Origin: an uncultured Mucispirillum sp.
Lineage (GTDB): Bacteria > Chrysiogenota > Deferribacteres > Deferribacterales > Mucispirillaceae
Length of the DNA: 64,000 bases
Reading direction: 5' to 3'
Assembly (NCBI GenBank): GCA_944324465.1
Contig: CALUWI010000002.1
Span: 62,001-126,000, forward strand
Every line of letters begins with the position of its first letter. The stretch's first letter is position 1. The notes under the pieces were generated by a model. The model searched no databases, was not told the DNA's origin, and saw only the letters and a list, made by a program, of their open reading frames with translations. Both the position numbers and the translations under genes were made by a program. This document shows positions 1-64,000 of this stretch, one piece after another.

Positions 1-554
1 CTTCCCTTGGGCTTTTAACTGATGAAAATTTCAAAAAATTAAAAGATGCAGGTCTTGAAAGAGTACATAATAACCTTGAAACTTCTGAAAACTTTTTCTC
101 AAGTGTTTGCACAACCCATACTTTTGATGACAAGATAAATGCATTAAAGGCGGCTTTACAATCAGGACTTTCTGTATGCAGCGGCGGTATTATCGGACTT
201 GGCGAAAGTATGCAGGACAGGATTGATTTAGCTTTTTCATTAAAAGAATTAGGAATAAAATCTGTTCCTGTAAATATTTTATCTCCAGTAAAAGGCACAC
301 CTTATGAAAATAACAAGCCATTAAGTGAAGAAGAAATATTAAAAACTATATCTATATTCCGCTTTATTCTACCTGATGCTTTTATCCGACTTGCTGGCGG
401 CAGAGCGCTTTTATCAGATAAAGGGAAAAAAGCATTTCTATCTGGAGCTAATGCTGCCATAACCGGTGATATGCTTACAACTTACGGGATATCTGTAGAT
501 ACTGATATGCGGATTATAAAAGAAACTGGTTACATTGTGGAGCTGATAAAATGA
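1..554 (+). CDS. bioB: Biotin synthase, C-terminal part (cut by window start)
   Basis: Radical SAM enzyme that inserts sulfur into dethiobiotin, the last step of biotin synthesis. The open frame runs from base 3 without a start, so the N-terminus with the CxxxCxxC iron-sulfur motif lies outside the window. Visible family signatures are [16 protein letters not shown] and the BioB hallmark GGIIGLGES, followed by the usual [12 protein letters not shown] stretch. The stop codon TGA overlaps the ATG of bioD by four bases, so the two are translationally coupled. The call is secure despite truncation, because the retained half carries several BioB-specific motifs. Confidence 0.95.
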
Positions 555-1222
555 GTAAATCAATATTTATTACAGGAACAGGCACAGATATTGGCAAAAC
601 ATATGTTTCTGCATTAATTATGAAACAAATGATAAATGAAAATATAAACGCCTGCTACTTTAAGCCTGTTTTAAGCGGTGCAGAAAATAAAGATGGTAAA
701 ATTTATGCAGGCGATATTGAATATGTAAAAGAAATAAGCGGCTTAAAAGAAGATACCAGCAATATGGGCTCTTTTATTTATGAATACCCTGCATCGCCTC
801 ATCTTTCTGCAAGACTTGAAAATAAACCCTTTAATATGGAAAAAGTAGTGCAGGACTATAAAAAACTTTCAGAAAAATATGAATATATTTTAATAGAAGG
901 TGCTGGCGGTATATTCTGCCCTTTTACTGATGATTTTAAGCCTGTTTATACAAAAGAAATTATAAAAACACTTAAGACTTCATGTATAATAGTAGCAAAT
1001 ACAGCTCTTGGAGCAATCAATGATGTTATGCTTTCTGTATATTATATGAGAGATAAGCAGATAGATATAAAAGGCATAATATTTAATGATTATAAAGACA
1101 GCCTGATAGAGCAGGAAAATATAAAATTTATTATAAAACATTCAAGGCTTAAACTGCTTGCAGTTGTAAAACATAAAGACAGCAGTATTAATGTAGACTT
1201 TAAAAGCATATTTGGAGAATAA
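551..1222 (+). CDS. bioD: Dethiobiotin synthetase
   Basis: Cytosolic ATP-dependent carboxylase that closes the ureido ring of 7,8-diaminopelargonate to give dethiobiotin. The P-loop GTGTDIGKT sits at residues 8-16, KPVLSG near residue 38 matches the substrate-binding KP.xSG motif, and [10 protein letters not shown] near residue 115 is the conserved switch motif. Length of 223 residues is normal. It overlaps bioB by ATGA and is followed directly by bioA, so the three form one operon for the last steps of the biotin pathway. Confidence 0.95.
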
Positions 1223-1223
1223 A

Positions 1224-2579
1224 ATGGCACAGAATATATCACTTGAAGAAAAAGACTTAAAATATATATGGCATCCATGCTCTCAAATGAAAGACTATGA
1301 AAGTCTGGCTCCGATAATTATAGAAAAAGGAAAAGGTATATATTTATATGATATATACGGCAAAGAATATATTGATATAATAAGTTCCTGGTGGTGCAAC
1401 CTTTTAGGGCACTGTAATGATAAAATAAGCTCTGCAGTAAAAGAACAGCTTGATAGATTAGAACATGTAATATTTGCAAACTTTTCACACACTGGTGCAG
1501 TTAATTTAAGTGAAAAATTAGTTAATATTGCTCCAAAAGGACTAAATAAATGCAATTTTTCTGACAACGGCTCAGCAGCTGTTGAAAGTGCATTAAAAAT
1601 GAGCTTTCAATACCAATACCAAAGCGGTCATCCAGAAAAAAGAAGATTTATGTGCTTAAGTGAAGGATACCACGGGGAAACAATAGGTGCATTATCTGTT
1701 GGTGCTCTTGATTTATATGCTAAAATTTATGAGCCTATTTTAATAGATTCCATTAGAATTACTGCCCCAGACTGCTACAGATGCCCTTTTAATAAACACA
1801 GAGATTCATGCAGCACAGAATGTTTTATATATGCAGAAGCTGCCTTTGAAAAATACGGCAGAGAAACATGTGCCATTATATTAGAACCACTTTTACAGGG
1901 CAGTGCGGGTATGAGAATATATCCAAAAGAGTATCTTATTAAGTTGAGAGAAATATGCAATAAATACGGAGTTATTTTAATAGCTGATGAAATAGCAACA
2001 GGCTTTGGCAGAACTGGAAAAATGTTTGCCTTTGACCATGCTGGCATAAGCCCTGATATTATGTGTATATCAAAAGGGTTAACAGGCGGTTATATGCCTA
2101 TGTCTATCACTATAACAACTGATGAAATATACTATGCTTTTTATGATGACTATAATAAAGGCAAAGCATTTATGCACTCCCATACATACAGCGGCAACCC
2201 ATTAGGCTGTGCTGCAGCAAATGCAGTGCTTGATATTTTAAAGCATGATAAAGTAATAGAAAAAGCACAAATTACAGCAGAATATCTGCATAAAAAAATG
2301 ATAGAAAAATTTGCAGGTCATAAAAATATTGGCGAAGTCCGTCATATTGGTCTTATTAATGCTATGGAGCTTGTGGAAGATAAAAATAATAAAACACCTT
2401 TTAGTGCAGATAAACGCATGGGATACCATATATATAAAAAAGCACTTGAAAAGGGTTTGATATTAAGACCCCTTGGTAATGTACTTTACTTTAACCCAGC
2501 ATTAATTATTACACAAGAACAGCTTGATACTGCCATAGATATTGCATATAATGCCTTAATAAGTGTTCTTGGAGAGTAA
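1224..2579 (+). CDS. bioA: Adenosylmethionine-8-amino-7-oxononanoate aminotransferase
   Basis: PLP-dependent class III aminotransferase making 7,8-diaminopelargonate from KAPA, normally with S-adenosylmethionine as amino donor. Motifs: IWHPCSQMKDY near the N-terminus (typical of BioA), SSWWCNLLGH, GSAAVESALKM, YHGETIGALSVG, IADEIATGFGRTG with the PLP-binding Asp, and the lysine in CISKGLTGGY. The ATG at 1224 is chosen over an in-frame TTG at 1212 because the TTG lies on the Shine-Dalgarno GGAG (1214-1217). Last recognised enzyme of the bio operon; about 450 residues, the normal length. Confidence 0.95.
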   Translation: MAQNISLEEKDLKYIWHPCSQMKDYESLAPIIIEKGKGIYLYDIYGKEYIDIISSWWCNLLGHCNDKISSAVKEQLDRLEHVIFANFSHTGAVNLSEKLVNIAPKGLNKCNFSDNGSAAVESALKMSFQYQYQSGHPEKRRFMCLSEGYHGETIGALSVGALDLYAKIYEPILIDSIRITAPDCYRCPFNKHRDSCSTECFIYAEAAFEKYGRETCAIILEPLLQGSAGMRIYPKEYLIKLREICNKYGVILIADEIATGFGRTGKMFAFDHAGISPDIMCISKGLTGGYMPMSITITTDEIYYAFYDDYNKGKAFMHSHTYSGNPLGCAAANAVLDILKHDKVIEKAQITAEYLHKKMIEKFAGHKNIGEVRHIGLINAMELVEDKNNKTPFSADKRMGYHIYKKALEKGLILRPLGNVLYFNPALIITQEQLDTAIDIAYNALISVLGE

Positions 2580-2580
2580 A

Positions 2581-2742
2581 ATGCAAAAGTGCAGCAGCAA
2601 TGCATATAAGGAAAAGGATAAAAATAATCAGAAAAAACAAGATAAAAAAGTAATCTGTGATGGCTTTTCCTGCAAAGTGATAAGTGATGATAAAAATATA
2701 AAAAGTGATAAAAACATAATGATAGATTTAGGCATAAAATAA
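2581..2742 (+). CDS. Small Cys/Lys-rich ORF behind bioA (53 aa)
   Basis: I do not recognise this ORF. It begins with ATG two bases after the bioA stop and has GGAGAG (2571-2576) at proper distance, so it would be translated as the next operon cistron. The product is very lysine-rich, polar, without signal peptide or membrane segment, and has three cysteines (residues 4, 26 and 31), two of them in CDGFSC. It ends 57 bases before a strong terminator hairpin. It could be a small metal- or thiol-linked protein, or a chance ORF in the operon's 3' end; coding status is uncertain. Confidence 0.4.
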   Translation: MQKCSSNAYKEKDKNNQKKQDKKVICDGFSCKVISDDKNIKSDKNIMIDLGIK

Positions 2743-2798
2743 TAATTATTATAATAAGAATGAATATACTAAAACTAATCATATACCTGTAAATAAAA

Positions 2799-2836
2799 AA
2801 AACTGGTAAAATTTTACATTCTACCAGTTTTATTTT
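2799..2836. terminator. Bidirectional terminator hairpin
   Basis: Perfect 10-base inverted repeat AAAACTGGTA (2799-2808) / TACCAGTTTT (2822-2831) with T-rich tails on both strands. It separates the rightward bio operon from the leftward lipoprotein gene and can serve both. Confidence 0.8.
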
Positions 2837-2862
2837 TATGTAATAATATTAATTATTAAATA

Positions 2863-3471
2863 TTATTTAGCTTCTTCAGCTGCTGCATTATCTGATGCTG
2901 TATTATCAGCTTTTGCTTCTTCTGATTTAGCAGGTAACTCTGGAGCTTTTCTTGCTTCAAATTTACTTACTGCAATTTCTTCTTTTGAATTTATACTGTT
3001 TTCATAAGCTCTTATACTAAAATCATGAGTATAATATTCTCTTGTTTCAAGATTTTTTGCTGTAACTCTTGCTATACCATAGTATGTTCTATATTCATAC
3101 GGTATATTTCTATTAAATGAAAATGCATATGAACCAGTTTCTCCTCTATATATTATGTTGTTGTAACTTGGATTATTTCCATTAACTAAAAAATATTTAT
3201 TATGACCATCTGCAATAGGGTCATCATAAAATTCTATTGTAACACTTGTATCCGAACTACAACTTAAATCATATATTTGCATATTTGGGAATGTTCCTGA
3301 TACACTGTCGTTTTTACCCAGCTCTATAGTATAATCAAAATTATCATTACATCCCATATTGTAAAAAGAACTTACTGGAATATCATCGCTAGTAATAGTT
3401 GTACTTTCTTCTGCACAGCCTGTTGCAAATAATGCAACTAATCCAATTAATAAAACACTTATTTTTCTCAT
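2863..3471 (-). CDS. Hypothetical lipoprotein (intact copy of a duplicated pair)
   Basis: No known family recognised. The 202-residue product starts with a lipoprotein signal peptide whose lipobox is FATGC, with Cys at residue 19, so it should be lipid-anchored in the envelope. The mature part is a single domain of about 135 residues rich in beta-forming and aromatic residues, followed by an Ala/Glu/Lys-rich low-complexity tail from about residue 165. ATG is preceded by GGAGG. A second, decayed copy lies at 4037-4605 with the proline-rich repeat gene between them, suggesting a local duplication. Function unknown; the fold could be an immunoglobulin-like or adhesive envelope domain, but that is a guess. 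Confidence 0.75.
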   Translation of the reverse strand: MRKISVLLIGLVALFATGCAEESTTITSDDIPVSSFYNMGCNDNFDYTIELGKNDSVSGTFPNMQIYDLSCSSDTSVTIEFYDDPIADGHNKYFLVNGNNPSYNNIIYRGETGSYAFSFNRNIPYEYRTYYGIARVTAKNLETREYYTHDFSIRAYENSINSKEEIAVSKFEARKAPELPAKSEEAKADNTASDNAAAEEAK

Positions 3472-3501
3472 TATTCCTCCAAAATGTATATATAAATTTC
3501 C

Positions 3502-3858
3502 CTATCGTCTTGGTGGTGGCGGTGGTGCCGGCCTTACCTGTATATTGTATGCAGGTTCTTGTCTTGGTGGTGGCGGCGGTGCCGGTCTTACCTGTATATT
3601 ATAAGCAGGCTCCTGCCTTGGTGGTGGTGCTGGACGCCTATCCACATCTCTCCTAGGTGGTGGTGGCGGTGCTGGTCGCCTGTCCACATCCCTTCTAGGT
3701 GGTGGCGGCGGTGCTGGCCTGACTTGTATATTATAAGCAGGGTATTGTGCTACCTGATGTATAATATATGCATCACCTTTGCCTTCATTTACAGGATAAG
3801 CATAAGCAACAGAAGTTACAAACAATAACATAGAAAAAATAAAAAAGACATTTCTCAT
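3502..3858 (-). CDS. Secreted proline-rich tandem-repeat protein
   Basis: A 118-residue protein with a clear Sec signal peptide (about residues 1-20, cleavage after SVAYA). The mature protein is almost wholly repeats: three copies of a unit PAYNIQVRPAPPPPPR and two of RDVDRRPAPPPPPR, plus one shortened PAPPPRQE. Pro/Arg/Pro composition gives an extended, positively charged chain likely to lie in the periplasm or span the cell wall. The DNA repeats are locally GC-rich compared with the surroundings. No enzymatic domain is visible. It sits 30 bases downstream of the intact lipoprotein's start, in the same orientation, between the two paralogous lipoproteins. Function unknown. Confidence 0.7.
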   Translation of the reverse strand: MRNVFFIFSMLLFVTSVAYAYPVNEGKGDAYIIHQVAQYPAYNIQVRPAPPPPPRRDVDRRPAPPPPPRRDVDRRPAPPPRQEPAYNIQVRPAPPPPPRQEPAYNIQVRPAPPPPPRR

Positions 3859-3980
3859 GGTTCACTCCTATCAAATTACATATACACTACTATACATTTT
3901 ATTTATTTATATAGCCATTATTAACAATATAGTATATATTCATATAAAATACAAGATAAAAATAGTATTCTTAATAAAAA

Positions 3981-4011
3981 TACCAGTAAAAGTATTTATT
4001 TTACAGGTTTT
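3981..4011 (-). terminator. Terminator-like hairpin after the decayed lipoprotein
   Basis: On the minus strand CCTGTAAAA pairs with TTTTACTGG (one T-T mismatch) and is followed by a T-rich run. It resembles the hairpin after the intact lipoprotein at 2799-2836, so the duplicated unit appears to have included its terminator. Confidence 0.55.
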
Positions 4012-4036
4012 ATGTAATACTATGAATGAGTAAATA

Positions 4037-4605
4037 CTATTTTACTTCTGACTTTAATTTTGGAGCAGTTCTTTCTTCAAATATACTTACTGTACTGCCG
4101 CTTCTTCTTTTGAATTTACGCTGTTATCAAATGCTCTTATATCAAAATCGTAATAATAATATTCTCTTGTTTCAAGGTTTAAAGCTGTTACCCTTGCTGT
4201 ACCAAAATATGTACCTCGTTCATAAAGCATATCATGATTAAATGAAAATCTGTATGAACTGGAAGTGCCTCTGTATATTATATTTTTATAACTGGGATTT
4301 TGTTCATTTATTAAGAAAAATTTATAATGGTCCTTAAAACCATTATCATAAAAATCTACAGTAACACGAGTATCTGAATTACAGCTTAAATTATGAATAA
4401 TCACATTTGGATAAGTACCCGACACACTTTGATTTTTACCAAGCCATATAGTGCCTGTGCTGTCAAAATCATCACTGCAGCCCATATGCTTAAAAGAACT
4501 TACTAAAATATCTTCACGAGTAATATCTTTAGGTGTGCTTTCTTCTGCTCATCCTGTTATAAATAATGCAGCTAAGCCTATTAATATAACACTAATTTTT
4601 TTCAT
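4037..4605 (-). pseudogene. Decayed paralogue of the 2863-3471 lipoprotein
   Basis: Reading from the ATG at 4605 (preceded by GGAGG) gives a signal peptide nearly identical to the intact copy, MKKISVILIGLAALFITG, but codon 19, the lipobox cysteine of the paralogue, is TGA (4549-4551). The frame then continues open with strong similarity (CSDDFD, TRVTVDFYD, NPSYKNIIYRGT, ALNLETREYY, NSVNSKEEAAV). Near the C-terminus a five-base duplication (CAGTA repeated, near 4085-4095) shifts the frame; correcting it restores SIFEERTAPKLKSEVK and a stop at 4037-4039. Two independent lesions make a non-functional copy most likely. The ORF beginning at 4485 is only its middle piece. Confidence 0.85.
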
Positions 4606-4925
4606 AACCCCTCCAAAAGTGCTGTATTAAATAGTTAGCATTGAAATATGGTATTAAATGACTGCTTTTATAATATCCTGTGGTGTTGTACTATATACAT
4701 TATTACATACACTGTCTAAAACAGCTTATTTTATTGTATATAAATTTATTCTGTCAGTACAAAAATTTTGTATATACAATAAAAGCTGAAAAATATAAAA
4801 AAAGAAAAGTAATATTATTTTTCATATACTATTTATATACACAGCTGCATAGCTATAATTTTATAAATAAATATTAGCAGTAATAAAAATATTAAATATA
4901 TATTAATTATACTTTTAATATTATA
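4606..4925. other. AT-rich intergenic region without recognisable gene
   Basis: About 320 bases holding the upstream region of the decayed lipoprotein and the 3' flank of the sdhE gene. Short ORFs here are low-complexity Ile/Tyr/Lys and not credible. No RNA gene, repeat or clear terminator seen. Confidence 0.6.
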
Positions 4926-5222
4926 CTATATTATTGCTTCCCCTTTTTCCTGCAGTTCTTTTGCATATACTTCTATTTCTTTGCATATTTCATAGTCATA
5001 TAAATTTTTTAAATCTTCTGCTGATTTTGTACCCATTATTAAGTCAAACATATCATTATCATACATTTTTGTAAGCAGTTCATTTAATCTGACTAATTTT
5101 TCATCGCTGTAATTATCTTTTACCTTTTCAGCAATAAATCTTTTCATTAGCACTTCATTTTCAAGAATTGCCCTTCTTGCACACTGGAAATATGCTTTTT
5201 TATAAAGTGGATTTTCACTCAT
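4926..5222 (-). CDS. sdhE: SdhE-like FAD assembly factor
   Basis: A 98-residue protein matching the SdhE/SDHAF2 (YgfY) pattern: CARRAILENEVLMKRF corresponds to the family's RRGxxELD helix, then YSDEKLVRLNELL and DNDMFDLIMG correspond to the LSDxE...LLECxDPDLFxWLMG core. Known members promote covalent FAD attachment to succinate dehydrogenase or fumarate reductase flavoproteins. The conserved RG dipeptide of RGxxE reads RA here. It lies five bases after the korC stop at the end of the 2-oxoglutarate:ferredoxin oxidoreductase operon, an apt place for a TCA-cycle assembly factor. No sdh genes are in the window. Family call is by motif pattern only. Confidence 0.7.
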   Translation of the reverse strand: MSENPLYKKAYFQCARRAILENEVLMKRFIAEKVKDNYSDEKLVRLNELLTKMYDNDMFDLIMGTKSAEDLKNLYDYEICKEIEVYAKELQEKGEAII

Positions 5223-5227
5223 TTATA

Positions 5228-5773
5228 TTATTCTCCCAATGCTTTTTTTGCCAGTTCTATGCCTATATTATATGCTTTTTTATTATTTTCAGCAGCACGA
5301 GCTGGGAAGTTATTTACAATTACATCTAAAAGCCACTCATGTTTTACAATAGAGCATATTTCATTTACTGCTCCAAGTATTGCAATATTTGCAGATACTG
5401 CACTTCCTAATTCTTTTGAAACAGCAGCAATTACAGGCACATCATAAGTTTTATGTTTTTTATTGTCATATTCATGCACCATTGTAGTATCTACAATCAC
5501 TACTGCATTATCTTTTAAATCAACTGCATATTTATTATATGCTTCCTGTGTTAATGATATAACTATATCAGGGCTTACTATTTTAGGATAATTTATTTCA
5601 TCATCACTAATAATTACTTCTGCTTTGCTTGCTCCGCCTCTTGCTTCTGGACCGTATGACTGGCTCTGCACTGCATTTTTACCGCCTTTTATAGCTGCAG
5701 CCTGAGCAAGTAAAATACCTGCTGTAATAATACCCTGACCGCCAGAGCCTGAAAATCTAATATCATATCTCAT
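5228..5773 (-). CDS. korC: 2-oxoglutarate:ferredoxin oxidoreductase, gamma subunit
   Basis: Catalytic gamma domain of the 2-oxoacid:acceptor oxidoreductase family (181 residues). The N-terminus carries FSGSGGQGIITAG, the glycine-rich motif of this family, and SYGPEARGGASKAEV is the conserved second motif. Its ATG overlaps the korB stop by one base. With the other kor subunits it oxidatively decarboxylates 2-oxoglutarate to succinyl-CoA, reducing ferredoxin, or runs in reverse in anaerobes. Pyruvate-specific relatives are possible, but the D-A-B-C gene order and subunit sizes favour Kor/Oor. Confidence 0.9.
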   Translation of the reverse strand: MRYDIRFSGSGGQGIITAGILLAQAAAIKGGKNAVQSQSYGPEARGGASKAEVIISDDEINYPKIVSPDIVISLTQEAYNKYAVDLKDNAVVIVDTTMVHEYDNKKHKTYDVPVIAAVSKELGSAVSANIAILGAVNEICSIVKHEWLLDVIVNNFPARAAENNKKAYNIGIELAKKALGE

Positions 5774-6600
5774 TATTTACCTCCCTGCTCCAGCGTAAAA
5801 CCAGTAACTTTATCATAATTTTCCACATATTCATTTTTACTTGTATCTTGATGCAGAATACCGGTAATAAACTTGCCTTCTAATTCTTCTGCACTCATAT
5901 TCTCTGCCATTTTTGCTGTAACTGCATGTTCTTTCTGCCATAAAAGCATACTGGCAGGTGTTTTTTGATTATTTTTTCTTCCAAAGCCTGTTGGGCATCC
6001 TGTAATAATTTCTACAACAGAAAGACCTTTATGAGAAAATGCTTCTTTAAAAAGTTTTTCCATAGGCAGAGCATGGTATGATGTACTTCTTCCAACAAAT
6101 GTTGCACCAGCTGCTATTGCCAGCTTACATAAATCAAAATCAGGCTCAAGCATACCAAAAGGTGCTGTTGTTGCCTTCGCCCCTGCTGGTGTAGTTGGAG
6201 AATACTGACCACCTGTCATACCGTATATGTTATTGTTAAAGATGATTACTGTCATATCAATATTTCTTCTGCATGCATGTATAAAATGGTTGCCGCCAAT
6301 AGCACTCATATCGCCATCGCCCCCAAGAGCCACTATTTTTAATGCAGGGTTTGCAAGTTTTATACCTGTTGCAAAAGCAAGACTTCTGCCGTGAGTTGTA
6401 TGCAGTGTATTAAAATCAAGATAGCCAGGCAGACGGCTTGCACATCCTATACCTGAAGCAATAACTGTTTCATCTTTACTCCACCCCATATCAGCTATTG
6501 CCCTAATCATAGATTTCATAATTATTCCATAGCCGCATCCTGGGCACCATATATGCGGCAGCCTGCCTTTTCTAATATATTCTTCATAATTATAAGCCAT
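5773..6600 (-). CDS. korB: 2-oxoglutarate:ferredoxin oxidoreductase, beta subunit
   Basis: Thiamine-diphosphate-binding subunit of 275 residues. WCPGCGYGI near residue 18 is the start of the TPP domain, GGDGDMSAIGGNHF and FNNNIYGMTGGQYSPTT give the GDG...N Mg-TPP motif, and SGIGCASRLPGY is typical for the family. It lies between korA and korC with one-base overlaps on both sides, so stoichiometric translation is likely. Cytosolic, working as part of the four-subunit complex with the ferredoxin-like KorD. Confidence 0.92.
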   Translation of the reverse strand: MAYNYEEYIRKGRLPHIWCPGCGYGIIMKSMIRAIADMGWSKDETVIASGIGCASRLPGYLDFNTLHTTHGRSLAFATGIKLANPALKIVALGGDGDMSAIGGNHFIHACRRNIDMTVIIFNNNIYGMTGGQYSPTTPAGAKATTAPFGMLEPDFDLCKLAIAAGATFVGRSTSYHALPMEKLFKEAFSHKGLSVVEIITGCPTGFGRKNNQKTPASMLLWQKEHAVTAKMAENMSAEELEGKFITGILHQDTSKNEYVENYDKVTGFTLEQGGK

Positions 6601-7727
6601 TACATCGCCTCCACTGCTTTTTCTATTTGTGCAGGTGAGATAGGCTCACTATCTACCCTGTATATATGTTCTACCTTACATCTGCCACCAACTGCCCTGC
6701 TTACTTCTCTGACAGTCTGGCCAAGGCTTAATTCAGGCACTAAAAATCCTTTGACTTTTCCTGCATATTTAAGAATATCTTTATCTGGGAAAGGCCAGAT
6801 AGTTAATGGTTTTAAAAGACCTGCTTTTATGCCTTTTTTCCTTAAATTAAGCACTGCATCTTTTGCCGCTCTTGCAGAACTGCCAAAAGCAAAAATAATA
6901 TATTCTGCATCATCGCAGTGAAAATGTTCTGTTAATACAATATCATCATAATTATCTTCTACTTTTGATAAAAGCCTTTCTTCCTGTATACCTATTAACT
7001 TAGAATTATTTGTTGGAAAGCCGTATTCATCATGGTTTAAACCTGTTACATGATAGCGGTAGCCTTTACCAAATGGTGCAAGTGGAGAAACTATCCTGCT
7101 GTTATCATAAGGTTTGTATTCTTCTGTACTACATGTTGGCATCATTCTATCTATTACTTCTAATTCCCCTTTTGCAGGAATTTCTATTGCTTCTCTCATG
7201 TGTCCTATAATTTCATCTGATAATATAATTACAGGCATACGGTATTTTTCTGCCAAATTAAATGCTCTTACAGTCTGGCTGAACTGCTCATAAACTGTTG
7301 ACGGAGTAAGAGCAATACATGGATGGTCCCCATGAGTGCCCCAGCGGGCCTGCATAATATCTGACTGTCCAGGACCTGTTGGAGTACCTGTTGAAGGGCC
7401 GCCTCGCATAACATTTAAAACTACACATGGCACTTCTGCCATATAGCCGTATCCTAAATTTTCTAATTTTAATGACATACCAGGACCGCTTGTAGCAGTA
7501 AGTGATTTCGCACCAGCAAGGGATGCACCAATAACTGCAGCCATTGCACTAATTTCATCTTCCATTTGAATAAATCTGCCGCCGTGAGATGGAAGCCATG
7601 CAGCAAGACGCTCTGCAACTTCTGTTGACGGGGTAATAGGATAGCCTGCAAAAAACTTACAGCCTGCATATAATGCACCTAATGCAACAGCATCGTTGCC
7701 TTGTAAAAATTTACGCTCTCTTTCCAT
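6600..7727 (-). CDS. korA: 2-oxoglutarate:ferredoxin oxidoreductase, alpha subunit
   Basis: 375-residue alpha subunit, comprising the pyrimidine-binding domain and domain II of the family. Visible motifs: GCKFFAGYPITPSTE (conserved YPITPSTE), QMEDEISAMAAVIGAS with the catalytic-region Glu, TSGPGMSLKLENLGYG, and MRGGPSTGTPT. The C-terminal half has LVPELSLGQ, typical of KorA. It starts one base after korD. Length and order match OorA/KorA of epsilonproteobacteria and Deferribacterota rather than the fused pyruvate enzyme. Confidence 0.93.
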   Translation of the reverse strand: MERERKFLQGNDAVALGALYAGCKFFAGYPITPSTEVAERLAAWLPSHGGRFIQMEDEISAMAAVIGASLAGAKSLTATSGPGMSLKLENLGYGYMAEVPCVVLNVMRGGPSTGTPTGPGQSDIMQARWGTHGDHPCIALTPSTVYEQFSQTVRAFNLAEKYRMPVIILSDEIIGHMREAIEIPAKGELEVIDRMMPTCSTEEYKPYDNSRIVSPLAPFGKGYRYHVTGLNHDEYGFPTNNSKLIGIQEERLLSKVEDNYDDIVLTEHFHCDDAEYIIFAFGSSARAAKDAVLNLRKKGIKAGLLKPLTIWPFPDKDILKYAGKVKGFLVPELSLGQTVREVSRAVGGRCKVEHIYRVDSEPISPAQIEKAVEAM

Positions 7728-7728
7728 A

Positions 7729-7920
7729 CTATAACCTCGTTACTTCTATTGCAAAATCAGGACATCTTAACTCGCACTGCATACAAGCCGTGCATTTTTC
7801 TATATCTGCAACATGTACTTTAAAATCCTGCATATCAAGTACCTGTACAGGACAAAGCACAACGCATATTTCGCAGCCTTTGCATCTTTCTTTATGTATT
7901 TTTATTTCACTTTTTGCCAT
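7729..7920 (-). CDS. korD: 2-oxoglutarate:ferredoxin oxidoreductase, ferredoxin-like delta subunit
   Basis: Small 63-residue bacterial ferredoxin with two 4Fe-4S motifs: CKGCEICVVLCP and CTACMQCELRCP. It carries electrons between KorAB and free ferredoxin. First gene of the korDABC-sdhE operon, with a good promoter 41-68 bases upstream. Confidence 0.93.
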   Translation of the reverse strand: MAKSEIKIHKERCKGCEICVVLCPVQVLDMQDFKVHVADIEKCTACMQCELRCPDFAIEVTRL

Positions 7921-7960
7921 AGCACAACCTCATATTTTAAAAATAGATATGCTTTTTTCT

Positions 7961-7988
7961 ATTATATTCTTTTTTAAACTTTTGTAAA
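7961..7988 (-). promoter_or_regulatory. Sigma-70-type promoter of korDABC-sdhE
   Basis: On the minus strand TTTACA (7983-7988) and a perfect TATAAT (7961-7966) are separated by 16 bases, 41 bases upstream of the korD start. Confidence 0.65.
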
Positions 7989-8043
7989 GTAAGTAGTGGA
8001 TAAAAAACAACAAAAATCAGTTATTTATTGCACAAAAAATACA

Positions 8044-8895
8044 TTACTTATTTTTCTCTATTACAGCTTTAATATCAAGTGGTTTTGCATGAAAAAAAGC
8101 TGATGACACAATAACATCAGGCATAGCTTCAGCATACTCTTTTATATTGCCTTTATTGATACCGCCAGCTGCAAGAATAAGCATTTTTGGATTTATACTG
8201 TTTCTTTCCTTTACAATACTTTTTATTTCATCAGGGCTTAATTTATCAAGCTGCAGACCGTCAATAAAATCATAATGAAGTGCTTTTAAACTGTCCTGCA
8301 TATTTTCTGTTTCTAATATTATCTTTTTTTCCACCATTTTATGATTTGATGATTTGATTACTTTTTCTAAATTATCAAGTCCGCCGATAAATTCTAAATG
8401 CTGTTTAAAAATAAGCACAGTTTCTGAAAGCCCTAACCTGTGAGCAGAAACACCGCCTGCCTGAAATGCAAGTGTTACAAGCTGCCTTGAAAGGGGCATA
8501 GATTTCCTTGTAGCTGCAAGCACTATGTTTTGATTTACTGAATGAGCAGCATCCACCATTTCTCTGCAAAGAGTTGCAATACCTGAAAGATATTCTAATG
8601 TATTTAAAGATACTTTCCAGCCAGTATGCAGTGCAGCAGCATTTCCTTTTGCCTGTAAAATTAAGCTCCCTGCAGAAAGTTTTTCTCCATCTTTCACTTC
8701 TGATAATATTTCACATCCTAATTTTCTGAAAATTTTTCCTGCTAATCCTGCTCCAGCAATTACACCTTCACTTCTTGTATAAAAAGAAATAGCACCCTTT
8801 TCATTACCAATGCCAAGCATTTCTGTAGTAATATCAGAATAAGGCACATCTTCCTTTATTATTTTATCTATTATTTCATCAGTAATATATACCAT
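8044..8895 (-). CDS. modD: ModD-like quinolinate phosphoribosyltransferase family protein
   Basis: Member of the nicotinate-nucleotide pyrophosphorylase (NadC) fold. EDVPYSDITTEMLGIG, GWKVSLNTLEYLSGIAT, ATRKSMP and AHRLGLSETVLIFKQH follow the ModD subfamily; NadC would show RKTTPGLR and GGGxNHR. ModD proteins occur with molybdate transport genes, with an undefined molybdenum role. No mod genes are visible here, so the function is open. ATG at 8895 (GGGG six bases upstream, and family members begin MxYISDE) is preferred to the ATG at 8949, which lacks a ribosome site and adds 18 atypical residues. NadC activity cannot be excluded. Confidence 0.75.
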   Translation of the reverse strand: MVYITDEIIDKIIKEDVPYSDITTEMLGIGNEKGAISFYTRSEGVIAGAGLAGKIFRKLGCEILSEVKDGEKLSAGSLILQAKGNAAALHTGWKVSLNTLEYLSGIATLCREMVDAAHSVNQNIVLAATRKSMPLSRQLVTLAFQAGGVSAHRLGLSETVLIFKQHLEFIGGLDNLEKVIKSSNHKMVEKKIILETENMQDSLKALHYDFIDGLQLDKLSPDEIKSIVKERNSINPKMLILAAGGINKGNIKEYAEAMPDVIVSSAFFHAKPLDIKAVIEKNK

Positions 8896-8986
8896 ATTAT
8901 GCCCCATGTATGCTTTACAGCTATAAAATTTATATGTTTTTACAATCATATATAAAAATATCTAATAATTCAATTAAGAAAAAATA

Positions 8987-9003
8987 ATATTATCCGATAA
9001 TAT
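8987..9003. promoter_or_regulatory. 17-base palindrome just upstream of small gene
   Basis: ATATTATC-C-GATAATAT is a perfect 8-1-8 palindrome ending four bases before the Shine-Dalgarno of the 9021 gene. It may be an operator or contain the -10 element (TATAAT-like). Short AT-rich palindromes are common in such DNA, so the call is tentative. Confidence 0.35.
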
Positions 9004-9020
9004 GTATGGAGGATGATACT

Positions 9021-9254
9021 ATGAGTAATTTGGCACAACATTTGCAAGACAGTCTTCATGATGAAAACATTATGGAGCGAGCTATGAATGAGATTATGAG
9101 AAAAGAATATAATATTTCAAATGATATTGAAATCTCTTATACACTTATTAATACAGCACAACAGACACTTTCTGATTTAGATAAATCTATTGATGAACTT
9201 TCTATGCTTGTAGAAAATCTTCGTCATCAGTCATTAAAATTAAATAAAGATTAA
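9021..9254 (+). CDS. Small hypothetical helical protein
   Basis: 77 residues, unrecognised. The ATG at 9021 is used because GGAGG (9009-9013) lies seven bases upstream; the ORF could be extended to 9006, but that ATG overlaps the ribosome site. Sequence is acidic and heptad-rich in its second half (LDKSIDELSMLVENLRHQS), so a short coiled coil is likely. No signal peptide or membrane segment. Monocistronic: a palindrome precedes it and a hairpin follows at once. Confidence 0.65.
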   Translation: MSNLAQHLQDSLHDENIMERAMNEIMRKEYNISNDIEISYTLINTAQQTLSDLDKSIDELSMLVENLRHQSLKLNKD

Positions 9255-9255
9255 T

Positions 9256-9281
9256 ATGCAGGCAGAAAATTTTGCCTGCAT
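9256..9281 (+). terminator. Strong hairpin after small gene
   Basis: ATGCAGGCA (9256-9264) pairs perfectly with TGCCTGCAT (9273-9281) around an eight-base loop, one base after the stop of the 9021 gene. No U-run follows, so it may be an RNA-stabilising or weak terminator hairpin. Confidence 0.55.
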
Positions 9282-9425
9282 AAATCAATATTATTATATT
9301 CATTCAGCTTTCTTTCATCAGACAAAGATATATAATCTTAATAAATCCTTTAATCTAGTTTTTTATTTACTTTTTATCAGCTTTATTATAAAAATAATTA
9401 ATAAATTTATACGGTATGGTGTATT

Positions 9426-10322
9426 ATGGCGCTCAGCAAAAAGAAAATAATTATATTTGTAGTATCATTTTTAGCTTTTTTAATAATCATTGCCCCTATA
9501 GCTGCATATTTTATTGCTAATGCTAATGCAAAATCAAAAGTTGCTGAATTTACAAAATCTATGCAGGGTACATGCTCTATTCAATATGGCGGGGTTTCAT
9601 ATAATATACTAAACAGACACTTAAAAATATCAGACATTCTTATTTCATGCTATGATGAAAAAGCTCTTTTTATTAAAGAAGCAGAATTTAATCATATAGT
9701 TTCAGGTAAACCTTTGCCATTAAATGTGCAGGCAGATTTAAAAGGCGGTACAGCCTATACTACTGCTAAAGTATTTAAACAGTACGGTGAATATGCTTCT
9801 AAATTAGGTTATGATAATATAAACTTTCAGGGCCGCATTACATATACATTAGGCAGAGTATCTAAAGAGTTTAAAATAGTAACATTAAATATTAATGCTG
9901 ATAATATTGGACTTTTCCAAGGGCAGATGAAAGTGCCAAATGTTTATGATAATGACACAAAAGTTATATATAACAATATATTCAACAGCAGACCGGCATC
10001 ATTTACCCTTGATTTTAGTGATAAAGGATTAAAAAACACTGTAATATCAAAATTTATGCAGATTGCTGAGCTTGATAATAATACAATTAATGATAAAATA
10101 AAAAATGCTGTTTATAAAAGAGCAGTAGATGAAGATAACAGAACGAAAGAAAACTATAACCAGCTTGAAAAATTTCTTTTAAGCGGTAGTACTATATCTA
10201 TGAGTCTATTAGAAAATGATAATAAATCATTATCTGAAACTATTAACTCTTTTGATATTACAGGCTATAGAAAAATGCTTAACTCTATAAAAAATGCAGA
10301 AGTAGAGTTAGTAACAAAATAA
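9426..10322 (+). CDS. Hypothetical membrane-anchored periplasmic protein
   Basis: 298 residues, family not recognised. Residues 8-32 form one hydrophobic segment after a basic MALSKKK start, so the protein is probably anchored in the inner membrane by its N-terminus with about 265 residues in the periplasm. The mature part alternates beta-rich stretches (SIQYGGVSYNILNRHLKISD, ADLKGGTAYTTAK) and ends in helical sequence. The pattern of a single membrane segment followed by lipid-transfer-like beta repeats is reminiscent of small AsmA/DUF945-like proteins, but no signature is clear. Ribosome site is weak. A good terminator follows. Confidence 0.7.
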   Translation: MALSKKKIIIFVVSFLAFLIIIAPIAAYFIANANAKSKVAEFTKSMQGTCSIQYGGVSYNILNRHLKISDILISCYDEKALFIKEAEFNHIVSGKPLPLNVQADLKGGTAYTTAKVFKQYGEYASKLGYDNINFQGRITYTLGRVSKEFKIVTLNINADNIGLFQGQMKVPNVYDNDTKVIYNNIFNSRPASFTLDFSDKGLKNTVISKFMQIAELDNNTINDKIKNAVYKRAVDEDNRTKENYNQLEKFLLSGSTISMSLLENDNKSLSETINSFDITGYRKMLNSIKNAEVELVTK

Positions 10323-10343
10323 ATATATAAATACTTTATTTAT

Positions 10344-10377
10344 AACTGCACTTAATCACTTAGGTGCAGTTTTTTAT
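10344..10377 (+). terminator. Rho-independent terminator
   Basis: AACTGCACTTA (10344-10354) pairs with TAGGTGCAGTT (10361-10371) with one wobble, followed by TTTTTATT. Confidence 0.8.
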
Positions 10378-10571
10378 TAAAAAATATATTATTATATTCT
10401 GCTTTATTATACTGCATAATCTTCATACAAAAGTTTATAAAAAATCCATTCCATACCAGTCTATAAATCAAAGCTTATAGTTATAATCTAATTTATCCTT
10501 ATAAATTCTCTCTGAATATGAATACTTTTTATACATATAATACTAAAATAATTTACATAAAAAGCATAAAA

Positions 10572-10603
10572 AAAGGCTGCATACTTATAAATATGCAGCC
10601 TTT
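10572..10603 (-). terminator. Terminator of the chemoreceptor gene
   Basis: Perfect 12-base stem AAAGGCTGCATA (10572-10583) / TATGCAGCCTTT (10592-10603). On the minus strand it is followed by a T-rich run, 29 bases after the receptor's stop. Confidence 0.8.
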
Positions 10604-10631
10604 AATAACTTTTATAAACTTAATTTAAATT

Positions 10632-12599
10632 TTATGATTTAAATTGTCTTACAATATTTTTAAGCTGTTCTGCTCTTTCCTGCAGATGGCTGACAGTTAA
10701 TGCAACTTCAGATACTGCAGAGTTACTTTCTTCTACACCTGATGCTACAATCTGAGTTTTATCATCTATATCTTGAATAAGGCAGTTTTGCTCACTTACA
10801 CCCATAACTACATTATTTGTGTTGCTTACTGCTCTATCCACACCATTTACTACATGCTCAAAAGCTCTTGATGTTTCTTCAATAACTTCAACACCATGAA
10901 CAACAGCTTCGCCAGATGCTTTCATTTCATGAGATGCTTTTTCTGATTCCTGCTGCAGTGTAGTAATAATAGTTTCTATCTCACTTGTTGCTTTAGTAGT
11001 TCTTTCTGCCAGTTTCCTTACTTCATCTGCAACAACTGCAAACCCTCTGCCTGCTTCCCCAGCTCTTGCTGCTTCAATTGCTGCATTCAGTGCTAAAAGG
11101 TTTGTTTGGTTTGCTATATCATTAATAACTACTAATATTTCACCAATCTGTTTAGAGCTTTCAGAAAGTTCATCAATTGTTCTTGAAAGATTATCTGATT
11201 TTTCATGTATTTCCATAATAGAATTTTTTACAACTGCAAGCTGTTCCTGCCCATGATTTGTCTGTTCTGAAGATTCGTGCATAATATCAAGAACTTCTGA
11301 AAGATTAGTAGAAGATTCATTTGATGACTGGCTGATAGTCTGCATATCACTTACTATGCTGGAAATCTGTTCAGCCTGCGAATTAAATGTAGTAGCCAGT
11401 TCTTCCATAGTTGCTGCAAGCTGATTGTTACCACTTGCCACATCATCTGCTGACTCTTTTACTTCCTAAACTATCTGCTGAACATTAGCAATAAATCTGT
11501 TAAAGTTTTCTGCCAGTTCATGAAGTTCATCTTTATGTGCTACTTTAATGCGGACAGTTAAGTCCCCTTCGCCAGATGTTAAATTACCCACACTTTCTAT
11601 AAATCTGCGTAATTCTCTTATTACACTAATTTGCAGGTAAACAATGCCAAATACTGCAACAGCTACCATAATTAAGAAAAATACAACCATTACTACATTT
11701 GCCTGCTGCAGAGCAACATTTACTTTTCTAGCTTCTCTTTCAACACTACCTGTTATATAGCCGCCAAATTTAGTATTTTCATCTCTAGCAAGTGCTGCAT
11801 AAGTGAAACGGTTTTTCTCAACTTCAACAATCTCTGTATAAAGTTTTATAATTTCGCCAATGTTTTTATTCGCACTGTTAAAACCTTTTTCTATGTTATC
11901 TACTTCTGTTACAAAAACTCTTGGTCTTTCAATAGTCTGCAAATATCCAAGATTTCTTCTTAAATCGTCATCTACAGATGTAATATTTTTCATTAAAGAA
12001 AGGTTTCTTGTAAGAATAATCTCTTTAATGCTGCTTTTTACATCTAATGTAATAGAGTTAATATTATTTAATGAACTGATTGCATCAAGATATTCTTCAT
12101 TATTATTAACAGCTTCAAGAGCTTTCTCCACTGATTTTACCATATTATCAGTATCTTTATTAAAGTTTTCTTCAAAAACTGATGCCTGTTTTAAAAGCTG
12201 TGTATTTCTATCTACAATTGTTAAATAATCAAGCATATCTTTTTTATACTGAGCAAATTCGGCAACCGTTTTAGGTGAATGGTTTTTTGTTTTAGGAAGG
12301 TTTACATATTTTTCATATGTATCTAAGTCTTTTTTAATCTCATCTATTAATTTATATATAGTATCATATCTTTCTTGAGTCGCCATCATTGTATAACCTA
12401 GTATGGTATACTGAAGATACATATTGTCAAAATTAATACGAGACATTACAGTGTTTGCCTGAGCTAAGTCTGTGGCAACTACTTCTGCTCCATTGGCAGA
12501 TTTTGTGATTGTATATACAGCATATACTCCATTTATAAAGGAAAATACTAGTATACCTGCAATAGATAAAAATATTTTTTGTGCAATAGTTAGGTTCAT
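10632..12599 (-). pseudogene. Methyl-accepting chemotaxis receptor interrupted by in-frame TAG
   Basis: From the ATG at 12599 (GGGGGTG upstream) the frame encodes an N-terminal membrane segment (about residues 10-30), a long helical periplasmic sensor of four-helix-bundle type, a second membrane segment (about 290-315) and a HAMP domain ending NRFIANVQQIV. TAG at 11466-11468 then stops it. The same frame continues without indel through [22 protein letters not shown] and a complete signalling domain with the hairpin-tip region [20 protein letters not shown], ending [12 protein letters not shown] at 10632. The intact paralogue at 36706 has Val at this place. About 655 codons in all. Either a nonsense mutant, a read-through case, or a sequence error. 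Confidence 0.85.
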
Positions 12600-12646
12600 A
12601 TTACACACCCCCGAGATAATGTGACATTAATAATATTACTAACTCA

Positions 12647-12674
12647 ATTATAACCACATTTTATATAAATGCAA
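12647..12674 (-). promoter_or_regulatory. Sigma-70-type promoter of the interrupted chemoreceptor
   Basis: On the minus strand TTGCAT (12669-12674) and TATAAT (12647-12652) are 16 bases apart and end about 48 bases before the ATG at 12599. No sigma-28 flagellar consensus seen. Confidence 0.55.
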
Positions 12675-12731
12675 GTAAATAATCACTATATATATAAATT
12701 TGTTATATGCTTTTATAACGAAGTTATACAG

Positions 12732-13040
12732 TTATACAGTCATGTCAAATCTTCTGGCAGCCTGAGCCATAACAGAATAAGCACTGCCTATTTTTAATGA
12801 TTTATGATAAGTAAGATTAGGCTCTGGCGACCATTTGCCGTTTTTATTAAGTCTGTTAATAGCAGCTAATGTTTCAGATTCCATTTCTATTCTTTTATTT
12901 TGTGCCATTTGAGAAAGTTTAAGACTTTCACCAAAATAATCTCTGCGTGCTTTTGCTACTGCTAAATTTTTATTAACATAATCTCTTGGACGAGGGTCAG
13001 TTGTAATGACGGCTCTAAGCCCGATTGTTTCGATACTCAT
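12732..13040 (-). CDS. Hypothetical small basic protein
   Basis: 102 residues, unrecognised. ATG preceded by AGGAGCG at good distance. No signal peptide and no hydrophobic segment; the sequence is basic and helical (KNLAVAKARRDYFGESLKLSQMAQNKRIEMESETLAAINRLNK), so a cytosolic protein, perhaps nucleic-acid- or partner-binding. It stands alone between a chemoreceptor and a divergent ankyrin gene. Regular codon use and a good ribosome site support it as a real gene. Confidence 0.65.
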   Translation of the reverse strand: MSIETIGLRAVITTDPRPRDYVNKNLAVAKARRDYFGESLKLSQMAQNKRIEMESETLAAINRLNKNGKWSPEPNLTYHKSLKIGSAYSVMAQAARRFDMTV

Positions 13041-13291
13041 ATTTCGCTCCTAATATGATATAAATAAATTAAATATAGACATAAATATACCGCCGTTTTT
13101 CAGCTGATATATAATATTTTTTATAAGATAATCTTCGCGCAAAAATCACCTTATATATAGTAATGTATATTAAATATTATTTTTATACAAGTAATTCTTG
13201 AATTTTACATAAGATTTTACTAAAATTAGTTAACTTTATATAATGGCATATTTCTTGCTTTACTATATTTATATTATTCAGTAAGGAGCTT

Positions 13292-15289
13292 ATGAGCATG
13301 CGCAGAATATTAATTATACTTACAATAATTTTAACAGCATTAGGCTGTGCCAATAAAAACAATATATTTAAAGACCCTTCTACTCAAAAAGGTGCATCTA
13401 AAGAAACTTTTTTATATAAAATAAATAAAAAAGAAGTAAATCTGCCTGTTTTTTTCAGACTTCCGCAGGATAAGAAAAACATTTCATTAACCTTTGAAAA
13501 AATCGGCTCGTCTTCTGTTCCAGTAATACTGAATAACGATATTAACGGCTGGAATGCTTTCAGCAGCAAGCCTCTTTCTTCTAATGGTGCTGATTTTGGT
13601 ATTATTATTGATTTTGCAGGCGGCGGTGTATATGAGATGCCGCATGATGATGTAAGAACATACTTAAGCAAATTTGCTCCACAGGATGCATTTATATTAA
13701 AAGAGCTTCTTCCTGGAAAAAATAATAAAGGCTTTACCAAAATGATAGCTGTTGATGCCTCAGCATTATATAATAAGGAAGAATTAAACCACCTTGTATT
13801 ACTTAATGACTTAGATTTAGCAAACCAGTCACAGAATATGTATTCTTTTCAACCAGAAATAAAAGATACTCCAAAAGTTGAAGGGGATAAAACATTTAAT
13901 AAAATCAATAAAAATGCTGTTGTTTTAGACAGACCATTAATAACTGCTGCTACAAACGGCCAGTACGACAGGCTTTTAAAACTTTTAGATAATAATGCAA
14001 ATATTAATGAATTAAATCCTGAAACTTTAGATAATGCATTAATTGCAGCTATTGGCAACGGTGATGAAGATATTGCAAATCTTTTACTTGATAAAGGAAT
14101 TAATGCAAAACATAAAAATAAAAACAACCAGTCTGCACTGCATATTGCTTCAAACTATGGACTTTATGATACAGTAAACAGACTTTTAAAAGCAGGACTT
14201 CCTGTAAATGACAGAGATAACGGGGGAAATACTCCATTAATGTATGCAGCAGCCTCACCTAATACTTATGTTACAGACTTATTAATAGATAATGGTGCAA
14301 AATTAGAAGACAGAAACAGTGACGGCGAAACACCTCTTTTAATAGCTGCAAGAACAGGTAACACAAAAACAGTTGAAAATTTAATAAAAAAAGGTGCAAA
14401 TCCTGCAGTTGTTGATAATAAAGGTGATGGTGCAGTTATGAAAGCAGCTGTAGAAAGCAATAAATATACTCTGCAAAATCTTTTATCAAAAGGCTTAAAC
14501 CCTGATGTAAAAAACAGAAAAGGCTACACACCGCTTATGATGACAGTACAGCAGGGAAATACAGATATTACTAATGATTTAATAAAAGCAGGTGCTGATA
14601 TTAATGCAAAAGACCCTATGGGAAATACTCCTCTTATGACTGCCACTTTATCAGGGGATACTCCAATGGTAAGGGAACTTTTAAAACATAAACCAGATAT
14701 TCAAATAAAAAATAAAGAAGATAAAAATGCTTTTGATTTAGCCCGCGATAACGGATTTGCTCAGCTTCAAAGAATATTAGGGCAGAATATGAAAACATTT
14801 GATGATGCATCTATTGCATTATTTGACAAAGCTGCAAAAAATGATACAGATGGTGCAGTTAATGCAATTAAAATGGGTGCAAATCCAAATGCAAGGGATA
14901 AAAATACAGGCAACACTCCACTTTTTACTGCTGTTGCAAATAATTACCTTTACTTAACACAAAGCCTGATTGCAAATGGTGCAGATGTAAATATTAGAAA
15001 TAACCTTGGAAATATTCCATTAATTATTGCTGTTACTTCTGCAGATGCAGCAATGGTAGATACATTATTAAAAGCAAAATCAGAAGTTAATGCTGCAAAT
15101 AAAAACGGCGATACTGCTCTTATATGGGCCACTAAATTAAAAAATATTGATATGGTTCGCCTGCTTTTAACTGCTGGAGCTGACCCTAACAAAAAAAATA
15201 ATGACGGTGTTTCTCCTTATTTAATAGCATATAACGAAGGCTCTGATGATATTTTAGGACTTTTACAGGCTGCAGGCGGCTATAAATAA
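13292..15289 (+). CDS. Ankyrin-repeat lipoprotein
   Basis: 665 residues. Lipoprotein signal peptide with lipobox LTALGC near residue 20. A beta-rich N-terminal part (about 30-200) has no recognised family; from about residue 210 to the end there are about a dozen ankyrin repeats (for example GNTPLMYAAA, GETPLLIAARTGN, GYTPLMMTVQQGN, GDTALIWATKLKN). A less regular segment near 490-520 divides them into two blocks. Ankyrin arrays mediate protein binding; here it would be displayed from a membrane in the envelope. The Shine-Dalgarno AAGGAG is only three bases from ATG 13292 and nine from ATG 13298, so the start may be 13298. Confidence 0.85.
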   Translation: MSMRRILIILTIILTALGCANKNNIFKDPSTQKGASKETFLYKINKKEVNLPVFFRLPQDKKNISLTFEKIGSSSVPVILNNDINGWNAFSSKPLSSNGADFGIIIDFAGGGVYEMPHDDVRTYLSKFAPQDAFILKELLPGKNNKGFTKMIAVDASALYNKEELNHLVLLNDLDLANQSQNMYSFQPEIKDTPKVEGDKTFNKINKNAVVLDRPLITAATNGQYDRLLKLLDNNANINELNPETLDNALIAAIGNGDEDIANLLLDKGINAKHKNKNNQSALHIASNYGLYDTVNRLLKAGLPVNDRDNGGNTPLMYAAASPNTYVTDLLIDNGAKLEDRNSDGETPLLIAARTGNTKTVENLIKKGANPAVVDNKGDGAVMKAAVESNKYTLQNLLSKGLNPDVKNRKGYTPLMMTVQQGNTDITNDLIKAGADINAKDPMGNTPLMTATLSGDTPMVRELLKHKPDIQIKNKEDKNAFDLARDNGFAQLQRILGQNMKTFDDASIALFDKAAKNDTDGAVNAIKMGANPNARDKNTGNTPLFTAVANNYLYLTQSLIANGADVNIRNNLGNIPLIIAVTSADAAMVDTLLKAKSEVNAANKNGDTALIWATKLKNIDMVRLLLTAGADPNKKNNDGVSPYLIAYNEGSDDILGLLQAAGGYK

Positions 15290-15314
15290 AAAAGTATTAT
15301 AATAATGTCAAATT

Positions 15315-15344
15315 GTTCTGCTCATATATATTTTTGAGCAGAAC
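15315..15344 (+). terminator. Hairpin after ankyrin gene
   Basis: GTTCTGCTCA (15315-15324) pairs perfectly with TGAGCAGAAC (15335-15344); no immediate U-run, so termination is likely but not certain. Confidence 0.55.
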
Positions 15345-15493
15345 ATCTGTTCTAAATACATTTTTTATTCCTTTATTATCAACATATTATATCCTGTAAC
15401 TTTATTTTTTTTCATTTACTTTATATTTTTATGATTACAAATTAAAAAACTTATGCTATATATTCAACATACATACAAAAGGAGCATTTTCCA

Positions 15494-15907
15494 TTGTTTA
15501 GGGGATTATTTAATTTCAGAACAAAACGGCTTGGGCATATTCCAATCAAAACAAAAATGTGCGTTTTTCCACTTATTTCTTATGACGATAAAACAGAAAC
15601 TCTGGACTATGGCCAGTGTTTTACTATTGATGTTGTAAGTATGTCTGTAAACTCTATGACTGTTCGCCACCATGATGTTCTTAAAAAAGGCAATATTTTA
15701 GAATTTAGAACTAAACACGCTCTTGAAGATAAAGAATGTCTTAAATGCATGAGCTTTAAATCGCTGCCAGAAACACCATCATTCAGCTCCTTTATTGGTA
15801 AAATAATATGGCGAAGCAACGAAGAAGCTGGTGTTAATATTATTATGATGAGAGAGCAGGATAAAGCTGCCATTTTAAAAATGATGGCAAATAAATCTAA
15901 AAAATAG
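15494..15907 (+). CDS. PilZ-like domain protein (tentative)
   Basis: 137 residues starting at TTG 15494, which lies nine bases after AAGGAG; no better ATG fits. The predicted fold is beta-rich with a two-part arrangement like PilZ proteins: an early basic motif (RTKRLGHIPIK) and later DVVSMSVNSM in the position of the D-x-S-x-x-G loop, then a hydrophilic beta-barrel tail ending GKIIWRSNEEAGVNI. The c-di-GMP-binding RxxxR and DxSxxG residues are imperfect, so ligand binding is doubtful. It could instead be an unrelated small beta-barrel protein. No membrane segment. Convergent with the next gene. Confidence 0.5.
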   Translation: MFRGLFNFRTKRLGHIPIKTKMCVFPLISYDDKTETLDYGQCFTIDVVSMSVNSMTVRHHDVLKKGNILEFRTKHALEDKECLKCMSFKSLPETPSFSSFIGKIIWRSNEEAGVNIIMMREQDKAAILKMMANKSKK

Positions 15908-15913
15908 CTTATC

Positions 15914-16213
15914 CTACCCTATACTTTTCATCACAAATGAAAGAATAAGCATAATAAGAAGTGTAAGCCCCATAAGTGCCGCTTTATATGATTTTTTAAA
16001 CAGATAGCCTGTTATAAAAAGCAGTGTCCATAAAAAAGGCGAAATACATACAAGCAAAGCAGAAATAAAAAACAGCTGCTCGCTTTTAACTGATATAAAC
16101 CTTACACCAAAATATTCTAATATATTTACACTAAAAGACAGCAGTATCATAAAAAGTATAAAATAAAACATATACTTCATACAAAGTGCTACAATGCTTC
16201 TAACCTCAGTCAA
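15914..16213 (-). CDS. Small three-helix membrane protein, DUF1634-like, partner of TauE
   Basis: 99 residues with three hydrophobic segments (about 14-34, 45-70, 77-97). The arrangement and the central pattern LLVCISPFLWTLLFITGYLFKK resemble DUF1634 proteins, which are commonly encoded next to TauE/SafE exporters. Its start overlaps the end of the upstream tauE gene by eight bases, so the two are co-translated and probably work in the same transport process. Family assignment rests on context and topology more than on exact motifs. Confidence 0.55.
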   Translation of the reverse strand: MTEVRSIVALCMKYMFYFILFMILLSFSVNILEYFGVRFISVKSEQLFFISALLVCISPFLWTLLFITGYLFKKSYKAALMGLTLLIMLILSFVMKSIG

Positions 16214-17039
16214 GTAAATTCACTCCCTCATAAAGCATTTGAAAAGCTACTAATAAAAGCAGAGCTATCAAAAGATATGATACTTTTTTATCAGTTATTT
16301 TTGAAAAATAACGCATACTTATTGCTGTGCCTGCATATATGCCTAGTATTATGGAGCATACCACTTTTACATCAACATATCCTGCCTGCATATATACAAT
16401 ACTGCCTGCTGCTGCAGTAAAGCCAATAATAAAAGAGCTTGTGGCAGTTGCAGCTTTTATTGGAATATCTGAAATCAAGTTCATTCCAGGTATAATCATT
16501 GCACCGCCGCCTGCACCGCTGAGCCCTGAAAATACCCCTGAAAAAGCACTGAATAAAAAGTTATAGCCTGTTTTTACAGGGTTATATTTAACAACCTCAC
16601 CTGTTGCTTTATCCTTATATTCACCATAGAAAAAACTTTTTCTGCTTATATCTGCTCCACTGTGGTTTTTAGAGCCTTTTTTCATTTTAATATAAGTAAG
16701 GTATGCCATAATAAACTGTATAATACCAAGTATTATCATTACTGTACTTTGCGGCAGATGAACTGCAGTTTTACTGCCTATTAAAGCACCTGCTACTGAT
16801 GCAATAGATAATGCTATACCTAAATTTAAGTTTGCAGTGCCTGTTTTTAAATATACTGCTGATGTAGACATACTGTTTGCAGTAATAACTACTAAAGATA
16901 CTGCAATTGCATTATGCACTGGCATATCAAATAAAAATGTAAGAACAGGCACCATAACTATACCGCCGCCTATTCCTAAAATAGCCCCTAATATACCAAC
17001 AATAACTCCAAGCAGCAGTAAAAGAAGTATTGTAATCAT
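16206..17039 (-). CDS. TauE/SafE-family anion exporter
   Basis: 277-residue inner-membrane protein with eight or so predicted helices. The two family repeats are visible: GAILGIGGGIVMVPVLTF near the start and GVFSGLSGAGGGAMIIPG in the second half, each with the Gly-rich motif of the TauE/SafE (DUF81) family. Members export sulfite, sulfoacetate or related organosulfur anions. A cytosolic loop at about 125-150 joins the halves. It follows pta by two bases and overlaps the DUF1634-like gene, giving an operon pta-tauE-DUF1634; pairing with phosphate acetyltransferase recalls taurine or sulfoacetaldehyde degradation (Xsc-Pta-TauE), but xsc is not present here. Confidence 0.85.
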   Translation of the reverse strand: MITILLLLLLGVIVGILGAILGIGGGIVMVPVLTFLFDMPVHNAIAVSLVVITANSMSTSAVYLKTGTANLNLGIALSIASVAGALIGSKTAVHLPQSTVMIILGIIQFIMAYLTYIKMKKGSKNHSGADISRKSFFYGEYKDKATGEVVKYNPVKTGYNFLFSAFSGVFSGLSGAGGGAMIIPGMNLISDIPIKAATATSSFIIGFTAAAGSIVYMQAGYVDVKVVCSIILGIYAGTAISMRYFSKITDKKVSYLLIALLLLVAFQMLYEGVNLLD

Positions 17040-17041
17040 TA

Positions 17042-18037
17042 CTAATTCTCTGACTGAAATATTGTTACAAGAGCAGTATTAACTATATCCATATAAGAGC
17101 AGCCTCTTGATAAATCATTCATAGGTTTTGCAAGCCCCTGTAATATTGGACCTGTTGCAGTTGCACCTTTACACATTCTTTCTGTAATCTTATAACCAAT
17201 ATTGCCAGCATCAAGGTTAGGGAAAATAAATACATTAGCTCTGCCTGCCACCCTGCTTTCTGGAGCTTTTCTTTTACCTACTTCTTCAATTAAAGCTGCA
17301 TCAAACTGTATTTCGCCGTCAATTAAAATATCAGAACGGTTTTCTTTAACTATTTTTAAAGCCTCCCGCACTTTATCAACACTTTCGCCTTCTGCACTTC
17401 CAAGTGTAGAAAAAGAAAGAAGTGCAACACGAGGTTCATCTTCCATTAATAATTTATATGAATCTGCAGTTGAAATGGCAATATCTGCTAAAGTTATACT
17501 GTCAGGATATGGGTTTATAGCAATATCTGCCATAAAAAATGTGCCGTCAGTGCCGTATTCTTTTAAAGGTGTTTCTAAAATAATAAATGATGATATTTTA
17601 GACATACCCTTTTTCATGCCTATTCCTCTTAAAGCACCACGAAGCACTTCTGCACTAGAAGATAAAGAGCCTGCAACACAGCCGTCAAAAAGAGAGCAGT
17701 CAACAGCAGCAGCGCCAAAATAACATGGACGCTTTACAGCTTCTAAAGCACTTTCCATTGTTTCCCCTTTTGATTTGCGTTTTTCATAATAATGAACGGC
17801 AAGTTTTTCTGTATATGATTTATCATTTATATCAATAATATCTAAATCACTTTCCGGGTTTAGTTTAGAATATACAGGCATTATATATTCCCTGTCCCCT
17901 ATCAACGAAGGTCTGCATAATTTATTTGAAATAAGCTCATAAGCTGCTTTTATTGTTCTTTCATCATTACCATCTGAAAAAATAATAGATTTATTTTTTT
18001 TACCTGCATTAATACGCAGTTTTTCTATAATAGACAT
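17042..18037 (-). CDS. pta: Phosphate acetyltransferase
   Basis: 331 residues, the short single-domain form. Catalyses reversible acetyl-CoA plus phosphate to acetyl phosphate plus CoA. Signatures: IFSDGNDERTIKAA at the N-terminus, FIFPNLDAGNIGYKI and GPILQGLAKPMNDLSRGC in the C-terminal half, the latter containing the Arg/Ser-rich active-site region. Purine-rich AGGGAAGGG precedes the ATG. It heads an operon with tauE and the DUF1634-like gene. No ackA in the window, so the role may be acetate fermentation or the acetyl-phosphate step of organosulfonate catabolism. Confidence 0.92.
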   Translation of the reverse strand: MSIIEKLRINAGKKNKSIIFSDGNDERTIKAAYELISNKLCRPSLIGDREYIMPVYSKLNPESDLDIIDINDKSYTEKLAVHYYEKRKSKGETMESALEAVKRPCYFGAAAVDCSLFDGCVAGSLSSSAEVLRGALRGIGMKKGMSKISSFIILETPLKEYGTDGTFFMADIAINPYPDSITLADIAISTADSYKLLMEDEPRVALLSFSTLGSAEGESVDKVREALKIVKENRSDILIDGEIQFDAALIEEVGKRKAPESRVAGRANVFIFPNLDAGNIGYKITERMCKGATATGPILQGLAKPMNDLSRGCSYMDIVNTALVTIFQSEN

Positions 18038-18187
18038 ATATAACCCTTCCCTATATTTATTTGTTTATATTAAACAAAAATTTTTTGCTAATATCAAGTT
18101 ATTTTTTAAAAATATTATTTATAAAAACTTGAAATTAATAAAATAATATAAAATTAATATTGATTAGCATTTTATGTTATTTTTTTC

Positions 18188-18215
18188 TTGATAAATTATT
18201 ATCTTAATATATAAT
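18188..18215 (+). promoter_or_regulatory. Promoter of fmt implying a leaderless mRNA
   Basis: TTGATA (18188-18193) and a perfect TATAAT (18210-18215) with 16-base spacing. The start codon is at 18224, eight bases after the -10 element, and there is no Shine-Dalgarno, so transcription should begin at or within three bases of the ATG. Confidence 0.6.
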
Positions 18216-18223
18216 CTTTACTT

Positions 18224-19150
18224 ATGAAAAAGATAGTATTTATGGGGACGCCAGAGATTGCTGTCCCATCATTAAAAGCATTAGTTGAAAATGGATTTGA
18301 TATTCCATTAGTTATTACTCAGCCAGATAAACCAAAAGGCAGAGGGCAGGCAGTGCAGTACCCGCCTGTAAAAGAGTATGCATTAACTGCTGGTTTAGAG
18401 GTATATCAGCCTGAAAAAATCAAAAATAATACTGAAGTTATGGAGAAACTTAAAAGTATATCACCAGATTTTTTTGCTGTTGTGGCTTATGGTAAAATAC
18501 TGCCGCAGGATGTGCTTGATATTCCAAAAATTGCTCCAGTTAATGTGCATTTTTCACTTCTTCCAAAATACAGAGGCCCTGCACCTGTAAACTGGGCAAT
18601 TATGAATGGTGAAGAAGAAACAGGTGTTGATACTATGCTTATGGACGCTGGTATGGATACAGGTGATATTCTGTTAACTGCAAAAACTCCAATACTGAAA
18701 AAAAATGCAGGGGAACTTGCAGATGAACTTGCAGTTACTGGTGCAGAACTGCTTATTAAAACATTAAATGAGTTTGAAAGCATTACACCAGTTAAACAGG
18801 ATGATAATAAAGCTACAAAAGCACCTATGATGAATAAAGATATGGGGCTTATTGACTGGGCACAGGATGCTTCTCAGATAGAAAGAATGATTAGAGCTTT
18901 TACTCCATGGCCTGCAAGCTATTCTATGCTTGATAGTAAAAAAGTAAAAATATTTAAAAGTGATGTGGTAGAAAGTAACCATAATGCAGCAGCAGGAACT
19001 GTTATTAATATTGAAAAAGAGAGCTTTACAGTTGCCTGCGGAAATAATGCTTTAAAAATATTAGAACTGCAGCTTGAAGGCAAAAAAAGAATGGATACTA
19101 AAAGCTTTTTAGCTGGTTATAAATTAGAAAAAGGCTCATTGTTAGGTTAA
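18224..19150 (+). CDS. fmt: Methionyl-tRNA formyltransferase
   Basis: 308-residue cytosolic enzyme transferring a formyl group from 10-formyl-THF to initiator Met-tRNA. Motifs: KIVFMGTPEIAVPSL at the N-terminus, VNVHFSLLPKYRGPAPVNWAI with the catalytic-region Asn/His, and DTMLMDAGMDTGDIL with the catalytic Asp. A C-terminal OB-type domain follows from about 210, including INWAQ-type IDWAQDASQIERMIRAFTPWP. Length is normal. The next gene starts eight bases after its stop. def, its usual neighbour, is absent. The mRNA seems leaderless (see promoter entry). Confidence 0.95.
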   Translation: MKKIVFMGTPEIAVPSLKALVENGFDIPLVITQPDKPKGRGQAVQYPPVKEYALTAGLEVYQPEKIKNNTEVMEKLKSISPDFFAVVAYGKILPQDVLDIPKIAPVNVHFSLLPKYRGPAPVNWAIMNGEEETGVDTMLMDAGMDTGDILLTAKTPILKKNAGELADELAVTGAELLIKTLNEFESITPVKQDDNKATKAPMMNKDMGLIDWAQDASQIERMIRAFTPWPASYSMLDSKKVKIFKSDVVESNHNAAAGTVINIEKESFTVACGNNALKILELQLEGKKRMDTKSFLAGYKLEKGSLLG

Positions 19151-19157
19151 ATCTTAT

Positions 19158-20840
19158 ATGAAGAAATTATTATATGTAGTATTTATTTTATTAATTTTTG
19201 GCTGCAGCTGCAGTCAGAATAGTAATGATATACCGCAAAGTGATAATTTCTCATTACAGATTCTTCATTTTAATGATATTCATTCATCTGAATCTTTTAA
19301 TATAGAAATAACTGCTGCTGATACTAATACAGCAGCAAGTGCTGGCGGCTGGCCTAGATTTATACAGGCAGTATCTTCTACTGAAACTTCTCCATATAAA
19401 GAAATAATATTTGCAGGTGATGTTTTTCAGCAGGGCTATCCACTTTTTACATATACTAACGGCAGATATGATTATGATATGCTCTGCAGAGTATCGCCTA
19501 CTATTATAACTCTTGGAAACCATGAACTTTATGAAACAGATACAGGTATTTTAAGCTCATTTTTTGACTACATTATACAGGGGAAAAATAACTGTTATTT
19601 TGATATTGTACTTGCCAATGTTAAATTTGATAATGAAACAATACAAAATGAAATCAAGCCATATATTATAAAAGAATACGGGCAGAATAAAGCTGCATAT
19701 TTTGGACTTACTACAAATGATACAGGTATGAATAATATTAAAGGTATGCAGATATATGACCCTTATGAAACTGCAAAAGATATAATAAATCAGTTAAAAA
19801 GTGAAGGCATAAATAAAATTATTGCTGTTACTCACTTAGGTATTGAACAGGATAAAAAACTTGCTGAAATGTTTCCTGATATTGATTTAGTTGTAGGCGG
19901 TCATACTCATACAATTTTAGGTGATTATTCTGCACTTAATATTAAAAGCTATGATGCAAACTACCCTGTAAAAGTAAATAATGGCTCATCATATATTGTT
20001 ACTGCAGGTTATCAGGGGCTTATTTTAGGAAATATAAATATCAGCTTTAATAAAGACGGTCAGATTTCTTTAAATGAAAGCAAGCCAAAAATGCTTTTAA
20101 ACCCTTTTGATAATTCATCTTTAAATGATGAAATAAGCAGATATGACAGCTTCCTTTTAATAGAAGAAAATACAGAAGCTCTTACTGAAATTGAAAATAT
20201 TTACAGCTCTATTTCTTTAGATATGAATAAACCTGTAGGCGAAACACTTGATAATTTATATACATTAAAAGCTAATCCAGATTATGATTATAATGACCAT
20301 TATGCTTCATCTCTTGGCTCTGTATTATCTAAATCATTATATACAGCTGCACAGACTCTTAATTATAAAGTTGATGCAGCATTTATAAATACTGGTGCTT
20401 TAAGGGTAAATATTCCAAAGGGTACAATCACTTATGGACTTATAAATCAGGCTGCACCTTATGCTAATGACTTATATATTGTAGAGATATACGGCAAAGA
20501 TATAATAACATATGCAGAAACATATATTTCTGAACTTGTTACATTAAATAATATTAACTCTTTCCCATGTATGTATGGCACATCTTTTAAATATGATGCT
20601 GCAAACTTAAAACTGACAGAGAAAAAAATATTAGTTAATAATCAGTTAAAAGATATTGATGAAAATAAAATATATAATATAGTGATTTCGTCATATCTTT
20701 ATGAAAATACTGATGTATTTAAAAATAATGCATTATCTGCAGAAAAACTTAATATGAAAGACAAGGAAGTTTATACTGATTATATTATAAAAAATTCACC
20801 ACTTCAAACAATGATAGACCCAGTTATTATTTATAAATAA
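19158..20840 (+). CDS. 5'-nucleotidase-like metallophosphatase lipoprotein
   Basis: 560 residues with lipoprotein signal (lipobox LIFGC, Cys near residue 16). The N-terminal calcineurin-like phosphoesterase domain carries the two-metal motifs LHFNDIHS, AGDVFQQG, LGNHELYE and VVGGHTHT; the C-terminal half (from about 380) matches the 5'-nucleotidase substrate domain with FINTGALRVNIPKGTITYG and NDLYIVEIYGKDI. The UshA/5'-nucleotidase family hydrolyses nucleotides or UDP-sugars outside the cytoplasm to scavenge nucleosides and phosphate. It follows fmt closely, probably cotranscribed. Substrate cannot be told from sequence. Confidence 0.88.
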   Translation: MKKLLYVVFILLIFGCSCSQNSNDIPQSDNFSLQILHFNDIHSSESFNIEITAADTNTAASAGGWPRFIQAVSSTETSPYKEIIFAGDVFQQGYPLFTYTNGRYDYDMLCRVSPTIITLGNHELYETDTGILSSFFDYIIQGKNNCYFDIVLANVKFDNETIQNEIKPYIIKEYGQNKAAYFGLTTNDTGMNNIKGMQIYDPYETAKDIINQLKSEGINKIIAVTHLGIEQDKKLAEMFPDIDLVVGGHTHTILGDYSALNIKSYDANYPVKVNNGSSYIVTAGYQGLILGNINISFNKDGQISLNESKPKMLLNPFDNSSLNDEISRYDSFLLIEENTEALTEIENIYSSISLDMNKPVGETLDNLYTLKANPDYDYNDHYASSLGSVLSKSLYTAAQTLNYKVDAAFINTGALRVNIPKGTITYGLINQAAPYANDLYIVEIYGKDIITYAETYISELVTLNNINSFPCMYGTSFKYDAANLKLTEKKILVNNQLKDIDENKIYNIVISSYLYENTDVFKNNALSAEKLNMKDKEVYTDYIIKNSPLQTMIDPVIIYK

Positions 20841-21005
20841 TTTCTGCCATATTGATATTTGATATTATCATATTTTTACATTTTTGTAAAAATTATGTAT
20901 GATGTATTAAATATTATTGCATATATAGTTTTATTAAATATATTTGTAACTATATCGGAAGTGTTATACACTTATGAAGATATTAAATTATGTAAAGGGT
21001 ATGAA

Positions 21006-21890
21006 ATGACAACAGTAAACACTTTAAAAACAGTTTTTCTAATTACCTTAATGACTGTATTATTAGTTTTCATAGGTAATTTAATCGGCGGCAAAACAGG
21101 TATGATTATTGCACTGGTTTTTGCTGTAGGTATGAACTTTTTCTCATACTGGTTTAGTGATAAAATTGTGCTTAAAATGTATAAAGCAGAAGAAGTTAAT
21201 GAAGCAACTAATCCAAGGTTATATACAATAGTCAGGAACCTTGCTACTCGTGCAGGTCTTCCTATGCCAAAAGTTTATATTATTATGAGTGGAACACCTA
21301 ACGCATTTGCTACAGGCAGAAACAAAAACCATGCAGCAGTTGCTGTTACAAACACATTAATGAATATGCTTGATGATGATGAATTAGCAGGTGTTATTGG
21401 CCACGAGCTTGCTCACATTTATGGCAAGGATATTTTAATAGGTACAATCGTTGCCATGATGGCAGGTACTATTATGACTATTGTGGATATTTTCCAATGG
21501 TCTATGATATTAGGTGGTGGAAACAGCGATGATGAAGAAGGCGGCAACCCCCTTGGCTTTATCGGCTCTATTGCTATGATAATACTTGCTCCGCTTGCTG
21601 CTACATTAATACAAATGGCAGTATCCCGTTCAAGAGAATATATTGCAGACCAGCGTGGTGCACAGTTCTGCGGCAACCCTAGAGCACTTGCATCTGCTTT
21701 ACATAAAATAGCATACGGAGTAGAAATGCACCCAATGGTTGAAGCAAAACCTGCTACAGCTCATATGTTTATTGCAAATCCATTTGCTGGACAAAAAATG
21801 ATGAGCCTTTTTTCTACTCACCCACCAATAGATGACAGAATAGAAAAACTTATGTCTATGGCAAGTACCAGAAGCGGCAGAGCATACTAA
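21006..21890 (+). CDS. htpX: HtpX-family membrane zinc metalloprotease
   Basis: M48 protease of the inner membrane that degrades misfolded membrane proteins. The ATG at 21006 (AAGGG ten bases upstream) gives MTTVNTLKTVFLI, the usual HtpX start; the open frame reaches back to 20859 but the extra 49 residues are not typical. Two N-terminal membrane segments (about 8-28, 34-52), then zinc motif IGHELAHIYGKD, two further hydrophobic segments (about 145-165 and 185-210), and SREYIADQRGAQFCG with the third zinc ligand Glu. C-terminus LFSTHPPIDDRIEKL is characteristic. 294 residues, normal length. Confidence 0.93.
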   Translation: MTTVNTLKTVFLITLMTVLLVFIGNLIGGKTGMIIALVFAVGMNFFSYWFSDKIVLKMYKAEEVNEATNPRLYTIVRNLATRAGLPMPKVYIIMSGTPNAFATGRNKNHAAVAVTNTLMNMLDDDELAGVIGHELAHIYGKDILIGTIVAMMAGTIMTIVDIFQWSMILGGGNSDDEEGGNPLGFIGSIAMIILAPLAATLIQMAVSRSREYIADQRGAQFCGNPRALASALHKIAYGVEMHPMVEAKPATAHMFIANPFAGQKMMSLFSTHPPIDDRIEKLMSMASTRSGRAY

Positions 21891-21913
21891 AAATATTTTC
21901 CTTTAAATAGATT

Positions 21914-21941
21914 AGGCAGGCTGATAAAGTCTGCCTTTTTT
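21914..21941 (+). terminator. Rho-independent terminator of htpX
   Basis: AGGCAG (21914-21919) pairs with CTGCCT (21931-21936), followed by TTTTTTAT; 24 bases after the stop. Confidence 0.8.
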
Positions 21942-22049
21942 ATATATTATTTTATGAAATACAGTAATAAATATGTATTTTATTTGTAATCATACTTGAA
22001 TATTTCATTTAATTTATTGTAATATTTTTATATTTTATTGGAGTATTAT

Positions 22050-23558
22050 ATGAAAAAATTATTTATTATCCCATTATTTTTTGTATTATTAAGCTGTGCA
22101 GATAACAGCAGTAATAATACAAATGGTACAGATACTGGTACACCAGGTGAGTTTAATACACCGCTTGTTTCAGAAAATTTTCTTGTTTTAGGCGAAAATC
22201 AAGTAAATTATGATAAAAATAAAACTTTTAATACACTTATTTATCAGGCTCGTAATCCTGTAAATGAAGACTATCAAATAAAAAACAGCTATAATATTTC
22301 AGCAAATGGACAGCAGGTACAGGGAGTAAAACCACCCCGCCCTGCATTTCTTAAAAAATTTGATGTAACAAAAAGCTCAATAGAAAGCATTAATGAATTA
22401 AACAGAAATATACAGCAGTATGCTTATGATAATAACATTAAACCGATAGATAAAAACAGCACCATATTGAAAAAAACAATGCCGCAGACTGTAGAAGTTG
22501 GCACTAAATGGGAAAATGTTTACCTGTTAGATATAAATACAAATACATATTCAACAATTAAGGCAACATGTATTGCAGTATCTAAAAATGCATATTTTTT
22601 CCTGCAGGACGGGCTTAATAACTTAACTGATGAACAGATTACTGCAATCACTACAGCTTTTGATAAAGATTATGAAATAATACATCAGTATTATGGAGAA
22701 GAAACAGATACTGACGGTAACGGTAAAGTATCATTTTTAATTGCAAATTTCTCTCAAGGTTTATTCGGCTTTTTCACTTCTGTTGATAAATATGCTCCAC
22801 AGGATATACCAGCAGAGTATAAATCTAATGAAGCAGATGTGCTTTATGTAAACTATTATTATTTTAAAAATGACTGGGAAAAATATCAGACAGATTTAAA
22901 AGCTACATTTATACATGAATTTCAGCACATGGTGCTTTTTGATGTACGAAACAGGCTTAATTTAAACTCTAACCTTGATACATGGTTAAATGAAGGCCTT
23001 TCTATGCTTTCAGAATATTATGGGGGCTATGCTGCACCACACTATCGTTATGTAGGCGGCTTTTTTGCACTAAATCAAGGTATATCATTAATAACTGATG
23101 ATTCATCACAGGATTACGGTTTAAGCTATCTTTTTGTAAGATATATGCAAATCAGATTTGGAGATGATATTATTAAAAAATTATATGCTTCTCAGTACTC
23201 TGGCATAAAAGCTGTAGAAGAAGCAGTTAATATGGATTTTAATGAACTGTTTTTAGATTTTACTCAAATGATATTACTTACAGGCAGAAATGTTACTACT
23301 GATACCAGATATAATATAGAAGAATTTAATTACCCAGAAGGCAGTGAAGGATATAATAGAAACGGTTTTAATCTTGCTGCACTTATTGATGAAGTATATT
23401 CTTTATATGGAGATGACAGTAACTTTATTACTTCTATTGGTTATAATAACAAATCTCTTGGAATGTATGGCTTTGCTCTTACTAAATGGTCTGGAAATAT
23501 AGATTATATTACATTATCAGGCAGTAATGGTATTGCTGGTATGTATGGCTCATGGTAA
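22050..23558 (+). CDS. M30-type zinc metallopeptidase lipoprotein
   Basis: 502 residues with lipobox LLSC near residue 15, so a lipid-anchored envelope or surface peptidase. Zinc motif HEFQHM (within ATFIHEFQHMVLFD) near residue 290 and a downstream WLNEGLSMLSEYYGGY fit the hyicolysin (M30) family. A DTDGNGKVSFLIANF stretch upstream looks like an EF-hand-like calcium loop (DxDGNG). Start ATG 22050 has GGAG seven bases upstream; the TTG at 22038 overlaps it. A close paralogue is at 45567-47063, sharing the signal, the DxDxNG loop, the active site and the C-terminal GNGI-GMY-W ending. Likely secreted-protein or host-protein degradation; substrate unknown. Confidence 0.82.
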   Translation: MKKLFIIPLFFVLLSCADNSSNNTNGTDTGTPGEFNTPLVSENFLVLGENQVNYDKNKTFNTLIYQARNPVNEDYQIKNSYNISANGQQVQGVKPPRPAFLKKFDVTKSSIESINELNRNIQQYAYDNNIKPIDKNSTILKKTMPQTVEVGTKWENVYLLDINTNTYSTIKATCIAVSKNAYFFLQDGLNNLTDEQITAITTAFDKDYEIIHQYYGEETDTDGNGKVSFLIANFSQGLFGFFTSVDKYAPQDIPAEYKSNEADVLYVNYYYFKNDWEKYQTDLKATFIHEFQHMVLFDVRNRLNLNSNLDTWLNEGLSMLSEYYGGYAAPHYRYVGGFFALNQGISLITDDSSQDYGLSYLFVRYMQIRFGDDIIKKLYASQYSGIKAVEEAVNMDFNELFLDFTQMILLTGRNVTTDTRYNIEEFNYPEGSEGYNRNGFNLAALIDEVYSLYGDDSNFITSIGYNNKSLGMYGFALTKWSGNIDYITLSGSNGIAGMYGSW

Positions 23559-23581
23559 AAAGAAGTTAGTCTATAAATAAG

Positions 23582-23633
23582 GTCTGAAATTTATTTCAGA
23601 CATTAGATTGGCGAAAAAATACATTTTTTCGCC
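23582..23633 (+). repeat. Two successive hairpins after the M30 gene
   Basis: GTCTGAAA (23582-23589) / TTTCAGAC (23594-23601), then GGCGAAAAAAT (23610-23620) / ATTTTTTCGCC (23623-23633). The second is a perfect 11-base stem followed by AGTCTTTTG and probably terminates transcription. The rest of the gap to 23896 shows only AT-rich sequence and the dnaB terminator. Confidence 0.65.
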
Positions 23634-23849
23634 AGTCTTTTGCAAGCCTTATAATGCTCGCTGCATTTTATTTGGCTGTTAAGTTAAAAATATTCAATAA
23701 CTTTTTTGACAGTATGAATATCTGAAATTGATTTCAAACCATTTTTATTTATCCTTTTATCTAATAATATATTTCATCTGCTTATTAAAAATATTCAGTT
23801 ATACTGTAACAAGTAATCATAGCAACAGTAAGATTTACAGATAAAAAAA

Positions 23850-23871
23850 GCAAGCTTTATTTTCAGCCTGC
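23850..23871 (-). terminator. Terminator of the dnaB transcript
   Basis: Minus strand GCAGGCT pairs with AGCTTGC (one wobble), followed by a run of T; 25 bases after the dnaB stop. Confidence 0.65.
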
Positions 23872-23896
23872 CTGTTTATTATTTTATGTTTTTAAA

Positions 23897-25342
23897 TTAT
23901 TCTAAAACTTCCCCATCTTCAGAGATTTTACTGCTGCTTCGTTTAGAAGTGGTTGTTTTTGCTTTTTTTATAGTTGAGCGTGCTAATGCTTCCATTTCTT
24001 TCTGGTCTACTGGTATATTTTTATCAAAATGGGTATAGGCTGCATTAAATTCCACATAGGCTGTGCCCTGCTCACCGTTCCTGTGTTTTTCTATAATTAT
24101 TTCTGCCACATTTTTATAAGCTGTATCTGCGTTATAGAATTTATCTCTGTATAAAAACATAATAATATCTGCGTCCTGCTCTATTGCTCCAGACTCCCTT
24201 AAATCTGAAAGTCTTGGTCTTTTATTATCTGATTTTTCTACTCCCCTGTTAACCTGAGCAAGAGCAATAACAGGCACATTAAATTCCTTTGCCATACCTT
24301 TTAATGAGCGGGAAATTTCTGATACCTGCTGCTCCCTGTTCTGCAGGTTTTTTGTATATCCCATAATCTGTAAGTAATCCACAAATATAATATCAAGAGT
24401 TCCAGCATTATAGAGTTTTCTGCATTTTGCTTTAATCTGGTTTACTGTTAATGCAGGTGTATCATCAAGATATATAGGCAGTTTTTCAAGCTCATTATTT
24501 GCTTCTAAATATCTTTCTATTTCATCGCTTGTAAAATTACCTGTTCTTAAAGTTTTCTGCCCTATATGGGCAAGTGCTGAAATAAGCCTTTTTACAAGCT
24601 GTTCTGAACTCATTTCAAGAGAGAAAAATGCACATGTTTTACCAGCCTGTGCTGCATTTAATAGCACACTTAAACCAAAGGCAGTTTTACCCATACCAGG
24701 TCTGCCTGCTGTAACAATAAGGTCTGATTTTTGGAAACCGTTTGTAAGTTTGTCTAATGCTTCAAAGCCAGAAGGTACACCAGTAATATCTTTATTACCA
24801 AACTGGTTTTCCTGCTGTATTTTATTTAACTGCTCCTGATGTCTTTCAAGTACATTACTGATAGGCTCTACAAATCGTTTTAAATTTGCTGCTTCACCTA
24901 AGTTTGATGTAATATCCTGAGCCTTATCTATTAATGTTTCCACATCTTCTGCTACTTCATATCCAAGGCTTGATACCTCACTTCCTGCACTGATTAAGCT
25001 GCGAAGTATTGCTTTTTCTTTTAATATTTCTATATACTTATCTGCATTTGCTGCATTTGGCACATTATTTACAAGCTCAGAAATATATTCAATACCGCCA
25101 GCCTTTTCTATATTGTTTTCATCTGTTAATTGGCTGAAAAGTGTAACTAAATCAAGTGCCTGACCTTTTTTATAAAGATTTTGCAGAGCCGAAAGTATAA
25201 CTTTATGAGCAGGCTGATAAAAATCATCTGCTTTTAAATGGTTTATAATTTCTTCGGCAACAACATTATCAATAAGTATAGATGCAATAACAGCCTGTTC
25301 TGCTTCAAGGCTGTTAGGCATAACTTTATTGTCAGAATTCAT
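23897..25342 (-). CDS. dnaB: Replicative DNA helicase
   Basis: Hexameric 5'-3' helicase of the replisome, 481 residues. N-terminal domain starts MPNSLEAEQAVIASILID; RecA-like C-terminal domain has Walker A GRPGMGKTAFGLS, Walker B IDIIFVDYLQIMG-type sequence, and the DnaB motifs LAQVNRGVEKS and LRESGAIEQDADII. ATG at 25342 is preferred to a GTG at 25351, which lies in the purine-rich ribosome site. Last gene of the recA-recX-rplI-dnaB run; no intein or insertion visible. Confidence 0.95.
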   Translation of the reverse strand: MNSDNKVMPNSLEAEQAVIASILIDNVVAEEIINHLKADDFYQPAHKVILSALQNLYKKGQALDLVTLFSQLTDENNIEKAGGIEYISELVNNVPNAANADKYIEILKEKAILRSLISAGSEVSSLGYEVAEDVETLIDKAQDITSNLGEAANLKRFVEPISNVLERHQEQLNKIQQENQFGNKDITGVPSGFEALDKLTNGFQKSDLIVTAGRPGMGKTAFGLSVLLNAAQAGKTCAFFSLEMSSEQLVKRLISALAHIGQKTLRTGNFTSDEIERYLEANNELEKLPIYLDDTPALTVNQIKAKCRKLYNAGTLDIIFVDYLQIMGYTKNLQNREQQVSEISRSLKGMAKEFNVPVIALAQVNRGVEKSDNKRPRLSDLRESGAIEQDADIIMFLYRDKFYNADTAYKNVAEIIIEKHRNGEQGTAYVEFNAAYTHFDKNIPVDQKEMEALARSTIKKAKTTTSKRSSSKISEDGEVLE

Positions 25343-25393
25343 AACCTTCACCTCATAATATAAATTGTAACATTATATTACAACAAGGTTGTG

Positions 25394-25840
25394 TCAGTTA
25401 ATGGCGTTAATTACAACAGTTAATTGACTTTTTACTTCTTTATAAATATTTACTTTTACAGTGTGTGTGCCTGCTTCTTTGATAGGCTCTTTCATATCAA
25501 ATAATTTTTTATCAACAGGAAGCCCAAGTTTTGCAAGTGCATCAGAAATTTCCTGGCTTGTAACTGCTCCATAAAGTCTGCCAGTATCGCCTGCTTTTAA
25601 AGAAAATTCTACTTTTGTAGTTGTTAATTTTTCTGCTAATGCTTTAGCTTCTGCTACTTTTAATTTTTCCTGTTCTTTTATTGATTCAAGTTTTTCTTCA
25701 TGTGCTTTCATATTAGCAGGAGTTGCCTCTAATGCTAATTTTTGTTTAAAAAGGAAGTTTTTTGCATATCCTTCTTTTACTTCTTTAATATCGCCTTCGT
25801 TTGCAACACCTTTTACATTTTTTAAAAAAATTACTTTCAT
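25394..25840 (-). CDS. rplI: 50S ribosomal protein L9
   Basis: 148 residues, normal length. N-terminal domain [30 protein letters not shown] contains the L9 signature, then a long central helix rich in Lys/Glu/Ala and a C-terminal RNA-binding domain. It overlaps recX by one base and precedes dnaB, the common rplI-dnaB pairing; the usual rpsF/rpsR partners are not present here. Confidence 0.95.
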
Positions 25841-26289
25841 TATTCAAAATCCTCTTTTTTAATTATCTGCATTACTACACTTGGTGCATACCCTTTATTT
25901 TTCAAAAAATTTAAGCACTTAATGTAGTCTTTATATGGGTCATCACTTTCTTTTTTAATATATCTTTTGCTGTATTTTAGTATGTATTCTTCCATATTAA
26001 TATTTTCTTTTTCTGCTACTTCTTCTATATCAGAAATATCTTTATGGCAGCCTTTTAAATACAGCTTATTAGAAATATAGTAAGGTCCATAGCCTGATTT
26101 CAGCTTTGCTCTAATATAGTTATATGCAGTTCTTTCATCATCAAGAAAACCTGCCTGCTCCATTTCAGCAACTGCTTTTTCTGCTTCTAAACTGCCGCAC
26201 TTTTTTTCTATTTTTAAATAAAGTTCGTTTTTAAAATAGTCTCTCATGCTGAGCAGTTTATAAGCATAGCTAAGCCCAATCGATGCCAT
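25840..26289 (-). CDS. recX: Regulatory protein RecX
   Basis: 149 residues. RecX binds RecA filaments and limits recombinase activity. The family pattern of three-helix repeats is visible: [20 protein letters not shown], then [34 protein letters not shown], the latter with the conserved F-L-D-D-x-x-A/Y signature. Its start overlaps the recA stop by one base and its stop overlaps rplI, so it is coupled to recA translation. Confidence 0.88.
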
Positions 26290-27341
26290 TATTTTTCAGC
26301 TTCTTCCTTTTTAGCTGGTTTTTCTGCTGGTGTTTCTTGAGCTTCACCAGGTATTTCAATATTATATTTTGTTCTTAACTGTTTTTCTATTGATTTAGTA
26401 ACATCAGGGTTCTGCTCTAAATATATTCTTGCATTAACTTCACCCTGACCAAGTTTTGTATCATTCATAGAAAACCATGCACCTGATTTTTGAATAATAC
26501 CAGCCTCAACAGCCATACCTAAAATAATACTTTCGTTTGATATACCTTTTCCAAAAAGTACATCAAATTCTGCTTTTTTAAATGGCGGCGACATTTTATT
26601 TTTAACTACTTTTACAGTAATTTTATTTGCAACAACTTCTTCTTTTTCTTTTACCTGATTGCCTTTTTTCACTTCCATTCTAACTGATGCATAGAATTTT
26701 AATGCATTACCACCTGTAGTAGTTTCAGGATTTCCAAACATAACACCAAGTTTCATACGAGTCTGGTTGATAAATATAAGGCATGTTTTTGATTTATTTA
26801 CAATAGCAGTTAATTTTCTTAACGCCTGGCTCATAAGGCGTGCCTGTAAGCCCATGTGAGCATCGCCCATATCACCTTCAATTTCTGCTTTTGGAGTAAG
26901 GGCAGCAACAGAGTCTACTACTATAACATCAATAGCACCACTTCTAACAAGTGTTTCTGTTATTTCAAGAGCAGATTCCCCATTATCTGGCTGAGAAACA
27001 AGAAGATTATCTGTATCAACACCTATTGCTGCAGCATAGGTTGGGTCAAGTGCGTGTTCTGCATCAATAAATGCTGCAACTCCGCCCATTTTTTGTGCTT
27101 CTGCAATAATATGAAGTGCTATTGTAGTCTTACCACTTGATTCTGCACCATATATTTCTATAATTCTTCCTCTAGGCACACCACCTATACCTAAAGCCAT
27201 ATCTAATGATAATGCACCAGTAGGTATTACAGGTATTTTTTCATCAGGCTTATCACCTAAACGCATAAGTGAGCCTTTACCAAAATCTTTTTCTATTTTG
27301 CCAAGAGCAAGCTCTAACGCTTTCTTTTTATCGCTGTCCAT
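26289..27341 (-). CDS. recA: Recombinase RecA
   Basis: 350 residues. Homologous recombination and SOS co-protease. Walker [29 protein letters not shown] Walker B, FINQTRMK and loop-2 region GNALKFYAS are all present; the C-terminal tail is acidic/Lys-rich as usual. ATG at 27341 is chosen because GGAGG lies five bases upstream; the frame extends to 27380 without a ribosome site. A palindrome at 27386-27402 lies 45-61 bases upstream and may be a regulatory (SOS) operator. Confidence 0.97.
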
Positions 27342-27385
27342 TTTGCCTCCATAGTAATTTGTATGTAACTTAATAATCAATACTA

Positions 27386-27402
27386 GCGACAGCTAATGTC
27401 GC
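27386..27402. promoter_or_regulatory. Palindrome upstream of recA, candidate operator
   Basis: GCGACA-GCTAA-TGTCGC, a perfect 6-5-6 inverted repeat extended by one A/T pair each side. It lies between the leuA stop and recA. A near-identical site GCGACA-TTAAA-TGTCGT is at 53926-53942. A LexA-type operator is the natural guess for recA, but the motif differs from the LexA boxes I know; a leuA 3' hairpin is the alternative. Confidence 0.5.
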
Positions 27403-27417
27403 TTAATTTTAGATGCT

Positions 27418-28941
27418 CTATTTCTCTATTCTACTGATATAGTTATTAAGTGCATTTATATATGCTTCCACAGATGCTATTAATACATCTGTAGAGTATC
27501 CTTTGCCAAGCACTTCTATACCGCTTTTTGCAAATTCTGCAATAACAGTAACTTCACCTTGAGCATCTTTTCCTTGAGTTACTGCATTAATTTTATAATT
27601 TTTAAGTCTGCCTTCATAGCCAGATATTCTTTCAACAGCTTTAAATGCTGCATCTACTGGACCTTCTCCAGTAGAAGAATCAGTTAATATTTCACCAGTA
27701 TCTTTTTTAAGCCTTAATGTTGCTGTAGCTATTAAACTTGAGCCGCTGTTAAAGCCAACATAATCAAGCTCATAATATTTTTTAGCATCGCTTAATTTTC
27801 CTAAAACAATAGCTTCTAAATCTTCATCAAATATTTCTTTCTTTTTATCTGCTAAATCTTTAAAAGCAGCAAATGCTTTTTCTAAATGTTCATCATCTAA
27901 AGTGTAGCCCATTTCTGCAAGCCTTGCTTTAAATGCTGCCCTGCCAGAGTGTTTGCCAAGCACAAGAGAGTTTTTCATAATGCCCACACTTTCTGCAGTC
28001 ATAATTTCATAAGTTGAGCGTTCTTTTAATACTCCGTCCTGATGTATGCCTGATTCATGAGCAAAAGCATTTTTACCAACAATAGCTTTATTTGGCTGTA
28101 CATCTATACCAGTTATGCTTGTAATCATTCTGCTTGTTTTATATATTTCTGTAGTATTAATTGTTGTTTCTATATCTTTGTAGAAATCTTTTCTAACATT
28201 TATAGCCATACAGATTTCTTCAAGAGCAGAGTTTCCGGCACGCTCGCCTATACCATTTATGGTACATTCCACCTGGTCTGCACCTGCTCTGATTGCTGCA
28301 AGTGAGTTTGCAACCCCCATACCTAAATCATCGTGGTTATGAGTGCTGAGTACTACTTTATCTATATTTGCAACATTATTTTTTACACCAGAAAAAAGTG
28401 CATATATTTCATCAGGCATAATATAGCCGACAGTATCCGGCAGATTAATTGTGAGAGCACCTTCTTTAATAACTGCATCTATTATTTGATATAAAAAGTC
28501 TGGGTCACTTCTTAAAGCATCTTCTGCACTAAATTCTACATCATCACATAAGTTTCTTGCAAATCTAACAGCTTCACGGGCAAGTTCTATAACTTCTTCC
28601 CTTGATTTCTTCAGTTTATGTTTCATGTGGATATCAGAAGTTGCTATAAATGTATGAATTCTTGGACGAGCTGCATTTTTTGTAGCTTCATACACTGCTT
28701 CTATATCTTTTTTATTAGCACGGGAAAGCCCGCAAATACTAGAATTTTTTACAAGTGATGATATTTTCTGCACAGCTTCAAAATCACCAGGTGATGATGC
28801 TGGAAAGCCTGCTTCTATAACATCTACTCCAAGCCTTTCAAGCTGCAGTGCAAGTCTTATTTTTTCATCAGTAGTCATACTGAAACCCGGGCACTGTTCA
28901 CCATCCCTTAAAGTTGTATCAAAAAATATTAATTTACGCAT
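27418..28941 (-). CDS. leuA: 2-isopropylmalate synthase
   Basis: 507 residues; condenses acetyl-CoA with 2-ketoisovalerate, first step of leucine synthesis. HMGL-like TIM barrel with [23 protein letters not shown], metal-binding [13 protein letters not shown] and [14 protein letters not shown]-terminal regulatory LeuA dimer domain from about 390 with [12 protein letters not shown] and [11 protein letters not shown], so leucine feedback inhibition is expected. It sits between pssA and recA rather than with other leu genes, though the ilv genes are a few kilobases away on the same strand. Confidence 0.95.
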
Positions 28942-28954
28942 TATTTACTCCGAA

Positions 28955-29758
28955 TTAATTTTCCTGCTGATTATTTTCTTCTGCTGTTTTTGGTTTGCCT
29001 TTTATCATTTTAAAAAGTGCAAGCAGCAGACCAATAGTGATGTATGCAGTAATCATAATGAATGATACTACTTCAAAATAAAGCACTAAAATAGATATGA
29101 ATATAACCATTATGATTAATGCTTGAAATGGACGCGCCTTAAAGTAGCTCATTTTTTTAAAGCTGAAAAAAGGCACTGTGCTTACCATTAAAAATGCAAG
29201 CAGATATATACTTACAAGGAAAAACATAGATAAAGCAGCTTTCTCTAAATCAAGCCCAAGTTTATGTATAAAAAGAACACTTGTAGCAATAAATGCCGCA
29301 GCTGCAGGGATAGGTAACCCTACAAAATATACATTGCTTATTTTACCACTCTGTACATTAAAGCGGGCAAGCCTTAATGCTCCACAGGCAACAAATAAAA
29401 ATACTGCCACAATGCCTACTCTGTCAAAGCCTTTTAAAAGCCATTCATAAACAAGTATTGCTGGTGCTACACCAAAAGATACCATATCACATAATGAATC
29501 AAGCTGGACACCAAAATCACTTGTGCCGTTAACAATGCGGGCTACTTTTCCATCTATGCCGTCAAAAAAAGCAGCCAGCAGTAGAAAATATGCAGCATAT
29601 ACAAAATTATCACCTTCTACTATTCTGCTGCCTACTGAAAGCATAATAGAATATACTCCGCATAAAAGCCCCATAATAGTAATAAAATTAGGCAGTATAA
29701 TATTCCTATTGCGAAGTGTCATATTTAATTTACCTGGTTTTTCAGAAAACATACTCAT
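28955..29758 (-). CDS. pssA: CDP-diacylglycerol--serine O-phosphatidyltransferase
   Basis: 267-residue inner-membrane enzyme making phosphatidylserine. The CDP-alcohol phosphatidyltransferase motif D-G-x2-A-R-x8-G-x3-D-x3-D appears as FDGIDGKVAR...DFGVQLDSLCD near residues 75-100. Six or so hydrophobic segments follow the family topology. It is directly downstream of psd, so the pair supplies phosphatidylethanolamine. A hydrophilic tail ends the protein. Confidence 0.93.
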   Translation of the reverse strand: MSMFSEKPGKLNMTLRNRNIILPNFITIMGLLCGVYSIMLSVGSRIVEGDNFVYAAYFLLLAAFFDGIDGKVARIVNGTSDFGVQLDSLCDMVSFGVAPAILVYEWLLKGFDRVGIVAVFLFVACGALRLARFNVQSGKISNVYFVGLPIPAAAAFIATSVLFIHKLGLDLEKAALSMFFLVSIYLLAFLMVSTVPFFSFKKMSYFKARPFQALIIMVIFISILVLYFEVVSFIMITAYITIGLLLALFKMIKGKPKTAEENNQQEN

Positions 29759-29778
29759 TTTTTTACCTTGATATATTT

Positions 29779-30396
29779 TTAGTCATTAAATTTAGCAATA
29801 ATACTTTCGCCTGCTTTTACTTCATCATCAACTTCTACTTGAATTTCTGCAGAAAGTGGGAAGTAATGGTCTACACGGGAAGAAAATTTTATCATACCAA
29901 ACCTGTCCCCTGTTGCCATTAAATCGCCTTCTTTAACATAGCTTACAGTTCTTCTTGCCACAAGTCCTGCCACCTGAACAGCAATAACTTTACCATATTT
30001 TGTATCAAATGTAATAATATTTCTTTCATTAATAATAGAAGCATCTTTACGGCTTGCATTTACAAATTTACCTGGAATATGTTCAATAGAAGTAACTGTA
30101 CCAGTAACTGGAGTTCTATTTACATGTACAGAAAATACATTCATAAATACGCCCACTTTTTTATATTTTTCGCCTTTAAACTCTACTTCTTCCACTTCTA
30201 CTACTTTACCGTCAGCAGCAGAAACTGCAATATCCTGCTCAATAGGTGCATTTCTTTCAGGGTCTCTAAAAAACCATAAAAACAATGCAAGCAGCAGTAT
30301 AGATATAGTAACCCATATAAACCATGGAATAATATAAAATAGAATAGTTGCAACTAATGCACTTATAATAAACGGATATCCTTCTTTAGCAATCAT
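29779..30396 (-). CDS. psd: Phosphatidylserine decarboxylase (short form)
   Basis: 205 residues, the small archaeal-type proenzyme. Makes phosphatidylethanolamine using a pyruvoyl group formed by self-cleavage before a serine. N-terminal membrane segments (about 10-45), RDPERNAPIEQDIAVSAADGKV, VFMNVFSVHVNRTPV, and the processing region GMIKFSSRVDHYFP. Known short-form enzymes have Gly-Ser at the cleavage point (FGSR), whereas here it reads Ser-Ser. First gene of the psd-pssA run leading on to leuA and recA. Confidence 0.92.
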   Translation of the reverse strand: MIAKEGYPFIISALVATILFYIIPWFIWVTISILLLALFLWFFRDPERNAPIEQDIAVSAADGKVVEVEEVEFKGEKYKKVGVFMNVFSVHVNRTPVTGTVTSIEHIPGKFVNASRKDASIINERNIITFDTKYGKVIAVQVAGLVARRTVSYVKEGDLMATGDRFGMIKFSSRVDHYFPLSAEIQVEVDDEVKAGESIIAKFND

Positions 30397-30576
30397 AATG
30401 ACCTCACATAAATATAGTTATGCTAATATATCACAAAATAATTGTTGTAGCAATAAATTTTACTTAAAATAATATGCAAAGTTTAAATACTAAGTTTATA
30501 TTTTTTATACCAAATAAAGTTTGTATTTACATGCTTTATGTAATATTTTTATTTATTATTTTTAAAGGGGTGAAAT

Positions 30577-30982
30577 ATGGGTTATATTAATAATAATACA
30601 GGTTATCCTTCACATACTTTATCAAGCCGTTCAGTAATTTAAAAAAAATATGTATGCAGTAATCACACCAGACGGGCTTGTAAAAAATAATATATACGGC
30701 TATGAAAACTGTGATATACGCATACTTCCTTCTCCCCTTTTAGGTGCATCTTTTGTTGATTATATTATAACAGTAAAAAAAGAAGGCAGAAATATAAGCG
30801 GTATAGGTCAGAATGGGGAAGAAGTATTTTTATTTGTAATAGAAGGCTCCTTATTAGTTTATAATGATAGTAAAAAAGCAGAGCTTACAAAAGGCGGCTT
30901 TTTCTTTTCCCCTGCACCATTTAAACTTTATTTTGAAAATAATTCTAATAATAATGCAAAAATACTTTTATATAATAGATAA
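30577..30982 (+). pseudogene. allE: Remnant of (S)-ureidoglycine aminohydrolase: frameshifted and truncated
   Basis: AllE is a bicupin of about 260 residues that releases ammonia from ureidoglycine in allantoin degradation. Here AAGGGG and ATG at 30577 begin MGYINNNTGYPSHTLSSRSVI and hit TAA at 30640. Dropping one base in the TTT/A8 run restores SRSVIKKNMYAVITPDGLVKN, matching the family, and the frame continues through ENCDIRILPSPLLGASFVDY and the cupin core to KILLYNR, then stops at 30982. That is the end of the first cupin domain; the second, catalytic half (expected HGYIETHVQEHGAY-like) is not found downstream. The piece from 30650 alone looks like a 110-residue ORF. Confidence 0.82.
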
Positions 30983-31041
30983 AAAAATTTAATATTACTC
31001 TAAAAAGTTTGTATTTTTATTTATAATTAATTTTACAGGCA

Positions 31042-31091
31042 GTAAAACAATACGCTATCTAACCGCCGCACAACTTAGATAGTAAAGTTTT
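31042..31091. repeat. Nested imperfect hairpin
   Basis: CTATCTAA (31055-31062) pairs with TTAGATAG (31075-31082), flanked by outer AAAAC...GTTTT. Part of the palindrome cluster filling the 490-base gap between the allE remnant and ilvC. Confidence 0.55.
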
Positions 31092-31092
31092 C

Positions 31093-31243
31093 GTTATTTC
31101 ATTTCTTATGCTCCAAATTGTATAACCATTCACAATTTTTTCTCCATTGCCACTACAACTCGCTGTTGCTCAGACAAGTAGCTGGCAAATCATTCCAAAA
31201 AAATTGTTCATATACAATGAAGTCGCAAAGCAAATGAAATAAC
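31093..31243. repeat. Large imperfect palindrome, candidate MITE-like element
   Basis: The ends GTTATTTCATTT (31093-31104) and AAATGAAATAAC (31232-31243) are a perfect 12-base inverted repeat. Inside, ATTGTATA-x-CAATTTTTT on the left matches the reverse complement of AAAAAAATTG-x-TATACAAT on the right, and GCCACTAC near 31149 pairs with GTAGCTGGC near 31178-31186. So the whole 151 bases can fold back on itself. No ORF inside. Composition (CTCGCTGTTGCTCAGACA) differs from the surroundings. Confidence 0.6.
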
Positions 31244-31330
31244 CCGATGTATCTTTTAAATTGGAAATAATCTATAAATTATTTTATAAGCCAAAAATAA
31301 ATTTTTCGTAAGCCTAATAATACTCTCCAG

Positions 31331-31372
31331 CCAATATTTCTGATTCCTCGTTACTCACTCGGGAAATATTGT
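31331..31372. repeat. Third imperfect palindrome of the cluster
   Basis: CAATATTTC (31332-31340) pairs with GAAATATTG (31363-31371) around CTCGTTACTCACTCG, a loop similar in type to that of the 31093-31243 element. The intervening stretch 31244-31330 has TAAGCC direct repeats and no gene. Confidence 0.5.
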
Positions 31373-31411
31373 CCTCGTAAAAAACACTCGCCATAATTAT
31401 AAAAACAAAGC

Positions 31412-31444
31412 GGCAGTTTTACCGCACATGTCGCTAAAACTGCC
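31412..31444 (-). terminator. Terminator of the ilv operon
   Basis: GGCAGTTTTA (31412-31421) pairs perfectly with TAAAACTGCC (31435-31444); minus strand continues CTTTGTTTTTAT. 33 bases after the ilvC stop. Confidence 0.8.
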
Positions 31445-31476
31445 AATATTCATAAATCTTTTAAATCTATTAATAA

Positions 31477-32493
31477 TTAGTTTTTAGATTTATCTACAAT
31501 TTTGCTTTTACCGAGCCAGCTCATCATGCCGCGAAGTTTTTCGCCTACTTCTTCAATTGGGTGGCTGTTAGAAATATTAGATAATGCATGGAAATGTGGT
31601 GCATTTACTTTGTTTTCCATCATCCATTCTTTTGCAAAAGTACCGTCTTGAATTTCTCTTAATACTTTTTTCATTTCTTCTTTAGCTGCAGGAGATACTA
31701 CTCTTGGACCTCTTGTTAAGCCGCCGTATTCTGCTGTATTAGAAATAGAATACTGCATATTTTTAATGCCGCCTTCATAGATTAAGTCTACAATTAATTT
31801 CATTTCATGCAGACATTCAAAGTATGCCATTTCTGGAGCATAGCCAGCTTCTGTTAATGTTTCAAAGCCATATTGAATAAGTTTTGCTAAACCGCCGCAT
31901 AATACAGCCTGTTCACCAAAAAGGTCAGTTTCAGTTTCTTCTTTAAAGCTTGTTTCAATAACACCAGCTCTTGCACCGCCGATAGCTGCAGCATAAGCAA
32001 GTGCAACTTCTTTAGAATCCCCTGTTGCATCTTGGTAAACTGCGATTAAGCAAGGAACGCCGCTGCCAATTTCATACTGCTGACGAACTAAGTGGCCAGG
32101 ACCTTTTGGAGCAATCATAATAACATTTACATCTGCTGGTGGCACAATTTGACCAAAATGGATATTAAAACCATGAGCGAATGCTAAATAAGAACCAGAT
32201 TTTAAGTTTGGAGCTATTTCATTTTTATAGATTTCACCTTGAAGTTCATCTGGAGTAAGTATCATAACTAAATCAGCCCATGCAGCTGCTTCTGCTACTG
32301 TCATAACTTTTAAGCCTGCATTTTCTGCTTTTTTCCATGACGCACTGTTTTTTCTTAATGCAACAGCAACATCACATCCAGAATCTTTTAAGTTGTTAGA
32401 GTGGCCGTAACCTTGGCTGCCGTAGCCGATTACTGCTATTTTTTTGCTTTTGATAGCACCTAAATTGGCATCTTTTTCATAATAAACTTTCAT
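31477..32493 (-). CDS. ilvC: Ketol-acid reductoisomerase
   Basis: 338 residues, class I length. Converts acetolactate to 2,3-dihydroxyisovalerate with NAD(P)H and Mg. Rossmann motif [17 protein letters not shown] near residues 23-39, [10 protein letters not shown], and the acidic Mg-binding region [16 protein letters not shown] near 190-205, followed by [17 protein letters not shown]. Last gene of ilvD-ilvB-ilvN-ilvC with a strong terminator after it. Confidence 0.96.
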
Positions 32494-32545
32494 TTGTTTA
32501 CCTCATATTTATATTTTTACAGCTTTTTTTATCAGCTTTAATTAT

Positions 32546-33073
32546 TTACTTATTAGCAGACTGTTTTAATCTTTCCATTTCGCTTGTTGCTTTTGAGCCT
32601 CTGCCTATTGCAAGACAGCCTGAACGGACTAACTCAATAATACCATAAGGGCGGACAAGTTCAATAAAAGCCTGCAGTTTATCATTATCACCAGTTATTT
32701 CTATAACCATACTTTCTGGTGTAATATCTACCACATTGCCACGGAAAGTATTAACCATATTATAAATATCACTTCTGTATTTCTGAGTAACATATACTTT
32801 TACAAGAACAAGTTCTCTTTCAATATGGTTATATGATGTTAAATCTCTTACTTTTAAAACATTTATCAGCTTACGAAGCTGTTTAATAATCTGCTCTATA
32901 ATTCTATCATCACCGTAAGTAACAATAGTCATCATAGATACATCGTGTTTATCAGTAGAGTTAACTGTTAAGCTCTCAATATTGTATCCTCTGCCTGAGA
33001 AAAGACCTGCCACACGAGCAAGAACACCAAATTTATTTTCAACAAGGATTGATATAATATGTCTTTTTTCCAT
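32546..33073 (-). CDS. ilvN: Acetolactate synthase small (regulatory) subunit
   Basis: 175 residues. Two ACT-like domains; the first, RHIISILVENKFGVLARVAGLF with GRGYNIESLTV, binds valine in known homologues to give feedback inhibition of the large subunit. Normal length for the long IlvH/IlvN type. It follows ilvB by five bases. Confidence 0.94.
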   Translation of the reverse strand: MEKRHIISILVENKFGVLARVAGLFSGRGYNIESLTVNSTDKHDVSMMTIVTYGDDRIIEQIIKQLRKLINVLKVRDLTSYNHIERELVLVKVYVTQKYRSDIYNMVNTFRGNVVDITPESMVIEITGDNDKLQAFIELVRPYGIIELVRSGCLAIGRGSKATSEMERLKQSANK

Positions 33074-33078
33074 AGCAC

Positions 33079-34773
33079 TTACCTTATTATCATTTCATCA
33101 ATTGATGCACCTGCAGGCACCATAGGATATACATTTTCTTCCCTGTCGCATACAAAATCCATAAGTACAGGTCTGTCTTTTATTTTAAGAGATTCTCTTA
33201 AAACTGCCTCAACATCTGCTACCTTTTCAGCACGCATACCGATACAGCCGTAGGCTTCAGCTAATTTTACAAAATCAGGCTGCACTTCAAGACAGGTATC
33301 AGAATATTTTTTATTAAAAAATAACTGCTGCCACTGCCTTACCATGCCTAAAAATTTGTTATTGATAATAACAGTTTTCACACCTACTCTGTACTGTACG
33401 CATGTTGTTAATTCCTGCATATTCATTAAGATACCGCCATCACCTGATACACAAAATACTTCCTTATCAGGTCTGCCGATTTTTGCACCCATTGCAGCAG
33501 GAAGACCGTAACCCATTGTACCCATACCGCCAGATGATAAAAACTGTCTAGGAAAGTTGTATTTATAAAACTGACCTGTCCACATTTGATGCTGACCTAC
33601 ATCTGTAGCAATAATCGCATCGCCACCTGTAACATTGTATAATGTTTCTATTACATACTGAGGCTTAATGATTTTATCGCTGAATTTATAAGAGAATGGT
33701 TTTTCTTTATCCCAGCCTTTTACTGTTTCAAACCATTCATCTCTTTCCTGTTTGCATTTATCCCATTTATAATCATCAAGATGCTTGTTTATCATCTGCA
33801 GAACATTGTAACTGTCACCAACAACAGGTATTTCAATATCAACAGTTTTACTGATAGATGACGGGTCTATATCAATATGTGCTATTCTTGCATTTTTTGC
33901 AAACCTGTCAAGCCTGCCTGTAGAACGGTCAGTAAACCTTGTGCCGATAGCTATAATAAAATCTGATTCAGTAACTGCCATATTAGAAGCATAGTTACCA
34001 TGCATACCAAGCCAGCCTATCCACTGGTTATCAGTTGCAGGGTATCCGCTGAGCCCCATAAATGATGAAACAACAGGCAGATTCACTGCATGAGCAAATT
34101 TGATTAATTCTTCTGTTGCTCCCTTACTTACTTTTACACCACCGCCAATAAATATAACTGGTTTTTTAGCAGTTTCTAATGCTTTAAGCAGCTTTTTCAC
34201 CTGCATTGGATGGCCTTCTGTAGTAGGCTGATAGCCTGCTAAATGTATCTTGCCATTTGGCTCATATTTTACTTTTGCAGCAAACACATCTTTTGGAATA
34301 TCCACAAGCACAGGACCAGGTCTGCCTGTTGTGGCAATATGTATTGCTTCGTTCATAGTGTCTGCTAAATCTTTTACATCTGTTACAAGGTAACTGTGTT
34401 TTACTATAGGGCGTGTTATACCTACAATATCAGCTTCCTGAAATGCATCTCCGCCAATTAAGTTTGAAACAACCTGCCCAGTAATTACAAGCATAGGAAC
34501 ACTATCCATATAAGCTGTGCCAATACCTGTTACAAGGTTTGTAGCACCAGGACCGCTTGTTGCCATACATACACCTATTTTACCAGTTGCTCTTGCATAG
34601 CCGTCTGCAGCATGTGCTCCACCCTGTTCATGACGAGGCAGAATATGTTTTAAATCAGAATCAAATAATGTATCGTAAAAACCAGTAAGAGAACCGCCAG
34701 GGTAGCTGAATATTACATCAACACCATTACGCTTTAAGCAGTCTATTACAATTTCTCCACCTGAACATATCAT
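33079..34773 (-). CDS. ilvB: Acetolactate synthase large (catalytic) subunit
   Basis: 564 residues, TPP- and FAD-dependent. N-terminal domain FSYPGGSLTGFYD and RHEQGGAHAADGYARATGKIG with the catalytic Glu; ATSGPGATNLVTGI; C-terminal Mg-TPP motif GDGGILMNMQELTT to NNKFLGMVRQWQ. Makes acetolactate from two pyruvates (valine/leucine) or acetohydroxybutyrate (isoleucine). Clear biosynthetic type because the regulatory subunit follows. Confidence 0.96.
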   Translation of the reverse strand: MICSGGEIVIDCLKRNGVDVIFSYPGGSLTGFYDTLFDSDLKHILPRHEQGGAHAADGYARATGKIGVCMATSGPGATNLVTGIGTAYMDSVPMLVITGQVVSNLIGGDAFQEADIVGITRPIVKHSYLVTDVKDLADTMNEAIHIATTGRPGPVLVDIPKDVFAAKVKYEPNGKIHLAGYQPTTEGHPMQVKKLLKALETAKKPVIFIGGGVKVSKGATEELIKFAHAVNLPVVSSFMGLSGYPATDNQWIGWLGMHGNYASNMAVTESDFIIAIGTRFTDRSTGRLDRFAKNARIAHIDIDPSSISKTVDIEIPVVGDSYNVLQMINKHLDDYKWDKCKQERDEWFETVKGWDKEKPFSYKFSDKIIKPQYVIETLYNVTGGDAIIATDVGQHQMWTGQFYKYNFPRQFLSSGGMGTMGYGLPAAMGAKIGRPDKEVFCVSGDGGILMNMQELTTCVQYRVGVKTVIINNKFLGMVRQWQQLFFNKKYSDTCLEVQPDFVKLAEAYGCIGMRAEKVADVEAVLRESLKIKDRPVLMDFVCDREENVYPMVPAGASIDEMIIR

Positions 34774-34806
34774 ATTAATACTCCAATATTATGGTTTACA
34801 CTAAAA

Positions 34807-36465
34807 TTATTTATCTCTTTTAAATATAGCTCCCTCATTAGCACTAGATACTCCTTTAGCATATTTTGCTAAATAGCCGCTTGCTACTTTTGGTGCTGGA
34901 GCTTTAAAGTTTGCACGCCTTTTTTCAAGTTCAGCATCACTTACTTCTAAGTGGATACTTCTTTCTGGTATATTAATAGCTATTTTATCACCGTCTTCTA
35001 CAAGAGCAATAATACCGCCCTCTGCAGCTTCTGGAGAAATATGACCAACACATGGTCCTCGTGTACCGCCAGAAAATCTGCCGTCAGTAATTAATGCCAC
35101 CTGAGTAAGCCCAAGACCTGCGATTGCAGCTGTTGGTGCAAGCATTTCTCTCATACCTGGACCGCCTTTTGGACCTTCATAGCGAATAACTACTATATCA
35201 CCATTTTTTATAACACCGCCCATAATTGCTGCCATGGCATCTTCTTCAGAATTAAAAGTTTTTGCTGTACCAGTAAATACCATCATATCTGGATTTACTG
35301 CACTCTGTTTAATAACTGAACCGCCTGGCGCAATATTACCGCGAAGAACTGCAATACCTCCCTCTTTATGATATGGATTATCTAATGGACGGATAATATC
35401 TTCATCATAGTTTTCTGCTGCTTTGCATATTTCTTTTACAGTCATACCGCTTACAGTAATGTTATCTTCTAAATGGCTTTCAAGAGATTTCATAACAGCA
35501 GGAATACCACCTGCAAATTCAAAATCTTCCATAAAATATTTACCGCCAGGAAGAAGGCTTGTAATGTGCGGAGTTTCTTTTGATAAAGCATCAAAAGAAT
35601 CTAAATTTAAATTAATTCCTGCTTCATAAGCAATTGCAGGAAGATGCAGTGTAGTATTTGTTGAGCCGCCAAGAGCTAAATCTGCCTTAATTGCATTTCT
35701 GAATGCTTTTTCATTCATAATATCAAGAGGCTTAATATTTTCTTTAACTAATGAAACAAGACGAACACCAGAATCAAAAGCAATTCTGCGTTTTTTTGCC
35801 ATACCAGCCATAGCTGTTGCACAGCCAGGCATACTCATACCCATAACTTCTGTTAAGCATGCCATAGTATTAGCTGTAAAAAGCCCCTGACATGCACCTT
35901 CACCAGGGCAGGCTGTCATTTCCATATTAGTCATTTCATCTTCATCTATTTCGCCAGTTGCAGCTTTTGATGCAGCTTCAAATGAATCTGTAATAAAATC
36001 ACGCCTTTTCATACGGTAGTTACCGCTCATCATAGGACCTGCTGTAACTACAATAGACGGCACATTAAGTCTTGCTGCAGCCATAAGCATTCCTGGAGTA
36101 ATTTTATCGCAGTTAGTAATAAAAAGAACACCGTCAAGAGAATGAGCATTTACAACACATTCTATCATATCGGCAATAGCATCACGGCTTGGCAGACTGT
36201 AACGCATACCAGAGTGTCCCATAGATATACCATCACATACACCTGGAACACTGAATATAAATGCCTGACCGCCGCCTGTATGAATACCTTTTTCTGCAAA
36301 CCTTTCAAGTATTCTCATACCAGAATGGCCAGGAATAAGGTCTGTAAAACTTGAACATATACCAATAAATGGTGCATCCATTTGGTTTTTAGAAACACCT
36401 GTACCATATATTAATGCTCTGTTTGGAGCACGCTGGCACCCTTTTTTAATAATATCACTTCTCAT
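34807..36465 (-). CDS. ilvD: Dihydroxy-acid dehydratase
   Basis: 552 residues; iron-sulfur dehydratase giving 2-ketoisovalerate and 2-keto-3-methylvalerate. Signature [12 protein letters not shown] and [16 protein letters not shown] supply cluster ligands, [10 protein letters not shown] is near the C-terminus. ATG at 36465 has AAGGG eight bases upstream; a TTG at 36483 extends the frame but lies before the ribosome site. First gene of the ilvDBNC operon. No leader peptide, T-box or riboswitch recognised in the 240 bases upstream; only a short dyad ATAACTT/AAGTTAT near 36482-36516. Confidence 0.95.
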
Positions 36466-36705
36466 ATTATTACCCTTGCACAATAACTTAAAAATTTAAA
36501 TAATTAATTAAGTTATCACTATAATTTTAATTTAGCAATTATTTTTTTTAAAAAATTTATACAATGATATAAAAGATGTTTTAAAAAAACTGTAAGTTTT
36601 AGTTGATAAAAACAATATTCTATATTACCATAGGCAATAATAAGTTAGCTGTATAATATATTTTTATGTAAGATTATACCAGTAATTTATCAACAGGAGA
36701 ACAAT

Positions 36706-38637
36706 ATGAAACAGGGAAAAATAATTTCTAAATCATTATCTCTGCGAGCCAGAATGATGATTACATCTGCCGTTTTAATCACGGTAAGTATGCTTTCTGT
36801 AATCATTTTTGATTACATTACTAATTCAAGTTATTCTGAAAGCCTTTTAGTTAAAGAAGCCCAAAAAATAACTGAAACTATTACTGCCCGTACAAATGAC
36901 TGGCTGAACAATAACAAAAACCTTATTAAATATTCAGCTAAATCTATGATATTTGAAAATTCTGATGACTTTCAAAGATATTCAGAAGTTTTAAATGCAT
37001 TAGATGACAGAGATGAAATTATTCAAGTGCTTGTGGGCTTTGATAATGGTAAATTATATGCATCAAAAAGTGCAGTAAATAATATTCCTGCAGGTTACTA
37101 TGCACCATCAAGACAGTGGTATAAAGATGCAAAAGCATCTAATGAACCAGTTGTTTCAAGCCCGTATATTGATGCTGTTTCTGGCAACCCTTGTATTACT
37201 GTATCTATTAAAATAAAAGCTCAAGACGGTACAGAAGGTGTTATCTGTATTGACTATAATTTAACAACATTAAGGTATATTCTTGATAAATCAAAAGATA
37301 AAGAATTAAATGGATATGTTAATATTATTGACCCGCAGGGTAATGTAGTTATAGGCTCAAAAGCAGAATATACTACTAAAAAATTTACTGATATTTTAAC
37401 ATATTACAAACCAATAGAACACATGTTAACTACATATTTTGAAAAACCAATAAAAATAACAGACAACGAAGGCAAAGACTGGATATCTTTCGTATATAAA
37501 ACTTTTGATTATGACTGGTATGTACTTTATAGAATTCCTGCAGAAATTTTTTATGCTACTCAAATAAAAAATATGCTGGAATCATTGATTGTCGGTGCAA
37601 TTTTAACATTTGCAGCAATTCTTCTTTCTATGTTTACTGTAAACAGGTCGCTGCAGAAACTTGTAACATTCCAAAAAATGATGATTGATGCAAGCTCTAA
37701 TAATGACTTAACTGTCCGCATACCTGTTGAAACAAACGATGAACTTGGCAAAATTGCTGAAAGTATGAACCAGTTTATTTCAAAAGTGCAGGAAATTGTT
37801 GTTGCTGTCCGTAATTCTACTATTGAGGTAGCTTCAAGCAACAATGAGCTTGCAGCTACTATGGAAGAACTTTCTACTACTTTTGATTCTCAGGCTGAAC
37901 AGGTAGAAAATATGGTGCACAGCATGGGACAGGTTGGTGATGTATTTAAAAATACATCAATGGCTCTTTCTGAAAATATGAATGCACTTGAAAGCACTGC
38001 TTCAATGTCTAAAGAAGAAACTCAAAAACTTGCAACAGTTGCAAAAGATATGGCAGAAATTGAAACTGATACTGTTACACTTTCCAACAGTATTGACAGC
38101 TTAACAGAAAGCTCATCTCAAATTGGTGAAATTATCAGCGTTATTAATGATATTGCAGACCAGACTAACCTGCTTGCATTAAATGCAGCTATTGAAGCAG
38201 CAAGAGCGGGAGAAGCCGGCAGAGGATTTGCAGTTGTTGCTGATGAAGTTAGAAAACTTGCTGAAAGAACTACAAAAGCTACTGGCGAAATCGCTGGCAT
38301 TATTAATACATTACAGCAGGAATCAGAAAGTGCGGGCGTTGCAATGAAACATTCTTCAGAAAGTGTAAAAGTTGGGGCTGGTAATATTGGCGAAGTAACA
38401 GAAGAAATCAAAAAAGTTACTGTAGAAGTTGATAACCTTTATACACAAATGAAACCTGTTGCAAGGTCAGTAGATGAACAGCAGGAAACTGTACAGACTG
38501 TTGTAGACCATGCTCAGGTTATTGCTGCTGGTATTGAAGAAAGTAATGCAGCTGTCAGCGAAGTAAATAGAACTGTAAGCCACCTGCAGCAAAGAACTGA
38601 AGGCTTAAAACGATTAATTGAACAGTTTAAAGCGTAA
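36706..38637 (+). CDS. Methyl-accepting chemotaxis receptor with dCache sensor
   Basis: 643 residues. Membrane segment at about 17-37, a periplasmic double-Cache sensor (about 40-280), a second membrane segment (about 288-310), HAMP, and a full signalling domain with tip region [20 protein letters not shown]. The sensor contains [12 protein letters not shown] followed by [10 protein letters not shown], close to the dCache amino-acid-binding motif (Y..R.WY ... Y.D), so amino acids are plausible ligands. No C-terminal NWETF-type CheR tether. CAGGAGA precedes the ATG. The intact relative of the broken receptor at 10632-12599; the two differ completely in sensor domain but share the cytoplasmic half. 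Confidence 0.93.
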
Positions 38638-38680
38638 TACATTAAATAAACACTTACACATAATTATACAACATACCCCA

Positions 38681-38718
38681 AAAACTATACCTTCATTAAA
38701 AGCAGGTATAGTTTTTTT
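38681..38718. terminator. Bidirectional terminator
   Basis: AAAACTATACCT (38681-38692) pairs perfectly with AGGTATAGTTTT (38703-38714), followed by T7 on the plus strand. Lies between the chemoreceptor and the convergent permease gene. Confidence 0.85.
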
Positions 38719-38738
38719 ATGTATAAATATATGAGAAT

Positions 38739-40031
38739 TTATGCAAATATTTCTTTTAGAATAAAGATAATGGATAATACAAGCATAGTTTTTGATATTT
38801 CTTTATATCTTCCTGTGCCTGCTTTAACTATTACATAAGCTAATATAGAAAGTTCTATACCCATCGCAATATTATATGTAAGTGGTGTCATAACCACAGC
38901 TATTACTGCAGGAGTTAATTCTGTCCAGTCTTTGAAATTAATCTTTTCAACAATAGAAAACATTAATATACCCACAAAAATAAGTGCTGGAGCAGTAGCT
39001 GCACTAGGTACAATTTGTATTAATGGAGAAAAGAACATAGCAAATATAAATAAAAAGCCTATTACAACAGCAGTTAACCCTGTTCTGCCGCCAGATTCTA
39101 CCCCTGTAATACTTTCAATATATGCACCTACTGTACTTACTCCAAAAACACTGCCTGCAGTAGAGCCAAGAGCATCTGCCATAAATGCTTTTTTAGCTCT
39201 TAACATATTACCCTGCTCATCTACATATCCTGCACGCTGAGCAACACCCATTAATGTACCAATAGTATCAAACACTGCCATAAAAAGCAAAGCAAAGACT
39301 GCCATTAAAAAGTCGGAGTTTAATATCTTTGAAAAATCCATTTGAAAAAATACTGGTGCAACAGATGGCGGAGCAGAAACTACACCCTCAGGCATTTTTG
39401 TAATACCTAAAGGTATGCTTATAATAGTTACTACTACAATGCTTATTAATATTGCACCAGTTACTTTTCTTATATGCAGAATAATCATAAGCAGTAAACC
39501 AAATATAGATAAAAGAGTACTTATATTGCTGAAATCTCCATAAGTAACAAGTGTTGCATCATTATTTACAATAATGCCTGCACTCTGCAGACCTATAAAC
39601 ATTAAAAATATACCAATACCTGCAGGTATCCCCATTTTTAATGAAAGTGGGATAGCATCCATAATTAATTCTCTAATACGACCCACTGTTATGAAAATAA
39701 AAAGCACACCAACAATAAATACAGCAGCCAAACCTTCCTGCCATGAAAGCCCCATAGACTGTACTATTACAAATGCAAAAAATACATTTGATGTCATACT
39801 TGTGGCAAGTCCTATAGGATAATTTGCATAAAGTCCCATTAAAATACTTGCAAAGGCTGCAGCTAAACATGTAGCTGTAATTAATGCATCTCTAGGCATA
39901 CCAGAATTTGATAATATATCAGGGTTTACAAAAATAATGTAACTCATAGTCATAAATGTTGTAAGACCTGCAATTATCTCCCTTTTTACACTGCTGCCAG
40001 AAGAAGTTATACCAAAAAACTTATCTAACAT
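38739..40031 (-). CDS. NCS2-family purine (guanine/hypoxanthine-type) permease
   Basis: 430 residues, about 12-14 hydrophobic segments. Typical AzgA/PbuG features: REIIAGLTTFMTMSYIIFVNPDIL, GLYANYPIGLA, GLSWQEGLAAVFIVGVLFI, IPLSLKMGIPAGIGIFLMFIGLQSAGI. Family members are proton-coupled importers of hypoxanthine, guanine or adenine. The usual PGMGLNAFF stretch of the substrate site reads TSMTSNVFF here, so specificity may be shifted. No purine riboswitch seen upstream, only a hairpin. Confidence 0.88.
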   Translation of the reverse strand: MLDKFFGITSSGSSVKREIIAGLTTFMTMSYIIFVNPDILSNSGMPRDALITATCLAAAFASILMGLYANYPIGLATSMTSNVFFAFVIVQSMGLSWQEGLAAVFIVGVLFIFITVGRIRELIMDAIPLSLKMGIPAGIGIFLMFIGLQSAGIIVNNDATLVTYGDFSNISTLLSIFGLLLMIILHIRKVTGAILISIVVVTIISIPLGITKMPEGVVSAPPSVAPVFFQMDFSKILNSDFLMAVFALLFMAVFDTIGTLMGVAQRAGYVDEQGNMLRAKKAFMADALGSTAGSVFGVSTVGAYIESITGVESGGRTGLTAVVIGFLFIFAMFFSPLIQIVPSAATAPALIFVGILMFSIVEKINFKDWTELTPAVIAVVMTPLTYNIAMGIELSILAYVIVKAGTGRYKEISKTMLVLSIIFILKEIFA

Positions 40032-40068
40032 AAATGCTCCCTAAAAATAAATTATATAATTTTAATAA

Positions 40069-40100
40069 ATGCAGCATACATTATATAAAATATACTGCAT
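40069..40100. promoter_or_regulatory. Hairpin in the permease leader
   Basis: ATGCAG (40069-40074) pairs with CTGCAT (40095-40100), with three further inner pairs. It lies about 40 bases upstream of the permease start. Does not fit the purine riboswitch consensus. AT-rich gap up to 40245 shows nothing else. Confidence 0.3.
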
Positions 40101-40245
40101 AATATTATATTTATATTTGATAAATATGGTAAAATATCGCATTTTTTTTTAATTTTTACTTGTATTTAACCACATATTTTATATAGTATATTATTTTAAT
40201 TTATTATATATATTTTTGCAATAAATTATTAAATTCAGGTATTTT

Positions 40246-42096
40246 ATGAAAAAAACAGCTTTTATTTTATTAATATTTTTTGCTTTTTATTATAAAAGTT
40301 TTGCAGCAGCTGCCATGATAAAATCAGAAATAGATATTAACCTTAATATGATTAAAGGCAGTATAACAATAGCTTCTACAAAAGCAGAAACAGTTACTGT
40401 ATCTCTTTATGATGATATGCAGCTTTTATGTAATGATAAAAGAGTAAAATATAATAAAAACAGCAGGGAATATGTTATCAGCCTTGATGGATTATCGCCA
40501 GTAATTTTATCGTACATTAAAAATATTACAAATGAAACTGATACTATCAGTAAAGACTTTATTTCAATATATTCAAGTATTATTCCAGCTGTTACAAATA
40601 TTGAAAATGCAGAACTTTATATTAATATACCAGAAAACTTTCAAGGGCTTGCAAGCCAGTTTGTAACATATTCCAAAAATAAAAATACAATGGTTTTTAC
40701 ATATAATAATCTTCCAAAAAGCATATATTTTGCAGCATCTGCTAACTATATTATTAAAAAAATAACACAAAAAAATATAGACATTTATACACTTTTATTT
40801 AAAGAACATGAAAATTTAAGTTATAAACTTCTGCAAAAAGCTGCTTATTATATAGAAATGTATGAAAATCTTTTTTCATCTCACTTTCCATACCATAATT
40901 TTATTATAGCAGAAGATGTAAACCCATACGGCCATGCACTTGCTTCCATGGCAGTATTTGGCTCATCTATTATAGATAAAGATTTTATTGCAGAACGCTC
41001 ACTTGGTCATGAAGTGCTGCACCAGTGGTTTGGAGCAGCTATTGAATGCAGTATGACTGACGGTAACTTTTTAGAAGCTATTACTACATATTTTTCTGAC
41101 TATTTTTATGAAAAAGATGACAGAATTAAATATAGAAAAGATGTGCTTACAAAATATCAGGCTTATGCAGCAGAAGAAAGTTTTCCATTAAAATATTTTA
41201 TATATAATGCAGGCAAAAAGGAGCAGTCTATAGGTTACGGCAAAGGGCTTATGGTACTGCATATGGCTAAAAATAAAGCCGGCGATGATGCATTTATGGC
41301 TGGAATTAGAAAGTTTATAAGTGATAAACTTTATTCCAGTGCATCATGGAAAGATTTACTTGCATATATTGGTATGGATGATGATTTTTACAGAAACTGG
41401 ATACACAGTAAAGATAATATTATTTTATCAGTAAATAATGCGGCCTTTAAGGATAATACACTTGCATTTAACCTGATTAGAAAAGGCGGTGAAGAAGAAG
41501 TAGATATTCCTTTTACACATATTTCAGAAAATCACACTGTAACTGGTAAATTTAAAACAAAAAAAGGTGTAAATCAGATAATTTATAACTTGAAATCTGA
41601 TAACGATACATTTATCATAGATGACAGGTATGATTTAATGAGAGCCTTATATCCTGCAGAAATTGCTCCATCATTTGATTATCTTTTTGGTACAGATGAA
41701 ATATTATTTGCAGGTAATAAAAATGAAGATAAAACATTTAAAAAAGTATTTCCTAATATAAAAGAAACTGTTCATATTAGAAAACTCAGCCTGCACCATT
41801 TAAAAGATAAAAATGTTATTATCGCAATGGACAATACAGTGCCGCAGACTGTAGCAGAGCTTTTAAAAAGCAAGCTCACATTTACTTTTGAAATAGGTAA
41901 TACTACATATAAAGTAGTGAGAAACCCATACTCTCAAGGGGATAAATTTATTTTGTTTTCTTTTAACCATACAAGGCAGAGTCTGAACAAATTAACTCAT
42001 TACGGCTCTTATTCATATATAACACTTAATAAAAATGAAGTAACAGCAAAAGAAAAAAATACTACGCCAAATGGAATAAAAATATTTGGCAGATAG
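40246..42096 (+). CDS. Secreted M1-like (gluzincin) metallopeptidase
   Basis: 616 residues with a Sec signal peptide (about 1-20, ending KSFAAA). Zinc motif HEVLHQWFG near residue 254, followed by DGNFLEAITTYFSDYF with the third ligand Glu; spacing is one residue shorter than in classical aminopeptidase N. No GxMEN motif is evident. After the catalytic part (to about 390) comes an M1-type beta domain (about 395-470) and a C-terminal module of about 140 residues that is also found in the next protein (FxNP...K.IL, NGI). Nine bases separate it from the ChaN/PDZ gene, so the two act together, likely in the periplasm. Confidence 0.82.
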   Translation: MKKTAFILLIFFAFYYKSFAAAAMIKSEIDINLNMIKGSITIASTKAETVTVSLYDDMQLLCNDKRVKYNKNSREYVISLDGLSPVILSYIKNITNETDTISKDFISIYSSIIPAVTNIENAELYINIPENFQGLASQFVTYSKNKNTMVFTYNNLPKSIYFAASANYIIKKITQKNIDIYTLLFKEHENLSYKLLQKAAYYIEMYENLFSSHFPYHNFIIAEDVNPYGHALASMAVFGSSIIDKDFIAERSLGHEVLHQWFGAAIECSMTDGNFLEAITTYFSDYFYEKDDRIKYRKDVLTKYQAYAAEESFPLKYFIYNAGKKEQSIGYGKGLMVLHMAKNKAGDDAFMAGIRKFISDKLYSSASWKDLLAYIGMDDDFYRNWIHSKDNIILSVNNAAFKDNTLAFNLIRKGGEEEVDIPFTHISENHTVTGKFKTKKGVNQIIYNLKSDNDTFIIDDRYDLMRALYPAEIAPSFDYLFGTDEILFAGNKNEDKTFKKVFPNIKETVHIRKLSLHHLKDKNVIIAMDNTVPQTVAELLKSKLTFTFEIGNTTYKVVRNPYSQGDKFILFSFNHTRQSLNKLTHYGSYSYITLNKNEVTAKEKNTTPNGIKIFGR

Positions 42097-42105
42097 AGGA
42101 ATATA

Positions 42106-44280
42106 ATGAAAAAGATTTTACTTTCATGCTTAATTTTAATGCTTTCCTGCTCTTTCAGCTTTGGTGCTGTATATAATCAGGATAACAGGATTCCAGTACC
42201 TTATGTGCTGAAAGCAATAAAAGATTTTGAAAATAATGCAAATACCTATGAAAAAGCATTAGTTCGTAAAAATATACTCCATAAACTTTCCACATACGGA
42301 GTAAATAAAGTGCCTGATATAAGCGATGAAGCTATCGGATTTATTTTCCACATGATAAAATTAAATATTGGAGAAAGTAAATTTCAGACAGGCTTAAATA
42401 AAATGGCTGATTTAAAAGATATGCCTTCTCTTACATGGCTGCAGATATTAAGATGTTTTGATGGTATTGATGCAGACAGCTTTTATGATGCTTATTTTTC
42501 TAAAAATCCACTTATTAAATTAACAGTAAAAAATGCAGAATATATTTCAGAAAAAGGAAACTATTATATCACTTTTACACTGTTAAGAAAATACGGGGAT
42601 AAAGTAGTAAATATCCCTTATGCTTTAGAATATGGAAATAAAAAAGAATACGGCAGACTGCAGTCAAGTATAGACAGAGAAGAAACTTTTAAAGTACCTG
42701 TAAATACTGGAGCAGTTAAGCTGATTTTAGACCCAAATTACCATGTAATAAGAGAGCTGACAGACAGTGAAAAATCACCTGTTATTGCAGATATTCTTCA
42801 TAAGGAAAATGTTTTATATATAGATAATCAACATAATAATACAGTATCTGCAGTGTTTAAAAACCCAAGATATGTTAAAGATGATGAAGTAAAATTCAGC
42901 GATTTAGAAAATTCTGATGTTATTATTGGCAGTTATGATAATAAAATAGCTAAATTTTTTGCTGATAAGCGTGTAAGCAGTGCAGATAATTCTGAATATT
43001 TTATTTTCAAAAACCCTATGAATAAAGATAAGTATATTTTAATTGCTAATAATATACAGACAGGAAGTATTCATTTATTAGAAAATTATGCTTTTAATCA
43101 GGAATTAATTTTTAAAAATGACAAACTTGTTTCTAAAGCAAGTATGCCGTCTAATATGGGTATAAATGTTTTAGAACATAAAAAAGATGTAATTGTAGAT
43201 GTGAAAAAGCTGGATACTTTTCAGGATATGATGAAAAAAGCATCTGCTTATAAAGTGATATTTGCAGGGGAAAGCCACAATGAATATTCTCACCATGCAA
43301 ACCAGCTTGCAGTAATAGAATACCTTAATAACTCTAAAAAGAAAACTGCTATCGCTATGGAAATGGTGCAGTATGAATACTTAAATGTAGTAAACGACTT
43401 TGTTAAGGGTAGAATTACTGAAAAAGAAATGCTTGACGGCATAGACTATTATAACAACTGGAGCTTTGATTATTCCCTTTATGCACCAATATTTAGATAT
43501 GCAAGAGATAATAATATAGATATTATTCCACTTAATATAGAAAGAGATATTACATCAAAAGTCTATCAAGGGCAGATTGATAACTTAACTGAAGAACAGG
43601 CACTTTCTTTGCCTGGCAGAATGAAAGTTATGAATAGCAAATATGAAGATAAAATTAAATCTGTTTTTGATATGCATGCAGGCTCTACAGGTAAATTTAC
43701 AGACTTTTTTCTGGCACAAAATATCTGGGATGAAATAATGGCAAAACATTTAGCAGATTATAGAAAAGCAAACCCAGATACTTCTATTGTTGTTATATGC
43801 GGAAACGGTCATGCAGGAAAATATTCAGGTATTCCTTTAAGATATAAAAGAATTACAGGTGAAGACAGCTTTGTAATTATGCAGGGCGAATATATTAATC
43901 AGGAAGGAAATAATGCAGATGTATATATATATCCTGAAGAAATAAAAAGCAAAGGTACACCAAAAATAGGTGTTGCAATATCAATAGATGATGAAAAAAA
44001 TGGTATAGTAAAAGTAGAATCTGTTACTAAAAAATCACCAGCTGAACAGGCTGGCATTAAAAACGGTGATATAATACTAAAATGCGGTTATCACGATATT
44101 AGAAACATTGGCAATTTAAAATACGCTCTTTATGAAAAAGGTTATAACAACATATTAGAATGCGAAATAAAAAGAGGAAAAAATATTCTCAGCAAAAGTA
44201 TTAAACTTTTTGAGTATGATGACAGCGCAGAAATGGATGAAATGATAAAAGCACACATCGCAAGGATGAAAAATAAATAG
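42106..44280 (+). CDS. ChaN-like protein with degenerate M1-type N-terminus and PDZ domain
   Basis: 724 residues, signal peptide about 1-20. Residues 30-225 resemble the non-catalytic C-terminal half of M1 peptidases (YEKALVRKNILHKL..., ADSFYDAYFSKNPLIKLTVKNAE) without any HExxH. Residues about 230-350 match the C-terminal module of the upstream peptidase. Residues 365-600 are a ChaN/Tiki-type domain (FAGESHNEYSHH, AMEMVQYEYL, FFLAQNIWDEIMA, ICGNGHAGKYSG); ChaN of Campylobacter binds haem and serves iron uptake, and related proteins are peptidases. Residues about 640-700 are a PDZ domain (SPAEQAGIKNGDIIL). Probably a periplasmic partner of the M1-like enzyme. Confidence 0.8.
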   Translation: MKKILLSCLILMLSCSFSFGAVYNQDNRIPVPYVLKAIKDFENNANTYEKALVRKNILHKLSTYGVNKVPDISDEAIGFIFHMIKLNIGESKFQTGLNKMADLKDMPSLTWLQILRCFDGIDADSFYDAYFSKNPLIKLTVKNAEYISEKGNYYITFTLLRKYGDKVVNIPYALEYGNKKEYGRLQSSIDREETFKVPVNTGAVKLILDPNYHVIRELTDSEKSPVIADILHKENVLYIDNQHNNTVSAVFKNPRYVKDDEVKFSDLENSDVIIGSYDNKIAKFFADKRVSSADNSEYFIFKNPMNKDKYILIANNIQTGSIHLLENYAFNQELIFKNDKLVSKASMPSNMGINVLEHKKDVIVDVKKLDTFQDMMKKASAYKVIFAGESHNEYSHHANQLAVIEYLNNSKKKTAIAMEMVQYEYLNVVNDFVKGRITEKEMLDGIDYYNNWSFDYSLYAPIFRYARDNNIDIIPLNIERDITSKVYQGQIDNLTEEQALSLPGRMKVMNSKYEDKIKSVFDMHAGSTGKFTDFFLAQNIWDEIMAKHLADYRKANPDTSIVVICGNGHAGKYSGIPLRYKRITGEDSFVIMQGEYINQEGNNADVYIYPEEIKSKGTPKIGVAISIDDEKNGIVKVESVTKKSPAEQAGIKNGDIILKCGYHDIRNIGNLKYALYEKGYNNILECEIKRGKNILSKSIKLFEYDDSAEMDEMIKAHIARMKNK

Positions 44281-44300
44281 GTATAGGTGTAAGATGATTT

Positions 44301-44322
44301 TATATTGACAAGTTTCAATATA
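44301..44322. promoter_or_regulatory. ArsR-type operator over the arsR promoter
   Basis: TATATTGA-CAAGTT-TCAATATA, a perfect 8-6-8 inverted repeat. It contains the -35 TTGACA (44305-44310); TAAGGT 17 bases on can serve as -10. Position fits autorepression by the ArsR-family protein encoded 18 bases downstream. A half-site TATATTGA recurs at 44813-44820 just before the permease remnant. Confidence 0.65.
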
Positions 44323-44340
44323 TAAGGTAAGGTGATTTAG

Positions 44341-44640
44341 ATGAAGGATGTTGTAAAGATTTTTAAGGCACTTGGTGATGAAAACCGGCTTAAAATTCTG
44401 CATATTATAGGCACGCAGGAAATATGTGCCTGTAAACTTTTAGAATACTTAGAAATAGGACAACCTACTCTGTCGCATCATATGAAAATACTTTGCGACA
44501 GCGGTATAGTTAGCTCAAGAAAAGACGGTAAGTGGACACTTTATAAAATTAATAAGGATACAATAAAACATACAGCAGACTATATGCAGGTAACTCTTTT
44601 TGGAAATACTGCAGCTCAAAGCTGCTGCAATGGCTGCTAA
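44341..44640 (+). CDS. ArsR-family metal(loid)-sensing repressor
   Basis: 99 residues, winged helix-turn-helix: FKALGDENRLKILHIIG, GQPTLSHHMKILCDSGIV recognition helix, then the beta wing RKDGKWTLYKI. EICACKLLE carries cysteines where arsenic-sensing ArsR has ELCVC, and the tail ends SCCNGC, so thiol-based As/Sb or other soft-metal sensing is likely. AAGGTG precedes the ATG. It heads a locus of regulator, permease remnant and small thioredoxin. Confidence 0.88.
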   Translation: MKDVVKIFKALGDENRLKILHIIGTQEICACKLLEYLEIGQPTLSHHMKILCDSGIVSSRKDGKWTLYKINKDTIKHTADYMQVTLFGNTAAQSCCNGC

Positions 44641-44765
44641 ATATATTTTAAATTGTTTTTTTCAGTGTCATTTTACACACAGCTTTTAATTAGTTTATTA
44701 GCTGCAAATATATGCTTAAATTTATTTTTCATTTTTGTGTTTGAATCTTTTAGATTTATTTAATT

Positions 44766-44801
44766 AAAAGTGTTTTTAATGAGTATATTAAAAACACTTT
44801 T
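44766..44801 (+). terminator. 15-base perfect hairpin after arsR
   Basis: AAAAGTGTTTTTAAT (44766-44780) and ATTAAAAACACTTTT (44787-44801) with a six-base loop, ending in TTTT. Lies 126 bases after arsR; the stretch between 44641 and 44765 shows no ORF. Confidence 0.7.
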
Positions 44802-44845
44802 TAAATACAATATATATTGATATATATAAATATTTAAATATTAAA

Positions 44846-45051
44846 AACTATTTCCCACCAGAAAGAAGCAGGCAGGTAATAGGTAAATATAAAGGCATAA
44901 CAGCTCTTATAATATCTGCCCTTTTAGGCACTATTACTCCATTCTGTTCATGTTCTTAAAAGGCAGGCTTTTAATTACTTTTATAGCGGTTGTTATTACT
45001 GGCATTATAATAAGCGGATATTTATTTAATTATATAGAAACTATTTTATAA
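44846..45051 (+). pseudogene. Remnant of an UPF0718/ArsP-type permease with internal deletion
   Basis: The frame from 44846 reads NYFPPERSRQVIGKYKG then ITALIISALLGTITPFCSCS, the conserved TPFCSCS segment of UPF0718 (DUF318) permeases, and stops at 44957. In another frame from 44956, LKGRLLITFIAVVITGI then IISGYLFNYIETIL matches a last membrane helix of such a permease and stops at 45049-45051. The N-terminus and everything between (about 200 residues in full-length members) are missing. The two pieces meet at TGTTCT/TAAAAGG, marking a deletion junction. Such permeases are typically encoded between an ArsR regulator and a TM0996-type thioredoxin, exactly as here. Confidence 0.75.
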
Positions 45052-45068
45052 AAATAAAGGAGAACACT

Positions 45069-45389
45069 ATGTTTTTTAAAAAACAAAATTCATGTTCATG
45101 TGGTGGAGCATGCAGCAGCCAAAACACACAGGAATTTCATCTTATTGATGAAATTAAATCAGTAAAAATATTAGGTTCAGGCTGCAAAAACTGCCATACA
45201 CTTAAAGCAAATACTGATGCAGCATTAAAAGAATTAGGACTTAATATTGAAGCAGAATATGTTACAGATATTCAAAAAATAATGGCTTATAACATTTTAA
45301 GCACACCTGCTCTTGTTATTAACGAACAGGTAGTATCTACTGGTAAAGTTTTATCAACTGCTGATATTATAAAAATGATTGCTAAATGA
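45069..45389 (+). CDS. Small thioredoxin-fold protein (TM0996/MTH895 type)
   Basis: 106 residues. An N-terminal Cys-rich leader (SCSCGGACSS) precedes a compact thioredoxin-fold domain: VKILGSGCKNCHTL with redox pair CKNC, AEYVTDIQKIMAYNILSTPALVINEQVVSTGK including the cis-Pro TPAL. Members are small redox-active disulfide proteins accompanying UPF0718 permeases. Good Shine-Dalgarno AAGGAG. With the permease destroyed, its role may be lost or independent. Two hairpins follow. Confidence 0.85.
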   Translation: MFFKKQNSCSCGGACSSQNTQEFHLIDEIKSVKILGSGCKNCHTLKANTDAALKELGLNIEAEYVTDIQKIMAYNILSTPALVINEQVVSTGKVLSTADIIKMIAK

Positions 45390-45493
45390 AAAATATAGCA
45401 TTTATCTGCAACCATAATTCCTGCAGAAGAAAGTAATAAATCAGATTAAAGAAAAAGTGCTGCAGCTTAAAAATATATAATAAAATAACAGTG

Positions 45494-45560
45494 GGTAAAA
45501 ATTCCATGTTTTTACCTGCTGACTGTAACCTGTGGGTAAAATTTTGAAAAATTTACCCAC
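45494..45560. terminator. Two hairpins between convergent genes
   Basis: GGTAAAAA (45494-45501) / TTTTTACC (45509-45516), then GTGGGTAAA (45532-45540) / TTTACCCAC (45552-45560). They share the GTGGGTAAA arm, so alternative pairing is possible. The second ends seven bases from the stop of the leftward M30 gene and serves either strand. Confidence 0.65.
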
Positions 45561-45566
45561 TATATT

Positions 45567-47063
45567 TTACCATATATAATACATGCCGCCTATTCCATTA
45601 TTTCCATGCAGCTCTATATGGTCAAATATTCCATTCCATTTTGTAATAAAAAATGAATATATTTCTAACTCTTTATTTTTATATCCTGCAGAAGTAATAA
45701 AACTATTTTTACCACTATTTTCTGAATATACTTCATCAATTATCTCTGCAAGATTAAATCCGTTCTTATTGTATTCTTCACTGCCTTGAATATAATTAAA
45801 AGATAAAATATTATATCTTTTATCATCTGTAACATTCCTTCCTGTAACAAGCAGCATTTTTATAAAATCTTGAAATAAACTGTTAAAATCCATATTAACA
45901 GCTTCTTCTACTGCTTTTACACCAGTTTCTTTAGACTTATATATTTTTTTAATATATTCATCACCAAATCTTTCCTGCAAATACCTTGCAAATAAAAGAC
46001 TTAAACCATAATTCTGAGTACTGTCATTTGTAATTAATGATTTACCCTGTGATGAAGAAAAGAAAGTAGAAATATATCTTTTATGCGGCAGCGTATATCC
46101 ACCATAATATTCTGCAAGCATTGAAAGTCCTTCATTTAACCATACTGAAATATTAGTATTTAATTTATTTCTTACTCTGCTGTCAAAAAGCACCATATGC
46201 TGAAATTCATGTATAAAAGTTGCTTTTACATCTTCTTTATTTTTTTCCCATCTATTTTTTTCAAAATATTTATGGTTTACATAAAGCACATCTGCTTCAT
46301 TTGATTTTGCATTAGAAAATGTTCCATCAGCATATTTATCTGGAGTATAAAAATATCCCATAAGACCATCATCAAAATCTGCAATTAAAAATGATACTTT
46401 TCCATTATTATCTATATCATTTTCTGTATCATAAAACTGGTGGATTATTTTATAATCTTTATCAAATGCTGCAGTTATTATATCTATTTGTTCCTGTGTA
46501 ATATTCAAGTCTTCCTGTATAAAAAAATAAGCGTAATCTGATACTGCAATACATTCTGCATTTATCAATTTAAAACTGTTATTCACAAGTAAATATACAT
46601 TATTCCACTTAGTACCTTTATTTATAATTTCCGGCATAGTTTTTCTTACAATATCATTATTAGAATGAATTGGTTGAATATTATATTTTTCTGCATAATT
46701 TTGAATTTCCTTTATATGTTCTGTAAGTTTTTCTTTTGGAGTTAATGCTATACTTCTTAATTTATAACTAATTTCTTCTTTATTTTGCACACCACCTGCT
46801 ATATTATAGTATGCTTTTTTACTGTAATCATCACTGATTTTTTCAGGCATATAATAAACAAGTGTATGCAGCATTTTAGCATTATCATAAATTTCTATAT
46901 TATTTATACCAGTTTTTAGTATATTTTTTTCTTGATTGTTATCGGTATTATTTGTATTATTATCTATACCTGTTTCATTATTAACGGTATTATTACTGCT
47001 GCTTTTAACATCTGCACAGCCTGTTAAGCAAAGCAGCAGACTTATCAAAATTATTACTTTCAT
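45567..47063 (-). CDS. M30-type zinc metallopeptidase lipoprotein, second copy
   Basis: 498 residues, lipobox LTGC (Cys about residue 16). Paralogue of the 22050 gene, with TFIHEFQHMVLFDSR zinc motif, DIDNNGKVSFLIADF calcium-type loop, WLNEGLSMLAEYYGGY and the same C-terminal GNNGIGGMYYIW ending. An Asn/Thr-rich linker (about residues 20-45) separates the anchor from the catalytic part. Third gene of the lipoprotein operon that starts at 50635. Ribosome site is weak (AGGCAG). Expected to act at the cell surface or in the periplasm; family hyicolysin is a neutral protease, but the substrate is unknown. Confidence 0.82.
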   Translation of the reverse strand: MKVIILISLLLCLTGCADVKSSSNNTVNNETGIDNNTNNTDNNQEKNILKTGINNIEIYDNAKMLHTLVYYMPEKISDDYSKKAYYNIAGGVQNKEEISYKLRSIALTPKEKLTEHIKEIQNYAEKYNIQPIHSNNDIVRKTMPEIINKGTKWNNVYLLVNNSFKLINAECIAVSDYAYFFIQEDLNITQEQIDIITAAFDKDYKIIHQFYDTENDIDNNGKVSFLIADFDDGLMGYFYTPDKYADGTFSNAKSNEADVLYVNHKYFEKNRWEKNKEDVKATFIHEFQHMVLFDSRVRNKLNTNISVWLNEGLSMLAEYYGGYTLPHKRYISTFFSSSQGKSLITNDSTQNYGLSLLFARYLQERFGDEYIKKIYKSKETGVKAVEEAVNMDFNSLFQDFIKMLLVTGRNVTDDKRYNILSFNYIQGSEEYNKNGFNLAEIIDEVYSENSGKNSFITSAGYKNKELEIYSFFITKWNGIFDHIELHGNNGIGGMYYIW

Positions 47064-47076
47064 TTTACTGCCTGTA

Positions 47077-48291
47077 TTATAAATTGTTATATTCTGTTAT
47101 CATTTCTTTAAATGACGGCTCATTTTCCAGTCTATCAAGCACATTTCTTTTAAAAGTTTCTGCATCGGTATTACAGTCTTCATAAGTAATATTCATATTT
47201 TTTAAATATCTGCCTACTGTCTGTGCATAAGAATACTGTAATGGAGTGCTTAACTCTTCAATAGTTCCTGATATTTCCTTTGCTCCGTATTTTATCATAA
47301 GCCTGTATAACTCTAAAAGTCTATTTTCTGCTCTCTGGCTTACCATATTCAGCTCTGCAGGTCTTAAACTTAAATAATTTACTATTAACTTAGGAAGCAT
47401 TATTTCAATATAATCATATACAGGAACACCTGTTTCATCACCTGCTATATCAGGGTTAGATGTATATGGATTAATTATTTTATCACATACTTGAACAAAC
47501 TGAATTAATGTATTATAATTTTTATCAGGTGATATTACTGGCATTACAGAAAAAGTTTCATCATAAGTTGCACCTAACACTGGCTTATCAAAACTTGATA
47601 TATTTGAAGCACCACTGCTCACTCTAAAAAACATATCAACAAGTGATGATAATATCTTTTCATCTGCAGGCAGCTTCTGCTCCTTTAAATATGTAACAAA
47701 TGAACAGGATAAATAAAACATATTGCTTCTAATATTTTCTTTTATATCACCATTTGTAAGTTTATCTAAATACATCTGAGAAAATTTGGCTATACTATCT
47801 TGGCTTGCAGTCATCACACGCAGAGCATTCATTAAATCAGTATTTTTTGTCTCTTCTCCAAATATTCTTATAATCTCTTTTTCAAACTCTGCTGCTGGTT
47901 TATCTAAATATTCATAAGCAAATAAATAATTCATACTTGATTCATCTGCCTGCATATAAATTGTTTTTACAAATACTTTTGCAATATCTTCATTATAAAG
48001 TATCCCTATACTTTTATCTGCACTTAAACCTTTTCTTCCTGATAATATTGACAAGATAGATTTAATATTTTCTTTTGCTTGAGTGCTTATATTTTCCAGT
48101 GGCACATTATTACCATTCACATCTTGAATAAACTTTGAATATTCTTCTAAAAACGCATTATCTGCTTTTTCCATTTCTAAAGCTGTATGATTATTATTTT
48201 CTACAGTCTGTTTATTTTCATTATTATCTGCACAGCCTGCAAGCAGTATAATATCTAATATAATCACTACTAATATTATTATTTTTTTCAT
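47077..48291 (-). CDS. Hypothetical lipoprotein, paralogous to the repeat lipoprotein upstream
   Basis: 404 residues, no known family. Lipobox LLAGC. ATG 48291 with GGAG five bases upstream is used instead of 48318. The N-terminal region (about 40-250) is helical and similar to the same region of the 48341 protein (FxxEYSKF...). The last 100 residues (NRLLELYRLMIKYGA ... NITYEDCNTDAETFKRNVLDRL ... MITEYNNL) form one copy of the repeat module found four times upstream. Part of the Fur-box-preceded operon with the M30 peptidase. Confidence 0.75.
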   Translation of the reverse strand: MKKIIILVVIILDIILLAGCADNNENKQTVENNNHTALEMEKADNAFLEEYSKFIQDVNGNNVPLENISTQAKENIKSILSILSGRKGLSADKSIGILYNEDIAKVFVKTIYMQADESSMNYLFAYEYLDKPAAEFEKEIIRIFGEETKNTDLMNALRVMTASQDSIAKFSQMYLDKLTNGDIKENIRSNMFYLSCSFVTYLKEQKLPADEKILSSLVDMFFRVSSGASNISSFDKPVLGATYDETFSVMPVISPDKNYNTLIQFVQVCDKIINPYTSNPDIAGDETGVPVYDYIEIMLPKLIVNYLSLRPAELNMVSQRAENRLLELYRLMIKYGAKEISGTIEELSTPLQYSYAQTVGRYLKNMNITYEDCNTDAETFKRNVLDRLENEPSFKEMITEYNNL

Positions 48292-48340
48292 TTTTTCTCC
48301 TACAAAGATGCTGTCCAAATAAAAGACAGCATCATATTTT

Positions 48341-50635
48341 TTAATTAAATGCTTTATTCCATTCTGTAACTAATTTATTACCTTCATCTTTATGTGTTGT
48401 AAATATTACATCTATCACATTTGTCTTAAAATCATCTTTTGATAAATTCAAATGTTTATATGTAAATCCCCATGATTTAAGGAAGTTACCTAAAATTTGA
48501 GTTAATGTTTGACTTAATGCAGAAGCGTTGGTAGTATCTGGAAGCGTTCCACCATTTGTTTTAACAGCCTGTATTAAAGCTTCTACTCTGTTATAAGCTA
48601 CAACAGTATACTTTCTATCCCCCTTTACTATATCAAATACATAATCTATATTCCAATATATACTAGAATGCCCATCTGTATAATAATCTTCATCTTCTAC
48701 TGGTGCCTGTGGCAAGGAACTTTCATCTGGTGCAATTTTTGTTCCATCTGTTCCTTCACTGCCACCAGTTTCACCTGTTACAAGTTTATTCCAGTCAGCT
48801 AATAATTTTTGACCAGCCTCATCTAACTCTTGTTGGAATAATACATCTAATATTTCAGTTTTAAATTCATTTTTAGATTTATCAAAATTTGAATATGTAA
48901 TATTTTTTACATTTAGATAGTCTGATACCAGTGCTGCATATTTTATATCTTCACCACTTAAAAGTTTATTATAATCTGGTTCATTAAATCCTTTTTGTTT
49001 CATAGTCTGATAAAATTCCAATGCTCTGTTTTCAGAACGCACTGTCCTTTTTTCAGCTCCAGGATAACCTGACAAATTAGATAAAAATTTTGCAGGTAAA
49101 TAATTTTCTACTTGATTTATACCATTTATTTTATCTTCATCTTCTATTACTGGACTATCATTTTTTACTATATTATTCCATTCTTTTATAAAAGCTGTTA
49201 TTTTACTTTTATCAGTTTCAAATAACTCTTTTATTATACCAGCATTAAACTCATCTTTACTTACATTAAAATGGCTATAGTTATAGTTATTTGTTTTTAA
49301 AAAATCTGCTGCTTTATCAATTAATAAGCTGTGTTTATCAGTTGCACTCATATCAGGTATTTCTGCCCCTTCTGTTTGCAGTTTTTCTAAAAATTCAGCA
49401 ACTCTATTTTTTGATTTTTGAGTAGAAACATATGGAGCATTGTCTATTTTTTGAATAAGTTGAGTATGGTAATAATCAATCGTTTCATTTGTAATTATAT
49501 TAGCAGCTTCGTCCTGCGGCACTTCCGGCTTTACAATTTTATTCCATTCATCAATTAATTTTTTACCAAAACTTCCCTCTAAAAATATTTTATTTATAGT
49601 ATTCGTCTCAAATACAGACTTTTCCACATTAAACTCAGTATAAGTAATACCATTGTCTGATACATATTTTACCACAAGTCCAGTTAATAATTCTTTTTTT
49701 TCTGCAGCTGATGAAAAACCAGGCATTTCTGCTCCATTTGATTTTAACACTCTTAATAAATCTACTACTCTGTTATTTACCCTGTTACTAATTAATGTAT
49801 AATCTTCTGGTGCATTTAAAAGATTTTCTGCTATTGCTGTGTAATATAAATTTTCTACAAAATCAGTATCTGTATATAAATCTTCATCTGCAGGTATTAC
49901 ATCTTCATTATCACTTATAATTTTACTACATTCTGCAATAAATGTGTTATATGATGAAAGCCCTGCATCTTTTAAAAGTTCATCAGCATTAAAATCTACT
50001 GAATTTATTTCATATGTTGCTGGAAGTTTTGTTTTTTCATTTAAATTATACAGAAGCTCCACTATTTGTCCTATTTTTACTTCATCAGCAGGAATAACAG
50101 CAGGTAATAAATTTAATAGAAGTGTTGCAGATAAATCTACAATATTATTCCTTACATTCTCATATTCATGATTAATAAGTATACTGTATTTATCTGCCAG
50201 CATTAATAATACAGTCTGGTTATTTTTTATATTATTCAGCTTATTAATTAAAGATTGATACTGTTCTTTTAAAGGTAGTTTAGCAGCAAAATCTTCTAAA
50301 TTTATAGATAATACATTATAATCAAGTATTTCTGAAAATACACTTTCTTTGGCAGTGTATTTTGCATATAAGACTATTATATCATTATTATCAAATACTA
50401 TTCCATTACTTGATAATTCTTCCATTAAAAGTGCTGTATTAAGATATACATTACTGTTTATTTCCCCATCAGGCAGATTATGCATATATTTAGAAAATTC
50501 TTTATAAAAGATTTTTACATTTTCTTCTACTTTTACTCCTGTAGTATTATCTGTATTAACTTTTGTGCCAGTTTCACTACATCCAACACAAAATGCTCCA
50601 ATAAAAAATAATAATACCATTATTATTGACTTCAT
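48341..50635 (-). CDS. Large repeat-containing lipoprotein
   Basis: 764 residues, unrecognised family. Lipobox FCVGC near residue 19. A helical N-terminal domain (about 40-255) is followed by four degenerate repeats of roughly 105-125 residues (about 262-370, 385-495, 505-627, 655-764). Each has an NR(V/A) helix, a G(A/G)xxP turn, a Y-x-x-F(N/D)K segment, F-x-x-x-I/L-x-x-LF, and ends in (L/I)xEWNKiV: LIDEWNKIV, FIKEWNNIV, LLADWNKLV, LVTEWNKAF. A Gly/Thr/Asp linker precedes repeat four. All-helical, surface-anchored repeats suggest binding or scaffold function. First gene of an operon with a smaller paralogue and an M30 peptidase. Confidence 0.78.
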   Translation of the reverse strand: MKSIIMVLLFFIGAFCVGCSETGTKVNTDNTTGVKVEENVKIFYKEFSKYMHNLPDGEINSNVYLNTALLMEELSSNGIVFDNNDIIVLYAKYTAKESVFSEILDYNVLSINLEDFAAKLPLKEQYQSLINKLNNIKNNQTVLLMLADKYSILINHEYENVRNNIVDLSATLLLNLLPAVIPADEVKIGQIVELLYNLNEKTKLPATYEINSVDFNADELLKDAGLSSYNTFIAECSKIISDNEDVIPADEDLYTDTDFVENLYYTAIAENLLNAPEDYTLISNRVNNRVVDLLRVLKSNGAEMPGFSSAAEKKELLTGLVVKYVSDNGITYTEFNVEKSVFETNTINKIFLEGSFGKKLIDEWNKIVKPEVPQDEAANIITNETIDYYHTQLIQKIDNAPYVSTQKSKNRVAEFLEKLQTEGAEIPDMSATDKHSLLIDKAADFLKTNNYNYSHFNVSKDEFNAGIIKELFETDKSKITAFIKEWNNIVKNDSPVIEDEDKINGINQVENYLPAKFLSNLSGYPGAEKRTVRSENRALEFYQTMKQKGFNEPDYNKLLSGEDIKYAALVSDYLNVKNITYSNFDKSKNEFKTEILDVLFQQELDEAGQKLLADWNKLVTGETGGSEGTDGTKIAPDESSLPQAPVEDEDYYTDGHSSIYWNIDYVFDIVKGDRKYTVVAYNRVEALIQAVKTNGGTLPDTTNASALSQTLTQILGNFLKSWGFTYKHLNLSKDDFKTNVIDVIFTTHKDEGNKLVTEWNKAFN

Positions 50636-50646
50636 AATAACCTCCT

Positions 50647-50692
50647 ATTAATGATAATAGTTATCATTAATATTATTTTATTATTTTGTCAA
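50647..50692 (-). promoter_or_regulatory. Fur-box-like palindrome and promoter of the lipoprotein/M30 operon
   Basis: ATTAATGATAA-TAG-TTATCATTAAT (50647-50671) is a perfect 11-3-11 palindrome. Its core TGATAATAGTTATCA differs at one position from the 15-base Fur consensus TGATAATNATTATCA. It lies 12 bases upstream of the first lipoprotein start. On the minus strand TTGACA (50687-50692) is a good -35; a -10-like TAATGA 17 bases on falls within the palindrome, so binding would block transcription. Confidence 0.65.
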
Positions 50693-50780
50693 TATTAATT
50701 TTTATTTTTATTTTATAATATGTTATAAAATAAATATTTTTTAACTTATCCTAAAATAAATAATTTATTTGAATACAAAA

Positions 50781-50806
50781 AAAGCTGCCTTATATAAAGC
50801 AGCTTT
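50781..50806 (-). terminator. Terminator of the pyrophosphatase gene
   Basis: AAAGCTGC (50781-50788) / GCAGCTTT (50799-50806), with a T6 run on the minus strand; 21 bases after the stop. Confidence 0.8.
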
Positions 50807-50826
50807 AATAAATTTATACAAAATAT

Positions 50827-52467
50827 TTATTTGCTTATTTCTTCTAATATTCTTGATACTTCCGGCAGAAGCTGCTTTTTCCTTGAAAGAACACCCGGCA
50901 GGAAAAACAGGTTATCTTCTAATTTTTTATAAGCAAATATCTGTTCTGCTGGAGCAAACCCTGTAGTAATAAGCTGGCTTTCTTCTTTAATAATATCTGT
51001 AACAAGAAGCATCATCCAGTCAAGCTTGTTATTTTCTTTTACATTAACAAGTTCTTCCTGCAGTTTAGCTTTTACTTCTCCAAGCTGTGCTAATGTTACT
51101 GTTTCTGCCTGGCTTATACCAAAACGAACACCATATTCTTCAAAGATTTTAAAATCTGTGCCAATAATATCTTTTGCTGAGCGGGAAGTAAGAGAATCTG
51201 TTGCTGAGAATATTTCCACACCATATTCTTTTGCATCAATGCCGCATAATGATGCTAAATCATTAATAGCATTAATATCATCCTGTGTTGTTGTTGGTGA
51301 TTTCATAATAACTGTATCGCTAAGCATACCGCCAAGTAAAAGCATAGCATATTTTTTAGGAATATCTACTCTGTATGTTTTAAAAAGCTGGTAAACAAGT
51401 GTACATGTACTGCCAACAGGTTTTGCAAAAAATGTAACTGGGCTGCTTGTTTTTATAGTGCCAAGCCTGTGGTGGTCTACAATTTCCATAAGTTCTGCTG
51501 TTTCAATACCGTCTATTGCCTGAGTAGCTTCGTTATGGTCCATCATAATAAGTTTTGCTCTTTTACGCTTTAAAATATCTGTGCCGGTAATTACACCAAT
51601 TAATTTACCGTCTGAAACAACAGGCAGGCTTTTTGTAGCAGATTTGCTTATTGCATCTGCAACGCTGTCTATGTAATCATAAGGTGCACATGGTTCAACT
51701 TTATTTAACAGCTTGCCAATAGGGGTAGCCATTTCAACACAGCGGATAGTCTGTGATGAATCAAATGGAGAATAAAATACCCAGCCTTTATAATTACCAA
51801 AATCAAGCTGTTTGCATGCTTCTTCACTAAGACCAACAATAATAATAGCAGGATATTTTTTTGTAAATGCATCCTGCAGAATATTCTGCCTGTTACCAGT
51901 GATTAAAAGAGTATTTTCTTCATTGGCAACATGTGCTACATGCTGGTGGAAATCATCATAAGCCATTGTAGCCACAACAACTGATGCAGAAAATTCTTCT
52001 AATTCACCAACATTTAAAACTGTTCCTCTAAGTGAACGGCGAAGTGAATCGGCTCTTAAAGAGAATACTGGTTTTGCTGCCCTGTCATCTCTTAAGAAAA
52101 GCTCTGTAACATCATTTACACCAAGCATACCTTCATATTCGTTCTCTTTATTTATTACAGGCATAAAGCGAAGATTTTTTTCTCTTAAAATTCTTAAAAA
52201 TTTTGAGAGCGGGTCATTTTCTTCTGCAGTAATAACATTTGTAGTCATACTGTCTATGACTTTTGGATATATATCTTTCATATATTCTGGCAGTGTGCTT
52301 GCAGCCTTCTGAAATATAAATTTTGTCTGGTCATTAACAGTGCCGCATCTTATAGGCACAAATTCATATTCTTTATTAATCTGTGATTTTAAATAAGCAT
52401 AACATGCAGCTGATGCAACTGAATCTGTATCAGGATTTTTATGCCCGCAAATAAATACTTTATCCAT
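50827..52467 (-). CDS. ppaC: Manganese-dependent inorganic pyrophosphatase with CBS and DRTGG domains
   Basis: 546 residues, about 235 more than the plain family II enzyme because a regulatory insert (CBS-DRTGG-CBS, about residues 70-300) splits the DHH domain. N-terminal metal motif GHKNPDTDSVASA; after the insert MDHNEA and DHHRLGTIKTSSPV, then a DHHA2 domain ending in FLPGVLSRKKQLLP. Hydrolyses pyrophosphate in the cytosol; in characterised relatives adenine nucleotides and diadenosine polyphosphates bind the insert and modulate activity. Three bases separate it from the TlpA-like gene upstream. Confidence 0.92.
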   Translation of the reverse strand: MDKVFICGHKNPDTDSVASAACYAYLKSQINKEYEFVPIRCGTVNDQTKFIFQKAASTLPEYMKDIYPKVIDSMTTNVITAEENDPLSKFLRILREKNLRFMPVINKENEYEGMLGVNDVTELFLRDDRAAKPVFSLRADSLRRSLRGTVLNVGELEEFSASVVVATMAYDDFHQHVAHVANEENTLLITGNRQNILQDAFTKKYPAIIIVGLSEEACKQLDFGNYKGWVFYSPFDSSQTIRCVEMATPIGKLLNKVEPCAPYDYIDSVADAISKSATKSLPVVSDGKLIGVITGTDILKRKRAKLIMMDHNEATQAIDGIETAELMEIVDHHRLGTIKTSSPVTFFAKPVGSTCTLVYQLFKTYRVDIPKKYAMLLLGGMLSDTVIMKSPTTTQDDINAINDLASLCGIDAKEYGVEIFSATDSLTSRSAKDIIGTDFKIFEEYGVRFGISQAETVTLAQLGEVKAKLQEELVNVKENNKLDWMMLLVTDIIKEESQLITTGFAPAEQIFAYKKLEDNLFFLPGVLSRKKQLLPEVSRILEEISK

Positions 52468-52469
52468 AA

Positions 52470-52979
52470 TTATTCTCCCCCATATTGTGCTATTTGTTCA
52501 ACTATATCTTTACTCATATACCCTACCATACTGTCTAATAAGCTGCCGTCTTTATCAAACACAAATGATGTAGGTATAGGATTTATTTGAAAATATGCAA
52601 GAAGGCTTGAATCCGCCTGATAAACTGGATATGTAATGCCAAAATCTTTAACAAACTGAAGTGCATCTGACTGATTTTGGTCAACAGCTATACCAATAAT
52701 TACAAAATTATTTTTATCTTTGTATTTTTCATAAACCTGCACAAAATCTGGTGTTTCAGCTTTACATGGCGGACACCATGAGCCAAAAAAGTTTACAAGT
52801 ACCACTTTACCGCTGTGTGCCTGTAATACTGATTTAAACCTTTCAGTATTAAGAATTTCCATACCATTAGACACCACTACTGGTGCATTAGATGAGGAAG
52901 CAGAGTTTTGATTTTTATTACATCCCGCCATTACAAAAAGTAATGAAAGAAGCAACATCATTAATAAAAGTTTTTTCAT
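52470..52979 (-). CDS. TlpA/ResA-like thioredoxin lipoprotein
   Basis: 169 residues. Lipobox VMAGC near residue 20, so anchored in the envelope. Thioredoxin-fold domain with LVNFFGSWCPPCKAETPDF (redox pair WCPPC) and cis-Pro region PIPTSFVFDKDG. Such proteins reduce disulfides for cytochrome c maturation or protect envelope thiols. Good ribosome site. Translated just before the pyrophosphatase, but no functional link is known. Confidence 0.88.
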   Translation of the reverse strand: MKKLLLMMLLLSLLFVMAGCNKNQNSASSSNAPVVVSNGMEILNTERFKSVLQAHSGKVVLVNFFGSWCPPCKAETPDFVQVYEKYKDKNNFVIIGIAVDQNQSDALQFVKDFGITYPVYQADSSLLAYFQINPIPTSFVFDKDGSLLDSMVGYMSKDIVEQIAQYGGE

Positions 52980-53214
52980 AAAAGCTCCTTATTTATTTAT
53001 CATACTTTAAAAAAATAAAAAAGTCAGTAAATTTTTAACTTAAAAAATACTGCATATATTAAAATATTATTTCAGACATTTAACATTAATGCATTTGCAT
53101 TTAATTTTAAAATAATGCAGAAATAATAATATAAATAAGCTGGATTTTTATGCAAAACAACAGAAGAATTTTTAAAACAAAAATACAGGCTTAAAATAAT
53201 TTAAGTTGAAATAT

Positions 53215-53811
53215 TTACTTATCTTTTAAAGCATCACAGTTATTTGTAATATATGGCAGAATATACTGGACAAAATATGTGGCAGAATATAACTCTATGC
53301 TTTTTATTTTATCAAGAATATATGTGTATTTTTCAAGAAACGGCTCATAATTTGAAAGTTTTATTTCCTGAATACACTCTATTAATGCATCTATATTATC
53401 TGCTGCAGTTAAAATAAGCCCTTCAATGCTGTCATCTTTTCCATCAAAAATAATTTCTCTGTATATAGACTTATAAGGTTCATCAATAGAATTAAGCAGG
53501 TTTTCTTCTACTAATGTTTCTTCTACAAGGCTTAATGCTTTTTTCACTTCTGCATTAGAATTTTTAGTAGTGCTTATTACATCACCCATAACAGCTTCTG
53601 GTATATCATGGTTTAATGCTTTCCTGTATAGTCTTTTCCAGTCAACCACTCTGCCATTTTCTTCTTCAATTATACCTAAAAGCTGAGCAATCTGTGCAAC
53701 AGCAAAAGAATGTTCTGCAACAGATGACCGTTGATGTAAAAATTCATTTGACCACCTGCCAATGTTATTTAACTTTCTAGCAGTTGTTATTAATTTGCCA
53801 AGATTTTCCAT
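53215..53811 (-). CDS. YfbR-like HD-domain 5'-deoxynucleotidase
   Basis: 198 residues. HD-superfamily phosphohydrolase with RWSNEFLHQRSSVAEHSFAVA, metal-binding NHDIPEAVMGDV and later TAADNIDALIE. The pattern R-W.N....SVAEHS...HD..E..xGDxxST.K matches E. coli YfbR, which dephosphorylates deoxynucleoside 5'-monophosphates. GAAGGTGAT is a good ribosome site, and TAGACA/TAATAT 17 bases apart on the minus strand is a reasonable promoter. Divergent from the HPt gene. Confidence 0.85.
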   Translation of the reverse strand: MENLGKLITTARKLNNIGRWSNEFLHQRSSVAEHSFAVAQIAQLLGIIEEENGRVVDWKRLYRKALNHDIPEAVMGDVISTTKNSNAEVKKALSLVEETLVEENLLNSIDEPYKSIYREIIFDGKDDSIEGLILTAADNIDALIECIQEIKLSNYEPFLEKYTYILDKIKSIELYSATYFVQYILPYITNNCDALKDK

Positions 53812-53925
53812 ATATCACCTTCTATATATTAATTTTAATATTAATTTTTGTCTACTATTAACTTATGCTTTTTAATAACTATTACTAATTTACCACATTT
53901 TCTACACCATTATTATAAATATATG

Positions 53926-53942
53926 GCGACATTAAATGTCGT
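53926..53942. promoter_or_regulatory. Palindrome matching the recA upstream site
   Basis: GCGACA-TTAAA-TGTCGT in the divergent region between the YfbR-like and HPt genes, 57 bases before the HPt -35 element and about 115 bases from the yfbR start. Same half-sites and spacing as 27386-27402. Confidence 0.45.
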
Positions 53943-53998
53943 TTAATATAAAATAATTACAAATGTAAACTTATTTGCATATAAAAGTAACTTTTTTC

Positions 53999-54027
53999 TT
54001 GATTAATTTATTTGATAGTGCTAGAAA
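53999..54027 (+). promoter_or_regulatory. Promoter of the HPt gene, probably leaderless
   Basis: TTGATT (53999-54004) and TAGAAA (54022-54027), 17-base spacing. The ATG at 54034 lies where transcription should start, and no Shine-Dalgarno precedes it. Confidence 0.4.
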
Positions 54028-54033
54028 ATAGTT

Positions 54034-54393
54034 ATGAGCGAATTAAAGTATGATATTAAAAAGGTAGTGGAGTTTCTTGGCGGCGGTATAGATGAAACAA
54101 TAGTTGCATCTCTTATTGGCATATTTGTTTCATCTGTCAATGATGAATTTCCTGCATTTGCAGAAGCAGTTGCAGCTGATGACAGACCAGCTATACACAA
54201 AATCGGCCATAAATTAAAAGGCTCATCAGCTAACCTTGGTTTTGAATCTTTTAGAAAACTTTGTGAAGATTTAGAACAGCATGCAAGAAACGACTTAGAT
54301 TTTGACTACAAAGCTACTTTTGAAAAACTTGGCACAGAAAAGCAGGCTATTGAAGAATGGTTTGCATCAGTAAAAGCTGATTACGGTTTATAA
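54034..54393 (+). CDS. Stand-alone HPt (histidine phosphotransfer) protein
   Basis: 119 residues, a single four-helix HPt domain. The phosphorylatable His is in IHKIGHKLKGSSANLGF (H-x-LKGSS-x-N-L-G pattern, near residue 57). It would carry phosphoryl groups between a hybrid kinase and a response regulator, neither of which is encoded nearby. Acidic, cytosolic. It converges with the next gene with 12 bases between stops. Confidence 0.88.
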   Translation: MSELKYDIKKVVEFLGGGIDETIVASLIGIFVSSVNDEFPAFAEAVAADDRPAIHKIGHKLKGSSANLGFESFRKLCEDLEQHARNDLDFDYKATFEKLGTEKQAIEEWFASVKADYGL

Positions 54394-54405
54394 GAACAGC
54401 ATTTC

Positions 54406-54762
54406 TTAGTTTATATAGTTAGACTGGCTTTCTTTAACCTTAGTAAACTGTTTATCAGTTTTAACAGTGGATTTATACCCATCGTTAAACATTTCTAAAT
54501 AATGCTGCAGTTTACCTCTTTTTACCAGCAAATCAGAAATCTCGTTGCGGTATATTTCCGCCATATCATCAAGCATAACTACAAGCCGTTTCTTATCTTC
54601 ATTATTTTCTGCGTCTTGAGATTCTGCAATATATTTGTCTACTGCATTATTAAGGGCAGATAAAAAATGGCGTATTGATATTATATGCATATCTGTAGCT
54701 TCTGCTTCACCGGATAAAAAATCTTTAAGTATTTTGTCTATTAATTTGCCTTTATTTTCCAT
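54406..54762 (-). CDS. Hypothetical helical protein
   Basis: 118 residues from ATG 54762; a longer form from 54780 adds six hydrophobic residues (MPIILC), and neither start has a clear ribosome site. No known family. All-helical, charged, with likely coiled coil (about 60-100) and a Lys/Thr/Ser-rich tail. No signal peptide. Convergent with the HPt gene, which hints at nothing specific. Confidence 0.6.
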   Translation of the reverse strand: MENKGKLIDKILKDFLSGEAEATDMHIISIRHFLSALNNAVDKYIAESQDAENNEDKKRLVVMLDDMAEIYRNEISDLLVKRGKLQHYLEMFNDGYKSTVKTDKQFTKVKESQSNYIN

Positions 54763-54901
54763 ACATAGAATAATCGGCATTATGTAAAAATACTTAAAAG
54801 AAATTTTAAAAATATGTATTTATTTTCTTCCTTTTAGTGATTTTTTCAGATGATACTCTCTGCCTGGCTTATACTTTATATTAAACAGGCAGTTTATGTT
54901 T

Positions 54902-55416
54902 TTAATCAACTGGATAGTCAAATGTTATTACTGGAATTTTTAAACTCTTTGCTTTTTCTTCCCTAATATATAACTCAACTGGACTGCCATAAGGGTTATC
55001 AAAATATATATAATCATTATCTATTTTATATATACTGTAAAAAGTTTCATAAGGTGTGCCGCCAGTTGTTTCACCAGTTACACGAAAAAGGTGTCTGTCA
55101 TTTTCTTCTTTATAATATATTGGTCGTTCAGTTTCTGGGAAATCTGCCGTTGCTTTTCTATATTCAAAAAAATTTTCTTTTTTATTTATCCATACATAAT
55201 CCGGCTCAATATCATTATAGGCTTCTGATATACTCTGATGTACAGCATAACATTTTGTATTGCCCTTAATAGTTAACTTTTTACAGTTTTTACCATCTTT
55301 TTTTCATTTAATTTAATCCATTTACCATATAAATCATCTGGTACAGTATCAGCATAAGCACTGCAAAAACTTATAAAAAGTAAAAATATTATCGATTTAA
55401 TAATTGTATTTTTCAT
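54902..55416 (-). pseudogene. Secreted hypothetical protein with a -1 frameshift
   Basis: From ATG 55416 (AAGGTGAG upstream) the product starts with a signal peptide (about 1-23, FCSAYA) and DTVPDDLYGKWIKLNEKKMVKTVK, then meets TAA at 55273-55275. Adding one base in the A5 run (GTAAAAAGTT) restores a frame that stays open to 54902: KLTIKGNTKCYAVHQSIS, NDIEPDYVWINKKENFF, GETTGGTPYETFY, YIYFDNPYGSPVELYI. Total about 171 residues, of unknown family, lipocalin-like in size and composition. Mutation or homopolymer sequence error are the main readings. A hairpin CTGCCTG/CAGGCAG follows at 54860-54892. Confidence 0.75.
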
Positions 55417-55509
55417 ACTGCTCACCTTTTTGTATATAGTTATAGTATCTAACATATAATTATATTGCAATAAATATAATTTTATATATTATGGCTTTTA
55501 AGGTGATAT

Positions 55510-56451
55510 ATGAGTGAATTAAAATACTTATTTGGACCAGCTCCATCAAGAAGGCTAGGCAGGTCATTAGGCATAAATATAGTGCCTGCAAAAATATGTT
55601 CTCTTGACTGCCTTTACTGTGAAGTAGGCAGAACAAAAACAACTACTATGCAGAGAAAGCCCTATTATAAAGCCAGCGACATATTAAAAGAATTTAAAGA
55701 AAATTTTGATAAATTTTATGATTTATGTGATGTTGTAACAGTAACAGGTGCAGGCGAGCCAACACTTAATTCTGAACTTGATAAGATTATTACAGGTATT
55801 AAAGACATAACAGATAAACCATGTGCCATTCTTACTAATACTACAACTATACATATAAAAGAAGTTTATGAAAGCCTTTTAAAGTTTGATATTGTAGTAC
55901 CAAGTTTAGATGCTGTAACTGAAAATATCTTTAAGGCAGTAAATCTTCCTGATAAATCTATTGATACAGAAAATATTATTAGAGGACTTGAAAAATTTTC
56001 AAAAGAATATAAAGGAAAGCTGTTTATAGAAATACTTTTTTGCAAAGATGTAAATGACAGCAGAGAGCATATTGAAAAACTTGTAAAAGTTTTAGGAAAT
56101 ATTAAATGCTCTAAAGTGCAGCTTGGTACAATTCACAGGCCGCCTGCATACAGCTCATCATGCCCTGTAAATGATGAATTTTTACTGGAAACTGCAAAAA
56201 TATTATTAAAAAACAATATTCCTGCAGAAGTAACAGGCGGATTTTCAAGTGTTTATAAATCATCAGCTTCACTTAATCTTCATGATTTAATACCAGCACT
56301 TCTTAAAATGCGTCCATGTACAATGCTGGATATGAGCGGTGTTTTTGGAAAAAGTGAAAGTGAAATAAAAGCAAGTATAGATATTTTAATCAAGGAAAAT
56401 AAAATAAAGGCTGAATATTATAACTCTGATACATACTATACCACAGCATAA
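55510..56451 (+). CDS. Radical SAM protein (COG0731-type)
   Basis: 313 residues. N-terminal FGPAPSRRLGRSLGINIVP is the typical start of this Fe-S oxidoreductase family; the 4Fe-4S/SAM motif is CSLDCLYCEVG, followed by VTVTGAGEPTLN (the GGE-like SAM-binding motif). The C-terminal 60 residues are a small helix-turn-helix-like domain (ALLKMRPCTMLDMSGVFGKSESEIKASIDIL). Substrate is unknown; relatives are annotated as wybutosine-like or unassigned. AAGGTGA precedes the ATG. Confidence 0.88.
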   Translation: MSELKYLFGPAPSRRLGRSLGINIVPAKICSLDCLYCEVGRTKTTTMQRKPYYKASDILKEFKENFDKFYDLCDVVTVTGAGEPTLNSELDKIITGIKDITDKPCAILTNTTTIHIKEVYESLLKFDIVVPSLDAVTENIFKAVNLPDKSIDTENIIRGLEKFSKEYKGKLFIEILFCKDVNDSREHIEKLVKVLGNIKCSKVQLGTIHRPPAYSSSCPVNDEFLLETAKILLKNNIPAEVTGGFSSVYKSSASLNLHDLIPALLKMRPCTMLDMSGVFGKSESEIKASIDILIKENKIKAEYYNSDTYYTTA

Positions 56452-56460
56452 TTTCAGCCT
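56408..56460 (-). terminator. Possible terminator of the NlpC/P60 gene inside the radical SAM 3' end
   Basis: AGGCTGAA (56408-56415) pairs with TTCAGCCT (56453-56460), with weaker inner pairing; the minus strand then reads TTTATTTT. Confidence 0.4.
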
Positions 56461-56472
56461 GTATATTAGTTA

Positions 56473-57747
56473 TTAATTTTGTTTTGTAACAGTGTAGTTA
56501 TGCTCTGCCATTTCTTTTTCATAAGAGCCTATTTTTGAGATTTTATCCATAATATTTGTAATCTCAATTATTTCAGGCTCTTTTGGCAGCTCTGGCGAAA
56601 TAAGAGGCGATATTTCAGATACTCTTATTACCCTTTGCCATATATTTACAAACTGTTCTTCTTTAAGTCTGTTTTTTGCTACTTTTGATATCTGCACTTT
56701 TTTTCCATTGTCATTTAAAAGACTGCTTACAGCATGATATATTACATAGTCGCCGTTTTCCATACCGCCGTACATTATTACATGGCCTTTAAAAAATATT
56801 AATGTCCTGTATGGCTTAGCATTGCGAAGCACTGCATAAAATTCTTCTTCACTTTTTGGTGCATCAATTAATTTTTTACCAACAAGTTTCTGCAGACCAG
56901 AACTTCTTGGAATATCTGCACCAAATACTCTCCATAAATCACGAACATAAGCAGAACAGTCTCTATAGCCTTCTTTACCGCCCCAGTCGTAAGGATTATT
57001 TAACTGGCTTTCTGCCATTGCTTTCATTAATTCTTCATTATATACAGCATTTCCTATAACAAATGAGCCGTCTTTTAATAATGATGTATAGCTGCCTTCA
57101 GGTGTTAAGACTACCACTTTATCATTATCCTGCGATAAGAGCGGCACTTTATCACCTATACCGTATTTTACACTGCCTATTGTAATATTATCTTTTATTA
57201 CTCTGATAAAAGGCATCTGCTGAATACCAGAAAAAGCAACCTGAGAATATATTTTGATTTTTGCAGCAGGCACCCAGCCTCGCATAAATTCAGTCATAAT
57301 GTAATAAAATTCTCTATCTTTTGATTTATGCAGTACAAATACAGGTGCAAAAGCACTTATTCTTGTGTACTGGTTAGAATCAAACTTATCATTACCCCTG
57401 TGTATAGTATGGTTTGTAGGATAAAGACGCATATTAAGACTTTCTGTAGTAAAACCAACCTGCGGTACAACAATAGATGGTATGCCGCTTACATTTCTAT
57501 TATCTTTTATATTTTCTAAGTCTTCCTTAGTCATTTCTCTATCATCTATATATGAGCCTTTATATGCAAGCCTGTCAAATGTAATTAACTTACTTAATTC
57601 ATAGCGGCTTATTTCAAATAAATATTTATTTGTGTCTGTATAAAAATAATAAGGTGAAAACTTACTTTTACCAACTGATGTGCTGGAACAGGAAAGTATC
57701 ATTGAGGTCAGAATAACTGTTACGACTAATAATATCTTTTTGCTCAT
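56473..57747 (-). CDS. NlpC/P60-type cell-wall hydrolase lipoprotein with SH3-like domains
   Basis: 424 residues. Lipobox ILSC near residue 20. About 100-250 are SH3b-like beta domains (PTNHTIHRGNDKFDSNQYTRISAFAPV region, then VGDKVPLL-type GIGDKVPLLSQDNDK). The NlpC/P60 domain is about 255-385: YDWGGKEGYRDCSAYVRDLWRVFG with catalytic Cys, and FKGHVIMYGG with catalytic His, then IYHAVSS. Such enzymes cut D-glutamyl-diaminopimelate bonds of peptidoglycan; SH3b-SH3b-NlpC/P60 proteins often act on muropeptide stems. Short Glu/Ile tail. Confidence 0.85.
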   Translation of the reverse strand: MSKKILLVVTVILTSMILSCSSTSVGKSKFSPYYFYTDTNKYLFEISRYELSKLITFDRLAYKGSYIDDREMTKEDLENIKDNRNVSGIPSIVVPQVGFTTESLNMRLYPTNHTIHRGNDKFDSNQYTRISAFAPVFVLHKSKDREFYYIMTEFMRGWVPAAKIKIYSQVAFSGIQQMPFIRVIKDNITIGSVKYGIGDKVPLLSQDNDKVVVLTPEGSYTSLLKDGSFVIGNAVYNEELMKAMAESQLNNPYDWGGKEGYRDCSAYVRDLWRVFGADIPRSSGLQKLVGKKLIDAPKSEEEFYAVLRNAKPYRTLIFFKGHVIMYGGMENGDYVIYHAVSSLLNDNGKKVQISKVAKNRLKEEQFVNIWQRVIRVSEISPLISPELPKEPEIIEITNIMDKISKIGSYEKEMAEHNYTVTKQN

Positions 57748-57758
57748 ATAACCTCCGA

Positions 57759-57989
57759 TTATTTTTTGCTGTCATTTTCTATTCTGCTTTCATATTCAGA
57801 TAAATATTCTCTTGCTTTGCTGCATAAATGTTCAGGCACAGTAAGTTCTACCATACCATCTTTTAAATGCTCTAAAGCCTTGGGAACAACAACATACCCC
57901 TTGATTACAGCAGGGATACCTTTTGACATTAAATATGATGATGCTTTATCTGCAGCTTTTCTGCTTTTATATTCTCTAATCTTTATCAT
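57759..57989 (-). CDS. Small DUF2007-type protein
   Basis: 76 residues from the ATG at 57989. MIKIREYKSRKAADKASSYLMSKGIPAVI follows the short ferredoxin-like DUF2007 pattern (two beta strands around a helix, then VPxxxxxxA...L). The frame extends to 58073, but the extra 28 residues are an unlikely, hydrophobic and AT-encoded prefix without ribosome site. It is 11 bases upstream of the NlpC/P60 gene start, so cotranscription is probable. Function of the family is unknown. Confidence 0.6.
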   Translation of the reverse strand: MIKIREYKSRKAADKASSYLMSKGIPAVIKGYVVVPKALEHLKDGMVELTVPEHLCSKAREYLSEYESRIENDSKK

Positions 57990-58106
57990 ATCTAGCCATA
58001 ATATATTATTTTCGGCAAAATGCAATAAAAAATAAGAAAAAAATTTTATTCTTTTATATTCATTATTAATCATTTATAAATAAAATCTAATGAACTGCTC
58101 TTACAT

Positions 58107-58290
58107 TTTATCCAATGATTTTGTGGATAACCTGTGGATAACTTTTTACTATAATAAGCCTTAAAACTATTGATAATTCAATAATATATATTTTTATTTA
58201 TATTTATCAATAAGTTATAAAAAAGTATTGATATATAAGGCAAAACCGTTGTCAAGCATTTTTTTTAAAATTAAATTGTGATTAAGCTGT
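58107..58290. other. DnaA-box cluster with AT-rich stretch, candidate replication-origin-like or DnaA-binding region
   Basis: Three perfect DnaA boxes in one orientation: TGTGGATAA at 58122-58130, 58133-58141 and 58278-58286, plus a degenerate TTATCCAAT at 58107-58115. The first two are 11 bases apart, about one helical turn. Between boxes two and three lie about 135 bases of almost pure A/T with little GC, as in an unwinding element. The region belongs to a 485-base gap without genes. dnaA, dnaN and other origin-linked genes are not in this window. Confidence 0.5.
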
Positions 58291-58342
58291 GGATAACTTC
58301 TGGATATATTGATTATTTTTGCTGATTTTACAAGCTCTTTAC

Positions 58343-58369
58343 TATGCTGCTTATTTTTTAAGCAGCATA
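58343..58369. terminator. Hairpin between DnaA boxes and MFS gene
   Basis: TATGCTGCTTA (58343-58353) pairs perfectly with TAAGCAGCATA (58359-58369), five-base loop, then TTTTATAC. Could be a terminator or a structural element of the DnaA-box region. Confidence 0.5.
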
Positions 58370-58418
58370 TTTTATACAAAATTTTTTTATTTTTCCCATA
58401 ATACAGGTGCTGAAAATA

Positions 58419-58465
58419 TTGACAAAGTCATATTTTTAATATATTAAATCAATTCTTATGAATTG
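58419..58465 (+). promoter_or_regulatory. Promoter and operator-like palindrome of the MFS gene
   Basis: TTGACA (58419-58424) and TATTAA (58442-58447), 17-base spacing. CAATTC-TTAT-GAATTG (58450-58465) is a perfect 6-4-6 palindrome covering the expected transcription start and reaching the Shine-Dalgarno. Confidence 0.55.
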
Positions 58466-58474
58466 GAGTTTAAT

Positions 58475-59638
58475 ATGGCTAAAAAGTTTCCTATTTTTAA
58501 TAAGTATTTTATAATACTAATGGCAGTTAATTTTTCTGTTGCTTTTTCTTACTATATTACATTTGTTACTACAACAATTTATGCAATAAATTTTCTTCAT
58601 ACATCTAATGCATTAGCAGGACTTGCAAGCGGTATATTTATTATAGGTGCATTATTTGCAAGGATTATATTTGGCTCTTATGCTGATGAGCTTTATTTAA
58701 AGCCAGTATTAATTATATTTTTACTTATTTACTTTATAACTACTCTTTTATATATATTTATAGATAAATATATTCCACTTGTAATATTAAGATTTTTTCA
58801 TGGTGTATTTTATGGAGTATCTTCCACATGCCTTGGTGTAATACTTTCCCAGAATGTGCCAGCTTCTATTCGCGGCTCTGCTATCGGCTATTACGGCTTA
58901 AGCATAGTGCTTGCCTCAGCTGCAGCACCTTTCCTTGCTATTTTATTTATACACCTTGATTTTATCACTCTTTCATTTATAACTCCTGCTGCCCTGCTTT
59001 TAATATCAGTTATACTTTCCTTCAATTTAAGAGTGAAAAAAGTAAAACATCAAAAAACTCATAAAAAGTTTGCTGTTGCAAATTACATAGAATATTCTGC
59101 ACTTCCTGTTTCATTTTTAGCATTTTTAATGACAGCAGCATATATGCCGATACTCAGCTTTATTGGCGATTATTCTTTCAGCATTAATCTTGTAGAAGCA
59201 GGCAGCTGGTTTTTTGTAGTGTATGCAGGTATCTCTATGTTTGCACGGCCTGCAAGCGGCAGACTTTTTGATAATCTTGGACATAATTTTGTTTTAATGC
59301 CTGCAATTATTATATTTATGTTTGCATTAATAATGCTTTCAGTTTCAGATAACGGTTTTTTACTGCTTTTTTCTGCACTTTTAACAGGTCTTGGCTACGG
59401 CTCATTTTTTTCCGGCGGTCAAAGTTATGCACTTTTAAATGCACCTAAAAATAAACTGGGACTTGCTACTTCTACATATTATATATTTTTAGATATAGGC
59501 GGTGGAATTGGACCATATATTTTTGGGTTTGCAGGCGAAAATTTAGGATATAAAGCAATGTATCAAATATGTGCAGGGCTTGTTTTTATTGTGCTTATTT
59601 TATACTTTTTCCTAATATTTAAAAGAAAGAAAGCATAG
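58475..59638 (+). CDS. Major facilitator superfamily transporter
   Basis: 387 residues, twelve hydrophobic segments in two halves with a charged central loop (about 190-205, LRVKKVKHQKTHKK). RIIFGSYADE after the second segment is the MFS motif A variant, and FARPASGRLFDNLGHN is its counterpart in the second half. Such two-half signatures occur in drug or metabolite exporters of the EmrB/YfcJ-like kind, but substrate is unclear. ATG 58475 with GGAG seven bases upstream; the TTG at 58463 is inside the operator. Confidence 0.85.
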   Translation: MAKKFPIFNKYFIILMAVNFSVAFSYYITFVTTTIYAINFLHTSNALAGLASGIFIIGALFARIIFGSYADELYLKPVLIIFLLIYFITTLLYIFIDKYIPLVILRFFHGVFYGVSSTCLGVILSQNVPASIRGSAIGYYGLSIVLASAAAPFLAILFIHLDFITLSFITPAALLLISVILSFNLRVKKVKHQKTHKKFAVANYIEYSALPVSFLAFLMTAAYMPILSFIGDYSFSINLVEAGSWFFVVYAGISMFARPASGRLFDNLGHNFVLMPAIIIFMFALIMLSVSDNGFLLLFSALLTGLGYGSFFSGGQSYALLNAPKNKLGLATSTYYIFLDIGGGIGPYIFGFAGENLGYKAMYQICAGLVFIVLILYFFLIFKRKKA

Positions 59639-59697
59639 TTTTAAAAAAGAGATTTATTATTCATTTTGATTTATAGAGCAAATTATTTAAAAACTAT

Positions 59698-59722
59698 AAA
59701 GCCTGCTTTAAAAGCAGGCTTT
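59698..59722. terminator. Bidirectional terminator
   Basis: AAAGCCTGCTTT-A-AAAGCAGGCTTT, a perfect 12-base repeat around one base, between the convergent MFS and secF genes. Confidence 0.8.
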
Positions 59723-59728
59723 ATATAT

Positions 59729-60646
59729 TTATTGAACTGTTTTTTTACCTTTCAGCGTTTTAATATTATACACAAGTGAGCTTGCAATACCTATTGATGA
59801 ATAAGTACCGATTATAATACCTGCTATCATAACAATAGCAAAACCTTTAATAACTTCACCGCCAAAAACTGCCAAGCTGATTACTGCAAGCAGTGTGGAA
59901 GTAGATGTTAATATTGTTCTTGAAAGTGTTTCGTTAATACTGATATTAATACTTTCCATTAAAGTTTTATGCTCATCCATTCTTGCTCTTTCTCTGATTC
60001 TGTCAAAAATAACGATTTTATCGTTTAATGAATAACCAACCACTGTTAAAAGAGCCGCTAAAACTGTTAAATCAAAAGTAACATTTACAGCAATGATAAC
60101 ACCAAGAGTAAGTATAATGTCATGTATTAATGCTATAATAGAGCTTGTTGCAGACATTAATTCAAACCTGATAGCAACATATATTAATATACCGATAACC
60201 GCATAAAGTACTGCTAAAAGAGCCTGTCTTTTTAAGTCTTTACCAACCTGTGGTCCAACCTGTTCCACACTGTCTATTACAACTTTGCCCCCTTCAGCAA
60301 ATTTAGTTTCTAAAGAGCTGCTGATAGTATCAGAGATTTTTTTCAAATCTTCGCCGCCTGCTCCCTGGTCAACTTTAATTCTGAATGAGCTGTCTGTGCC
60401 TAATGTTTGTATACTTACACTTGCACCAATATCCTGGCTTAATGTAGTTCTCATTTTATCAATATCAACTGGTTTTTCAAATGTTACCTGCACACTTGTA
60501 CCGCCAGAGAAATCTACACCATAGTTAAAGCCTTTGCCAAAGATTAAAGCAAGCCCTATAATGCAGAGTATAATAGAGACTGTAAAATATATTTTAGATT
60601 TACCAATAAAATCTATTTTTGTTCCTGTTTTAATTAATTCAAACAT
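59729..60646 (-). CDS. secF: Protein translocase subunit SecF
   Basis: 305 residues, six membrane segments with a large periplasmic loop after the first. FGKGFNYGVDFSGGTSVQVTF is the SecF P1-head motif, and VGYSLNDKIVIFDRIRE in the fourth segment is the conserved proton-path region. With SecD it drives the late stages of Sec export using the proton motive force. 13 bases downstream of secD. Confidence 0.95.
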   Translation of the reverse strand: MFELIKTGTKIDFIGKSKIYFTVSIILCIIGLALIFGKGFNYGVDFSGGTSVQVTFEKPVDIDKMRTTLSQDIGASVSIQTLGTDSSFRIKVDQGAGGEDLKKISDTISSSLETKFAEGGKVVIDSVEQVGPQVGKDLKRQALLAVLYAVIGILIYVAIRFELMSATSSIIALIHDIILTLGVIIAVNVTFDLTVLAALLTVVGYSLNDKIVIFDRIRERARMDEHKTLMESINISINETLSRTILTSTSTLLAVISLAVFGGEVIKGFAIVMIAGIIIGTYSSIGIASSLVYNIKTLKGKKTVQ

Positions 60647-60659
60647 ACCATGTCTCTCC

Positions 60660-62219
60660 CTATATACTTAAATGCTTTATAGTGCGTTTATACATAAATG
60701 ACATAAATATAGTTCTTGTTACAAATATTGCTGTAAACATAGAAGCTATAAGACCAACACTTAATGTAATTGCAAAGCCTTTAATAGGACCTGTTCCAAA
60801 CTGGAATAATACAACTGCAGCAATTAATGATGTTAAGTTAGAGTCAATAATTGCAGATAGTGCTTTTGAATAGCCTATATCTATTGCATTAATAACAGTT
60901 CTGCCCTTTCTTAATTCTTCCCTTACACGCTCAAATATAAGAACGTTTGCATCAACTGCCATACCAAGAGTAAGCATAATACCTGCAATACCAGGAAGTG
61001 TTAATGTGGCTTTAAACTGAGCAAGAACAGCTAAAATTAATACAAGGTTTAATACAAGTGCAATATTTGCAGCCATACCACTTAAACGGTAGTATATGCC
61101 GATAAAAAGCACGATTAATACAAAACCTATAATACTTGCTGTTACACCGCTCCTAATAGAGTCATCACCAAGCGAAGCACCAACTGTTCTGTTTTCTGCA
61201 ACAGTAACAGGGGCAGGAAGTGAGCCGGCTTTTAAAACGATAGCTAAGTTATTTGCTTCTTTAAAAGTAAAGTTACCAGAAATACTTGCATCACCGCCAG
61301 AAATAACAGTTTGTATTGTTGGTGCAGAATAAATTGTACCGTCAAGAACGATAGCAAGATTTCTCTGCAGGTTATTTTTAGTGATTTCTTCAAATATTTT
61401 AGCACCTGTTGGGTCAAACTTAATAGCTACATAAGGTCTATTATCCTGTGGAGATACCATAACTTCTGCATCCATTAAGTAGCTGCCTGTTAATACTGGC
61501 TCTTTTTTAACTGCCATAGTAACAGTAGATGGCAGAGTTTCACCAGTAACAGGGTCAGTCATTTTATAAGGAAGAAGTTCCACATCAATAGGCTGAGCCT
61601 GCAAACCTGCTTTAATTGCTTCTGCAGTAACATTTTCATCTACAAGGTGAAATGAAAGAACTGCTGTTTTACCAATTAAGTTAAGTGCTTCATCTGGGTC
61701 TTCTAAACCAGGAAGCTGAACAACTATTTTATTGCTGCCTTGTTTTTGTATTAAAGGTTCAGCAACACCAAATTCGTCTATCCTGTTTCTTAATACTTCA
61801 ATAGACTGGTCAACAGCATCCATTCTCCAGCGGTTTTCATCTGCATTTTTTATGCCAAAAAGTATTGATTTTTCATTATCATCTAAACCAACCTGAGTAA
61901 GATATGGATAGTTTTTTTCTATTGTATCAACAACTTTTTGTCTATCTACTGCATCAGACAAACCAACTGCTACATTAAATACATTTTGTTTTCTAACAAA
62001 TGTATAGTCTAACTGCTCACTTTCTAACTCTTTACGGATTTGTGCAGCAGCATTATCTATCTTGCTTTCAATGGCTTTATCAGTATCCACTTGTAAAACA
62101 ATGTGCATACCGCCCTGCAGGTCAAGACCTAAATTTATTTTTTCAGATATTGGGTATATTGCATAAACTGCCCAGGCAATAACGAGAACAATTAATACCC
62201 AGCGAGAAGTAAGCCCCAT
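60660..62219 (-). CDS. secD: Protein translocase subunit SecD
   Basis: 519 residues, six membrane segments and a big periplasmic P1 domain (about 30-330). LGLDLQGGMHIVLQVD near residue 32 is the family signature, with RIDEFGVAEPLIQKQG and GMAVDANVLIFERVREELRKG in the fourth segment. Partner of SecF; three bases downstream of yajC. Confidence 0.95.
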   Translation of the reverse strand: MGLTSRWVLIVLVIAWAVYAIYPISEKINLGLDLQGGMHIVLQVDTDKAIESKIDNAAAQIRKELESEQLDYTFVRKQNVFNVAVGLSDAVDRQKVVDTIEKNYPYLTQVGLDDNEKSILFGIKNADENRWRMDAVDQSIEVLRNRIDEFGVAEPLIQKQGSNKIVVQLPGLEDPDEALNLIGKTAVLSFHLVDENVTAEAIKAGLQAQPIDVELLPYKMTDPVTGETLPSTVTMAVKKEPVLTGSYLMDAEVMVSPQDNRPYVAIKFDPTGAKIFEEITKNNLQRNLAIVLDGTIYSAPTIQTVISGGDASISGNFTFKEANNLAIVLKAGSLPAPVTVAENRTVGASLGDDSIRSGVTASIIGFVLIVLFIGIYYRLSGMAANIALVLNLVLILAVLAQFKATLTLPGIAGIMLTLGMAVDANVLIFERVREELRKGRTVINAIDIGYSKALSAIIDSNLTSLIAAVVLFQFGTGPIKGFAITLSVGLIASMFTAIFVTRTIFMSFMYKRTIKHLSI

Positions 62220-62222
62220 AAT

Positions 62223-62585
62223 CTATTTATTCTCCTTAACAGCAGTATCTGTAACTGTATTATATGTTGCAGGGTCAAGTTTATCAGCAATAGCTGTTCT
62301 AAACATACGAACTTTTGTATTGCCTAAATCAATCACCATAATATTGCCGTCAATAGAATAGATTGTACCAATCATCCCTGCATTAGTTAAAACAGTATCT
62401 CCTGCTTTTAATGCTTCAAGCATAGCAGCATGCTGTTTTTGTCTTTTTTGCTGTGGACGGATAAGTAAAAAATAAAAAATAACAACCATTAAAATAATTG
62501 GCATAAAACTCATTAAGCCGCCCATGGCTGTTTGTGGTGCAGCACCTGCTGCTGTTTGTGCATAAGCTGCAGTTTCAAAAAACAT
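62223..62585 (-). CDS. yajC: Preprotein translocase accessory subunit YajC
   Basis: 120 residues with one membrane segment (about 22-45, FMPIILMVVIFYFLLIRPQQKRQKQ). The IRPQQKR motif is diagnostic. Binds SecDF in the inner membrane. Between tgt and secD, the common tgt-yajC-secDF order. Confidence 0.95.
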   Translation of the reverse strand: MFFETAAYAQTAAGAAPQTAMGGLMSFMPIILMVVIFYFLLIRPQQKRQKQHAAMLEALKAGDTVLTNAGMIGTIYSIDGNIMVIDLGNTKVRMFRTAIADKLDPATYNTVTDTAVKENK

Positions 62586-62613
62586 ATTAATACCTCCAAG
62601 TATTATAAAATAT

Positions 62614-63726
62614 TTAATTATTATTTTTCAGTCTATAAAGCATTTCCTGCTGAAATGATTTAAAGTTACCTTCTTTTATAGCATTTCTGCTGTTTTTTAC
62701 AATAGAAAGATAAAAAGAAATATTATGTATGCTGTTAAGCCTGAGAGCAAGTATTTCACCAGCCTTATATAAATGCCTTAAATAACCACGGGAAAAATTA
62801 CGGCATGTATAACAGTTGCAGTTTTCATCTACTTTTTCATCGCTGAAAGCTAAATCAGCTCTTTTTATAGAAAACTTGCCATTGCTTGTAAAAAGAGTGC
62901 CGTTTCTAGCATTTCTTGTAGGCATAACACAGTCAAACATATCAACACCTAAACCAATACATGTAAGTATATCTTCAGGTGTACCTACCCCCATAAGATA
63001 TCGCGGCTTATCCTGCGGCAGAAATGATGCAGTATATCCACACACATCATACATTTTAGAGATTTCTTCCCCAACACTTAATCCGCCGATAGAGTATCCG
63101 TCAAAACCAATAGATGTAAGCTGCTCTGCTGAGCGTTTACGCATATCTTCATACACTCCGCCCTGCACAATACCGAATAATGCCTGGTCATCTCTTTTTT
63201 TAGCAGCTTTTCCCCTCTCTGCCCATCTTGCAGTTCTATCTACTGAATTTTTAACATATTCATGAGTAGCAGGATATGGAATACATTCATCAAATGACAT
63301 TATTATATCACTGCCGATAGCTTCCTGTATCTCAATAGATTTTTCAGGGTTTAAATATAATGATGAACCGTCAAGGTGTGATTTAAAGCTGACGCCGTCT
63401 TCTGTTATTTTATTAAGCTCTGCAAGAGAAAATACCTGAAAACCGCCGCTGTCTGTTAATGTAGGCTTATTCCAGGAAGAAAATGATGCAAGAGAGCCAA
63501 AATGTTTTAATACTTCTGTTCCAGGACGCAGATATAAGTGATATGTATTTCCTAAAATTATTTGAGCCCCTGCATTATTTAAATCTTCAGGGGATAATGC
63601 TTTTACTGAACCAACAGTACCTACAGGCATAAATATAGGTGTTTCTATTTCACCATGGGGAGTTTTTATTCTGCCCGCTCTTGCATTTGTTTCGCTGTCT
63701 TTATATTCTAAATCAAAAGAAAACAT
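62614..63726 (-). CDS. tgt: Queuine/preQ1 tRNA-ribosyltransferase
   Basis: 370 residues. Exchanges guanine-34 for preQ1 in GUN-anticodon tRNAs. Motifs: TDSGGFQVFSL with the substrate-binding Asp, FDCVMPTRNARNG with the catalytic Asp, and the zinc site CNCYTCRNFSRGYLRHL plus the downstream His in LNSIHN. Cytosolic. GGAG lies 13 bases before ATG, a little far. First gene of tgt-yajC-secD-secF. Confidence 0.95.
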   Translation of the reverse strand: MFSFDLEYKDSETNARAGRIKTPHGEIETPIFMPVGTVGSVKALSPEDLNNAGAQIILGNTYHLYLRPGTEVLKHFGSLASFSSWNKPTLTDSGGFQVFSLAELNKITEDGVSFKSHLDGSSLYLNPEKSIEIQEAIGSDIIMSFDECIPYPATHEYVKNSVDRTARWAERGKAAKKRDDQALFGIVQGGVYEDMRKRSAEQLTSIGFDGYSIGGLSVGEEISKMYDVCGYTASFLPQDKPRYLMGVGTPEDILTCIGLGVDMFDCVMPTRNARNGTLFTSNGKFSIKRADLAFSDEKVDENCNCYTCRNFSRGYLRHLYKAGEILALRLNSIHNISFYLSIVKNSRNAIKEGNFKSFQQEMLYRLKNNN

Positions 63727-63842
63727 TACTAATATTTCACTCCAAATAGTCCATGAAATTATACTTATAAATAATTTTTATGAAAATATAAAGAGAAAAT
63801 AATTATTTTTGCATATTTTTTTGAAAATACTGTATTTATACT

Positions 63843-64000
63843 TTATTCAAGTCCTATATTTTTCCTGTTTATATCTACTATCCATTCTCTACCGCCATTT
63901 GCTGGAAAGTTTTCTTCAAATTTATCTATAAAAGCATCAAAACCGTGCTGCATTTTATATTTTACTTCTTCTTTATAAAGGGGCAGCACTAGATATAAAG
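63843..64000 (-). CDS. C-terminal end of an unidentified protein (cut by window end)
   Basis: A reading frame enters from the right edge and ends with TAA at 63843-63845, giving 51 residues with normal composition (YKMQHGFDAFIDKFEEN, NGGREWIVDINRKN). It is too short to name. The frame has no start inside the window. The 116 bases between it and tgt are AT-rich with no clear terminator. Confidence 0.5.
   Translation of the reverse strand, partial: LYLVLPLYKEEVKYKMQHGFDAFIDKFEENFPANGGREWIVDINRKNIGLE

Follow-up and report, generated by a model that had tools for sequence, protein, structure and literature searches.

Whether a cluster of DnaA boxes that lies away from dnaA marks a displaced replication origin or a site at which DnaA itself is controlled is the question raised by a locus in a Mucispirillum metagenome assembly (G000; 2.42 Mb in 31 contigs), from a genus of the phylum Deferribacterota. 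The window, i.e. the whole stretch of DNA analyzed, comprises 64,000 nucleotides of contig C2 (G000:C2:62001-126000), while dnaA is carried by contig C9.

A DnaA-box cluster in a gene-free gap

The window contains three exact copies of the 9-mer TGTGGATAA, all in one direction, and no further exact copy (Table 1). Its composition predicts 0.79 occurrences, in line with the figure of about one per window given in the initial annotation. The 9-mer is not simply common in this organism, since the whole genome contains 48 copies in comparison with 78 of the reversed control. The three-box cluster is real and not a product of chance; computed on the congener G006, the expected number of clusters with three boxes within 175 bp is ca. 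0.0004 per genome.

An exact-match search bore out the initial description of three perfect boxes, two of them in 11-bp phase, but the cluster extends over 175 bp rather than 165 bases, the strongly A/T-rich stretch is ca. 90 bp rather than 135 bases long, and the feature runs past the interval 58107-58290 first assigned to it, to about position 58381. The surrounding 485 bases (57990-58474) are free of genes, as had been proposed, provided that the left-hand gene starts at MIKIREY; this is also the start of its orthologues, and an upstream stop is present in several of their reading frames.

Table 1. Predicted features of the element, its second copy and the genes flanking it (window positions unless a genome is named).
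Feature	Position	Strand	Basis or remark
Whole element, copy A	58107..58381	+	nhmmer profile
DnaA box 1 (predicted), TTATCCACA on minus strand	58122..58130	-	exact match
DnaA box 2 (predicted), 11 bp from box 1, same direction	58133..58141	-	exact match
Very A/T-rich spacer holding IHF site	58140..58229	.	8-13% GC
Near-consensus IHF sites in A/T-rich spacer	58163-58175, 58221-58233	-	consensus match
Predicted IHF site TATCAATAAGTTA (consensus WATCAANNNNTTR)	58205..58217	+	zero mismatches
Motif CTTGACA-N8-GCCTTAT	58236..58256	-	also in copy B
Degenerate DnaA box TTAATCACA, 11 bp from box 3	58277..58285	-	sequence match
DnaA box 3 (predicted), same direction, 155 bp from box 2	58288..58296	-	exact match
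Hairpin/palindrome CTGCTTA-N5-TAAGCAG	58343..58369	+	
Small protein gene, left neighbor of copy A	57759..57989	-	without Pfam match
MFS transporter gene, right neighbor of copy A	58475..59638	+	
Copy B, genome of the window (outside the window)	G000:C2:140354-140642		E 1e-14 (profile)
Copy B, G006	983,846-984,120		E 1e-19 (profile)

Two copies with a fixed geometry

When relatives were searched for conserved boxes, as the initial annotation had advised, the element of the window (copy A) was detected in all ten Mucispirillum genomes searched. A profile of the aligned gap additionally led to a second copy (copy B) in G006, G000 and G009, the G009 copy (L042) being itself one row of that profile. 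A strict box pattern, run over 51 genomes of the phylum, has a match in nine of the ten Mucispirillum genomes; in the tenth (G008) one box is altered, and box 3 there reads TTATCAACA. Both copies match the pattern in four of the ten (G000, G003, G006 and G009), and its reversed control gave zero matches in all genomes scanned. Beyond the genus, the pattern matches only two of the phylum genomes, G017 (G017:C103:30733-30895) and G031 (G031:C174:813-985 and G031:C175:4265-4437), from another family of the same order; these matches may represent distantly related forms of the element or separate DnaA-box clusters.

With the boxes read forward, copy A has a box at 0, the IHF site at 79 and boxes at 155 and 166, and copy B has the same parts at 0, 79, 156 and 167 (its equivalent of the box 2 to box 3 spacing being 156 bp). 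These offsets are constant to within 1 bp between the two copies, whose remaining sequence has diverged. The best conserved parts over A and B are the boxes, the IHF site and the palindrome, with mean column identities of 99% for box 1 (seven A and three B copies), 97% for box 2 and 87% for the hairpin CTGCTTA-N5-TAAGCAG. Box pairs with the 11-bp spacing are found at one or both ends of the element, and the position of the degenerate box reads TTAACCACA in G003 and G006. Phased pairs are also seen in an unrelated 1.2 Mb genome (L034; G052:C2, ~965 kb), where four 11-bp phased TTATCCACA pairs in both directions lie within 200 bp and possibly constitute the oriC of that genome.

The IHF consensus is nearly central between boxes 2 and 3, at most 4 bp off their midpoint. 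Seven of seven A copies have it in perfect form, as do two of the three B copies, the third (that of the window's own genome) having one mismatch, and wherever the site is perfect its offset from box 3 is 78-79 bp (the offset in G006 copy A was likewise taken from box 3). This constancy bears on the possibility that the element is a plain DnaA titration cluster, as in Bacillus subtilis or Streptomyces, in which the IHF match is incidental: the density of boxes is high, as such a cluster would have it, and G006 has 244 occurrences of the IHF consensus, but recurrence of the site at the same offset in both copies, together with the presence of genes for both IHF subunits, renders an incidental match very unlikely.

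The combination of parts is also rare. When the whole of G006 was scanned for TTWTNCACA boxes that form same-direction pairs at a distance of 140-175 bp and enclose an IHF consensus, copies A and B alone matched (ca. 0.01 matches expected), and ten simulated genomes gave zero matches. Because this architecture was defined after copy A had been seen, the fair test of it is the fit of copy B, which was found by the profile, and of Escherichia coli datA; both fit.

Two further sequences are shared by the copies. In copy B the motif of Table 1 takes the form CTTGACA-N7-GCCTTAT and lies on the opposite side of the IHF site relative to copy A; the motif has three occurrences in the whole G006 genome, two of which are those in A and B. 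The palindrome was considered as a specific operator and rejected; it is given no role here because several unrelated sites in the genome carry palindromes like it. On G000:C15, three of these are crowded into 580 bp (near 36.0-36.7 kb). The same palindrome is present in near-identical stretches at G006:C1:517120 and 1753240, each beside a repeated small gene, and this pair has the look of a mobile or plasmid-like element in two copies. The hairpin is terminator-like in copy A, as would suit a small structured RNA ending there, and has a weak or absent U-tail in copy B. A structured RNA was nevertheless rejected, as the end hairpin is the sole structure predicted across A and B and no Rfam family fits at its gathering score; with conserved units of 9 to 13 bases set at constant distances, it is hardly credible.

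Neighboring genes

The small gene to the left adjoins copy A in all ten Mucispirillum genomes (including G008, with its changed box), and this fixed adjacency also fits gene regulation, in which case the element would be an operator at which DnaA, together with IHF, governs the transcription of the small gene/NlpC operon and, from copy B, of sdhC/frdC or gltX. Promoter-like sites are present in the gap, as an operator would lead one to expect, but they number 6 versus 7.6 in shuffles and are thus not in excess, and the two copies stand beside unrelated genes, copy B lying between sdhC/frdC-like genes and gltX at 150 to 800 bases, mostly several hundred, from these. On the other side of copy A the MFS gene can be absent, its orthologue not being found in G003 and G006, both of which have an intact copy A. 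Despite the constant adjacency of the small gene, these observations leave an operator unlikely. The MFS gene is a variable neighbor in general, and in G005 is placed on another contig than copy A.

Position of the replication origin

The whole-chromosome skew was calculated for G006, a one-contig congener of 2,347,083 bases. Its cumulative GC-skew minimum, at 1,424,051, is 4-5 kb from the dnaA-dnaN-recF cluster (1,416,345-1,420,192), and parAB (1,445,030-1,446,684) is nearby; dnaA was named by family search, and dnaN, recF and parAB from reading their translations. Copy A (1,517,648-1,517,921) lies ca. 94 kb from the minimum, and the presumed origin is 94-98 kb from copy A and 436-440 kb from copy B. 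Two of three change-point models (gene-strand and whole-ORF skew) locate the origin within 1.415-1.425 Mb, with a score 8-10 log units worse for the place of copy A, whereas the model of skew at fourfold-degenerate sites is nearly flat and slightly favors 1.52-1.55 Mb, a preference too weak to place an origin. In G000, the skew falls through copy A on contig C2 without a switch, while on contig C9 it turns at 90-105 kb, beside dnaA at 84-85 kb. The dnaA-dnaN gap is 82% A/T and has conserved DnaA boxes of its own. From the skew, the change-point models, the two contigs of G000 and this A/T-rich gap with its boxes, it follows that oriC is probably at dnaA-dnaN; the placement is strong but not final, since skew is coarse and the region 1.1-1.6 Mb of G006 is noisy.

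The suggestion in the initial annotation of an oriC separated from dnaA is not supported by these data, the minimum falling beside dnaA-dnaN, the outcome that it had itself named as speaking against the suggestion. Skew by itself is not conclusive against an origin at copy A, the boxes, A/T-rich stretch and IHF site of which would then be origin parts. Copy A is the highest-scoring DnaA-box cluster of G006, it shares DnaA boxes, A/T-rich DNA and an IHF site with the oriC of E. coli, it is not distant from the presumed origin, and the codon-position model alone leans slightly towards its surroundings. It is, however, at neither the skew minimum nor a gene-strand switch, it is not single copy (copy B being a paralogue), and E. 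coli oriC gives no match to the architecture. Skew, gene strand, the position of dnaA and parAB, and copy number led to the rejection of oriC as the likeliest reading, and an origin at copy A is judged quite improbable.

Likeness to E. coli datA

Minimal datA is a segment of 183 bp, in which boxes 2, 3 and 7 have one direction and one IHF site lies between them, and where spacing matters (PMC5742627, PMC10380432). In E. coli K-12, the architecture scan matched datA, with box 2 at 0, the IHF site at 65 and box 3 at 162, and found no other match in the 50 kb around datA, in oriC, or in the 10 kb around the presumed place of DARS2. The element of Mucispirillum resembles datA in having strong same-direction boxes that, at a distance of ~160 bp, flank a single perfect IHF site, this site being in the same relative orientation and of nearly the same letters (TATCAATAGGTTA in datA, TATCAATAAGTTA/TATCAATAGTTTA in the element). 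Both are intergenic, non-coding and apart from oriC. The box spacing is 155 bp versus 162 bp in datA, and the IHF site is placed 79 bp after one box and 64 bp before the other, compared with 65 and 85 bp; among the Mucispirillum genomes these distances vary by no more than 1 bp. Beside a strong box, datA has an additional weaker one (box 7), to which a member of the element's 11-bp box pairs may correspond. In contrast to datA, the element is found in two copies, has an 11-bp phased pair of perfect boxes and belongs to another phylum, and its neighbors are unlike glyV-X-Y and queG, which flank datA.

Other DnaA-box clusters are less similar. DARS1 and DARS2 are also such clusters, and DARS2 uses IHF, but boxes I and II of DARS are arranged head to head (PMC8682772), whereas all exact or strong boxes of copy A point one way. 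The clusters of Bacillus subtilis and Streptomyces have been named as datA analogues (PMC5742627). In common with the element, they lie off oriC, where they are thought to repress untimely initiation. To our knowledge, an IHF site is no part of their description.

The datA/DDAH system requires the IHF heterodimer, for which HU is no substitute (PMC5742627), and IHF-alpha (G000, G006) and IHF-beta (G006) score above the NCBIfam cut-offs, a third protein being HU-like. As in E. coli, DnaA has R281, R285, L290 and R334 (E. coli numbering), the residues for datA-dependent ATP hydrolysis; K178 is also retained, and D269 of sensor 1 is changed to N. Zero proteins passed the curated cut-off for Hda, which was passed by only one of 14 control genomes, and the best matches to the Hda profile were DnaA itself and a protein of 347 residues; Mucispirillum may still have a divergent Hda.

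Since the box-IHF-box layout is the same as that of E. coli datA, a replication brake is probable and an origin is not. On balance, the element is probably a duplicated datA-like control locus, at which DnaA would be removed or inactivated with the aid of bending by IHF. Points that weigh against this reading are the placement of the IHF site, which differs from that in datA, the IHF mismatch in copy B of G000, the constant small-gene neighbor of copy A, the scarcity of pattern matches beyond the genus and the distance of copy B from the presumed origin in G006. The suggestion of a DnaA-binding control locus in the initial annotation thus gains support from the same-direction boxes around an IHF consensus, the datA-like layout and the paralogue. 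In the proposed mechanism, IHF, sitting near the middle of two same-direction box groups ~155 bp apart, would bend the DNA sharply and bring the groups together, and the joined groups would support a head-to-tail assembly of ATP-DnaA. Free or active DnaA would thereby be lowered after initiation through titration and possibly also, as at E. coli datA, through triggered hydrolysis of the ATP bound to DnaA. Protein binding, looping and an effect on initiation are what we infer from the DNA, and on paper the element would work like datA. It is called datA-like, and not datA itself, because its neighbors differ and do not point to common descent, and because ATP hydrolysis is only putative.

A search of the open-access literature returned nothing on point for Mucispirillum oriC or IHF, or for datA-like loci. 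A further-reaching proposal, put forward tentatively and with some doubt, is that this duplicated, IHF-bent DnaA-box element may be the main off-switch for DnaA in Mucispirillum, where no protein reached the Hda cut-off, and so a datA-type (DDAH) system outside the Proteobacteria, either ancient or a convergence on a closely similar geometry. A two-copy element of this layout in a phylum other than that of E. coli, from which datA is known, would suggest wider or repeated occurrence of bending-assisted DnaA control, and the layout itself, an IHF site enclosed by same-direction boxes with a spacing of ~155-162 bp, provides a search pattern for other genomes.
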